A stretch of 48,304 nt of DNA from a bacterium (GTDB lineage: Bacteria; Joyebacterota; Joyebacteria; Joyebacterales; Joyebacteraceae): positions 1 through 48,304 of the forward strand of contig JALGVU010000008.1 in the NCBI GenBank assembly GCA_025774545.1. The letters are read 5' to 3'. Shown here in pieces: positions 1-48,304 of the stretch. Position 1 is the first letter of the stretch; each line of letters begins with the position of its first letter. The translations under genes were made by a program, and so were the position numbers. The notes below the pieces were generated by a model, which had not been told where the DNA came from, did no database searches, and saw only the letters and a list, made by a program, of their open reading frames with translations.

Positions 1-291
1 GCGGTCGCGCGCTCCGACTTCCAGACCGTCGTGGACGGGGAGACGTGCACCGGCTGCGGCGCGTGCCTCGAACGGTGCCAGTTCGGAGCGCTCACGATGC
101 CTGGGGAGGTCACGGTCGTCGATCACGTCCGGTGCGTCGGGTGCGGCGTGTGCGTGCCGTCCTGCCCGGTCGAGGCGCTCTCCCTCGAGCGGCGGCCGGA
201 GGGCGAGGTTCCCGAAATCCCCGCGAACAGACGCGCCTGGATGCTCGAGCGCGCGCGGAAGCGCGGCATGGCGCCCTCCGACGTCTTCTAG
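1..291 (+). CDS. 4Fe-4S dicluster protein, C-terminal part (5' truncated by window edge)
   Basis: The frame is open from base 1, so the start lies upstream. The visible 96 residues carry two ferredoxin-type cluster motifs: CTGCGACLERC followed by CQFGAL-type spacing, then CVGCGVCVPSCPVEAL. Each is a CxxCxxCxxxC(P) set binding a [4Fe-4S] cluster. The tail after the second motif (ERRPEGEVPEIP) is typical of a C-terminal 2x4Fe-4S domain on larger electron-transfer proteins of anaerobes. What precedes this domain cannot be seen, so the partner oxidoreductase or full function is unknown. The cluster-binding assignment is secure; the rest is inference. Confidence 0.85.
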   Translation, partial: AVARSDFQTVVDGETCTGCGACLERCQFGALTMPGEVTVVDHVRCVGCGVCVPSCPVEALSLERRPEGEVPEIPANRRAWMLERARKRGMAPSDVF

Positions 292-565
292 TTCCTCCGC
301 CGAAGAAGGGTGCCGCCGGTTCTGTCGGTCCCCGGGGCGCATGGGCCTCGCGGGCGTGCGTGCGGCGCGAAGGCGTTGAGCGAGGATTCAGTATAGCCTT
401 CCTCCAATGTGGACAGCCTTCCCGTACACATGCGATAATGATTCTGGAGCAGGGGAAACTGATCCCCGTCTCGTTCGAGCGGGTTCCTCGTGTGCCGTGG
501 TGGGCCGGCCCGGACGGGCGTCCGTCGGCCGGGGAGTGCGAGGGGAATCCCGTTCGTGAGGTGAC
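292..565 (+). other. Intergenic region upstream of the Nudix gene
   Basis: This 274-base gap separates the ferredoxin-type gene from the Nudix gene. It is locally less G+C-rich between about 385 and 465, where a sigma-70-like promoter is listed separately. No conserved reading frame, RNA gene or repeat was recognised. Confidence 0.5.
410..439 (+). promoter_or_regulatory. Candidate sigma-70 promoter for the Nudix gene
   Basis: TGGACA at 410-415 and GATAAT at 434-439 are separated by 18 bp. Each hexamer matches its consensus at 5 of 6 positions. The A+T-rich patch stands out from the surrounding sequence. It lies about 125 bases before the Nudix start codon. Confidence 0.6.
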
Positions 566-1012
566 ATGAGCCGCGCGCCCTTTCAGGTCCTGGTGCTGCC
601 CTTCGTCGTCGATCCCGACGGCACTCCGCAGTACGCGGTGTTTCGTCGGGAGGACGAGGGTTGGTGGCAGGGCATCGCGGGAGGGGGCGAGGACGGAGAG
701 ACCCCTCTCGACGGCGCGAGGCGCGAGGCCCGGGAGGAAGCCGGGATCGCGTCCGACGCCCGCTTCATCACGCTTGCCGCGAGGGCGTCGGTTCCCGTCA
801 CCCAGGTAGCGGGGTCCCTCTGGGGGGATGACATCCTGGTCATCCCGGAGTATGCTTTCGGCGCGGAGATGCCGGCTCGGGTCATTCGGCTCTCGAGCGA
901 GCACTCCGAGGTGAAGTGGGTCGACTACGAGTCGGCTCGGCAGCTTCTGAGGTGGGACAGCAATCGGACGGCCCTCTGGGAGCTCAACGAGCGGATCGCG
1001 CGAGCGGCGTGA
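566..1012 (+). CDS. Nudix pyrophosphohydrolase
   Basis: This 148-residue protein carries a perfect Nudix box at residues 39-61: G, x5, E45, x7, then REAREEAGI with the metal-binding R-E-x-x-E-E-x-G core. The preceding strand (FQVLVLPFVV) and the WWQGIAGGGEDG segment resemble the dATP/dihydroneopterin-triphosphate pyrophosphatase (NudB-like) branch. Such enzymes cleave nucleoside diphosphate-linked substrates with Mg2+. The exact substrate is not readable from sequence. The ATG follows a GAGGTGAC element. It stands alone behind its own promoter, with no obvious operon partner. Confidence 0.9.
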   Translation: MSRAPFQVLVLPFVVDPDGTPQYAVFRREDEGWWQGIAGGGEDGETPLDGARREAREEAGIASDARFITLAARASVPVTQVAGSLWGDDILVIPEYAFGAEMPARVIRLSSEHSEVKWVDYESARQLLRWDSNRTALWELNERIARAA

Positions 1013-1158
1013 CGGCCGCGAGCGTCCGTTCGGACCGCCGTTGCTGGGAAGACGGAACGAGAGGCGACCGACCACCTCGTCGGTCGACCGCGCAGACGAA
1101 GGCGGGGGCACCCTTCTTCGCGGCGCGGGCGGTTGGGACTGGTGAGAGGAGGTAGGTT

Positions 1159-1347
1159 TTGGCGAATCTCGGCAAGATCCTCTGGGTGCTGGCAGCGCTC
1201 GCCTTCGTCCTTGCGGCCATCACGGGGCTGACCCGAAACTGGACGCTGGGCGTCGGACCCGAGGGCTTCTCGCGGGCGTGCTCGAATCTCGCGCTCCTCG
1301 CCATCGGGTTGAATCTCGTCTTCGACAAGTGGAAGAAGGGGAGCTAA
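1159..1347 (+). CDS. Small membrane protein, 62 aa
   Basis: A TTG start at 1159 sits 6 bases after a perfect AGGAGG (1147-1152), which makes this short frame credible. The product has one or two hydrophobic segments (about residues 6-22 and 41-55) and a basic C-terminus, KWKKGS. No family was recognised. It is probably an inner-membrane protein of unknown function. The adjacent GNAT gene begins 28 bases downstream and may be co-transcribed. Confidence 0.65.
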   Translation: MANLGKILWVLAALAFVLAAITGLTRNWTLGVGPEGFSRACSNLALLAIGLNLVFDKWKKGS

Positions 1348-1374
1348 AGGCTGTCGGCCCTGAACCGAGCCGCG

Positions 1375-1839
1375 ATGCCGAGGATCCACCGTGCCGAGGC
1401 GTCCTACGACCTCTCGGTGGCCCGCGCGCTCGTCGAGGAGTACGTCGCCACGCTCGGCTTCGATCTCGGCTTCCAGGATGTTGGGCGGGAGCTCGCTGAC
1501 TTCCCCGCGGGGTACGCTGCCCCGGACGGCTGCCTCCTTCTGGCCGAGCTCGATGGGCGGTCGGCGGGGTGCGTGGCCGTGCGCCGGTTCTCGTCCCGGA
1601 TCTGTGAGATGAAGCGGCTGTACGTTCTCCCGAAGCGCCGCGGCCACGGCGTCGGGAGGGCGCTCGCGCGGGCCGCGATCGAGCACGCGAGGGCGCTCGG
1701 CTACGAGCGAATGCGGCTCGACACGATCGCGGACATGACGGAGGCCGACTCGCTGTACCGTTCGCTCGGTTTCGAGGAGATCGCCCCGTACCGACCGAAC
1801 CCCATCGAGGGAGCGAGGTTCTTCGAACTCGAGCTCTGA
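1375..1839 (+). CDS. GNAT family N-acetyltransferase
   Basis: The 154-residue protein has the GNAT fold signature. The acetyl-CoA pyrophosphate-binding motif A is RRGHGVGRALA near residues 84-94, preceded by the strand MKRLYVLP. It is followed by the helix-strand pattern ending in SLYRSLGFEEI, typical of motif B. Enzymes of this superfamily transfer an acetyl group from acetyl-CoA to an amine; the acceptor here is unknown. Strong similarity in layout to small stand-alone bacterial GNATs supports the call. A perfect 10-bp hairpin follows the stop. Confidence 0.88.
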   Translation: MPRIHRAEASYDLSVARALVEEYVATLGFDLGFQDVGRELADFPAGYAAPDGCLLLAELDGRSAGCVAVRRFSSRICEMKRLYVLPKRRGHGVGRALARAAIEHARALGYERMRLDTIADMTEADSLYRSLGFEEIAPYRPNPIEGARFFELEL

Positions 1840-1840
1840 G

Positions 1841-1864
1841 CGAGGCCGCGGAGTCGCGGCCTCG
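1841..1864 (+). terminator. Hairpin after the GNAT gene
   Basis: CGAGGCCGCG at 1841-1850 and CGCGGCCTCG at 1855-1864 form a perfect 10-bp stem with a 4-base loop, starting one base after the stop codon. The tail TCGTCT is only weakly U-rich, so termination could be inefficient, or the hairpin may only stabilise the 3' end. Confidence 0.55.
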
Positions 1865-1937
1865 TCGTCTGACCGAGTGGGCAGGGCTCCGGAAGGCCTC
1901 GCCGCCCGGCACGCCGCTTCGACGAAAGGACACGCGG

Positions 1938-2408
1938 ATGACGGAGAGGGCGTTTCAGGACTTCTACCCGGATGACCTGGCGCAGTGCTACGGTTGCGGC
2001 ACGCTGAACGAACACGGACTCCAGATCAAGAGCTACTGGGACGGTGACCAGACCGTCTGTCACTACACGCCGCGGCCGTACCACACGGCCGTGCCGGGCT
2101 ACGTGTACGGCGGGCTTCTCGCGTCGCTCATCGACTGCCACTGCACGGGAACGGCGGCCGCCGCGGCGGCGCGGGCAGAGGACCGCGCCATAGACTCTGA
2201 TCCGCCTCTCCGCTTCGTGACCGCCTCGCTCAAGATCGACTACCTGAAGCCGACGCCGCTCGGGGTCCGGCTCGAGATACGGGCGAACGTGACGGAGATC
2301 AAGGGTCGGAAGGTCGTCATGACGGCGACGCTCGCGGTGGAAGGGACCGTGACGGTGCGGGGCGAGGTCATTGCGATTCGCGTCCCGGAGGACCTGTTGG
2401 CGGAGTAG
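1938..2408 (+). CDS. PaaI-type hotdog-fold thioesterase
   Basis: The 156-residue protein matches PaaI-like acyl-CoA thioesterases. The N-terminal CYGCGTLNEHGLQIK motif is followed by VPGYVYGGLLASLIDCH, which holds the hotdog helix and the glycine-rich substrate region. The C-terminal half, LKIDYLKPTPLG, is the usual strand pair. The CxxC-like start (C-Y-G-C) is common in this subfamily. The acyl-CoA substrate is unknown. ATG 1938 follows GAAAGGA at 1924-1930. The next gene starts only 54 bases downstream, suggesting co-transcription. Confidence 0.85.
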   Translation: MTERAFQDFYPDDLAQCYGCGTLNEHGLQIKSYWDGDQTVCHYTPRPYHTAVPGYVYGGLLASLIDCHCTGTAAAAAARAEDRAIDSDPPLRFVTASLKIDYLKPTPLGVRLEIRANVTEIKGRKVVMTATLAVEGTVTVRGEVIAIRVPEDLLAE

Positions 2409-2462
2409 GTGGCCGGACGCGCGCGTGACGACGGCGAGGGACTAGAAAGGGAGAAGAGACGC

Positions 2463-2798
2463 GTGAAGAGGACCGTCCTCATCAGGAGCGAGTACCTGGT
2501 CGAGTCTCCACCGGACCTGGGCGCGAAGCTCATGGCCTCCTTCTTGAGGAAGCTCTGCGCGGAACGCGAGAAGCCGGACACGGTCTTCTTCTACGGGACT
2601 GGCGTCAGGCTCCTCACGAAGGCGTCTCCGGCGCTCGATGCTGTCGAGGCGCTTTCCGACGTGGGCGTCGAACTCGTCGCGTGCGGCACGTGCGTCGGCT
2701 ACTTCGAGATCAAGAACGACATCGCAGTCGGGAGAACGGGAGACATGCGCGAGCTCATCTCGCTCGCGATGAAGTCGGGAAGCGTCGTTACCGTGTGA
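2463..2798 (+). CDS. DsrE/YedF-like small sulfur-relay protein
   Basis: The 111-residue product begins VLIRSEYLVESPPDLG and carries the block VFFYGTGVRLLTKASP and the motif VELVACGTCVGYFEIK. This is the DsrE-like domain found as the second domain of the selenium-metabolism protein YedF. The two cysteines in ACGTCVGY are the likely persulfide-carrying residues. The TusA-like first domain of full YedF is missing. GTG 2463 was preferred over GTG 2409 because the upstream residues are charged and not conserved, and AAGGGAGAA precedes 2463. No selenium or sulfur partner gene is adjacent. Confidence 0.75.
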   Translation: MKRTVLIRSEYLVESPPDLGAKLMASFLRKLCAEREKPDTVFFYGTGVRLLTKASPALDAVEALSDVGVELVACGTCVGYFEIKNDIAVGRTGDMRELISLAMKSGSVVTV

Positions 2799-2864
2799 GA
2801 AGCGTGCGTGCGGACGCCGGGACGAGGCGACGCGGAGGTCTCGCAGGACGGAAGGGAGTCGAGC

Positions 2865-3335
2865 GTGGATTCGAGGCGGAAACTCATGCTCACGTTGGCG
2901 CTCGTGACGCTCGCGGCCGTTGTCGCGGGGTGCGCCGCCGGCACCGAGCGATTCACCATGGGGCAAGCGGGATTCTGGGCCGGTCTCTGGCACGGGATCA
3001 TCGTCGTGATCGCGTTCATCATCAGTCTCTTCAGCGACAGCGTGAGAATCTACGAGGTGAACAACACCGGGGCGCTCTACGATCTCGGGTTCGTGCTCGG
3101 CGTGCTCATCTCGTTGGGTGGATCGGGGCGCGCTCGATGCAAGACGAAGCAGCGCAAGCGCTCCCGCAAGGAGCAGGAGTGGGAGGAGATCGGCGGCAAG
3201 ATCGAGGAGAAGGTCCGCCGGGGTATCAAGTGCTGGATCGATGAGGAGGACGCCGAGGAGAAGCAGTGGGAGGAGATCGGCGCCAAGGTCGAGGAGAAGA
3301 TCAAGCGGGAGCTTCGGAAGTGGACCGATGACTAG
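2865..3335 (+). CDS. Predicted membrane lipoprotein with duplicated charged C-terminal tail
   Basis: From GTG 2865 (after GGAAGGGAG) the 156-residue protein has a signal sequence ending in a lipobox, VVAGC, with Cys23 as the predicted lipidated residue. A strong hydrophobic segment follows at about residues 37-56, and a weaker one at about 71-87. The core GQAGFWAGLWHGIIVVIAF is recognisable from a widespread uncharacterised family. The C-terminal third is very charged and contains two copies of one motif, WEEIGGKIEEKVRR and WEEIGAKVEEKIKR, likely amphipathic helices. Function is unknown. Confidence 0.7.
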   Translation: MDSRRKLMLTLALVTLAAVVAGCAAGTERFTMGQAGFWAGLWHGIIVVIAFIISLFSDSVRIYEVNNTGALYDLGFVLGVLISLGGSGRARCKTKQRKRSRKEQEWEEIGGKIEEKVRRGIKCWIDEEDAEEKQWEEIGAKVEEKIKRELRKWTDD

Positions 3336-3353
3336 TCCAGCCGGGGGAATCCG

Positions 3354-4826
3354 ATGGGCGACGGGATGAGACGTTCCGTGCTCCTGGGCGTTGCCGCCGT
3401 GCTCTTCGTCGCTGCGTGCGCCCTCTTCTTCTGGCACACGACCGACGACGCGTTCATCTCGCTCCGATATGCGCGGAATCTCGCGTCCGGGGACGGGCTC
3501 GTCTTCAACCCGGGCGAGCGGGTCGAGGGCTTCTCGAATCTCCTGTGGGTTCTTCTGCTCTCGATCCCGGAGGGGCTGGGCGTCGACGGACTCCTGGCGG
3601 CCAAGTTCCTCGGAATCGCGTGTGGAGTCCTGACGCTCCTCGCCGTGGCGGCGATCGCGAGGCGCCATCTCGAGCTCCCGGACGGTCTGACCTTCCTGGG
3701 CCTCGTCTTCCTGGCGACGTGCACGGGGTTCGTCTACTACTCGATCTCGGGGCTCGAGACGATCCTCTACGCGCTCCTGATCTCGCTCCTCTGCTTCGCG
3801 CTTCTCGAGCGGAGGTACGTCGCCGCCGCGCTCGTGTGCGGGGCGCTGGTCCTGACGCGCCCCGACGGGGTCCTCTTCCTCGTGCCTCTCGCCGTCCTCC
3901 TTGCCGTCGAGTGGCCGGGTGTGATGAAGGGCCGCGCGACGATCGCGATCGCCCTCGCGTTCCTGGCCGGCCTTCTGGCGTTCAGGGTTTCGTACTACGG
4001 TGCGGTCCTTCCGAACACGCACTACGCCAAGATCGACGCGAGCCTGCCTCTCCCGCTCTTCCTCGCGCTTCACACGAAGGCGCTCATCACGTACACGTTC
4101 TCCGCGTTCCTCGGACGCCACGCGGTCCTCGCGCTCGCCGTCCTGGGCGCGTTCCACGTTCCGCGCGGGCGCCGCCTTCCGCTCGTCCTGGCGGTCGCTG
4201 CCGCCGCGGTCTTCGTGTGGTACAGCGCCGGGGACTGGATGAGCTTCGGGAGGTTCTACGTTCCCGTCCTGCCGATCGTCGTGCTCCTGTGGCTGGTCGC
4301 GGTCGATCGCATCCGGAGGAGCGTGGTGGGCGCGCGGCTCAGGCAGGCCGTCGTCCTCGCGCTCGTCATCGTACCGCTCGTCCTGAGCGCGGTCGACATG
4401 TTCTCGGCCTCGCGCAAGCTCGTTCGTCTGCGCGACGTCAATCCGGCGATGAGCTCGCGGACGCACGCGGAGATCGGAAGGTACCTGGGCGAGATCGGTT
4501 CCCCGGGCGACAGGGTCGTCGTGAACGAGGTGGGAGCGATCGCCTACTACTCCGGCCTCGATGTGATCGACATGCTTGGCCTGACCGACCGCAAGGCTGC
4601 GCGACTCGCGCGCGAGGAGTCGCTCGAGGCCTACGCCGACTACATCCTGTCGCTCGATCCTCGGTTCGTTCTTCTGAACGACCGGCAGGAGCCGTGGGAC
4701 ACCGCGTTCCACCCGCTCCACGCCGCGATCCGCGACCGGATGCTCGAGACGGGGCGGTACCGCGCGGATCGCGCGTTCGGTCTGTCGTACTACAAGAACC
4801 TGATCCTCTTCGTGCGAGAGGGGTAG
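3354..4826 (+). CDS. Polytopic ArnT/mannosyltransferase-like glycosyltransferase
   Basis: This 490-residue protein has many hydrophobic segments and a hallmark GT-C motif just after the first one: TTDDAFISLRYARNL with Asp31-Asp32. It is followed by GDGLVFNPGERVEGFSN. Such proteins transfer a sugar from a lipid-linked donor on the periplasmic side. The closest layout is the ArnT/AftB-like group of uncharacterised mannosyl- or arabinosyltransferases. Donor and acceptor are unknown. The C-terminal soluble domain (about residue 350 onward) includes VNEVGAIAYYSGLDVIDMLG, a recurrent block in this family. ATG 3354 follows GGGGGAA. Confidence 0.8.
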   Translation: MGDGMRRSVLLGVAAVLFVAACALFFWHTTDDAFISLRYARNLASGDGLVFNPGERVEGFSNLLWVLLLSIPEGLGVDGLLAAKFLGIACGVLTLLAVAAIARRHLELPDGLTFLGLVFLATCTGFVYYSISGLETILYALLISLLCFALLERRYVAAALVCGALVLTRPDGVLFLVPLAVLLAVEWPGVMKGRATIAIALAFLAGLLAFRVSYYGAVLPNTHYAKIDASLPLPLFLALHTKALITYTFSAFLGRHAVLALAVLGAFHVPRGRRLPLVLAVAAAAVFVWYSAGDWMSFGRFYVPVLPIVVLLWLVAVDRIRRSVVGARLRQAVVLALVIVPLVLSAVDMFSASRKLVRLRDVNPAMSSRTHAEIGRYLGEIGSPGDRVVVNEVGAIAYYSGLDVIDMLGLTDRKAARLAREESLEAYADYILSLDPRFVLLNDRQEPWDTAFHPLHAAIRDRMLETGRYRADRAFGLSYYKNLILFVREG

Positions 4827-4880
4827 GTGCGGCGCCGGCGCGTTCGCTCGGACGCGTCGCGCTTCAGCGCCGCGGGACGG

Positions 4881-5014
4881 TCCGGGCATCGACGGGAGTG
4901 GCCGGGCGTCGAAGAGACACGCCGGGCATCGACGGGAATGGCCGAGCGTCGACCGGACACGCCGGGCATCGACGGGAGTGGCCGGGCGTCGAAGGGACAC
5001 GCCGGGCATCGACG
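4881..5014 (+). repeat. 40-bp tandem repeat (three full copies plus a partial)
   Basis: Copies lie at 4881-4920, 4921-4960 and 4961-5000, with a partial copy at 5001-5014. Each starts (G/T)CCGGGCATCGACGGGA and ends GACAC with few substitutions. The two 20-base halves of each unit resemble one another, so the array may derive from a 20-base ancestor. It sits between the stop of the glycosyltransferase gene and the start of the next membrane-protein gene. The core GGCATCGACGG recurs at 5446-5456, inside the end of the downstream gene. No spacers are present, so it is not a CRISPR array. Confidence 0.9.
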
Positions 5015-5050
5015 CTGGCGCGAGAGACTGCACGAAGGGAGGCGGGAGCC

Positions 5051-5464
5051 ATGGAGAAACACGTGACCCTGGTTGGGGTCCTTCACATCGTCTATCACGC
5101 GCTCGGGGTGGTGTGGGCGTTCGTGATCTTCGGCCTGCTTGGCGTCGTCGGGAGGGTCTCGGGGGATCCTGATGCGGCGGTCATCCTCGGCGTCGTCGGG
5201 GCCGTCGTCGCGACGATGCTCATCGTGCTCTCGGTGCCGGGCATCATCGGAGGCATCGGGCTTCTCAGGAACCGAGGTTGGGGCCGGATCGTCGCGATGG
5301 TCGTCGGCATCCTGGGACTCATCGACGTCCCGTTCGGGACCGCGCTCGGAGTCTACACTCTCTGGGTGCTGATGCACGACGATGCGATCCCGCTCTTCCG
5401 GGACGGAGCGAAGGTGGTGGTGCGGCCGCTGCCGCCGTCGGCCCCGGCATCGACGGAGGCGTGA
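5051..5464 (+). CDS. Small four-helix membrane protein
   Basis: The 137-residue product has about four hydrophobic segments: residues 7-32, 42-62 with the conserved SVPGIIGGIGLL, 73-90, and 94-103 ending GVYTLWVLMHDD. This pattern (EKHVTLVGVLHI start, GIIGGIGLLRNRGWGRI centre, GVYTLWVLM end) recurs in uncharacterised bacterial membrane proteins. The Pro/Ala-rich tail after residue 125 varies and contains a stray copy of the upstream repeat core. ATG 5051 follows GGCGGGAG. Function unknown. Confidence 0.75.
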   Translation: MEKHVTLVGVLHIVYHALGVVWAFVIFGLLGVVGRVSGDPDAAVILGVVGAVVATMLIVLSVPGIIGGIGLLRNRGWGRIVAMVVGILGLIDVPFGTALGVYTLWVLMHDDAIPLFRDGAKVVVRPLPPSAPASTEA

Positions 5465-5701
5465 CGACCCCGCTCCGAGCAGGCGAAGCCCCTTGATCCG
5501 GACGGCAGCCCGCGGCTAGAATCCTCGACACAACTGACGGCGCCGCGCCGCGGTCCGGCACTCACTGCGACGCCGTCCGGCAATCCCCGCGATGCGCTCC
5601 GGCGCCTTGCGGCGGCGGGGGTGGCCGCTCATGTGGACGGGGGCGTGATTCCGGCCCGAGCGGGTGGGGCCGTCGCACATCATCGTGCAGAGGAAACGAG
5701 C
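5465..5701 (+). other. Leader region of glnS
   Basis: This 237-base gap holds a good promoter (listed separately) and a transcribed leader of roughly 170 bases before the glnS start. The leader is very G+C-rich (5540-5680). No T-box sequence, riboswitch core or upstream peptide was convincing. Confidence 0.5.
5493..5522 (+). promoter_or_regulatory. Candidate sigma-70 promoter of glnS
   Basis: TTGATC at 5493-5498 and TAGAAT at 5517-5522 are separated by 18 bp. The -10 matches consensus at 5 of 6 positions and the -35 at 4 of 6. It lies about 30 bases after the stop of the preceding gene, suiting a new transcription unit for glnS. Confidence 0.6.
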
Positions 5702-7396
<1,695 letters not shown>

Positions 7397-7455
7397 CACG
7401 GCCGTGCGTTTCGGGACACGTTCGTCTGGTCCGCACGGGGGAGTGACCCATCGTT

Positions 7456-8046
7456 GTGCAGGTTCACAATCCGCGTGTCGAGTTCAGACGCGTCGTCGTG
7501 ATCGGAACGAGCTCAAGCGGGAAGACCTCGCTCGCGGCGCGGCTCGCGACGCTTCTCGGCGCTCCGCACATCGAGCTCGACGCGATCTTCTGGGGCCCCG
7601 ACTGGACCAAAACGCCGAGGGAGGAGTTCAGAAGAACCGTGGCCGCCGCCGTCGCGGCTGAGGCTTGGGTGGTCGACGGCAACTACAGCACCGTACGCGA
7701 CATCGTGTGGGAGCGCGCGACGACCGCCGTGTGGCTCGACTATCCGTTCGTGGTGGTCTTCGCGCGGGCGCTTGCGAGGACTGCCCGTCGCGTCTTCCTT
7801 CGTGAGGAGATTTTCTCGGGCAACCGCGAGACCATCCGAAACGGGCTCCTCAGCAGGGACTCGATCCCCTGGTGGGTCGTGAGGACCTTTCGCCGCCGCC
7901 GGAGGTTCTACCGCGACCTCTTCGCGGAGCGCCGGTACCCCAACGTGGCGATCGTGAGGCTCCGACGGCCGCGGGAGGCGGACGAGCTGATCGGGGCGTT
8001 CGGGGCGTCGGTCGATGCGTCAGACGGGAAGAACGTGGGCACCTAG
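7456..8046 (+). CDS. Adenylate-kinase-like P-loop NTPase (FlaR/topology-modulation type)
   Basis: The 196-residue protein has a Walker A motif, GTSSSGKTS, near residues 17-25, followed by ARLATLLGAPHIELDAIFW. The segment WVVDGNYSTVRDIVW and the RRP-rich lid-like C-terminus match small AAA/adenylate-kinase-like proteins, sometimes annotated as DNA topology modulation protein FlaR. It is expected to bind and hydrolyse or transfer a nucleotide phosphate; the substrate is unknown. GTG 7456 is the first usual start codon after an in-frame TGA at 7444. Confidence 0.8.
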   Translation: MQVHNPRVEFRRVVVIGTSSSGKTSLAARLATLLGAPHIELDAIFWGPDWTKTPREEFRRTVAAAVAAEAWVVDGNYSTVRDIVWERATTAVWLDYPFVVVFARALARTARRVFLREEIFSGNRETIRNGLLSRDSIPWWVVRTFRRRRRFYRDLFAERRYPNVAIVRLRRPREADELIGAFGASVDASDGKNVGT

Positions 8047-8095
8047 GGCGCGGCGCCGTGCGTGACGCGCGGGGCCGCCGGGCCGGGAGTGTTCG

Positions 8096-8881
8096 ATGGC
8101 GTTCTACTCAGACTTCGCCGACTACTACGAGGCCGTCTTCCCGTTCGAGGAGGACGTCCACGCTTTCCTCGCTGCCAGGGTTCCGGAGCAAGGGCGCCGG
8201 ATCCTCGACGTGGGCTGCGGATCCGGGCACTACTGCGGACGGTTTGCGAAGGCAGGTCACCGCGTCGTTGGGATCGATCTCGACCCGAAGATGATCGCGG
8301 TGGCCCGCCGGAGCTACGAGGGACCGGACTTCCTGGCAATGGGCATGCTCCAAGTTGCGGCCCTTCCGCCGGGCTTCGATCTCGTCTTCTGCATCGGCAA
8401 CGTCGCGTCGCACCTTCCCGGGCGGAGGTTCAGGGAGTTCCTCGGGAGCGTCCATCGGGTCCTGCGGCCGGGTGGCGCGTGGGTCTTCCAGGTCGTGAAC
8501 TGGGACTACGTTCTCCCGCGGGAGTCGTTCGTGTTTCCAGACACGCGTGTCGACGTGCCGTCCGGCACGCGCGACGCCGCGTCGGCCGGCGATGGGCGCG
8601 GCGGGGACGAGGGGCCCGCGAGCGGATCCGCCGAGCTCGTCTTCTCGAGGCGCTACGAGCAGATCTCGGATGGGCGGATCCGCTTCCTGACGAGGCTCAC
8701 GGCCGACGGCGCCACCGTTTTCGACGGGGACGTCTGGCTTCATCCCATGCCGACCGAAGAGTATCTCGTCGCGCACGAGGAGCTGGGATTCGAACTCGAG
8801 GGGCACTTCGCGAACTTCCGTGGCGGGACGTTCGATCCCGAGCAGTGGTCGTCGAGCGTCTTCGTGTTTCGGGGGCGCTGA
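8096..8881 (+). CDS. Class I SAM-dependent methyltransferase
   Basis: The 261-residue protein carries motif I, ILDVGCGSGHYCG (about residues 36-48), motif II with the acidic residue in VVGIDLDPKMI, and the motif IV/post-motif region FDLVFCIGNVASHL. HRVLRPGGAWVFQ is the usual strand after motif IV. These bind S-adenosylmethionine. The acceptor is not evident. ATG 8096 follows GGGAG. The C-terminal domain (about 170-261) is a beta-rich insert seen in small-molecule methyltransferases. The truncated PhzF remnant starts 27 bases downstream. Confidence 0.85.
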   Translation: MAFYSDFADYYEAVFPFEEDVHAFLAARVPEQGRRILDVGCGSGHYCGRFAKAGHRVVGIDLDPKMIAVARRSYEGPDFLAMGMLQVAALPPGFDLVFCIGNVASHLPGRRFREFLGSVHRVLRPGGAWVFQVVNWDYVLPRESFVFPDTRVDVPSGTRDAASAGDGRGGDEGPASGSAELVFSRRYEQISDGRIRFLTRLTADGATVFDGDVWLHPMPTEEYLVAHEELGFELEGHFANFRGGTFDPEQWSSSVFVFRGR

Positions 8882-8907
8882 CGCGGGAAGTGCCAACGGG
8901 AGGGCCG

Positions 8908-9204
8908 GTGGAGTTCCCGATCTACCAGGTCGACGCGCTCGGCGTGATGGCCACGGCGCCCGGGAACGACGTCGACTTCGTCTGCCGTTTCTTCGCCCCG
9001 CGCACCGGGACTCCCGAGGACCCGGCGACGGGATCGGCCTACTGCACGCTGGCCCCGTACTGGGCGAAGCGTCTCGGTCGTTCCGCGCTCCGCGCGCGCC
9101 AGCTCTCAGAGCGGGGCGGCGAGGTCTTCTGCGAAAGCCTGAACGACCGCGTGACCGTGGCCGGGCGGGCGGTGGTGTATCTCGAGGGACGGATCACGAT
9201 CTGA
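8908..9204 (+). pseudogene. PhzF-family protein reduced by an internal deletion
   Basis: The frame from GTG 8908 starts VEFPIYQVDAL, the usual N-terminus of PhzF-family isomerases. It then jumps directly to GVMATAPGNDVDFVCRFFAP and the signature EDPATGSAYCTLAPYW of their C-terminal third. Intact members are about 260-300 residues; this one is 98. Roughly the central two thirds, including the N-terminal catalytic glutamate region, are missing without a frameshift. A ribosome binding site (GGGAGG, 8898-8904) is still present. It is most likely a non-functional remnant; an assembly collapse is the other possibility. Confidence 0.8.
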
Positions 9205-9234
9205 GGGTTCGCGGGCGGCATGGGAGCGGCGAGC

Positions 9235-9750
9235 ATGCGACGCGTCGACGTCGTCAGGGCTGACATCACGACGCTCCGCGTCGACGCGATCGTGAACGCC
9301 GCGAACGAGCGCCTCCTGGGCGGGGGAGGCGTCGACGGCGCGATCCACCGGGCGGCGGGTCCGAGCCTCCTCGAGGAATGTAAGTCGCTCGGAGGCTGCA
9401 AGCCGGGTAGCGCGAAGATCACGGGCGGACACGACCTCCCGGCGCGGCACGTTATCCACACGGTCGGACCCGTGTGGCGGGGTGGCAGGGCGCGGGAAGC
9501 GAAACTCCTCGCCTCGTGCTATCGGGAGTCGCTGCTGCTCGCGGAGAGGCACGGAGTGCGCACGATCGCCTTCCCTGCGATCAGCACGGGGCTCTTCGGG
9601 TACCCTGTCGCCGATGCGGCACGGATCGCGGTCGCGGAGGTCGCGCGCTTCGTTGCCGATCACCGGCTTCCTCACAAGGTCTATCTGGTCTGTTACCACG
9701 ACACGACGTACGATGTGTTCAGCGCCGCGACATCACGCGGGGATCAGTGA
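9235..9750 (+). CDS. Macro-domain protein (ADP-ribose/O-acetyl-ADP-ribose hydrolase type)
   Basis: The product is an almost complete single macro domain. [19 protein letters not shown] is followed by the glycine-rich loop [14 protein letters not shown], then [20 protein letters not shown] and [14 protein letters not shown], the second phosphate-binding loop. These features match the YmdB/MacroD class that deacetylates O-acetyl-ADP-ribose or removes mono-ADP-ribose. The catalytic asparagines in NAAN are present. ATG 9235 is preferred for family alignment and GGGAG spacing; ATG 9220 is an alternative adding five residues. Confidence 0.92.
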
Positions 9751-9787
9751 CGACGTCCGTTCGGCCGCGAACCATGGAGGCAACCAC

Positions 9788-10933
9788 GTGAGAACATCGA
9801 TACGCGCGAGGACGCTCTACACCGGCAGGAGTGTCGTGCGGGACACGTTCCTGATCCTGAACGGGAACAAGGTCGAGGGCCTGTCGAAGGTGAAGAAGGG
9901 GAAGGTGGCCGGCGAGTTCGCCGTCGTGACGCCGGCCTTCATCGATCCCCACAGTCACATCGGCATGTTCCGCGCGGGGGAGCCTGCGGCGGAGGCGGAG
10001 GGAAACGAGCAAATGGACTCGCTCCTGGCGCTACCCGACGCGCTCGACTCGGTGCAGATGGACGACACCGCCTTCCGGGACGCCGTTGAGCTGGGCGTCC
10101 TCTATTCGTGCGTCGTGCCGGGCAGCGGGAACATCATCGGCGGACGCTCCGCGGTGATCCGTCACTGCGCGAAGAACACGAACGATGCGCTCATTGCTCG
10201 GGCGGGCGTGAAGGCGGCGTTTGGGTACAATCCGATGTCGACCGTCGAGTGGAAGGGCAAGCGTCCCTCGACGCGCATGGGCGCGGCGGCGATCCTGCGC
10301 GGGAAGCTCGTCGAGGTGAAGCAGAAGATGGAGAAGCGGGCCAAGCTCCCTGCGAAGAAGAAGCACGAGGGGCCGCTCTCCGCGGAGGAGGAGGTGCTCG
10401 CGCGGATCCTCGATCGGAAGGAACGGCTCCGCGTGCACGTTCACAAGATCGACGACATCGCGATGCTGCTCCGGATCGTGGACGAGTTCAAGCTCAAGGT
10501 CACCGTCGAGCACGCGAGCGACGTCCACGAGCCTGCGATCTACCGGGAGCTCAAGCGCCGCAGGATCCCCGTTGTCTACGGCCCCGTCGACGCCTTCTCG
10601 TACAAGGTCGAGCTGAAGCATGAGGAGTGGCGGCACGTGCGGCATCTGATCGAGTCCGGGGTCGAGTACGGCCTCATGACGGATCATCCGGTCTGCGCCG
10701 CGCGGCAGCTCTTCTACCAGACGCGGTGGTTCACGCGCTGCGGCCTGTCGAAGCAGGAGGCGATCGAGCTCGTCACGCGAAGGAACGCCGAGATCCTCGG
10801 ACTCGGGAAGACGCTCGGCACGCTCGAGCCTGGGAAGTGGGCGTCGGTCGTCTGCTGGAACGGTGATCCGTTCGACGTTACCTCGTACCCCGTGGCGGTC
10901 TACGGCGAGGGCAAGATCGTTTTTGCCGAGTAG
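9788..10933 (+). CDS. Amidohydrolase superfamily protein
   Basis: This 381-residue metal-dependent hydrolase has the HxH motif in FIDPHSHIGM (His55, His57), further candidate ligands in VTVEHASDVH and a catalytic aspartate in GLMTDHPVC. The end (NAEILGLGKTLGTLEPGKWASVV) is the standard small beta-sandwich closing segment. It resembles the imidazolonepropionase-like amidohydrolases. A lysine-rich insert (QKMEKRAKLPAKKKHEG) lies in the middle. Substrate unknown. GTG 9788 follows a perfect GGAGG at 9776-9780 with 7-base spacing, so upstream residues in the same frame were not included. Confidence 0.88.
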   Translation: MRTSIRARTLYTGRSVVRDTFLILNGNKVEGLSKVKKGKVAGEFAVVTPAFIDPHSHIGMFRAGEPAAEAEGNEQMDSLLALPDALDSVQMDDTAFRDAVELGVLYSCVVPGSGNIIGGRSAVIRHCAKNTNDALIARAGVKAAFGYNPMSTVEWKGKRPSTRMGAAAILRGKLVEVKQKMEKRAKLPAKKKHEGPLSAEEEVLARILDRKERLRVHVHKIDDIAMLLRIVDEFKLKVTVEHASDVHEPAIYRELKRRRIPVVYGPVDAFSYKVELKHEEWRHVRHLIESGVEYGLMTDHPVCAARQLFYQTRWFTRCGLSKQEAIELVTRRNAEILGLGKTLGTLEPGKWASVVCWNGDPFDVTSYPVAVYGEGKIVFAE

Positions 10934-10950
10934 GAGCCGGGAGGCCAAGC

Positions 10951-11817
10951 ATGGCCGAGCTTCGGGTGGGGACGTGCAGCTGGAAGTACCCGTCCTGGGA
11001 GGGCCTCGTCTACTCCGCTCCGAAGGGGATCGACTACCTCAAGGAGTACGCGGAGCGTTACTCGACGGTCGAGGTCGACCAGTGGTTCTGGTCGCTCTTC
11101 GGGGACCTCCCCAAGATGCCGAACCCGGCGGACGTGCGGGCCTACCGTGCGGCCGTGCCCGACGACTTCCGGTTCACGGTCAAGATCCCGAACAGCGTGA
11201 CGCTCACGCACTACCATAGAAGGAAGAAGACCGACCCGCTCGTACCGAACCCTCACTTCCTCTCGCTCTCCCTGATGCACGAGTTCCTCGAGAGCCTCGG
11301 GCCGCTCGACGACGTGCTCGGCCCGCTGATGTTCCAGTTCGAGTACCTGAACCGGGAGAAGATGGCGTCCCAAAAGGAGTTCGAGGACGCCCTTGGACGT
11401 TTCGTCGAGAAGCTGCCCCGGTCGTACGAATACGGCGTGGAGATCCGGAATCCGAACTACCTGAACGAATCGTACTTCGGTTTCGTGCACCGGAATGGGC
11501 TGACACCCGTGTTGCTTCAGGGGTACTACATGCCCCAGATCCTGGGTGTGGTCCGTCAGTACGGAGGGTACCTGGTGAAGGCTCCGACGGTGGTGATTCG
11601 ACTCCACGGCGTGGACCGCGGCGCGATCGAGAAGCTGACGGGGAAGCGGTGGAACCGGATTGTGGAGCCGAGGGACGGCGAGCTTCACGTCACGGCGGGG
11701 ATCGTCCACGAGCTCCTCGAGTGCGGCGTGAACGTCTACGTGAACGTGAACAACCACTACGAGGGATCGGCCCCGCTCACGATGTCGCGGTTCGAGCGGC
11801 TTCTGCTGGACTTCTGA
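10951..11817 (+). CDS. DUF72 (YecE-like) protein
   Basis: The 288-residue protein begins LRVGTCSWKYPSWEGLVY, the diagnostic DUF72 N-terminus. It continues with the YSTVEVDQWFWSLF, FRFTVKIPNSVT and YVNVNNHYEGSAPLT blocks. The family has a TIM-barrel fold; its biochemical role is not established. The close spacing to the amidohydrolase (17 bases, with GGGAGG before ATG 10951) suggests co-transcription. Confidence 0.9.
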   Translation: MAELRVGTCSWKYPSWEGLVYSAPKGIDYLKEYAERYSTVEVDQWFWSLFGDLPKMPNPADVRAYRAAVPDDFRFTVKIPNSVTLTHYHRRKKTDPLVPNPHFLSLSLMHEFLESLGPLDDVLGPLMFQFEYLNREKMASQKEFEDALGRFVEKLPRSYEYGVEIRNPNYLNESYFGFVHRNGLTPVLLQGYYMPQILGVVRQYGGYLVKAPTVVIRLHGVDRGAIEKLTGKRWNRIVEPRDGELHVTAGIVHELLECGVNVYVNVNNHYEGSAPLTMSRFERLLLDF

Positions 11818-11887
11818 GCGGAAAGGCCGCAGGCAGTTCGAGCACGGCGTTCGCCGACGCACGACCCGTGCGGAACGAGGAGGGCAC

Positions 11888-12871
11888 GTGGTACGACTCG
11901 TCTTTCTGGGACTCGTCCTGACGGCGTTCGCCGCGGCGTCGCTCGCGGGGGAGCCGGGCGCCTCGCCGGTCGCGACCGACGCATCGGCTGAGCTCGGCGA
12001 CAGGGAGGGCGCACCACCGGACACGCTCCGCGTGATGAGTTTCAACGTCCGCTACGGAACGGCGGCCGACGGAGCGAACGCGTGGGAGGCGCGGAGGGAC
12101 CTCGTCGCCTCCACGATCGAGTCGTTCGATCCGGACGTTCTGGGACTCCAGGAGTGCCTCGGATTCCAGGCCGAGCACATCGCCGACGCCATGCCGGGCC
12201 ACGGTGTGGTCGGTGTCGGCCGCGACGACGGCGCGGATGCGGGGGAGATGTGCGCGATCCTCTACCGTGAGGATCGCTTCGAACTGCTCGACGCGGGGCA
12301 CTTCTGGCTGAGTCTGACGCCCGACGTCGTCGCCAGCGTGAGCTGGGACAGCGCGCTCACGCGGATGGCCACGTGGGTGCGACTCCGAGTTCTCTCGGCG
12401 CCCGCTCGGGATCTCTTCGTTCTGAACACGCACTTCGATCACGTCGGCGTCCAGGCCCGGCTCCAGTCGGCACGGCTCGTGCGTGAGCGGGTCGCCGCCT
12501 TGGCAGGGGCATCACACGTCGTGGTGCTCGGCGACTTCAACGCGCCCGCCGACGCCCAGATCGAAGGCCCCTACGCGGTGCTGACGGGCGCCGACGGGAG
12601 CGCCGAACGCCCCACAGCGAGATCCCCTCTGGTCGATACCTTTCGCGCGGCGCACCCGGATGCCGTCGGCGACGAGGGCACGTTCCACGGTTTTCGGGGC
12701 GTGAGCACCGGCGCGAGGATCGACTGGATCCTGGCGTCGCGCACGCTCGCGGTCGTCGGCGCAGCCATCGACCGAACGAACGCAGACGGGCGATACCCGT
12801 CCGACCACTACCCGGTGACGGCGGTGCTCAGGTCCCGCGAGCGGGCGCCGCGTCGATCCGACGAGGACTGA
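11888..12871 (+). CDS. Secreted endonuclease/exonuclease/phosphatase (EEP) family protein
   Basis: GTG 11888 follows GAGGAGGG. The 327-residue product has a signal peptide ending near SLAGEP, then the EEP fold. Visible catalytic elements are MSFNVRYG (Asn), DVLGLQECLGF (metal-binding Glu), VLGDFNAPAD (Asp and Asn) and SDHYPVTA (the Asp-His pair). Family members hydrolyse phosphodiesters or phosphomonoesters in nucleic acids, inositol phosphates or sphingomyelin; the substrate is not readable. The signal peptide suggests periplasmic or extracellular action. Confidence 0.88.
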   Translation: MVRLVFLGLVLTAFAAASLAGEPGASPVATDASAELGDREGAPPDTLRVMSFNVRYGTAADGANAWEARRDLVASTIESFDPDVLGLQECLGFQAEHIADAMPGHGVVGVGRDDGADAGEMCAILYREDRFELLDAGHFWLSLTPDVVASVSWDSALTRMATWVRLRVLSAPARDLFVLNTHFDHVGVQARLQSARLVRERVAALAGASHVVVLGDFNAPADAQIEGPYAVLTGADGSAERPTARSPLVDTFRAAHPDAVGDEGTFHGFRGVSTGARIDWILASRTLAVVGAAIDRTNADGRYPSDHYPVTAVLRSRERAPRRSDED

Positions 12872-12914
12872 GGACCGCCCATGGCGGAGGTACGCTCATC
12901 ATCAGCGAGGGGCG

Positions 12915-13811
12915 ATGAAGGACCAGACGAGAGCCTACGTGCACGCGACGGTCGCGGTGCTTCTGTGGTCGACGGTGGCGTCCGCCTTCAAGCTCGCGCT
13001 CAAGCACGTCGATCACGCTCAGCTCCTGCTCTACGCGACCCTCTTCGCGGTCGTCGTTCACGGTCTCGTCCTTCTCGCGCGCGGACAGCTCGGTCAGGCG
13101 CTCTCCTGCACGCGCGCCCAGTACCTGCGATCGCTCGGGCTCGGGATCCTGAACCCGTTTCTCTACTACGCGGTGCTGTTCAAGGCGTACGAGCTTCTTC
13201 CCGCGCAGGTGGCGCAGCCGCTGAACTACACGTGGGCGATCGCCCTGCCGCTCCTGTCGATCCCTCTGCTCGGGCAGCGCATCCGAGCGCGCGAGATCGT
13301 CGCGGGGCTCGTGTGCTACGCGGGCGCGTTCGTGATTGCGACCGGCGGAGACGTGCTGAGGTTCCGGTTCGCGGAGCCGCTCGGGGTCGCGCTGGCGCTC
13401 GGGAGCGCGTTCATCTGGGCGCTCTACTGGATCTACCACACGAAGGACGAGCGGGAGCCCGCCGTTGGGCTCTTCCTGTCGTTCCTCTTCGCGGTCCCGT
13501 TCGTGCTCGTGTACTGTCTGATCGTGTCGGACGTCCGCGTCCCGTTCCCGGAAGGGCTCGCCGGCGGGCTCTACGCGGGCGTCGTCGAGATGGGCGTCGC
13601 GTTCGTCCTGTGGCTCGCGGCGCTCAAGCTCTCGGAGAACACCGCGAGGGTCGGGAACCTCATCTTCATGGCGCCGTTCCTCTCCCTGGTTTTCATCCGG
13701 ATCTTCGTGGGGGAGGCGATCCTGCCGGCAACGTTCGTCGGGCTCGTCCTCATCGTGGCGGGGCTTCTCGTTCAGCGGCTGGGACGTTCGAGGGTCAGCG
13801 AGGCACACTGA
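12915..13811 (+). CDS. EamA/DMT-family transporter
   Basis: This 298-residue integral membrane protein has about ten hydrophobic helices in two EamA repeats, e.g. VAVLLWSTVASAFKLAL at the start and FVGLVLIVAGLLVQRLG at the end. The signatures LNYTWAIALPLLSIPLLGQRI and FMAPFLSLVFIRIFVGE match drug/metabolite exporters. Such carriers export amino acids, nucleotides or related metabolites; the substrate is unknown. ATG 12915 follows GAGGGGCG. Aconitase begins 15 bases after its stop and may share the transcript. Confidence 0.88.
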   Translation: MKDQTRAYVHATVAVLLWSTVASAFKLALKHVDHAQLLLYATLFAVVVHGLVLLARGQLGQALSCTRAQYLRSLGLGILNPFLYYAVLFKAYELLPAQVAQPLNYTWAIALPLLSIPLLGQRIRAREIVAGLVCYAGAFVIATGGDVLRFRFAEPLGVALALGSAFIWALYWIYHTKDEREPAVGLFLSFLFAVPFVLVYCLIVSDVRVPFPEGLAGGLYAGVVEMGVAFVLWLAALKLSENTARVGNLIFMAPFLSLVFIRIFVGEAILPATFVGLVLIVAGLLVQRLGRSRVSEAH

Positions 13812-13826
13812 CTGAGGGGTGAGCCT

Positions 13827-15761
13827 GTGGGAAGGAACATCGCACACAAGCTGATCGAGTCGCACCTGGTCGAAGGCCGCGTGGACCCCGGGACCGAGAT
13901 CGGCCTCAGGATCGACCAGACGCTCACGCAGGATGCCACGGGCACGCTCGTGATGCTCGAGCTCGAGGCGATGGGGATCGAGCGGGTCAAGACGGAGCTC
14001 TCCGCGCAGTACGTCGATCACAACCTGATGCAGGCCGACTTCAGGAACGCCGACGATCACCTGTTCCTGAGAAGCGCCTGCCAGAGGTTCGGCATCTGGT
14101 TCAGCCGGCCCGGGAACGGCGTCAGTCACCCGGTCCACATGGAGCGGTTCGGGGTCCCGGGGAAGACTCTCCTGGGCTCCGACAGCCACACGAGCGGCGC
14201 CGGATCGCTCGGCATGCTCGCCGTCGGCGCGGGCGGACTCGAGGTCGCGATGGCAATGGCCGGCGAGCCCTACTACCTCACCGTGCCGACGGTGATGGGC
14301 GTCAGGCTGACCGGCCGCCTCCCGGATTGGGTCAGCGCCAAGGACGTGATCCTCGAAATGCTCCGCCGGCACGGCGTGGCCGGCGGACGCGGGAAGATCA
14401 TCGAGTACTGCGGTCCCGGGGTCGCGGCCCTCTCGGCGATGGACCGCCACGTGATCGCGAACATGGGAGCCGAGCTCGGCGCCACGTCGTCGATCTTCCC
14501 GTCGGACGATGCGACGAGGAGATTCCTCGATTCGCAGGGCCGCGGCGATGCGTGGACCGAGCTTGCGGCCGATCCGGACGCCGAGTACGACGAACGTGAC
14601 GAGATCGACCTCGGAGCGCTCGAGCCCTTGATCGCTCAGCCGACGAGTCCGGGGAACGTCGTTCCCGTGCGCGACGTTGCCGGGAAGGAGATACACCAGG
14701 CCTACGTCGGATCGTCGGCGAACCCGGGCTTGAGGGACTTCGCCGTGGCGGCCCTCATCGTGGAGGGCCGGCAGGCGGCGAGCCACGTGTCGTTCGACAT
14801 CAACCCGTCGTCGCGCCAGGTCCTCGAGAACCTCGTGGCGCTCGGGTATCTGGGGAAGCTCCTTCACGCGGGGGCGCGCGTCCATCAGGCCGGCTGCAAC
14901 GGCTGCATCGGAATGGGGCAGGCGCCCGCGACGGGGAAGATCAGCCTCCGGACCGTGCCGAGGAACTTCCCCGGGCGTTCGGGCACGAAGGGCGACAAGG
15001 TCTACCTGGTGAGCCCCGAGACGGCGGCGGCGTCCGCACTGACAGGCGTGATCACCGACCCCCGGACGCTCGACATGGACTACCCGGCCTTCGAGGAGCC
15101 GGAGACGCTCCGCGTCAACACCGAGATGCTCCTCGCGCCCGCGCCGGCAGGCTCGGATGTTGCGCTCGAGAAGGGCCCCAACATCAAGCCGTTGCCGGAG
15201 TTCGAGCCGCTGCCGGAGTCGCTCGAGGGACCGGTTCTCCTGAGGCTCGGCAGCGACGTCTCGACCGACGAGATCATGCCCGCGGGCGCGAAGGTCCTTC
15301 CGTACCGGAGCAACATCGTGGAGATCAGCCGCTTCGTGTTCGGCCAGGTCGACGAGAGCTTCGTCACGAGGGCCGTCGAGCACAGGCGGGAGGGGTTCTT
15401 CGTCGTGGCGGACGGCAACTACGGCCAGGGCTCGAGCCGCGAGCACGCCGCGCTGGCCCCGAGGTACCTCGGCCTGCGGGCCGTCATCGCTCACAGCTTC
15501 GCCCGGATCCACGGGAAGAACCTCGCGAACTTCGGGATCCTGCCGCTGACCTTCACGAACCTGACCGACTGCGCCAGGATCGCTCAGGGCGACGTGCTGG
15601 AGCTCTCGAACATCCGTGAGGCGATCGCGGATAGACGGATCGTGCTGCGTAACAGGACCAGGAACGAGGCATACGAGGTGGAGCACACCCTGAGCGGGCG
15701 ACAGATCGGGATGATCCTCGCGGGGAGCCTCCTGAACGTGGTTCGCGCGCGTCAGGCGTGA
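13827..15761 (+). CDS. acn: Aconitate hydratase, short Aquifex-type
   Basis: The 644-residue protein interconverts citrate and isocitrate in the TCA cycle. Signatures include DQTLTQDATGTLVMLEL, LLGSDSHTSGAGSLGMLAVG, HQAGCNGCIGMGQAP (Cys357 and Cys360, two [4Fe-4S] ligands) and the swivel-domain block GNYGQGSSREHAAL. The length and LRTVPRNFPGRSGT block fit the putative Aquifex-type aconitase subfamily. At the position of the third cluster cysteine (GSCTNSS in mitochondrial aconitase) this protein reads VGSSANPG, so Ser297 replaces that cysteine. I believe this is a subfamily feature rather than a mutation, but could not check. GTG 13827 is the start. Confidence 0.9.
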   Translation: MGRNIAHKLIESHLVEGRVDPGTEIGLRIDQTLTQDATGTLVMLELEAMGIERVKTELSAQYVDHNLMQADFRNADDHLFLRSACQRFGIWFSRPGNGVSHPVHMERFGVPGKTLLGSDSHTSGAGSLGMLAVGAGGLEVAMAMAGEPYYLTVPTVMGVRLTGRLPDWVSAKDVILEMLRRHGVAGGRGKIIEYCGPGVAALSAMDRHVIANMGAELGATSSIFPSDDATRRFLDSQGRGDAWTELAADPDAEYDERDEIDLGALEPLIAQPTSPGNVVPVRDVAGKEIHQAYVGSSANPGLRDFAVAALIVEGRQAASHVSFDINPSSRQVLENLVALGYLGKLLHAGARVHQAGCNGCIGMGQAPATGKISLRTVPRNFPGRSGTKGDKVYLVSPETAAASALTGVITDPRTLDMDYPAFEEPETLRVNTEMLLAPAPAGSDVALEKGPNIKPLPEFEPLPESLEGPVLLRLGSDVSTDEIMPAGAKVLPYRSNIVEISRFVFGQVDESFVTRAVEHRREGFFVVADGNYGQGSSREHAALAPRYLGLRAVIAHSFARIHGKNLANFGILPLTFTNLTDCARIAQGDVLELSNIREAIADRRIVLRNRTRNEAYEVEHTLSGRQIGMILAGSLLNVVRARQA

Positions 15762-15795
15762 CGGCGCTCGACCGAACGGAGAGAGGAGACGGGCG

Positions 15796-16524
15796 ATGCC
15801 GGTGAGGAAGGTCATCACGATCGACGAGGAGAAGTGCGACGGGTGCGGGCTCTGCGCGGACGCGTGCCACGAGGGCGCCATCGAGATCGTGGACGGGAAG
15901 GCGCGCCTCGTAAGCGACATCTACTGCGACGGCCTGGGAGACTGCCTGGCTGAGTGCCCGCAGGACGCCATCACGATCGAGGAGCGGGAGGCGGCTCCGT
16001 TCGATGAGAAGGCCGTCAAGGAGCGCATGGCGAAGACGAAGGGCGCCCTCCCGCCCGCGGGCGGCGGGTGTCCGGGCTCGGCGGCGAGGAGCTTCCATCC
16101 GGGCACCGCTCCCGGAGCAGCGCCCGGCGCGGGAGACAACGCGTCGCGGCTCGGTCACTGGCCGGTCCAGCTCATGCTCGTACCGCCCGGCGCGCCGTTC
16201 CTCGAGGGAGCGGACATCCTGATTGCCGCGGATTGCGTCCCGTTCGCCACGGCGAACTTCCACGAGAGCTACCTGGCGGGGAAGGCGCTCCTGGTCGGGT
16301 GCCCGAAGCTCGACGACGTGAACTACTATCTCGAGAAGCTCACGGCGATCTTCGCGCAGGCCGCTCCCCGGTCGATCATCGTTCTCAGGATGGAGGTGCC
16401 GTGCTGCGGCGGAATCACGAACGCCGTGAAGCAGGCGCGCGACGCTGCGGTGCCGGGCACGAAGCTCGAGGTGGTGACGATCGGGATCCGCGGCGACGAG
16501 CTTCGTCGGGAGGAGCTCGCCTGA
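15796..16524 (+). CDS. Ferredoxin-type 4Fe-4S protein with C-terminal iron-sulfur domain
   Basis: The 242-residue protein opens with two cluster motifs, CDGCGLCADACHEGAI and CDGLGDCLAECPQDAI. The second lacks one cysteine of the usual CxxC set (CDGLGDC), so it may hold a modified cluster. After a Gly/Pro/Ala-rich linker (about residues 90-115), a C-terminal domain contains AADCVPFATANFH, LVGCPKLDD and VPCCGGITNAV, more likely metal- or cluster-binding cysteines. The family often accompanies redox enzymes in anaerobes. The electron partner is unknown. It lies between aconitase and the glutaredoxin-FTR pair. Confidence 0.82.
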   Translation: MPVRKVITIDEEKCDGCGLCADACHEGAIEIVDGKARLVSDIYCDGLGDCLAECPQDAITIEEREAAPFDEKAVKERMAKTKGALPPAGGGCPGSAARSFHPGTAPGAAPGAGDNASRLGHWPVQLMLVPPGAPFLEGADILIAADCVPFATANFHESYLAGKALLVGCPKLDDVNYYLEKLTAIFAQAAPRSIIVLRMEVPCCGGITNAVKQARDAAVPGTKLEVVTIGIRGDELRREELA

Positions 16525-16693
16525 GGTCCGCCGAGGAGCAGAGCCGTCGGCGGTCGCGCACGCGCGTCCGCGGCCGACTTGGGGTTCGCGAGAGCGCCCC
16601 GACGGGTGTATGATGGACCGAGCGGCGAGGCGTCTCGGGCAGCGTTGGACGCGCCCGCGAGCGCGCGGCCAAGCCTGCGGCAGGAGGGAGTGG
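16525..16693 (+). other. Intergenic region before the glutaredoxin gene
   Basis: This 169-base gap is G+C-rich apart from GTGTATGATGG near 16607-16617. TATGAT at 16609-16614 could be a -10 element, but no convincing -35 lies at the right distance. No reading frame or RNA was recognised. Confidence 0.35.
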
Positions 16694-16987
16694 ATGGCGG
16701 ACGCACGGGGTTCGGTGAGCGGGAACAAGAGCGATCACGCCGTGCTCTTCTACGGGCTCTCGACGTGCATCTGGTGCAAGCGCACGCGGGAGTTCCTGGA
16801 GGGTGAGGGGGTAGCGTTCGAGTACGTATACGTCGACAAGCTCGAGGGTGACGAACGCACGGCCGCCCTGGAGGAGATCCAGCGTCACAATCCGTCGAGG
16901 AACTTCCCGACGATCGTGATCGACGGTGACCAGGTGATCGTGGGATACAAGATCGATGCTCTCAAGGGAGCACTGGGGCTGTCATGA
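16694..16987 (+). CDS. Glutaredoxin-like thioredoxin-fold protein
   Basis: The 97-residue protein has the redox motif CIWC in [17 protein letters not shown] and the cis-proline region [16 protein letters not shown], the two hallmarks of the glutaredoxin fold. ATG 16694 follows AGGAGGGA. Its stop overlaps the start of the FTR gene (ATGA), so the two are translationally coupled. Together they suggest that FTR reduces this glutaredoxin using electrons from ferredoxin, as seen for thioredoxin in other lineages. The coupling is seen; the electron flow is inferred. Confidence 0.9.
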
Positions 16988-17496
16988 CTGACAGGAGCGT
17001 ACCGCCTGCAAGGGTCGTCGCACTCCTCGCGCAGCTCGCGCGGGACGCCGAGGCCGCAGGCTACAATCTGAATCCGGACGCGGGGTTCACGAGGGACCTC
17101 GTCCAAGGCCTCGCAGTGAACGAGGAGCGGTACGGCTATCGTTGCTGTCCCTGTCGCCTCGCGCAGGACGACAGGCAGAAGGACCTCGACATCATCTGCC
17201 CGTGCGACTACCGGGACCCTGACCTGAACGAGTGGGGGACCTGCTACTGCGCGCTCTACGTCTCGGACGAGGTCCTGGCGGGGGCACGGGATCTGACGAC
17301 GATTCCCGAGCGTCGGCCGCCCGAGGGTGCCCGCGCCCACGAGCGCGAGACTGTCGGGGGAGAGGGCGCCGCGCCTCCGCGGGGCGTCCCGGTGTGGCGG
17401 TGTCGCGTCTGCGGGTACCTCTGTGGTCGGGACGAGCCCCCCGGCGTGTGTCCGATCTGCAAAGCGACGAAGGACCGCTTCGAGCGTTTCTGGTAG
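16984..17496 (+). CDS. Ferredoxin-thioredoxin reductase catalytic domain fused to a rubredoxin-like domain
   Basis: Residues about 10-95 match the FTR catalytic (beta) subunit: Cys55-P-Cys57, Cys72-P-Cys74 and Cys87-Y-Cys89, in the contexts [18 protein letters not shown] and GTCYCALY. These supply the [4Fe-4S] cluster and the redox-active disulfide. A charged linker leads to a C-terminal rubredoxin-like domain, [10 protein letters not shown] and CPIC (Cys140, 143, 156, 159), which should bind one Fe. The enzyme would pass electrons from a ferredoxin to thioredoxin-fold partners. No FTR variable subunit is seen, as usual outside phototrophs. Confidence 0.9.
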
Positions 17497-17501
17497 CCTG
17501 G

Positions 17502-17597
17502 GCACCTGGTGGACCGAGCACCTGGTAGGCCGGGCACCTGGTGGACCGAGCACCTGGTAGGCCGTGCACCTGGTAGGCCGTGCACCCGGTGGACCGA
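17502..17597 (+). repeat. 16-bp tandem repeat array (six copies)
   Basis: Six contiguous 16-base units start at 17502, 17518, 17534, 17550, 17566 and 17582. The unit is GCACCTGGT(G/A)G(A/G)CCG(A/G/T), alternating mainly between two variants; a degenerate seventh copy may extend to 17613. It begins five bases after the FTR stop and lies ahead of the next ferredoxin-type gene. Each unit contains the near-palindrome CACCTGGTG or a variant. There are no spacers. Phase-variable copy number or an RNA-level role are both possible. Confidence 0.93.
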
Positions 17598-17664
17598 GCG
17601 TGCGGCAGGCAGAGCGACGTGCCATGGTCCTGACGCCCGCGCGGCCCACATCCTGGGAGGCGAC

Positions 17665-18213
17665 GTGGACGCGAAGAGTGTGCCCCTTCACTACGTGTGT
17701 ACGCGCGACGAAGCCCGCGAGTTGGTGCAGGGGATCGAGCGGCTCTGGGTGTCGAACTGCGGGTGCCGCGAGCGGCGCGCCGGATGCAAGCGATCGCGCG
17801 TCGACGTCTGTCTCATGTTCCAGCCTGAGTTCTCCTCGACCGACGCGGGCGTCAAGCCCGTTTCCGCGGACTTCGTCGACGAGCTCCTGCGCGAGGCAGA
17901 GACGAAGCACCTCGTGACGAGACCCTTCAGGGGTTTCGAGAACAGGAGCAGAACCGACGGCATCTGCTTCTGCTGCGACGACTGCTGCGGCTACTTCCTC
18001 GACGATGATGAGCCGTGCGACAAGGGCGCCTCGAAGGAGACGACCGATCTCGACCAGTGCACGCACTGCGGCCTCTGCGTCGACGTCTGCTACTTCCGCG
18101 CTCGGTCGATGAAGGACGGCGGGCTCGTCGTGCGTGAGGACGCCTGCTACGGGTGTGGGTTGTGTGTCGACGTGTGTCCGGAAAGCTGCGTGAGGATGGT
18201 GCCCCGGACGTAA
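17665..18213 (+). CDS. 4Fe-4S ferredoxin-type protein with extra cysteine-rich N-terminus
   Basis: From GTG 17665 (after GGGAGG) the 182-residue protein starts with a cysteine cluster, SNCGCRERRAGCKRS, then ICFCCDDCCGYFLD. It ends with two standard motifs, CTHCGLCVDVCYF and CYGCGLCVDVCPESC, each suited to a [4Fe-4S] cluster. The N-terminal CxC/CxxC region resembles ferredoxin-like proteins that carry an additional cluster or zinc site. Upstream in-frame residues come from the tandem repeat and were excluded. It may be the electron donor to the FTR encoded just upstream; that is inference from position. Confidence 0.83.
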   Translation: MDAKSVPLHYVCTRDEARELVQGIERLWVSNCGCRERRAGCKRSRVDVCLMFQPEFSSTDAGVKPVSADFVDELLREAETKHLVTRPFRGFENRSRTDGICFCCDDCCGYFLDDDEPCDKGASKETTDLDQCTHCGLCVDVCYFRARSMKDGGLVVREDACYGCGLCVDVCPESCVRMVPRT

Positions 18214-18253
18214 CGGCGCGCGATGCCTCAGGGGAACGAACCGATGGGACGAG

Positions 18254-18679
18254 ATGACGAGAGAGCAAGAGGCCCGTGGACCCGACACAGCCACGGCGAC
18301 GCTCGAGGACGAGCTGGAGCAGTTCCGCGCCGAGAAGGAGAAGATCCGGCGGCTGGTGGGACAGATCGGTGGCGTCGCGTCGAACCGTCGCGACCGCGTC
18401 ATCAACGTCGCGTTCATCTTCGCGCTCGCGCTTCTGCTCGTGATCGACATGCTGCGTCACATCCTCGGGCTCGCTGTTCCCTTCCCGCCGCTCTTCTCGA
18501 TCGAACTCGGTGTTCTTCTCGTCTCGATCAAGATCATCTGGATGATTCACAAGCAGACGAGGGTCGAGCACTTCCAGTTCTGGATTCTGAACTCGATCGA
18601 GTTCCGGCTGAACGAGGTCTCCAAGCAGATGCGACAGATCGAGAAGCGCTTCGAGGAGACGCCGGGGAGCGGGTCGTGA
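18254..18679 (+). CDS. Membrane protein with flanking coiled-coil regions
   Basis: The 141-residue protein has a charged N-terminal helix (LEDELEQFRAEKEKIRRLVG), two close hydrophobic segments at about 49-68 (VAFIFALALLLVIDML) and 80-98 (ELGVLLVSIKIIW), and an amphipathic C-terminal helix, FRLNEVSKQMRQIEKRFEE. No defined family was recognised. The ogt gene starts within its stop (GTGA), suggesting a common operon with ogt, yihY and the Ni-SOD gene. Confidence 0.7.
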   Translation: MTREQEARGPDTATATLEDELEQFRAEKEKIRRLVGQIGGVASNRRDRVINVAFIFALALLLVIDMLRHILGLAVPFPPLFSIELGVLLVSIKIIWMIHKQTRVEHFQFWILNSIEFRLNEVSKQMRQIEKRFEETPGSGS

Positions 18680-19266
18680 CCGGGCCTGGGGCGCGCGCGT
18701 CCGGCCGGAGCGGAGTGGTGTCGGGACGCGACGACTCGGCGATCGGCCGCCGCGTCATTGAGAGCCCGGTCGGTCCGTTGACGCTCGAGGCGTCCGACGA
18801 CGGGCTCGTTTCGCTGCTCTTCGGGAGGTTGACGGGATCCGGGCCCGGCGCGTCCGGGAGAGCCGGCGCTCGGGTGCTCGACCGGACCGAGCGCGAGCTG
18901 ACCGAGTACTTCGCCGGACGGCGGACGACCTTCGGTGTCCCGCTCGCGCTCCGCGGGACCGGTTTCCAGATGCGCGTCTGGAACGAGCTTCTCACGATCC
19001 CCTTCGGCGAGACGAGAAGCTACGGCGAGATCGCCAGGCGCCTCGGGGACGCCTCGAAGGCCCGCGCGGTCGGGGCGGCCAACGGCCGAAACCCGGTCGC
19101 GATCATCGTCCCGTGCCACCGCGTGATCGGCGCCGACGGGTCGCTCACGGGGTTCGGAGGCGGACTCGATGCGAAGAGGCTGCTTCTCGATCTCGAGACC
19201 GGGCGGCTCGGACTCGATTTCGATGTGGTGGAACTCGCCCCCGACGTCGGGATCCGGGCGCGATGA
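18676..19266 (+). CDS. ogt: Methylated-DNA--protein-cysteine methyltransferase
   Basis: The 196-residue protein repairs O6-alkylguanine by transferring the alkyl group to its own cysteine. The active site IIVPCHRVIGADG places the acceptor Cys147. The helix-turn-helix region FQMRVWNELLTIPFGETRSYG and the end GSLTGFGGGL complete the Ogt/MGMT signature. GTG 18676 overlaps the upstream stop. The N-terminus (about 25 residues) is low-complexity, so a later GTG could be the real start. The stop overlaps the YihY start (ATGA). Confidence 0.92.
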   Translation: MTGPGARASGRSGVVSGRDDSAIGRRVIESPVGPLTLEASDDGLVSLLFGRLTGSGPGASGRAGARVLDRTERELTEYFAGRRTTFGVPLALRGTGFQMRVWNELLTIPFGETRSYGEIARRLGDASKARAVGAANGRNPVAIIVPCHRVIGADGSLTGFGGGLDAKRLLLDLETGRLGLDFDVVELAPDVGIRAR

Positions 19267-20345
19267 CGCCCGCGTCCAGCGGGGCGCCGCACCTCCGGCT
19301 CCCGTCCGCGCTCGACGAGAGAGTACGCATGCCCCTCGCAACGAAGGAGCTCCCCCTCGTGGTCGTGCGCGTCGTTCGCGTCTCCCTCACGAGGTTCTTC
19401 CGGGAACGCGCGCCCGAGGCCGCGGCGAGCATCGGCTTCTACGCCGTCTTCGCGCTCTTTCCTGTGCTTCTTCTCCTCGTCGCGGGGAGCGGCTACCTTC
19501 TCGAGAGCGAGCAGGCTCAGGACGTCGTTCTGAGGGCGGTCGCGCGCCTCCTCCCGGCCGAGAGCGAGTTCGTGAATCAGAACATGCTCAGAATCCTCGA
19601 GGCGCGTGGCAGGGTCGGCGTCGTGGGGTTGATCGGTCTGCTCTGGGCGGCGACGGGCGTCTTCACGGTGCTCGTCCGCAATCTCAACAGGGCGTGGCCG
19701 CGCGCGAGGCTCAGGAACATCCTGAGAGCGCGACTCGTGGCTCTCGGCATCGTCGTGTCGCTCGTGGGGCTCGCGATCCTCTTCCTGCTCGCGAAGACCG
19801 TCGTCTGTGTGCCCGAGACGTGGCGGGTACCCCAGGCGCTCGCGGAGATCCTGACGAGGATCTGCCGGCTGCCGTCACGAGCGGTTCTGTCGATCTTCCT
19901 CTTCGGGACCCTCGCGATGCTCTATCGATTCGTTCCGAGCACGGCCGTCCGATGGCGCGAGGCGGCCGTCGGGGCGCTCTTCTCGCTCGGGGCGTTCCGC
20001 GCGGTGACGGCGGCGTTCACGGTATATCTCAACAGCAGCCTGGCGCGATACAACGTCGTGTATGGCTCGATCGGTGCGCTGCTCGCGCTCCTGTCGTGGA
20101 TCTACGTCCTGAGCCTGATCGTGCTCTACGGCTCGCATCTCGCGGCGGGCGTCGCGGGGGTCACTCGGGGGGGCGGCGCGCCGGCTCGGGGCTCGCCTGG
20201 AGGGGAGTCCGACTCGGACGACCTGGCGCGGTACGACGCCGACGAACGTGCGGGGGGCGAAGCGAACGGACTGACGAGGGGTGACGCCGAGGCGGAGGAA
20301 GAGCCCCGCCTCGGGGGAGCCGGACAACAGGGAGGGACGACATGA
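19263..20345 (+). CDS. YihY/BrkB-family inner membrane protein
   Basis: This 360-residue protein has about six transmembrane segments typical of the YihY/UPF0761 family: AAASIGFYAVFALFPVLLLL, VGVVGLIGLLWAATGVFTVL, LVALGIVVSLVGLAILFLLA, and later YGSIGALLALLSWIYVLSL. The ASIGFYAVFALFP and RYNVVYGSIGALLALL motifs are diagnostic. Function in the family is uncertain. The last about 70 residues are charged and disordered. Its ATG overlaps the ogt stop and its stop overlaps the Ni-SOD start, each by ATGA, so the three are likely made together. Confidence 0.9.
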   Translation: MTPASSGAPHLRLPSALDERVRMPLATKELPLVVVRVVRVSLTRFFRERAPEAAASIGFYAVFALFPVLLLLVAGSGYLLESEQAQDVVLRAVARLLPAESEFVNQNMLRILEARGRVGVVGLIGLLWAATGVFTVLVRNLNRAWPRARLRNILRARLVALGIVVSLVGLAILFLLAKTVVCVPETWRVPQALAEILTRICRLPSRAVLSIFLFGTLAMLYRFVPSTAVRWREAAVGALFSLGAFRAVTAAFTVYLNSSLARYNVVYGSIGALLALLSWIYVLSLIVLYGSHLAAGVAGVTRGGGAPARGSPGGESDSDDLARYDADERAGGEANGLTRGDAEAEEEPRLGGAGQQGGTT

Positions 20346-20824
20346 GGATTGCTTCTGTCGGCGTGGCGATCGGGCTTCTCTTGTGCTGCAGTGCCGGAGA
20401 CGCGCTCGCGCACTGTCAGGTGCCGTGCGGCATCTACGATGACGGGATGCGTCTGAGCACGATCGCGGAGCACATCACCACGATCGAGCGGTCGATCACA
20501 GCGATGACGGAGCTCGATGCGAGCGATCCCGAGAGCCGAAGCCAGCTCGTCCGCTGGGTGAGCAACAGGGACGAGCACGCCGAGGCGATTCAGCGGATCG
20601 TCGCGGACTACTTCCTGACGCAGCGCGTGACGCCCTTCGTGGGACGCGGATCGGAGCGGGACGCGTACGTCCTCAAGCTCACGCTCCTGCACGAGATGCT
20701 CGTCACCGCGATGAAGACCAAGCAGAGTCTCGATCTGTCGAACGTGGAGCGGCTGAGGGCCCTTCTGAAGGAGTTTCGGGCCGCGTACTACGGAGCGGGG
20801 ATGTCACCAGGGAAGCAGGGGTAG
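20342..20824 (+). CDS. sodN: Nickel superoxide dismutase with signal peptide
   Basis: The mature domain begins with the Ni-hook HCQVPCGIYDD: His24, Cys25, Cys29, Gly30 and Tyr32 match positions 1, 2, 6, 7 and 9 of Streptomyces Ni-SOD, and the helical remainder fits in length (137 residues after cleavage). Residues 1-23 form a classical signal peptide (hydrophobic core VGVAIGLLLCC) ending ALA, so signal peptidase would cut A-L-A|H-C and expose the His1 amine ligand directly. Typical Ni-SODs instead have a short propeptide removed by SodX; no sodX is nearby. The enzyme would act in the periplasm on superoxide. Confidence 0.93.
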   Translation: MRIASVGVAIGLLLCCSAGDALAHCQVPCGIYDDGMRLSTIAEHITTIERSITAMTELDASDPESRSQLVRWVSNRDEHAEAIQRIVADYFLTQRVTPFVGRGSERDAYVLKLTLLHEMLVTAMKTKQSLDLSNVERLRALLKEFRAAYYGAGMSPGKQG

Positions 20825-20828
20825 CGCG

Positions 20829-21602
20829 TTGCCCGACGAGCGAACTGCGCGAGCGGATGCCACGGATCTTCCGATGAAGCGGCGGGCCGCCGCCGAGGCC
20901 GCGGGTCTCGTTCAGAACGGTCAGAGGTTGGGCCTCGGTTCCGGCACGACCGCGGCGCTCTTCATCGAGGCGCTCGGGCGGAGGATCGAGAAGGGCGAGC
21001 TCAAGGACGTCGCCGGAGTCCCGACCTCCGGCGCGAGCGAGGAGGTGGCGAGTCGATGCGGCGTGCCGCTGACGACGCTCGACCGCGTGCCGAGGCTCGA
21101 TCTGGCGGTCGACGGGGCCGACCAGATCGATCCCGCCCTCAATCTGGTCAAGGGGATGGGCGGCGCTCTCCTCAGAGAGAAGATCGTGGCGTCGGCGAGT
21201 GAACGGCTCGTCGTGATCGCGGACGAGACGAAGATCGTCGAGCGCCTGGGCGACGGCGGTCCTGTCCCGATCGAGGTCCTGCCGTTCGGCTGGCGCCCGG
21301 TCGCGGGACGAGTCGTGGCGCTCGGCGGCGAGCCGATCCTCAGGCGTGAAAGAGAGGATCTGGCGGAGACCGATCAGGGAAACGTCATCCTCGATTGCGA
21401 CTTCGGCCTGATCGAGGATCCCTTCGCTCTCGCGTCGGCGCTCGACGCGATACCGGGCGTGCTCGGCCACGGCCTCTTCCTCGGTATGGCCGAACGCGCG
21501 ATCGTCGGCACGCCGAAGGGAATCGACGTCGTCTTCGCTCGGGTGCGGCGGGGCGAGACGGAGCAGACGACGGACGACGGGAACGACGACGGGCGCGGGT
21601 AG
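20829..21602 (+). CDS. rpiA: Ribose-5-phosphate isomerase A
   Basis: The 257-residue enzyme interconverts ribose 5-phosphate and ribulose 5-phosphate. Signatures are LGLGSGTTAALFIEAL, VPTSGASEEVA, LAVDGADQIDP (the catalytic aspartate region) and KGMGGALLREKIVA. TTG 20829 lies 4 bases after the Ni-SOD stop, with AGGGGTAG upstream; a start at ATG 20874 (MKRRAAAEAAG) would remove a non-conserved 15-residue lead and is a fair alternative. Tight spacing ties this pentose phosphate gene to the sodN operon. Confidence 0.94.
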   Translation: MPDERTARADATDLPMKRRAAAEAAGLVQNGQRLGLGSGTTAALFIEALGRRIEKGELKDVAGVPTSGASEEVASRCGVPLTTLDRVPRLDLAVDGADQIDPALNLVKGMGGALLREKIVASASERLVVIADETKIVERLGDGGPVPIEVLPFGWRPVAGRVVALGGEPILRREREDLAETDQGNVILDCDFGLIEDPFALASALDAIPGVLGHGLFLGMAERAIVGTPKGIDVVFARVRRGETEQTTDDGNDDGRG

Positions 21603-21680
21603 ACCGGCGTCGATCGTCTCTGGCTCTCGTGGGCCGCGCTTCGGTCCGACGCGCGTCTTCGACCCGAATGGAGGAGAACG

Positions 21681-22625
21681 ATGAAGCTCGGCATGGTCGG
21701 TCTCGGGAAGATGGGTGGGAACATGGCGCGCCGGCTCCTTCGCGACGGACACGAGGTCGTCGGCTACGCCCGGGGGGCCGACGCCGTCGATCAGCTCAGG
21801 CGCGATGGCGGCGAAGGTGCTTCCTCGCTCGCCGATCTCGTGGCCAGGCTCTCCGCGCCTCGGACGGTCTGGATCATGGTGCCCGCGGGGGACGTTACGG
21901 AGAAGGTCGTCTCGGACGTCGCCGCGCTTCTGGAGGACGGGGACACGATCGTCGACGGCGGCAACTCGAACTACGCCGACTCGAAGCGCCGGGCCGAGGA
22001 GCTGAGGGCCCTGGGGGTGGGGTTCGTCGACGCCGGCACGAGCGGCGGCGTGTGGGGGCTCGAGGAGGGGTACAGCCTCATGGTGGGAGGCGACCGCGCG
22101 GTCGTCCGCCGCCACCGTCCCATCTTCGAGACGCTCGCTCCCGCTGCGGACGCGGGCTGGGGCCACGTGGGTCCCGCGGGCGCAGGCCACTTCGTCAAGA
22201 TGGTCCACAACGGCATCGAGTACGGCCTCATGCAGGCGTACGCCGAGGGCTTCCAGATCATGCGTGCGAAGGAGGAGTTCGGAATCGATCTTCACCGAGT
22301 GGCCGAGATCTGGCGCTACGGGAGCGTCGTGCGCTCGTGGCTCCTCGACCTCACCGCCCGGGCCCTCGAGGAGGATCCGGATCTCGAGGCGATCGAGCCG
22401 TGGGTGGCGGACTCCGGCGAGGGACGGTGGACCGTCAAGGAGGCGATCGATCTGGACGTCGCCGCACCGGTCATCACCCTGTCGCTCCAGCGGAGACTGA
22501 AGTCGAGGGACCGGGAGGCGTACGCCGACCGTCTCCTCGCAGCGCTCAGAAACCAGTTCGGGGGACACGCCGTGAAACGGGCGCCGCGCGAAGGCGTTGG
22601 AGAGGAGAGCGGCGACGATGGATGA
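21681..22625 (+). CDS. gnd: 6-phosphogluconate dehydrogenase, decarboxylating (short form)
   Basis: The 314-residue protein oxidises and decarboxylates 6-phosphogluconate to ribulose 5-phosphate. It has the dinucleotide-binding start MVGLGKMGGNMARRL, the substrate loop IVDGGNSNYADS, the signature GTSGGVWGLEEGYSLMVGG and the catalytic lysine region GHFVKMVHNGIEYG. The length (about 300) marks the short GndA/YqeC type, often NAD-preferring. ATG 21681 follows TGGAGGAG. Its last 8 bases overlap the zwf start. Confidence 0.95.
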   Translation: MKLGMVGLGKMGGNMARRLLRDGHEVVGYARGADAVDQLRRDGGEGASSLADLVARLSAPRTVWIMVPAGDVTEKVVSDVAALLEDGDTIVDGGNSNYADSKRRAEELRALGVGFVDAGTSGGVWGLEEGYSLMVGGDRAVVRRHRPIFETLAPAADAGWGHVGPAGAGHFVKMVHNGIEYGLMQAYAEGFQIMRAKEEFGIDLHRVAEIWRYGSVVRSWLLDLTARALEEDPDLEAIEPWVADSGEGRWTVKEAIDLDVAAPVITLSLQRRLKSRDREAYADRLLAALRNQFGGHAVKRAPREGVGEESGDDG

Positions 22626-24120
22626 GAGGGAGACGAGCGGGTCGGTCGACGGGGGCCGCGCTACGACCATCGTCATCTTCGGCGCGACCGGAGACCTGAC
22701 GCGCCGGAAGCTCATCCCGGCGCTCTTCAACCTCTGCCGCAAGGGGAGGCTCTCGCCGGGGCTCCGGATCGTCGGCTTCGCTCGATCCGAGCTCACCGAC
22801 GGAGCCTTCGTCGCGCGCATGCGCGCGGGCGTCGACGAGCACGCGAGCTTCGGCTTTGACGAGGAGGAGTGGCGCAGGTTCGCCGGCCGGCTCTCGTACC
22901 TGGCCGGAGATTTCGGGAAGCTCGAGGATTGCGAATGCCTGAGCAAGGACCTCGCCGAGATGGAGGAGGTTCCTTCGAACCGGATCTACTACCTCGCGAC
23001 GGCTCCGCGGTTCTACGTGGAGATCGTCGATCACCTCGCGTCGCGCGGAATGACGGGTGAGGAGGAAGGCTGGCGGCGCGTGGTCGTCGAGAAGCCGTTC
23101 GGGCGGGATCTCCGGTCCGCGCGGGATCTCAACGAAGCGCTTCACGCGCGGCTCCACGAGAGACAGATCTACCGGATGGACCATTACCTCGGGAAGGAGA
23201 CGGTTCAGAACATCCTCGTCTTCCGCTTCGCGAACGCGATCTTCGAACCGATCTGGAACCGGAACTACATCGACCACGTGCAGATCACGGTGTCGGAGAC
23301 GGTCGGGGTCGGTCACCGCGCCGACTACTACGAGCGGAGCGGCGTGCTGCGGGACATGTTCCAGAACCACATCCTGCAGCTCGTCGCCCTGACGGCGATG
23401 GAGTACCCGGCCGCGTTCGAGGCCGACGCAATCCGAAACGAGAAGGTCAAGGTGATGGCGGCCATCCGTCCCTTCGTGCCGGACGAGGTGACCGAGCACA
23501 CCGTCTGCGGGCGATACCGCGGCTATCTCGAGGAGGACGGCGTCGCGGCCGACTCGCGTGTTCCGACCTTCGCGGCCGCGCGCATCTTCATCGACAACTG
23601 GCGCTGGCAGGGCGTGCCGTTCTATCTGAGATCGGGGAAGCGTCTGGCGCGGAAGACGAGCGAGATCCTCATCCAGTTCAAGTCTCCGCCGCACATGATG
23701 TTCCCGCTCCCGCCCGACTACCGGTTCACGAACAACGTCCTCGCGATATGCATCCAGCCCGACGAGGGCATCCATCTCAGGTTTGAGGCGAAGGTCCCGG
23801 ACACGGCGGCCGAGATGCGGTCGGTCGACATGGAGTTCCACTACGCGGAGGCCTTCGGGCCGGCCGGCATACCGGAGGCGTACGAACGGCTGCTGCTCGA
23901 CGCGCTCGCGGGCGACGCCTCGCTCTTCGCGAGGAGCGACGGCGTGGAGCTGGGCTGGCGGTTCGTCGACCCGATCGTTCGTGCTTGGGAATCACCAGGC
24001 GCGCCTCCGCTCGCCGGGTACGAGCGGGGAAGCTGGGGACCGGAGCAAGCCGACGCGTTCGTGGAAGGGGACGGGCGAGCCTGGCTCCTGGGCTGCGGCG
24101 CCGACGAGGACGCGGGATGA
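22618..24120 (+). CDS. zwf: Glucose-6-phosphate 1-dehydrogenase
   Basis: This 500-residue enzyme catalyses the first oxidative step of the pentose phosphate pathway and makes NADPH (or NADH). It shows the coenzyme motif IFGATGDLTRRKLIPALF, the EKPFGRDLRSA substrate motif and the active site RMDHYLGKETVQNI. ATG 22618 follows GGAGAGGAGAG and lies inside the end of gnd; an upstream TTG at 22597 is less likely. It precedes pgl with an ATGA overlap, completing gnd-zwf-pgl as one unit. Confidence 0.96.
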   Translation: MDERETSGSVDGGRATTIVIFGATGDLTRRKLIPALFNLCRKGRLSPGLRIVGFARSELTDGAFVARMRAGVDEHASFGFDEEEWRRFAGRLSYLAGDFGKLEDCECLSKDLAEMEEVPSNRIYYLATAPRFYVEIVDHLASRGMTGEEEGWRRVVVEKPFGRDLRSARDLNEALHARLHERQIYRMDHYLGKETVQNILVFRFANAIFEPIWNRNYIDHVQITVSETVGVGHRADYYERSGVLRDMFQNHILQLVALTAMEYPAAFEADAIRNEKVKVMAAIRPFVPDEVTEHTVCGRYRGYLEEDGVAADSRVPTFAAARIFIDNWRWQGVPFYLRSGKRLARKTSEILIQFKSPPHMMFPLPPDYRFTNNVLAICIQPDEGIHLRFEAKVPDTAAEMRSVDMEFHYAEAFGPAGIPEAYERLLLDALAGDASLFARSDGVELGWRFVDPIVRAWESPGAPPLAGYERGSWGPEQADAFVEGDGRAWLLGCGADEDAG

Positions 24121-24935
24121 CCGAGACGCGGATACTACAGGATCGCGGCGCCGTGGCAACGGAGGCGGCGCGGGAGTTCGTGGCGGCGGCGACGGCGGCG
24201 GCGCTTCGGGACGGGTGGTTCGCTGTCGCGCTCTCGGGAGGATCGACGCCGCGGGATCTCTACGGTACGCTGGCGAGCGAGGCCTGCGCGGGCCGCGTCG
24301 ACTGGCGAAGCGCGCACGTTTTCTGGGGAGACGAGCGCTGCGTTCCTCCGGACGACCCGGCGAGCAACTTCGGCATGGCGCGGTCGACGCTCCTTCGCGC
24401 CGTGCCGATCCCCGAAAGGAACGTGCACCGGATCGAGGGCGAGCGCCGGCCTGCGGGGGCGGCGTCCGACTACGAGCGCCTGCTGCGGAGCTTCTTCCGC
24501 GGCGAGGACGGGGGAGCCCCGAACGGCCTCGCGTCGAAGACACGTTTCGACCTCGTGCTCCTGGGAATGGGAGCGGACGGGCATACGGCGTCCCTCTTCC
24601 CGGGGACGACCGCGCTCCGGGAGCGCGAGCGCTGGGTTGTGGCGCACGAGGTCGCCGCCGATCCGGCCTGGCGGGTCACGCTCACGCCGGTCGTGCTGAA
24701 CGCGGCGGCGCGCCTGCTCTTCCTCGTTTCGGGCCGAGACAAGGCGGGACTTCTCAGGGAGGTCCTCGAGGGTCCGCGGTGCCCGGAGCGCCTTCCGGCG
24801 CAGGCGATCGTACCGACCGAGGGCGACGCCGTGTGGCTGGTGGACGGCGAGGCCGGAGCGGAGCTTTCGGGCGGCCGGGCGGCCGGCGATCGTGCGGGCC
24901 GCGTTGACGATCGCGCGAGATCTCGACGTCGTTGA
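24117..24935 (+). CDS. pgl: 6-phosphogluconolactonase
   Basis: The 272-residue protein hydrolyses 6-phosphogluconolactone, linking Zwf to Gnd. Typical elements are FAVALSGGSTPRDLYG, VFWGDERCVPPDDPASN, LLGMGADGHTASLFPG and VVLNAAARLLFLVSG. ATG 24117 overlaps the zwf stop. The C-terminal 30 or so residues are arginine-rich and poorly conserved. The gene closes the run rpiA-gnd-zwf-pgl. Confidence 0.94.
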   Translation: MTETRILQDRGAVATEAAREFVAAATAAALRDGWFAVALSGGSTPRDLYGTLASEACAGRVDWRSAHVFWGDERCVPPDDPASNFGMARSTLLRAVPIPERNVHRIEGERRPAGAASDYERLLRSFFRGEDGGAPNGLASKTRFDLVLLGMGADGHTASLFPGTTALRERERWVVAHEVAADPAWRVTLTPVVLNAAARLLFLVSGRDKAGLLREVLEGPRCPERLPAQAIVPTEGDAVWLVDGEAGAELSGGRAAGDRAGRVDDRARSRRR

Positions 24936-24961
24936 CACACGGCGCGGGGGTCTGGTACCGT
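24932..24961 (+). promoter_or_regulatory. Candidate sigma-70 promoter before the DUF4332 gene
   Basis: A perfect TTGACA at 24932-24937 is followed after 18 bp by TACCGT at 24956-24961, which keeps the key T-A---T bases. The -35 overlaps the end of pgl. It probably starts a separate transcript for the helix-hairpin-helix gene 165 bases downstream. Confidence 0.45.
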
Positions 24962-25127
24962 GTCGGGGCCTGCGGACCTCTGGGGACCGATCGTTGGCTG
25001 CTGCGGGTCTCGGGGACCGGCCCGGGTGTACGAACCGAACGTGTCGGTACCGTGGAGAGGGCGCGGCGAAGCGGCCGCGGACCTCGACGCAAGACGGAGC
25101 GCCGCGAGGCGCAGACTGGGGGACGCC

Positions 25128-25532
25128 GTGGGGAAGTTGACCGACATCGAGGGTGTGGGCGAGACCTACGCGGAGAAGCTCAAGGGCGCCGGCATCACGA
25201 CCACCGAGTCGCTGCTGGAGCAGGGCGCCACGCCAAAGGGCCGCAAGGAGATCGCCGAGAAGAGCGGACTGAGCGAGAAGGGCGTCCTGGGGTGGGTCAA
25301 CCGCGTCGACCTGTTCAGGATCAAGGGCGTCGGTGAGGAGTACGCCGATCTCCTGGAGGCTGCGGGCGTCGACACGGTGCCCGAGCTGGCGCAGCGGAAC
25401 GCGGAGAACCTCCTGCAGAAGCTCACGGAGGTGAACCAGGAGAAGAAACTCGTCCGGGCTCTGCCGACCGAGAAGAACCTCACCGACTGGGTGGCCCAGG
25501 CGAAGACGCTCGGAAGGGTCATCGAGTACTAG
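25128..25532 (+). CDS. DUF4332 helix-hairpin-helix protein
   Basis: From GTG 25128 (after GGGGGA) the 134-residue product has two helix-hairpin-helix units: LTDIEGVGETYAEKLKGAGI and LFRIKGVGEEYADLLEAAGV. Each contains the GVG hairpin typical of nonspecific DNA-binding HhH motifs. Regions after each hairpin (TTTESLLEQGATPKGRKEIA, TVPELAQRNAENLLQKL) match the DUF4332 family. It likely binds DNA or stabilises nucleic acid complexes; no specific role is known. Upstream in-frame residues lack family similarity. Confidence 0.85.
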   Translation: MGKLTDIEGVGETYAEKLKGAGITTTESLLEQGATPKGRKEIAEKSGLSEKGVLGWVNRVDLFRIKGVGEEYADLLEAAGVDTVPELAQRNAENLLQKLTEVNQEKKLVRALPTEKNLTDWVAQAKTLGRVIEY

Positions 25533-25580
25533 ACGACGAGCGCTCGATCGAGCAGAGCCGATCGGACGATCGACAGGATC

Positions 25581-25612
25581 CGCCGGACGCCGTCGACGCA
25601 CGGCGTCCGGCG
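25581..25612 (+). terminator. Strong hairpin downstream of the DUF4332 gene
   Basis: CGCCGGACGCCG at 25581-25592 pairs perfectly with CGGCGTCCGGCG at 25601-25612 around an 8-base loop. TTTCACAC follows. The 12-bp G+C stem should end or protect the upstream transcript, although the U-run is short. Confidence 0.6.
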
Positions 25613-25642
25613 TTTCACACTCCTGGGGAGGGAAGGGATCCC

Positions 25643-26230
25643 ATGCGAAAGAGGAAGCAGAGCAAGGGCATCTTCTGCATCGAGGGGCTCTGGAGCCAGG
25701 ACCTCCGCATCGGCTCGTCGGTCGTCCCGCTCCTCGATCTCCTGAACCTCAACGCCCCGCTCGAGTACATCCACCTCGACTGCGCGACGCGCGACGAGTT
25801 CGAGTTCTACCTCGGCAAGTGGATCCAGAAGCGCTACGACCGTTTCCCGATCCTCTACCTGGCCAGCCACGGCTACGCGAGCGGCGTCGAGTTGGGGCGC
25901 GATCGCTACTCCATCAAGGAACTCGGGACGCTCCTCGACGGGAAGTGCTCGAACCGCGTCATCATGTTCTCGTCGTGCAGCACGCTCGGCATCGACCCGA
26001 GGACGCTCCGCGCGTTTGTGCGGAAGACGGGCGCGCTCGCCGTCTGCGGGTACCGGACCGACGTCGACTGGATGCGATCGACCGCCTTCGAGCTCCTGCT
26101 CTTCTCGCAAATGCAGAAGCACGAGTTTTCGGGGAGGGGGATCGCCGCGATCGAAGAGGCGGGGCGGGAGATCGCGAAGTCGTTCGGCGACCTCGAGTTC
26201 GGCATCGCGACGGTGAAGGACATCGCGTGA
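25643..26230 (+). CDS. DUF6642 protein with caspase/CHAT-like His-Cys dyad
   Basis: The 195-residue protein starts KGIFCIEGLWSQDLR and has ILYLASHGYASG with His76 and, 36 residues later, VIMFSSCSTLGID with Cys112. A His-Gly followed by a strand ending in a cysteine is the arrangement of caspase-fold peptidases of the CHAT type. The remaining blocks (ALAVCGYRTDVDWMRSTAFELLLFS) fit the uncharacterised family DUF6642. ATG 25643 follows GGAGGGAAGGGA. Proteolytic activity is inferred only. It stands alone, without an obvious substrate or partner gene adjacent. Confidence 0.8.
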   Translation: MRKRKQSKGIFCIEGLWSQDLRIGSSVVPLLDLLNLNAPLEYIHLDCATRDEFEFYLGKWIQKRYDRFPILYLASHGYASGVELGRDRYSIKELGTLLDGKCSNRVIMFSSCSTLGIDPRTLRAFVRKTGALAVCGYRTDVDWMRSTAFELLLFSQMQKHEFSGRGIAAIEEAGREIAKSFGDLEFGIATVKDIA

Positions 26231-26307
26231 GGGAGGGACGCGGCCGCGGCGGTGGCTGAGTGCGCGCTCAGCGCGACGCCGGCGGGCGCGCCGAGATGGG
26301 GAGTAGC

Positions 26308-27006
26308 ATGCTTGACACGGAGCGCATCGAGGTTCTCACCTTCGATTGCTACGGAACACTCATCGACTGGGAGACCGGTATCCTCGAGGCGCTGCGTCCG
26401 CTGCTCGCTGCCCACGGGGCGTCGGCGGTCGACGCCGACATCCTGACGCGCCACGCGGCGCTCGAGTCCGCGGCGGAGGGCGGGGAGTACAGGGCGTACC
26501 GGACCGTGCTCCGCGAGGTCGTCGACGGCTTCGGGGAGGCGTACGGCTTTTCGCCCGACCGGGCCGAGCGAGACTCTCTCGCGCGCTCGGTGGGGGATTG
26601 GCGTCCCTTCACCGACACCGTGCCGGCGCTCGAGACGCTCTCGCGGCGCTACCGGCTGGGCGTTGTCTCGAACATCGACGACGACCTCTTCGCGGCGTCG
26701 GCCGAGCGCCTCGACGTGGTGTTCGACTGGATCGTCACGGCCGAGGAGGTGCGCGCGTACAAGCCGGCGCACGCGCACTTCGAGCGGGCGATCGAGCGTG
26801 CCGGCTGTCCCCTGGAACGCATCCTCCACGTGGCCCAGAGCCTCCATCACGACATCGTCCCGGCGCGGGAGCTGGGACTCGCGACGGTCTGGGTCGATCG
26901 ACGGCACGCGACGCCGGGCTTCGGCGCGACGCCCCCGGCGTCGGCCGCGCCGGATCTCAGGGTCACCGATCTGGCCGCGCTCGTGCGCTCGATGGAACAC
27001 CCGTGA
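26308..27006 (+). CDS. HAD-superfamily hydrolase, haloacid dehalogenase type II-like
   Basis: The 232-residue protein carries the HAD motif I FDCYGTLIDW (nucleophile Asp), motif II in LGVVSNIDDD, the lysine in VRAYKPAHAHFE (motif III), and a C-terminal acidic motif region, HVAQSLHHDIVPARELG. The FDCYGTLIDW form is characteristic of type II haloacid dehalogenases and related phosphatases. The substrate is unknown. ATG 26308 (GAGTAGC upstream) was selected; ATG 26296 is four codons earlier. Confidence 0.88.
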   Translation: MLDTERIEVLTFDCYGTLIDWETGILEALRPLLAAHGASAVDADILTRHAALESAAEGGEYRAYRTVLREVVDGFGEAYGFSPDRAERDSLARSVGDWRPFTDTVPALETLSRRYRLGVVSNIDDDLFAASAERLDVVFDWIVTAEEVRAYKPAHAHFERAIERAGCPLERILHVAQSLHHDIVPARELGLATVWVDRRHATPGFGATPPASAAPDLRVTDLAALVRSMEHP

Positions 27007-27255
27007 GGTCAAGTGGGAGGGGCGCGGCACGGCGCGCTCCGGGCGCTGGTCGGCCGACCGCCGCGAGGGGTCCGAGGAGGGCGGCGCGAGGCGTGAGGCA
27101 CAAGGCAAGCGTGCGCGAGGCGCGTGGCAAACGGCCCGAGTCGCGAGGCCCCGGGAGGGCGACGCTCGCGAATCGCGCGGGACAACGGAACTTGTGGGAT
27201 AGTACGGTGCGGTAGGAAAAGTGCAGGCTGGCGCAGCCGGAAAGGAGACGTGACC
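27007..27255 (+). other. Intergenic region before the DUF1028 gene
   Basis: This 249-base gap is G+C-rich and contains several loosely repeated GCGAGGC words between about 27085 and 27150. One, CGCGAGGCGCGTG, also occurs just before the RRM gene near 31435. A weak -10-like GATAGT at 27198-27203 lacks a clear -35. No gene or RNA was recognised. Confidence 0.35.
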
Positions 27256-28287
27256 ATGATCCGTGTGGGATTCTGGCCCCGTGTTTGCATTGGCCTTTGG
27301 GCGGGAGGAGTTCAGGGGGTTCTCCTGTCGTGCGTTCTGGTGCTCGCCGCGACCGGCGGCTGGGCGCCTGCGGCGCTCGCGAGTGAACCCGTCGCCACGT
27401 TCTCCATCGTTGGATTCGATCCGGAGACGAGCGATCTCGGCGTGGCCGTCCAGTCCAAGTTCTTCGCGGTCGGCTCGGTCGTGCCGTGGGCGCGCGCCGG
27501 TGTCGGCGCGATCGCGAGCCAGGCGTACGGAAACACGACCTTCGGGCCGCGCGGCCTCGAGCTTCTGGCGGAGGGGCTGGCGGTCGATGACGTCCTCGCG
27601 AACCTCCTGTCGGATGACGATGACCGGGAACAGCGTCAGGTCGGAATCGTGGACGCGGCCGGTCGCTCGGCGTCCTACACGGGCGAAGACTGCATGGCCT
27701 GGGCGGGGCATCGGACGGGAGCGAGCTTCGCGGCTCAGGGGAACATCCTGGTGAGCGAGGCGACCGTCGAGGCGATGGCGGACGCGTTCCAGGCGACCGA
27801 GGGTGTTCTGGGCGAGCGGCTGATGCGCGCGCTCGAGGCCGGCCAGGCCGCGGGCGGCGACTCGAGAGGAGTCCAGTCGGCGGCCATCCTCGTCGTCCGC
27901 GATCGCGGCGGCTACGGAGGCTACAACGATCGCTACTGCGATCTCCGCGTTGACGATCACGAGGATCCGATCGGGGAGCTGCGACGGATCTTCAACCTGT
28001 GGAAGGAACACGCGCTGATCCTCGAGGGGTACCGGTTGTGCGATGAGGAGCAGTGGGAGAAGGCCTTCGAGGTCGGGAAGCGGAGCGTCGAGCTCTCTCC
28101 CAACGAGGGCGAGCCCCACTACCACCTCGCATGCTACTACTCGAGGGCCGGCAGGCGCGTTGAGGCACTCAGGGAGCTCAGGGCCGCGGTCGAAACGGAC
28201 GCCGCCCTCGCTCCTCGGGCGAAGAACGATCCGGACTTCGAGCCACTCTACGATGACCCGGTGTTCCGAGGGATCACCAGGGAGTAG
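27256..28287 (+). CDS. Secreted DUF1028 protein with C-terminal TPR-like region
   Basis: ATG 27256 follows AAAGGAGA. The 343-residue product has a signal peptide (about residues 1-38, ending ALASEP), then the DUF1028 domain: TFSIVGFDPETSDLGVAVQS, VGAIASQAYGNTTFGPRG and SFAAQGNILVS. The fold is of the Ntn-hydrolase type and many members are fused to other domains. The C-terminal part contains helix pairs (EQWEKAFEVGKRSVELSPNE, YYSRAGRRVEALRELRAAVE) consistent with tetratricopeptide repeats. Its chemical role is unknown; location is probably periplasmic. Confidence 0.85.
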   Translation: MIRVGFWPRVCIGLWAGGVQGVLLSCVLVLAATGGWAPAALASEPVATFSIVGFDPETSDLGVAVQSKFFAVGSVVPWARAGVGAIASQAYGNTTFGPRGLELLAEGLAVDDVLANLLSDDDDREQRQVGIVDAAGRSASYTGEDCMAWAGHRTGASFAAQGNILVSEATVEAMADAFQATEGVLGERLMRALEAGQAAGGDSRGVQSAAILVVRDRGGYGGYNDRYCDLRVDDHEDPIGELRRIFNLWKEHALILEGYRLCDEEQWEKAFEVGKRSVELSPNEGEPHYHLACYYSRAGRRVEALRELRAAVETDAALAPRAKNDPDFEPLYDDPVFRGITRE

Positions 28288-28320
28288 CCGCGGGGCGGCC
28301 GGCCGGACGAGCGGGGAACC

Positions 28321-30811
28321 ATGACCGACGAGGCGAAGACCGCGCCGGAGCTCGTGGAGGAGCTCAGGTGAGGGCGAGGAGCGCTTCCGCAGCCTCGTCG
28401 AGGGGTCCCCGGACATCGTGTGGACGCTCTCGACCGTCCGGGGGACGCTTTACGTGTCGTCCCAGGTCCGGGCGATTCTCGGCTACACCCCGGAGTACCT
28501 CCATCGGCATCCGCACCTGTGGGCCGACTCGATCCACCCCGGGGACCGAGACTGCGTCCGAGATGCCGTCGCCAGGTTCGATGAGCGCGGCAGCCTCGAC
28601 GTCGAGTACCGCATCCGCGACAGCCACGGCGAATGGCGGGTGCTCCACGATCGTTCGATCGGGCGGGAGGTGAGCGGCGAGGAGACCCTCATCCGCGGGA
28701 TCTCGGCCGACATCACCGAGCACCGACAGGCGGAGGAGGCCCTTCGGGAGTCCGAGAACCTCTATCGCGCGACGATCGACGCGCTCGCCGACATGGTCCA
28801 CGTGGTCGACCCCGACCTCACCATCACTCTCATGAACGAGGCCTTCAGGAAGGCGATGGAGGACATCGATCTCGATCCGAACGTGATCGGGGTGAACCTC
28901 TTGCGTGCGCTGCCGTTCCTGCCCGAGGGGACTCGCGAGGCATACCGGCGCGTCGTCGCGACCGGCGAGAGCTTCGTCGCGAACGAGGAGATCCGCTTCG
29001 GGACGAGGACGATCTGCACGGAGACCCGCAAGATCCCGATTCTCGAACGGGGCGAGGTTGTCCGCGTGGTCACGGTCGTGCGCGACGTGTCGGAGCATCG
29101 CCAGGCCGAGGAGATCCAGTCGGTGCTCTTCCAGATCTCCCAGGCCGCCAGCGACTCCGCGGATCTCGGCGAGTTCCTCACCGTGATCCACCGCGAGCTC
29201 GGGAGACTGATCGACACGACCAACTTCTACGTCGCCCTCTACAGTGACGAGACGAGCATGTACTCGTTCCCGTATCACGTCGACCAGTACGACTGCGACG
29301 AGATCGGTCAGGTCGCGCTCAAGGACAGCCTCACGGACTACGTCAGGAGAACGGGCGAGGCGCTGATGGTCGATCCGCAGGAGCACGGTGACCTGATCGA
29401 CCGGGGCGAGGTGATCCTGATCGGCGCGCAGTCGACGATCTGGCTCGGCGTGCCGCTCAAGGCCGCGGGGAAGGTCATCGGCGTGGTCGCCGTCCAGAGC
29501 TACGACGACGTGGCGCCGTACACCGCGGAGGACCGCGAGCTCCTCGCGTTCGTCTCCGAGAACATCGCGGTCGCCATCGAGCGCAAGTGGGCGGAGGAGG
29601 ATCGCCACGGTCTTGAGGCGCAGATCCAGCAGGCGCAGAAGCTCGAGAGCCTCGGTGTGCTCGCGGGCGGCATCGCGCACGACTTCAACAACCTTCTCAC
29701 CGGCATTCTGGGGAACTCCGATCTGGCGCTCACGCACGTCGCGCCGGAGTCGCCGGTGACGAAGCACATCAAACAGATCAAGACGACGGCCGAGAGAGCG
29801 GCCGACCTTTCACGGCAGATGCTGGCCTACTCGGGCCGCGGCAGCTTCGTGATCGAGCAGATCGACCTCAGCGATCTCGTCAACGAGATGGGGCATCTGC
29901 TCGAGGTGTCGATATCGAAAAAGGCGGTCATCCGCTACGAGGTGGCGGCCGAGGCGGCGCTGATGGTCGGCGACGTCACGCAGATCCGCCAGGTGGTCAT
30001 GAACCTGATCACGAACGCGTCAGACGCGATGGGCGACGACGAGGGTGTGATCACCCTCGCGACAGGAACGGTCGAATGCGACCGCGCCAACCTGGCCGAC
30101 GCGTACGTCGACGATCAGCTGGCCGACGGGGTCTACGTCTACCTCGAGGTCGCCGACACCGGGTGCGGGATGGACAACGAAACCAGGCGGCGGATCTTCG
30201 ACCCCTTCTTCACCACGAAGTTCACCGGGCGCGGCCTCGGGCTCGCGTCGGTCATCGGGATCATCCGAGGCCATCGGGGCGCCGTCGTGGTCGACAGCAA
30301 GCCTGGGAAGGGCACGAGGTTCCGTGTTCTCTTCCCGACGGACACGTCGCCGTGCGTCGAGATCACGGCAAGGCCGACCGCGACTCCCGAGTCCGAAGCG
30401 ACGGGGACGGTCCTGCTCGTCGACGACGAGGAGACGATCCGGGACGTTGGGACACTCATGCTCGAGATGGCGGGATTCAGCGTGGTCACGGCTGAGGACG
30501 GAGTGGCCGCGGTCGACTTCTACCGGGACCACGCCGACGAGATCGCGTGCGTCCTTCTCGACCTCACGATGCCTCGCATGGGAGGGGAGGAGACCTTCCG
30601 CGAGCTCCGTCAGATCCGAGAGGACGTCCGCGTGGTCATCTCGAGCGGCTACAGCGGGAGCGAGATCAACGATCGGTTCGTCGGCCAGGGGATCGCTGGA
30701 TTCGTCCAGAAACCCTACATGTCCAAGGAACTCATCGACGAGGTACGAGCCGCCGTCGACGGGCCGGCACCCCCGGGAGGCATCCATGGGGGAGCGTCGA
30801 GCGTCTCGTGA
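28321..30811 (+). CDS. Hybrid PAS-PAS-GAF sensor histidine kinase with receiver, frameshifted near its start
   Basis: ATG 28321 (after GGGGAA) reads MTDEAKTAPELVEELR, then TGA at 28369. The next frame, with no usual start codon before GTG 28418, continues ERFRSLVEGSPDIVW, a standard PAS opening; skipping the T at 28369 joins them perfectly. From 28418 on come two PAS domains (roughly residues 1-105 and 106-230), a GAF domain (about 235-395), the phospho-acceptor His421 in GGIAHDFNNLLTGIL, the ATPase boxes VMNLITNASDA, ADTGCGMD and GRGLGLASV, and a receiver with Asp715 in VLLDLTMPRMGG. Signal and target are unknown. The frameshift may be mutation, sequencing error or programmed. Confidence 0.88.
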
Positions 30812-31021
30812 AGGGCGGCCGCGGCCGTCCGGCCGTCGATCGACCCCCAAGCGGTCCCTGAACTCACCCAGAGCGAGCCTTGCCTGATCCCTGAAGGGCG
30901 TCGCGTCCTCCTTGAGCGGCTGAGCCTTCCCCGCGCGTCAAGACCCCTCGAGCCACGCGAGCGAGCCCCGAGGCGGCCCAGGGTGGGTCGCCGGAAAAGT
31001 GACCGTGCCCCAAATACGTGC

Positions 31022-31050
31022 TTGACTTCCTGGGCATGATGCGGCATTCT
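31022..31050 (+). promoter_or_regulatory. Candidate sigma-70 promoter in the long gap
   Basis: TTGACT at 31022-31027 and CATTCT at 31045-31050 have the optimal 17-bp spacing. The -35 is near consensus; the -10 is weak. A transcript from here would run about 450 bases before the RRM gene. Confidence 0.4.
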
Positions 31051-31444
31051 TGAATTGCTGGATGCAGTCATCAAGAGTGACACAAAGATCGTTCTGCCTG
31101 AGCTTTTGCGAGGCCCCTTCGGAGACGAGCGCGACGCCCTTGCCTCACCCTCGAGTGCTGACACTGATCACCCGAACGCCTGTCGTTCCGCCGGAGTTCC
31201 ATCGCCCGCCGACCGACCGATCCAGGAGGTCGGGCCCGCGGTCGCACGGGGGATCACGCCTGCGTCAAGACCTGCCATCGAGGAGGTGCCGCACGAGATA
31301 GACACCCGACTGGTTCGCTGCTGGCATCTGTCCGAGATCTAACCGTGCGCTGGTGAAGGCACGTTCCTGGAAGGCCGTCCAGCCAGATCGTTAGACCCGA
31401 GCGCTGGCAGGTTTGATCGAGAATCGAGCGCCCGCGAGGCGCGT

Positions 31445-31490
31445 GATGGAATCGCCGCGAGGCGAGCGATGGAGTCGCCGCGAGGCGAGC
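31445..31490 (+). repeat. 23-bp direct repeat pair
   Basis: GATGGAATCGCCGCGAGGCG plus AGC at 31445-31467 is repeated with one change at 31468-31490. A degenerate half copy (CCGCGAGGCGCGT) precedes it. The array ends one base before the GAGGAGG ribosome binding site of the RRM gene, so it forms the end of that gene's leader. Confidence 0.9.
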
Positions 31491-31505
31491 GAGGAGGAAC
31501 GAGGT

Positions 31506-31772
31506 TTGAAGAAGCTCTATGTGGGGAATCTGCCCTACTCGGCCACGGAGGCCGAGCTCAGGGAGCTGTTCAGTCAGTTCGGCGACGTGCATGCAGTGAA
31601 TCTCATCAGCGATCGGGAGACGGGCCGTCCGCGCGGCTTCTGCTTCATCGAGATGGACGAGCCGGCGGCGGAGGCGGCGGTCAGCTCGCTCGACGGGCAG
31701 GACTTCGGAGGACGCAACCTGCGCGTGAACGAGGCGCGGGAGCGGAGCGGCGAGCGGCGAGGCAGCTGGTAG
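31506..31772 (+). CDS. RNA-recognition-motif (RRM) protein
   Basis: The 88-residue product is a single RRM: RNP2 is LYVGNL at residues 4-9, and RNP1 is RGFCFIEM at about 43-50. Helix ATEAELRELFSQFGDV and the C-terminal GRNLRVNEAR fit the fold, and a short Arg/Ser/Gly tail follows. Such small bacterial RRM proteins bind single-stranded RNA and are often linked to cold adaptation. TTG 31506 comes 8 bases after AGGAGG and gives the family-typical start KKLYVGNLPY. Upstream residues in the same frame derive from the repeats. Confidence 0.93.
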   Translation: MKKLYVGNLPYSATEAELRELFSQFGDVHAVNLISDRETGRPRGFCFIEMDEPAAEAAVSSLDGQDFGGRNLRVNEARERSGERRGSW

Positions 31773-31896
31773 AGATGCCTCGCACGGAAGCGGACTCCCG
31801 TGTGAGGGGCCGCGCTTCCCGCAACCGAACGGACCACGCTTCGACCGACCGGGTGTGCCCGAGCGCGCCCTGGACGACGAAGGACAGCCAGATCGA

Positions 31897-31928
31897 ACGG
31901 CGCTCGAGCCCGCGGGCTCGAGCGCCGT
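31897..31928. terminator. 32-bp perfect palindrome between convergent genes
   Basis: Bases 31897-31928 read identically on both strands, with the centre CCCGCGGG. Folded as RNA it forms a long G+C hairpin in either direction. It lies between the plus-strand RRM gene and the minus-strand transporter gene, so a bidirectional terminator is the simplest reading. Neither side has a strong U-run. Confidence 0.65.
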
Positions 31929-32008
31929 CGTGCGTGTGCGGGATGCCGCCCGTGGGGCCGGCGCGGCAGCGAGCCGTCCGAGCACGCGATGAGGCCCGCC
32001 CGGGGGCG

Positions 32009-32902
32009 CTACGTGAGGGTGACGAGCGCAACGCCGGCGAGCGCCAGGCCGACGGCGATGAGCTTCTTTGCGGTGATCGCCTCCTTGAGGAGCAGGGCCG
32101 CCAGCGGCAGCACGAAGATCGCGCTCGTCTGGTTCAGGATCGACGCCGTCGAGGCCTGCGTGTACTTCATGCCGGCGATCCAGACGATCATGGCGAGGTA
32201 GGCCCCGAGCACTGCGGCGGGGATCGCGATCTTCCAGGAGGAAGACGGCCTGAGTGTCGCCCAGACGTAGCGGCGCTTGGGCGAGAAGATGGTGATGAGA
32301 ACGAGCCCGCCGATGCCGGCGGCGAGCCGGACGGTGGTCGACCAGATCACCGGCGATCGATCGAGAACGGGCTTCGCGACCGTGACACCGGCGGCCATGA
32401 AGGCGACGGAGAGCGTGGCCAGCCCGATGCCCCGGTGGAGCTCGGAGCGCGAGACGCCCTCAGGAGCCTCGTGTCCGGACGTCGTCAGAATCCCGAGCAG
32501 GATGAGCACGGCGCCGGCGACGTCGCCGACGCTGAGCCGCTCGCCGAGGAAGGCGAACGTGAAGAGGATGATGAGGGGGCTGTATGCCAGGCTCACGATC
32601 TGGGAGAGGCCGGCGCCCACGATGTTGAGGCTGCGGAAGAACAGGGTGTCGGCGAGCGCTATCCCGAGGACTCCTGAAAGCGCGAGGAGGGCGTAGTCGA
32701 GAACGGGCGCGGGGCGCAGGAAGTCCTGCCGGAGGATCGCGAGCGTCGCCACGAGCAGGATCATGGCGACGATGTTCTTGAAGAAGTTCAGTGCGAGCGG
32801 AGGGTACACCCTCCCGCTCATCCGGAACAGCACGACCGAGAACGCCCAGATGAGGGCGGCGAGGACGGAGAGGATCTCCCCGAGGTGGGGGACGTTCTGC
32901 AC
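32009..32902 (-). CDS. EamA/DMT-family transporter
   Basis: This is the only clear minus-strand gene in the window. The 297-residue protein has about ten transmembrane helices and two EamA repeats, with motifs LAALIWAFSVVLFRMSG near the start, IALADTLFFRSLNIVGAGLSQ, and the end SAIFVLPLAALLLKEAITAKKLIAVGLAL (seen in pieces). The substrate is unknown. It is only distantly related to the transporter at 12915. It converges on the RRM gene and diverges from rplU, sharing a 322-base upstream region. Confidence 0.88.
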   Translation of the reverse strand: MQNVPHLGEILSVLAALIWAFSVVLFRMSGRVYPPLALNFFKNIVAMILLVATLAILRQDFLRPAPVLDYALLALSGVLGIALADTLFFRSLNIVGAGLSQIVSLAYSPLIILFTFAFLGERLSVGDVAGAVLILLGILTTSGHEAPEGVSRSELHRGIGLATLSVAFMAAGVTVAKPVLDRSPVIWSTTVRLAAGIGGLVLITIFSPKRRYVWATLRPSSSWKIAIPAAVLGAYLAMIVWIAGMKYTQASTASILNQTSAIFVLPLAALLLKEAITAKKLIAVGLALAGVALVTLT

Positions 32903-33224
32903 GTGGCGCTCCCGAGCGTGGGTCGTGGGGCGCGTTGGCCAGGATCTGACGACACCCGAAGGTCACGACGATAGCACAGACGGGCCGCTCAGACCACGAG
33001 CGGGGACGAAGGGTGCTGTCGGCGCGCCTGCTCGGCAGGCAGTCTGGGGCCGAGGCCCGAAGCAAACTAGCTTCCTCACCCCGGTGGGTGGGTCACGATG
33101 TACCCATGCGTTCCCTTCTGGGGTCGAGATCGAGCTTGACAGGCGTGAGCCTGAGTCTATAGTATAGAAGTTCGTAGAAAACGCGGGTGATGCAGCGCAT
33201 TCAATGGACAGCACGGGAGGCAAC
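32903..33224. other. Divergent intergenic region between the transporter and rplU
   Basis: This 322-base gap holds the rplU promoter at 33136-33163 on the plus strand. The 3' half is less G+C-rich than average. A minus-strand promoter for the transporter must lie within it, but only a weak TATCGT -10-like element near 32970 was seen. Confidence 0.45.
33136..33163 (+). promoter_or_regulatory. Strong sigma-70 promoter of rplU-rpmA
   Basis: Perfect TTGACA at 33136-33141 and TATAGT at 33158-33163 (5 of 6) are spaced 16 bp apart. It is the best promoter in the window, as expected for ribosomal protein genes. The leader to rplU is about 55 bases. Confidence 0.8.
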
Positions 33225-33539
33225 GTGGACTACGCCGTTATCAGGACCGGCGGGCTCCAGTACAGGGTCGCTGAGGGCGACCGCATCCGCGTGCCGCTCC
33301 TCAAGAGCGACGTGGGCAACGTCTTCGATGTGCCAGAGGTTCTCGCGGTGAGGAGCGGTGGCGAGCTGACCGTCGGCAAGCCCGTCGTCGAGGGCGCCAA
33401 GGTGTCGGCCGAGGTGCTCGGGCACGGCCGCGGACGCAAGGTCATCGTCTACAAGAAGAAGCGCAGGAAGGGCTACGAGGTCACGCGAGGTCACCGCCAG
33501 GATTACACGGAGCTCGTGATCATGTCGATCCGGCCCTAG
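33225..33539 (+). CDS. rplU: 50S ribosomal protein L21
   Basis: The 104-residue product has the L21 pattern: [39 protein letters not shown] and the basic [21 protein letters not shown] that binds 23S rRNA. The length fits the usual 103. GTG 33225 follows GGGAGG and starts at the conserved N-terminus; ATG 33204 would add seven non-conserved residues. It pairs with rpmA as in most bacteria. Confidence 0.96.
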
Positions 33540-33595
33540 TCCCGGCTCAGGGGCCGCGCGCCCAAGAACGCGAGACAGACGGAGGTACGGTACCA

Positions 33596-33865
33596 GTGGC
33601 ACACAAGAAGGGAGTCGGAAGCTCCAGGAACGGACGCGATTCGAAGTCGCAGCGCCTCGGCGTGAAGCGATTCGGCGGCCAGTTCGTGAGAGCGGGCACG
33701 ATCATCCTGAGACAGCGCGGGACGAAGGTCTACCCGGGCGAGAACGTGGGGAAGGGCGGCGACGACACGCTGTTCGCGCTCGCGGACGGACTCGTGCAGT
33801 TCGAACGATGGGGGCGGAGGAGGAAGCGTGTGAGCGTCCGGCAGGAAAGCGCAGCGAGCTCTTAG
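33596..33865 (+). CDS. rpmA: 50S ribosomal protein L27
   Basis: The 89-residue protein begins [19 protein letters not shown] and contains [20 protein letters not shown] and [20 protein letters not shown], all hallmark L27 sequence. Its N-terminal tail reaches the peptidyl-transferase centre. The N-terminus starts directly at Ala-His-Lys, with no cleavable extension of the Firmicutes type. GTG 33596 follows GGAGG. A classic terminator lies downstream. Confidence 0.97.
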
Positions 33866-33977
33866 AGGTGATTGTCCACGCGCAGCACGTCGGCGAAGAT
33901 CGGGAGGGCTGCCAAGGCTCGGAAGAGGGCGAACCTCTTCGGTCGAGAGGCGCCACAGCGATGCGAAAGACCCCAGA

Positions 33978-34020
33978 GGGGTACCGAGAGGGAGACGCTC
34001 TCCCAGCGGTGCCCCTTTTT
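33978..34020 (+). terminator. Rho-independent terminator after rpmA
   Basis: GGGGTACCG at 33978-33986 pairs with CGGTGCCCC at 34007-34015 (one G-U), with an inner GGGAGA/TCTCCC stem between. A run of five T follows at 34016-34020. It ends the rplU-rpmA transcript about 110 bases after rpmA. Confidence 0.88.
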
Positions 34021-34077
34021 GTGTGAACGATGCGGATCACGAGTGAGCATTCGGGGTATCGAGAGGAGCGCGAGACG

Positions 34078-34731
34078 ATGAAGATCAAGTGGTTGGGGCA
34101 CTCGTCGTTCATCGTGGAATCGAGGGACGGGACGCGCATCATCACTGACCCATTCGAGGCCGGATCGTACGACGGAGCCGTCGGCTACGATCCGATTCAG
34201 GACCGGGCGGACGTCGTGACGATCAGCCACGATCACGCCGATCACAACGCTGTCGACACGGTGGACGGCGAGCCGGAGGTGGTCCGGGGAGCCGAGGAGC
34301 GGAGCGTCAGCGGAATAGGAATCCGCGGCATCAACACCTACCACGACGAGAACAGAGGGCAGGACCGCGGCCGCAACACGATCTTCGTGATGGAGGTCGA
34401 CGGCATCAAGGTGGCCCACCTGGGCGACCTCGGACATCTTCTCTCTGCCGAGGAGATCCGGAAGCTCGGCCAGATCGACGTGCTCCTCGCTCCGGTAGGC
34501 GGCTACTACACGATCGGGCCCGAGGAGGCGAAGAAGGTCGCCGAGGGGCTGGGCGCGAAGATCATCATACCGATGCACTACAAGACCGACGCGCTGGGTT
34601 TTCCGATCCAGCCGGTCGACGATTTCCTGAGGCTCATGGACGACGTGGAGCGCGCGAACAGCACGACCGTGGAGATCGACTCCGACGCGCTTCCGGAGGA
34701 GCCGCGGGTCGTGGTTCTCGATTACTCGTAG
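34078..34731 (+). CDS. MBL-fold metal-dependent hydrolase (UlaG-like)
   Basis: The 217-residue protein begins MKIKWLGHSSFIVES and has the metal-binding motif TISHDHADHN (HxHxDH), the later ligand region VAHLGDLGH and IPMHYKTD. This shape matches the UlaG-like branch of the metallo-beta-lactamase superfamily, which includes lactonases and many uncharacterised hydrolases. The substrate is unknown. ATG 34078 follows GAGAGGAG and matches the family start, so ATG 34030 was rejected. It stands between the rpmA terminator and kdsB. Confidence 0.9.
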   Translation: MKIKWLGHSSFIVESRDGTRIITDPFEAGSYDGAVGYDPIQDRADVVTISHDHADHNAVDTVDGEPEVVRGAEERSVSGIGIRGINTYHDENRGQDRGRNTIFVMEVDGIKVAHLGDLGHLLSAEEIRKLGQIDVLLAPVGGYYTIGPEEAKKVAEGLGAKIIIPMHYKTDALGFPIQPVDDFLRLMDDVERANSTTVEIDSDALPEEPRVVVLDYS

Positions 34732-34755
34732 CACGGGAGCGAGGCTCGAGCTTCG

Positions 34756-38002
<3,247 letters not shown>

Positions 38003-38010
<8 letters not shown>

Positions 38011-38536
38011 TCTCGACCGGGCGCTGGCCGCCCGCATCCGTCTCCTCGTGCTCGACGTCGACGGCGTTCTCACGGACGGGCAGATCGTTCTCGGCCGGGC
38101 CGGCGAGGAGATGAAGGCGTTCTCGGCCCGCGATGGGATCGGTATCAAGCTCGCGCAGTGCGCTGGAATCGAGGTGGTCTTTCTCTCGGCGCGGGACTCT
38201 GCGATCGTGAGGGAGCGGGGCAGGATGCTCGGCGTCGGGGAGATGCATCTGGGCGAACAGCAGAAGCTCGGCGCCCTCCGGAAGATCGCGGAGCGACACG
38301 CCATCGGTCTCGACGAGATTGCCTACGTCGGAGACGACATCATCGACATCCCGCCGACCGCGGCCGTGGGGTTGGGAGTGGCCGTCGGCGACGCCTGCGA
38401 AGATCTCAAGGAGGTGGCGTCTCACACGACCGACGCCGAGGGAGGTCGGGGAGCCGTTCGAGAGACGATCGAGGCAATCCTCAAGGCCCGCGGCGACTGG
38501 AAGGCCGTTCTCGAGGGGTATCTCGCGACCCGCTGA
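38003..38536 (+). CDS. kdsC: 3-deoxy-8-phosphooctulonate phosphatase
   Basis: This 177-residue HAD phosphatase removes phosphate from KDO-8-P. Motif I is LLVLDVDGVLTDGQI, with FSARDGIGIKLAQ and motif II in VVFLSARDS. IAYVGDDIIDIPP is motif IV. The lack of a cap domain and tetramer-type tail fit KdsC. GTG 38003 overlaps the kdsA stop. The stop TGA overlaps an ATG at 38536 in the kdsD frame. Confidence 0.96.
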
Positions 38537-38604
38537 TGCGCGGCGGTGTCGCGGCCGCTCGTTCGGGTCGCACGCCGCGCGAACGCTGTCACTGGAGCAA
38601 CGAC

Positions 38605-39627
38605 GTGGAGACCGACGTGAAGAAGCCGCCGCCGGCCGAAGGAGCAAAAATCCGGGACGAGGATCTCGTCTCCGCGGGGCGGGACGTCCTTGACGTTGAG
38701 CGCGACGCGCTCGACGCCGCGTCTCGGCGCATCGGCGACGCCTTCGCGTGCGCCGCGAAGGCGATCCTGGAGTCGCGCGGCCGCGTGATTGTCAGCGGCG
38801 TCGGCAAGTCGGGGATCGTGGCGAGGAAGATCGCCGCGACATTCGCGAGCACGGGCACGCCCGCCGTCTTTCTCCATCCGGCCGACGCGGCGCACGGAGA
38901 CATCGGTGTGGTCGGCCCGTCGGACGTCGTGATCGCCGTGTCGAAGAGCGGCGAGGGCGAGGAGCTCCTGCGCATCCTGCCGGCGCTCAGGGAACTGGGT
39001 GTCACGATCGTCGCCATCACGGGCAACACCGGATCGACGCTGGCGGAGCGATCGGACATCGTGCTCGACGCCGGCATCGAGCGCGAGGCGTGCCCGATGG
39101 ACCTGGTGCCCACGGCCAGCACGACGGTTGCCCTGGCGCTCGGCGACGCCCTCGCGGTCGTGGTCCTGAAGGAGAAGGACGTCGACCGGGACGCGTTCGC
39201 GCTCTTCCATCCGGGCGGGTCGATCGGCAGGCGTCTTCTCCTCAAGGTCAGCGACGTCATGCACGCGGGCAACGGACTCCCGCGCGTCTCCGAGGACTCG
39301 CTCATGAAGGACGCGATCCTCGAGATCGCGAACAAGCGCCTAGGGATGACGACCGTCGTCGACGACGCGGGTCATCTCGTCGGCATCATCACCGACGGCG
39401 ATCTGCGACGGATCCTCATGGAGCGCGCGAGCATCCTCGACGCCCGCGCCGGGGACGTCGCGATCAGAAACCCCAGGACGATCGGCAGAGACGAGCTCGT
39501 CGTCGCCGCTCTCGAGAGAATGGAGACCGTGGCGCAGCGCCCGATCACGTCGCTCATCATCGTGGACGAGGCCGGACGGCCGGAGGGCGTGATCCACATC
39601 CACGACTGCCTGCGAGCCGTCCGCTAG
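38605..39627 (+). CDS. kdsD: Arabinose-5-phosphate isomerase
   Basis: The protein converts ribulose 5-phosphate to arabinose 5-phosphate, the first KDO-specific step. An N-terminal SIS domain has VIVSGVGKSGIVARKIAATF, HGDIGVVGPSDVVIAVSKSG and CPMDLVPTASTTVALALGD; two CBS domains follow (VSDVMHAGNG, AGDVAIRNP, GIITDGDLRR). GTG 38605 follows GGAGC and gives 340 residues, near the usual 320-330. ATG 38536, overlapping the kdsC stop, would add 23 residues and cannot be excluded. Confidence 0.95.
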   Translation: METDVKKPPPAEGAKIRDEDLVSAGRDVLDVERDALDAASRRIGDAFACAAKAILESRGRVIVSGVGKSGIVARKIAATFASTGTPAVFLHPADAAHGDIGVVGPSDVVIAVSKSGEGEELLRILPALRELGVTIVAITGNTGSTLAERSDIVLDAGIEREACPMDLVPTASTTVALALGDALAVVVLKEKDVDRDAFALFHPGGSIGRRLLLKVSDVMHAGNGLPRVSEDSLMKDAILEIANKRLGMTTVVDDAGHLVGIITDGDLRRILMERASILDARAGDVAIRNPRTIGRDELVVAALERMETVAQRPITSLIIVDEAGRPEGVIHIHDCLRAVR

Positions 39628-39919
39628 CCGGGCTTCCGGCCGGCCCGCGCGGTTGACCGACCCCTCACCATCTGCTAGTCTTCCCGCCGAGAGGCACTCT
39701 GCACGCCCCGTTGCCACGCCCCGGTTCGATCGATGCGGTCCTTGGCCCTTGCCACCGCCGCGCTTCTTGAGGCGGCCCGGGTTCTCGGGTATATTGGTGC
39801 GGGATCCGAGGGGGGAAGGGGACGATGCGCGCGCCCGATCTGACGTCGCGCGAGCTGAGCATTTTGGCCTCCGGCTTGCTATGGTCCGGTGCTACGACCA
39901 TGGGGGGACTCACGAACAC
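39628..39919 (+). other. Intergenic region before lptC
   Basis: This 292-base gap interrupts the otherwise compact envelope operon. It contains two promoter candidates: TTGACC at 39653-39658 with TAGTCT at 39676-39681 (17 bp, weaker) and the better one at 39767-39795. No gene was recognised, and in particular no lptA. Confidence 0.55.
39767..39795 (+). promoter_or_regulatory. Candidate sigma-70 promoter of lptC-lptB-rpoN
   Basis: TTGAGG at 39767-39772 and TATATT at 39790-39795 are exactly 17 bp apart. The -10 matches consensus at 5 of 6 positions. It should give lptC and the genes after it their own transcript in addition to read-through from kdsD. Confidence 0.65.
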
Positions 39920-40483
39920 ATGAATACCGCTCGGACTTTCCTTCCGTTCCTCGCGGCCCTGGCGCTCGGCGTCTGTCTCGCCGGGTGTGAAGGCGACCCC
40001 GCCGGCGAGGAGGGGCAGCACGGGCAGCTGCCCGATCACGAGATCGATGGGTTCTCCCTCACACAGACGCGCGGCGGCGAGAAGCAATGGACGCTCTCGG
40101 CGGCGAGGGCGCTCATCTACGAGGCGGCCGACCGCGTCGAGATGACGGACGTCCGCATCGACTACTTCGACGACGAGGGTGCGGTCGAATCGACCATGAC
40201 CGCGCGCGAGGGGCTCCTCATGCGCCGCACCAACAACATGGAAGCGCGGCGAGACGTCGCCGTTTTTGCCAGCGACGGCACGATCCTGACGACCGACCTG
40301 CTCACGTGGAACGAGCAGACCGGGAAGATCGAGACGGATCTCCCGGTGCGCGTGACGAAGGGGAAGGACGTCTTCACCGGCACGGGCGTGACGGCCGATC
40401 CCGATCTCAAGAACATCAAGGTCAAGAGCAACTTCAAGGCGTTCGTGAAGACGCCAGAGGGCGATCTTGTCGAGGACTACTAG
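39920..40483 (+). CDS. lptC: LPS export protein LptC, predicted lipoprotein form
   Basis: The 187-residue protein has the LptC beta-jellyroll pattern: IDGFSLTQTRGGEKQWTLSA, then TMTAREGLLMRRTNN and TDLLTWNEQTGKIETDLPV. LptC couples LptB2FG to the periplasmic bridge in LPS transport. The N-terminus ends in a lipobox, LAGC, so it appears lipid-anchored rather than held by the transmembrane helix of E. coli LptC. ATG 39920 follows GGGGGGA. lptA, normally next, is missing here, and lptB follows directly with overlap. Confidence 0.88.
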   Translation: MNTARTFLPFLAALALGVCLAGCEGDPAGEEGQHGQLPDHEIDGFSLTQTRGGEKQWTLSAARALIYEAADRVEMTDVRIDYFDDEGAVESTMTAREGLLMRRTNNMEARRDVAVFASDGTILTTDLLTWNEQTGKIETDLPVRVTKGKDVFTGTGVTADPDLKNIKVKSNFKAFVKTPEGDLVEDY

Positions 40484-41231
40484 CGCCGGCCGCGCCGGCA
40501 CGGTGGATTCCAGGGAACTCACGGCGCGGGGCCTCGTGAAGAGGTACGGTCGGCGGGCCGTCGTCAATCGTGTCGACATCGAGCTCAGGCGCGGCGAGGT
40601 CGTGGGTCTGCTCGGTCCGAACGGCGCCGGCAAGACGACCACGTTCCACATGATCGTGGGGCTCCTGACCCCCGACGAGGGCGCGGTCTACCTGGACGAG
40701 ACCGACATCAGCCGCGAGCCGATGTACCAGAGGGCCCGGATGGGCGTCGGCTATCTCTCCCAGGAGTCGTCGATCTTCCGCGGGCTGACGGTCGGGCAGA
40801 ACGTCAACGCGATCCTCGAGACTCTGGGCGGCCCGCGTGCGGCGCGCGAGGAGCGCCTCGTGGAGCTTCTGGGGGAGCTCGGGATCGAGGAGCTTGCCGG
40901 TCGGTCGGCCGACACCCTCTCGGGGGGCGAGCGGCGACGCGTGGAGATCACGCGGGCGCTGGTGACGAGCCCTTCGTTCCTGCTCTTGGACGAGCCCTTC
41001 GTGGGGATCGATCCGATCGTGGTGCAGGACATCCAGGCGATCATCAGGCGGCTCCGTGAACGGAGAATAGGGATCCTCATTACGGATCACAGCGTTCGAG
41101 AAACATTGTCGGTCACAGACCGAGCGTATATCATGTATGAGGGGGAGATCCTCCTCTCCGGTAGCGCTCAGGAACTCGCGACGAACGAAGAGGCCAAGAA
41201 GCTCTACCTGGGGGAACGCTTCCGGCTGTAG
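40467..41231 (+). CDS. lptB: LPS export ABC transporter ATP-binding protein LptB
   Basis: This cytoplasmic ATPase powers LPS extraction by LptFG. Walker A is LLGPNGAGKTTTFHMIVG, the Q-loop lies in VGYLSQESSIFRGLTV, the ABC signature is LSGGERRRVEITRAL and Walker B is FLLLDEPFVGIDP, followed by the H-loop LITDHSVRET. The sequence YLSQESSIFRGLTV is typical of LptB. TTG 40467 (AGAGGG upstream, overlapping lptC) is used; GTG 40503 starts nearer the conserved part but has no clear ribosome binding site. Confidence 0.96.
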   Translation: MSRTTSAGRAGTVDSRELTARGLVKRYGRRAVVNRVDIELRRGEVVGLLGPNGAGKTTTFHMIVGLLTPDEGAVYLDETDISREPMYQRARMGVGYLSQESSIFRGLTVGQNVNAILETLGGPRAAREERLVELLGELGIEELAGRSADTLSGGERRRVEITRALVTSPSFLLLDEPFVGIDPIVVQDIQAIIRRLRERRIGILITDHSVRETLSVTDRAYIMYEGEILLSGSAQELATNEEAKKLYLGERFRL

Positions 41232-41321
41232 GTGCGCCGCGGGTCCGAGCAACTTCGAGGCGCGAGCGCGCCCTGGCCATCGACTCCGCGGTTGCGACGA
41301 GGTCGGGTGAGGGAGACTGCC

Positions 41322-42878
41322 ATGGACATGAAGCCGAGGCTGCAGATGAAGCTGGGGCAGACGCTCGTGATGACGCCGCGGCTGCAGATGGCGCTCAAGA
41401 TCCTCCAGGTGTCTACCCTCGAACTGGAGCAGTTCCTGAAGCAGGAGCTCCTCCAGAATCCCCTCCTTGAGAGGATGGAGGAGGACGAGGACGCCGAACT
41501 CGAGAGGACGGAGGGGGAGTCCGGGGAGTCGGGAGAGAACGAGGCGTCGTCCGAGGGGGAGAAGGCGGACGCGTCGGCCGAGGGTGAGAAGACCCAGACC
41601 GACGGCGAGGGTGAGAGGGCGGACGCGCCCGATGAGGGCGAGAAGGCGAGCGCGGCGGACGAGGACGAACAGGCATCGCCCGAGTCCCCCGAGGAGCCGA
41701 CGCCTTCCGAAGACCTCGACTGGGACGACTACCTCGATGACGTCTACTCGCACGCGTACGGCCAGAACCTCTCCCGCGAGGAGGACGAGCGCTACGAGCG
41801 CGTTCCCGTTGCGGTCGCGACGTTCGAGGACGAGCTCAAGCACCAGCTGCACGTCGAATGCTCGGACGACGCGATCGTGGGAGTGGCCGAGTACATCATC
41901 GACGAGCTGAACGAAGACGGGCACGTCAGTGAGAGCCTCAAGGAGATAGCCGAGGCGCTGCACGTCGACGTGGAGGTCGTCGAGGCCGCCCTCGCCGTCG
42001 TGCAGTCGCTCGATCCGCCCGGGATCGCGGCTCGCAGCATCGAGGAGTGTCTCCTGATCCAGCTCGGGCGCAAGGGGCTGGGGGAGAGCCTCGCGGCCAG
42101 GCTCGTGGAGCACTGCTTCGAGGAGCTGGCGTCCTGCAAGTACGAGGTGATCCGGCGGAAGCTCGGAGTGACGACCGACGAGCTCCGCGAGGCGAGGAAC
42201 GAGGTGTCGAAGCTCGATCCCCGTCCGCGGGCCGATCCGGCGACGGAGGACCCCGGGTACATCACGGCCGATCTTGTCATCGATGAGATCGACGACGAGT
42301 TCGTCGTCTACCTGAACGACTCGGACGTTCCCAGGGTGCGCATCAACCCGACGTATCGCCGGATCCTCGGCAGCGACACCGCCTCCGAGGAGCGGGACTT
42401 CATCACGAAGAAGCTCAAGGCAGCGAGATGGATCGTTCAGAGCATAGAGAACCGCCGCCGGACGATGGTCAAGGTGACCGAGAGCATCGTTCGGGCGCAG
42501 CGGGGCTTCCTCGAGAAAGGTGTGTCCGCGCTCCGGCCGCTCACCCTTCAGCAGATCGCCGACGACGTGAGCATGCACGAGTCGACGGTGAGCCGGGTGA
42601 CGAGAGGGAAATACGTGCAGACGCCGCGCGGCCTCTTCGAGTTGAAGTACTTCTTCTCGAGTGGGATCCCGAGGATCGGCGGACGCGACGTCTCGTCGAA
42701 GACGGTCCGCGATGCGATGCGCGACATCATCGCGAGAGAGGACAAGAAGAAGCCGCTCTCCGATCAGAAGATCGCCGAGGAGCTCAGGAGGATGACCTTC
42801 ACAATCTCCCGCCGCGCCGTCGCGAAGTACCGCGACCAGATGGGGATCCTGAGGGCAGGGCTCAGGAAGGAGATCTAG
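41322..42878 (+). CDS. rpoN: RNA polymerase sigma-54 factor
   Basis: The 518-residue sigma factor has the glutamine/leucine-rich region I (LQMKLGQTLVMTPRLQMALK), a long acidic region II, the core-binding domain (about residues 150-320) and the C-terminal HTH. It ends with the RpoN box as SRRAVAKYRDQMGI. It directs transcription from -24/-12 promoters with AAA+ activators. Region II is expanded by imperfect EGEKA(D/S)A-type repeats at about residues 70-120. ATG 41322 follows GAGGGAGA. The position after lptB is conserved across many bacteria. Confidence 0.96.
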   Translation: MDMKPRLQMKLGQTLVMTPRLQMALKILQVSTLELEQFLKQELLQNPLLERMEEDEDAELERTEGESGESGENEASSEGEKADASAEGEKTQTDGEGERADAPDEGEKASAADEDEQASPESPEEPTPSEDLDWDDYLDDVYSHAYGQNLSREEDERYERVPVAVATFEDELKHQLHVECSDDAIVGVAEYIIDELNEDGHVSESLKEIAEALHVDVEVVEAALAVVQSLDPPGIAARSIEECLLIQLGRKGLGESLAARLVEHCFEELASCKYEVIRRKLGVTTDELREARNEVSKLDPRPRADPATEDPGYITADLVIDEIDDEFVVYLNDSDVPRVRINPTYRRILGSDTASEERDFITKKLKAARWIVQSIENRRRTMVKVTESIVRAQRGFLEKGVSALRPLTLQQIADDVSMHESTVSRVTRGKYVQTPRGLFELKYFFSSGIPRIGGRDVSSKTVRDAMRDIIAREDKKKPLSDQKIAEELRRMTFTISRRAVAKYRDQMGILRAGLRKEI

Positions 42879-42954
42879 GCCGACCCCGACGAAGTGATTC
42901 AGGACGGCCTCCCGACCGGACCCGCGAGGAGGCCTCGGGCACCGGGAGGCGTGT

Positions 42955-43200
42955 TTGCTCAGGGACGTCGTCTTCGAACCGAGCGGGACCGACTCGGACG
43001 AGTTCACCGTGTCGTACTGGAAGATCGATCCGGGCGAGAGAGTGGGCGTCGGAGGCGAGCTTCTGGTCGTCGAGTCCGTCGAGGAGAAGACCGCCCTCGT
43101 GGTGCCGTCCCCGTTCGCCGGAGTGCTGACCGAGATCGTCGCGCGGGAGGAGCACACGATCGTACCGGGAGCCCTACTCGGGAGGATTGAGGTGTCGTGA
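42955..43200 (+). CDS. Orphan biotinyl/lipoyl carrier domain protein
   Basis: The 81-residue product is one lipoyl-type beta-barrel: VSYWKIDPGERVGVGGELLV, the hairpin VESVEEKTALVVPSPFAGVL and EEHTIVPGALLGRIEV. Lys45 sits at the modified-lysine position, with the same spacing to P-S-P as in lipoyl domains (the usual DKA is EKT here). TTG 42955 follows GGGAGG. It overlaps lipA by GTGA, so carrier and lipoyl synthase are translationally coupled. The enzyme complex it serves is not in the window. Confidence 0.85.
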   Translation: MLRDVVFEPSGTDSDEFTVSYWKIDPGERVGVGGELLVVESVEEKTALVVPSPFAGVLTEIVAREEHTIVPGALLGRIEVS

Positions 43201-44141
43201 GAAGTGAACCGAGGCTTCCCGCCTGGCTCACGAGGCCGCTCGGCGACCCCGCCAGAATCCAAGAGGTCCGGAAGACCATCTCCGCCCACGGACTCAACAC
43301 GGTCTGCAGCGAGGCGAGATGTCCCAACCGGGGCGACTGCTTCGGGCGCGGGACCGCCACGTTCATGATCCTCGGCGACCGGTGCACGCGCGACTGCGCG
43401 TTCTGCTCGGTCGGGCACGGCGCGCCTGAGGGACCGGATCCGGGAGAGCCGGCGGCCGTAGCCGCGGCCGCGGCGTCGCTCGGACTCTCGTACGTCGTCG
43501 TCACGTCGGTGACGCGGGACGATCTGCGCGACGGCGGCGCCGCCAGCTTCGCCGAGACGATCCGTGAGATCCGCGGGGCGATCCCGCACGCGGGCGTCGA
43601 GGTGCTCGTTCCGGACTTCGAAGGCAGGCAGGCCGCCATCGACACCGTCCTCCACGGGGGACCCGACGTCTTCGGACACAACGTGGAGACGGTCGAACGT
43701 CTCTACGAGGGAGTCCGGGAGGGCGCCGACTACCGGAGGACCCTCGACGTGCTCTCTCACGCATCGCGCGCGCTCGGAACTGCGCGCGTCAAGTCGGCCC
43801 TCATGCTGGGGCTCGGCGAGCGCCGGGAGGAGATCGAGGCGACGCTCGAGGACCTGAGGGCGGCGGGGGTCGGCATCGTCTATCTGGGGCAGTATCTGAG
43901 GCCCTCTCGGGCGCATCGGCCCGTGGCGCGGTTCGTGCACCCGGACGAGTTCCGCGAGTGGGAGCGCCGGGCCCGCGCGATGGGCTTCTCCCAGGTCTCG
44001 GCGGGCCCCTTCGTGAGAAGCTCGTACCGGGCCGAGGAGACGTTCGCGCGCGCTCGGACGACGGCTCCGGGCTCGAGCGGAGCCGAGAAGCGCCCCGGTG
44101 CGAAGGAGCGCGAGCGCTCGGCCGAGCCACATCACGCGTGA
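43197..44141 (+). CDS. lipA: Lipoyl synthase
   Basis: This 314-residue radical SAM enzyme inserts two sulfurs into octanoyl-lysine. The auxiliary cluster cysteines are Cys37, Cys42 and Cys48 (VCSEARCPNRGDCF), and the SAM cluster is Cys63-x3-Cys67-x2-Cys70 (CTRDCAFC). The C-terminal RSSYRAEE provides the serine ligand. The preceding gene encodes an 81-residue lipoyl carrier. GTG 43197 overlaps its stop. Confidence 0.96.
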   Translation: MRSEPRLPAWLTRPLGDPARIQEVRKTISAHGLNTVCSEARCPNRGDCFGRGTATFMILGDRCTRDCAFCSVGHGAPEGPDPGEPAAVAAAAASLGLSYVVVTSVTRDDLRDGGAASFAETIREIRGAIPHAGVEVLVPDFEGRQAAIDTVLHGGPDVFGHNVETVERLYEGVREGADYRRTLDVLSHASRALGTARVKSALMLGLGERREEIEATLEDLRAAGVGIVYLGQYLRPSRAHRPVARFVHPDEFREWERRARAMGFSQVSAGPFVRSSYRAEETFARARTTAPGSSGAEKRPGAKERERSAEPHHA

Positions 44142-44152
44142 AAGGAGCGGGC

Positions 44153-44674
44153 ATGAAGATCAGGGTGACCGCGAGACACAGCGACGTCGATCCCGCCATG
44201 AGGGAATACGCGGAGGAGAAGATCGCGAGGCTCGCGCACTACTTCGACCGCGTCGACGAGGCGCACCTCGTGTTCGATCGCGAGGGACACGAGGCGATGG
44301 CGGATCTCACGGTGCACGCCGCGCGGCTCGTCGTGTCGAGTCAGCAGTCGGCCGACGATCAGAGATCGGCCTTCGATCGCGCGTTCGAGAAGGTGGAGCG
44401 GCAGATCCGTCGACACAAGGACAAGGTGCGGGACAGGAAGCACGGCGAGGCGACGGCGAAGGCGGCGCTCGAGCTCGACGGGACCCCGCCGGAGGAGCTC
44501 GGCATCATTCCTGAGAGGCTGTCGGCGACTCCGCTCACGCCCGAGGAGGCTCTGAGCGAGCTCGACGAGCTGAACGCTCGTTTCATCGTGTTCGAGAACT
44601 CGGAAACCAAGAGAATCAACGTCATCTACCGGCGGGACGACGGGAACTACGGGCTGGTGGAGCCGGACGAGTAG
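44153..44674 (+). CDS. hpf: Ribosome hibernation promoting factor, long form
   Basis: The 173-residue protein starts with the HPF/YfiA S30AE domain (MKIRVTARHSDVDPAMREYA, HLVFDREGHEAMADLTVHA). After a linker it carries the long-form C-terminal dimerisation domain (PLTPEEALSELDELNARFI, FENSETKRINVIYRRDDGNY). Long HPF makes 100S ribosome dimers in stationary phase. ATG 44153 follows AAAGGAG. Its place after rpoN matches many genomes, though a lipoyl-lipA pair intervenes here. Confidence 0.95.
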   Translation: MKIRVTARHSDVDPAMREYAEEKIARLAHYFDRVDEAHLVFDREGHEAMADLTVHAARLVVSSQQSADDQRSAFDRAFEKVERQIRRHKDKVRDRKHGEATAKAALELDGTPPEELGIIPERLSATPLTPEEALSELDELNARFIVFENSETKRINVIYRRDDGNYGLVEPDE

Positions 44675-44738
44675 ACCGCCTCGGGGGCCGCGCGACGGGC
44701 GCGGGAGTGTCCCGTCGGCGGACGGAGGACCCGCAGGG

Positions 44739-45707
44739 ATGGACCGACTGACCGTTCAGCAGCTCATCGAGAGGCTCGGGGAGAAGCTCGCGCTCGAGAT
44801 CTCGACGGCGCCTCCCCCGACGGGCCCCGACGTCGTGACGAGCGACGTCTTTCGTCCGGGGCTTCTGCTCGCGGGCTTCGAACAGGGTTTCAACGCGGAC
44901 GCGATCCAGGTGCTCGGCCAGCCGGAGCTCGCGTACCTGGAGTCTCTCGAGGAGCTGGCGAAGGCGGAGGCGCTCGCGCGGCTCTGTGTCCCGTCGGTGC
45001 CGTGCGTCATCGTGACCGACGGCGGTCCGGCGCCCAAGGAGCTCATCGCGACGGCGAACGCATCGGGGACGGCGGTCTACGTCACGCCGATGGCCGCGAG
45101 CACGCTCGGCCGCAGGCTCGCCGCCGGGCTCGACAACCTCCTGGCGCCGCAGGCCACGCTCCACGGGACGCTCGTCGACGTCTACGGCGTAGGTCTCCTC
45201 TTCACCGGGAAGAGCGGTATCGGGAAGAGCGAGTGCGGCCTCGATCTGGTGGAGCACGGGCACCGTCTCGTGGCGGACGATGTGGTTCACGTCACGCGGG
45301 CTCCGCAGGGACACCTGATCGGGTCCGGGAACGACCTCCTTCGTCACTACATGGAGATCCGGGGCGTCGGCATCATAGACGTTCAGGCGATGTTCGGGAT
45401 CAGAGCGATCCGCAAGCAGAAGCGGATCGAGGTCGAGGTCAAGCTCGTGAGCTGGTCCGACCTCGAGGACTACGAGCGTCTGGGGTTCGAGGAGAATCGG
45501 ATCGAGATACTCGGCGTCGGGATTCCTCTCGTGACGCTTCCGCTCGTGTCCGGCAAGAACATCACGGTCATCAGTGAGGTGATAGCGCTCAACCATCTCT
45601 TGAAGCTCCACGGGGTCCACGCGGCGCGCGAGTTCGACAGCCGCCTGAGGGGGCTCACTTCCCGCGTGCCCGAGAGCGCGGATCTCGACCGGGGAGACAC
45701 CGAATGA
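44739..45707 (+). CDS. hprK: HPr kinase/phosphorylase
   Basis: The 322-residue protein phosphorylates HPr on its regulatory serine and removes that phosphate. Walker A is GKSGIGKSE (residues 157-165), the HprK signature is GVGIIDVQAMFGIRAI and RDLxGV-type catalysis is supported by DDVVHVT. It lies immediately before mannose-type EIIA and EIIB genes, with an ATGA overlap. HPr (ptsH) and enzyme I are not in the window. The context suggests PTS-based carbon signalling. Confidence 0.96.
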   Translation: MDRLTVQQLIERLGEKLALEISTAPPPTGPDVVTSDVFRPGLLLAGFEQGFNADAIQVLGQPELAYLESLEELAKAEALARLCVPSVPCVIVTDGGPAPKELIATANASGTAVYVTPMAASTLGRRLAAGLDNLLAPQATLHGTLVDVYGVGLLFTGKSGIGKSECGLDLVEHGHRLVADDVVHVTRAPQGHLIGSGNDLLRHYMEIRGVGIIDVQAMFGIRAIRKQKRIEVEVKLVSWSDLEDYERLGFEENRIEILGVGIPLVTLPLVSGKNITVISEVIALNHLLKLHGVHAAREFDSRLRGLTSRVPESADLDRGDTE

Positions 45708-46102
45708 GCGGCCCGCGCCGGAAGATCGGCTGCGTGATCGTCGCGCACGGCAACGTCGCGGAGTGCCTGATGGACGCGGTGCAGGGGATCCTCGGCACGC
45801 AGTCGCACTGGTTCGCCGTGTCGAACAGGGGGCTGAGCCTTAAGGATCTGAGCGTCGCCGTCGACCGCTCGGTCGCGAAGCTTCGGAAGGACTGCGACGT
45901 TGTCGTCATGAGCGACATGCCGGGGGGCAGCTGCCACCACGCCTGCCAGGAGATGGTGGCCGGCGACGAGGAGGTGCGTTTCGTCAGCGGCGTGAACCTC
46001 ATGATGCTCCTCGAGTTTTTCGTGAAGAGGGACCGTCAGGAGCTGCCGGACCTCCTCGACCTCCTGCTGGAGCGGGGCAGGGACGCCATTCGGATCTTCT
46101 GA
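45704..46102 (+). CDS. PTS system mannose-family EIIA component
   Basis: The 132-residue protein has the EIIA-Man core: CVIVAHGNVAECLMDAV with the phospho-acceptor His15, and VVVMSDMPGGSCHHAC. EIIA accepts phosphate from HPr. It sits between hprK and an EIIB gene. The membrane subunits EIIC/EIID are not directly adjacent, so the pair may be regulatory or have its transporter elsewhere. Confidence 0.92.
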   Translation: MSGPRRKIGCVIVAHGNVAECLMDAVQGILGTQSHWFAVSNRGLSLKDLSVAVDRSVAKLRKDCDVVVMSDMPGGSCHHACQEMVAGDEEVRFVSGVNLMMLLEFFVKRDRQELPDLLDLLLERGRDAIRIF

Positions 46103-46115
46103 GCTGGGGGCGCGT

Positions 46116-46616
46116 GTGCCCTTTGTGCTCGTGCGCATCGACGACAGGCTCATCCACGGCCAGGTGGCCGTGGCGTGGGGATCTTGGCTCGCGCCCGATC
46201 GCATCGTCCTCGTGAACGACGAGGTCGCGACGACGGAGTGGAAGCGTGATCTCTATGGCGCCACGGACGCGCTGGGCGCGGCCGTGGCGATCGCCACGAT
46301 CGAGCAGTTTCTGAGGAGCGTTCGCGAAGGCAGCTGGGAGTCTGAGCGCCTGATCGTGATCGTGGAGTCGCCGCGCGATCTTCTCTCCCTGGTGCGCGGC
46401 GGTCTCGAGATCGCGAGCGCGAACGTCGGGGGGATGCACTACTCGGAGGGGAAGCGGGAGCTTCTGCCCTACGTCTTCGTCGATGACGAGGACGCGGCGG
46501 TCCTTCGCGAGATCATCGCTGCCGGCACGGCGCTCGAGGCGAGGGACGTCCCGCAGGCGCAGCCGGTCGACGTGGTCTCCCTCCTCGAGCGGTCCGGGGA
46601 CGAGCGGACGGGGTGA
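46116..46616 (+). CDS. PTS system mannose-family EIIB component
   Basis: The 166-residue protein starts FVLVRIDDRLIHGQVAVAW, the diagnostic EIIB-Man motif with His14 as phospho-acceptor. It continues with IVLVNDEVATTEWKRDL and VGGMHYSEGKRELLPYVFV. EIIB normally passes phosphate from EIIA to the incoming sugar. Here the next gene is a GH57 enzyme rather than EIIC/EIID. GTG 46116 is the start. Confidence 0.92.
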   Translation: MPFVLVRIDDRLIHGQVAVAWGSWLAPDRIVLVNDEVATTEWKRDLYGATDALGAAVAIATIEQFLRSVREGSWESERLIVIVESPRDLLSLVRGGLEIASANVGGMHYSEGKRELLPYVFVDDEDAAVLREIIAAGTALEARDVPQAQPVDVVSLLERSGDERTG

Positions 46617-46653
46617 GACTTCGCCGCTTCCCTGTTTCGGAAAGGTACGGGCA

Positions 46654-48304
46654 TTGACGAAGACCACGCTCATCCTCTGCATACACAACCACCAGCCCGT
46701 CGGTAATCTGCCCGAGGTGTTCGAGTACTCGTACAGGAACGCGTACCTCCCGTTTCTCGAGCACATCGAGCGCCACCCGGACGTCAGAATCGTGCTTCAC
46801 AACAGCGGGCCGCTCCTCGAGTGGTACGAGGAGCAGGCTCCCGATTACCTGTCCCGCGTGCGCGCGCTCGTCGAGCGCGGTCAGGTCGAGATCCTCTCCG
46901 GGGGGTTCTACGAGCCGGTCCTGCCCTCGATCCCCGAGCGCGACGCGCTCGGACAGATCGAGAGGATGAACGACTACGTCGAGCGGGTCTTCGGCAGGCG
47001 GCCGCGCGGCATGTGGCTCGCCGAGCGCGTGTGGGAGCCGAGGGTCGCCGCCACGATCGAACGGGCAGGCCTCGAATACGTGCCGGTCGACGACCACGAG
47101 TTCCGTCTCGCCGGTCTTCCGGACGAGGACCTGACGGGCTACTTCGTGACGGAGGACCAGGGGCTTCCGGTCAAGGTCTTCCCGATCAGCAAGCGGCTCC
47201 GCTACACGATTCCCTTCCAGGAGCCCGAGGCCACGGTCGCCGCCCTGCGTGAGATTCAGGAGCGCGGCCGGGGGCTCATGGCGCTCTTCGGCGACGACGG
47301 GGAGAAGTTCGGCGTCTGGCCGGGGACGCACGACCACGTCTATTCGGGCGGGTGGCTCGAGCGCTTCCTGCGCGCGCTCGGCGAGAACGCCGATTGGATC
47401 GAGACGTCGACCTTCGCGGAACACGTCGATCGCGAGCCCGCACGGGGCAGGGTCTATCTTCCGACGTCGTCGTACCCCGAGATGATGGAGTGGGCGCTTC
47501 CCACGCCGGCGCGGAGGTCGTACCAGCGGATGCAGAAGGAGCTCGAGGGACGGGGCCTCTTGGACGAGTGGGGTCCCTTCCTCGCGGGCGGCACGTGGAA
47601 GGGGTTCCTCTCGAAGTACGACGAGGCGAACCTCATGGCCCGGAAGATGTTCCGCGTCAGCGGCAAGATTGCGGCCCGGGAGCGCGGGCTCGATCTCCTG
47701 CGGGACGAGGGTTCGCTCCCGACGGACGTTCCGGCCGCCGCGGGCGCGCCCGCCCCGCCGATCGACGCCGACGCGGTCGATCGCGCCCGGGTGGAGCTCA
47801 TGAGGGGCCAGTGCAACTGCGCCTATTGGCACGGCGTGTTCGGCGGGCTCTACCTGCCGCACCTCCGGTCGGCCATCTACATCTACGAGCACCTGATCCG
47901 CGCCGAGAACATCGTGGAGGCCGCGCGCGGGGAGACGTGGGATCACGCCGAGGTCGTCGACCACGATCTCGACGGCGATCCCGAGGTCCTCCTCGAATCG
48001 CACTGGGCGAACGTCTACGTGGCGCCGCGTCGCGGTGGGACGCTCTTCGAGCTCGACCTCAAGGGTGTCGAGTCGAATCTTCTCGCGACGATGTCCCGCT
48101 ACGACGAGGCGTATCACGCCCACGTGGGCGACGTGGGGGCCGCGGACGCCGCTCCCGCCGGTGGATCCGGGGGGGAGGGCGCCGCCAGCATCCACGACTC
48201 CGTCACCGCGAAGGAGGACGGGCTCGAGCGGTTCGCCGCGCCGGACGGGCATCCGCGGCGGGCCGCCGTCGATCGCTTCCTCGCATCGGGCCGTCGACGC
48301 GAGG
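46654..48304 (+). CDS. GH57 glycoside hydrolase, 4-alpha-glucanotransferase/alpha-amylase type (3' truncated by window edge)
   Basis: The frame from TTG 46654 (GAAAGGT upstream) is open to the window end, 550 codons. The start TTLILCIHNHQPVGNLPEVF is typical of GH57. MWLAERVWEP holds the predicted nucleophile Glu124, and LFGDDGEKFGVWPGT the acid/base Asp215; both align with Glu123 and Asp214 of Thermococcus litoralis 4-alpha-glucanotransferase. CNCAYWHGVFGGLYLPHLRS, also typical, begins the C-terminal part. It likely remodels or degrades alpha-1,4-glucan in the cytoplasm, as no signal peptide is seen. Confidence 0.93.
   Translation, partial: MTKTTLILCIHNHQPVGNLPEVFEYSYRNAYLPFLEHIERHPDVRIVLHNSGPLLEWYEEQAPDYLSRVRALVERGQVEILSGGFYEPVLPSIPERDALGQIERMNDYVERVFGRRPRGMWLAERVWEPRVAATIERAGLEYVPVDDHEFRLAGLPDEDLTGYFVTEDQGLPVKVFPISKRLRYTIPFQEPEATVAALREIQERGRGLMALFGDDGEKFGVWPGTHDHVYSGGWLERFLRALGENADWIETSTFAEHVDREPARGRVYLPTSSYPEMMEWALPTPARRSYQRMQKELEGRGLLDEWGPFLAGGTWKGFLSKYDEANLMARKMFRVSGKIAARERGLDLLRDEGSLPTDVPAAAGAPAPPIDADAVDRARVELMRGQCNCAYWHGVFGGLYLPHLRSAIYIYEHLIRAENIVEAARGETWDHAEVVDHDLDGDPEVLLESHWANVYVAPRRGGTLFELDLKGVESNLLATMSRYDEAYHAHVGDVGAADAAPAGGSGGEGAASIHDSVTAKEDGLERFAAPDGHPRRAAVDRFLASGRRRE

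Follow-up and report, generated by a model that had tools for sequence, protein, structure and literature searches.

A hybrid histidine kinase gene whose start is probably put out of frame by a lineage-specific indel, at a site that partly resembles the prfB frameshift signal

Results

In one bacterial genome, the start of a hybrid histidine kinase gene has probably been put out of frame by a lineage-specific indel. In the window, which is the whole stretch of 48,304 nucleotides that was analysed, the ATG at 28321 opens 16 codons (the ATG and 15 more, encoding MTDEAKTAPELVEELR), which are closed by the TGA at 28369–28371, and the 813-codon kinase frame is the +1 frame relative to this ATG (Table 1). 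The open stretch of the kinase frame extends from 28325 to 30808, directly after a TGA at 28322–28324, and has no ATG, GTG or TTG upstream of the GTG at 28418. The coordinates and the frame layout of the original prediction, with GTG 28418 as the first usual start codon of the +1 frame, are borne out by the sequence. At the break, GGAGGAG is followed by CTC (28363–28365), AGG (28366–28368) and the TGA, and the 16-base string of this site has a single occurrence in the genome.

Table 1. Features at and around the break in the kinase gene (coordinates in the window)
Feature	Position	Strand	Remarks
DUF1028 gene, upstream; conserved neighbour of the kinase gene in relatives	27124..28287	+	
0-frame start of the kinase gene, MTDEAKTAPELVEELR*	28321..28371	+	Homologous to ACCATGACCGACGA in G003 and G013
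SD-like GGAGGAG within Val-Glu-Glu codons; incidental	28356..28362	+	GAGGAG in 48/53 Glu-Glu pairs of the window genes
AGG TGA, frame lost here	28366..28371	+	One surplus base compared with the orthologous EALRQSEERYR linker
Remaining gene, intact frame with stop	28370..30811	+	Pfam; 66–68% identity to G009, G003 and G013
GTG, first usual start of the kinase reading frame; may serve as a weak internal start; not ancestral	28418..28420	+	

The 813 residues encoded by 28370–30811 have Pfam matches above the cut-off in the order PAS-PAS-GAF-HisKA-HATPase_c-receiver, and with the PAS/GAF sensor, HisKA, HATPase_c and receiver domains all matched, the gene is a predicted hybrid histidine kinase. Its identity to the orthologues (Table 1) lies near the middle of the values for the neighbouring syntenic genes and is typical of them. 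The remainder of the kinase gene is undamaged, which argues that the break is recent (or confined to the assembly).

For the comparison with orthologues, syntenic copies were taken from the family, in which the kinase follows the same DUF1028 gene; the genomes searched include no conspecific genome and no other member of the genus, and a scan of genome contigs returned distant kinases only. The orthologues of the relatives G003 and G013, which start with ACCATGACCGACGA, have the same 14 bases as the window, and each runs in one frame, without a TGA, from the shared ATG via a coiled-coil linker to the kinase, reaching the motif EAL(R/Q)QSEERYR(R/V)LVEGLPDIVW. In the window, EELR is followed by one surplus base and then by EGEERFRSLVEGSPDIVW, and across the break the protein matches those of G003 and G013 residue for residue, without gaps. 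By the original prediction, intact homologues that lack the SD-like sequence and the TGA would count against recoding; the intact orthologues of G003 and G013 contain neither the TGA nor a frame change. The kinase frame of a further relative, G009, is also open across the linker, and this linker also contains GGAGGAG but no stop.

The linker is also shorter in the window. Here the motif lies 49 nt from the ATG, against 192 nt in G003 and 180 nt in G013. The differences of 143 and 131 nt are both 2 mod 3, so that one deletion of 3n+2 bases would account at once for the reduced length and for the loss of frame. An in-frame deletion combined with a one-base insertion would have an equal outcome and, since the length of the linker varies among the relatives, the shortening and the extra base could have arisen independently. 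The DNA alignment of the linker region is poor and does not separate one event from two.

The stretch between the break and GTG 28418 is conserved at the protein level. When codons 28370–28417 are compared with those of G009, the differences fall in seven or eight codons and are mostly synonymous or in two linker residues (five synonymous and three nonsynonymous differences when GTG 28418 is counted). This pattern indicates that, up to recent times, the stretch was read by ribosomes in the kinase frame, and hence that GTG 28418 is not the ancestral start.

The start codons of the relatives show variation of their own. In G009 (locus L091, 1730–2091 of the reverse complement), the kinase frame has no ATG, GTG or TTG between the DUF1028 stop and an ATG within the first PAS domain, and the usual ATG position appears to read CCG; this start appears to be lost, unusual or an error. 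In G010 (locus L094), an ACG is aligned with the ATG of the sister genomes (GGAATGGGC), and a TTG behind GAGGAG is present further upstream than the aligned start.

The genome's own prfB gene (locus L107, G000:C1, 20798–21826) has a genuine programmed +1 site, TATCTTTGAC, reading ...GAGAAC TAT CTT TGA C. The CTT TGA C is kept in the prfB genes of all nine family relatives checked (10 of 10 genomes when the own gene is included), and in G003, G013, G004, G010 and G014 the site reads GAGGAG-TAT-CTT-TGA-C. This is in agreement with a survey of prfB, in which an SD-like sequence is found three nucleotides before CTTT, followed by TGA and C (PMC12421855). The kinase site is similar in having a short 0-frame ORF, an in-frame TGA and a +1 continuation, and its SD-like sequence is also three nucleotides upstream of the last sense codon, at the same distance from the stop as in prfB, including the prfB of the same family. 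It differs in that AGG T replaces the slippery CTTT of all ten family genes, TGAG replaces the weak stop context TGAC that is found in 10 of 10, the site is not conserved in the orthologues of G003 and G013 (the G009 frame being open across the linker), and no connection between the kinase and termination at UGA is evident. The prfB signal proper is thus present in this lineage and differs from the kinase site, and of the geometry that had been likened to prfB only the SD distance and the TGA stand; the likeness does not extend to the slip codon, to the nucleotide that follows the stop or to conservation.

The SD-like sequence itself is explained by the codons in which it lies. In the window, the exact GGAGGAG is found at the prfB distance before 2 of 1088 TGA trinucleotides, and an SD-like 5-mer of any kind close to that position before 60 of 1088; at about 3.6% of the in-frame coding positions there is an SD-like 5-mer at this spacing. 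Glu-Glu pairs in the genes of the window are mostly encoded by GAGGAG (Table 1), so that GGAGGAG at the kinase site is a by-product. An SD-like sequence at the prfB spacing is uncommon, though not surprising in a coiled-coil linker that is rich in Glu.

Several other readings of the site were considered and rejected. A fusion in which the DUF1028 frame runs on into that of the kinase is excluded because the TGA at 28322–28324 interrupts the latter. Restart at the GTG at 28368, which overlaps the TGA as GTGA and is well placed behind GGAGGAG, would translate an ORF unrelated to the kinase (28368–28673, in the third frame, 101 residues), which has no sign of being a gene. A rare-codon pause at AGG is rejected as well, as AGG accounts for 121 of 706 Arg codons and is not rare.

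Elsewhere in the window, 8920–9201 matches only residues 166–259 of a gene of 268–270 residues in G003 and G009, which suggests an N-terminally truncated remnant.

Discussion

The orthologues are intact, the break is present in one genome only and the product is otherwise collinear, and a lineage-specific indel is the probable cause. The simplest event would be the loss, by deletion, of 3n+2 bases from the N-terminal linker, which is rich in Glu and changes fast; this would shorten the linker and shift the frame together. Ribosomes starting from ATG 28321 would then halt at TGA 28369, so that the full kinase would not be produced; at most, weak initiation at GTG 28418 might yield a form with a slight N-terminal truncation. 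The frameshift is probably a lesion of an ordinary kind: in a large study of frame transitions, isolated singleton frameshifts were attributed to indels of recent origin or to errors of sequencing (PMC3711429). The kinase gene resembles this singleton class in being a conserved gene that is broken in one genome while its relatives are intact, and in lacking a conserved shift signal, and differs from it in having a chance SD-like sequence at the prfB distance. The leading explanation of the original prediction, a base insertion or a sequencing error, is thus of the kind that the intact orthologues and the collinear product support.

It is possible, though less likely, that the gene of the organism is intact and that the break exists only in the consensus, as the result of a base-calling or assembly error. 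The assembly is a draft of 512 contigs, the downstream gene is intact with a normal rate of divergence, and BLAST-supported singletons are in many cases errors of sequencing (PMC3711429). However, such errors are not common in this assembly, since a survey that covered about 160 kb of the genome's comparable coding sequence, and that is blind to breaks in the initial few dozen codons of genes, found at most two other candidate frame changes, both doubtful (one resembles a mis-extended reference ORF and the other is a weak match). Moreover, no homopolymer longer than three is present at the break, and a single miscalled base does not account for the roughly 130–140 nt that the linker lacks in comparison with the closest intact orthologues. 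A real lesion is moderately favoured over an assembly error, and we infer that the lesion is present in the organism rather than in the assembly alone and that the event was a deletion.

A functional kinase that begins at GTG 28418 or at another unusual start, with ATG 28321 as a leftover, is improbable. This GTG is in frame, with GAGGGG 12 nt upstream, and the lack of a usual start before the first PAS domain in G009 and of an ATG at the aligned start in G010 is consistent with such a start; it also suggests that the N-terminus of the kinase may tolerate damage. However, the SD spacing is long, translation from this codon would lose part of the PAS_8 match (from residue 4 onwards), and the protein encoded by 28370–28417 is conserved across the relatives and hence part of the product.

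Programmed +1 recoding at AGG TGA, as in prfB, is very improbable, even though the site has the SD distance and the TGA of prfB, a +1 shift would yield a product that agrees with the orthologous protein, and the genuine prfB site shows that the ribosomes of this organism are capable of a +1 shift. Re-pairing of AGG on GGT gives poor P-site pairing, and the site lacks a CTTT run, has G and not C after the TGA, and is absent from all orthologues compared, whereas the prfB genes of the family keep CTT TGA C throughout. The Glu codons account for the SD-like sequence, and a stimulatory RNA structure is rejected because the fold is unremarkable (z = −1.1). Very improbable, too, is a compensated lesion, in which the internal SD-like sequence and the TGA would form a new, species-specific +1 site that gives a low level of kinase despite the indel.

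If such a compensated lesion were true, the output of the kinase would depend on RF2 activity, and if recoding were true, a prfB-like signal would operate in a signalling gene, of which we know no description. With the lineage-specific indel as the preferred explanation, the site is a caution for the reading of GC-rich genomes, in which GAGGAG, encoding Glu-Glu, mimics a Shine-Dalgarno sequence, such that a chance frameshift in a linker can look like prfB.
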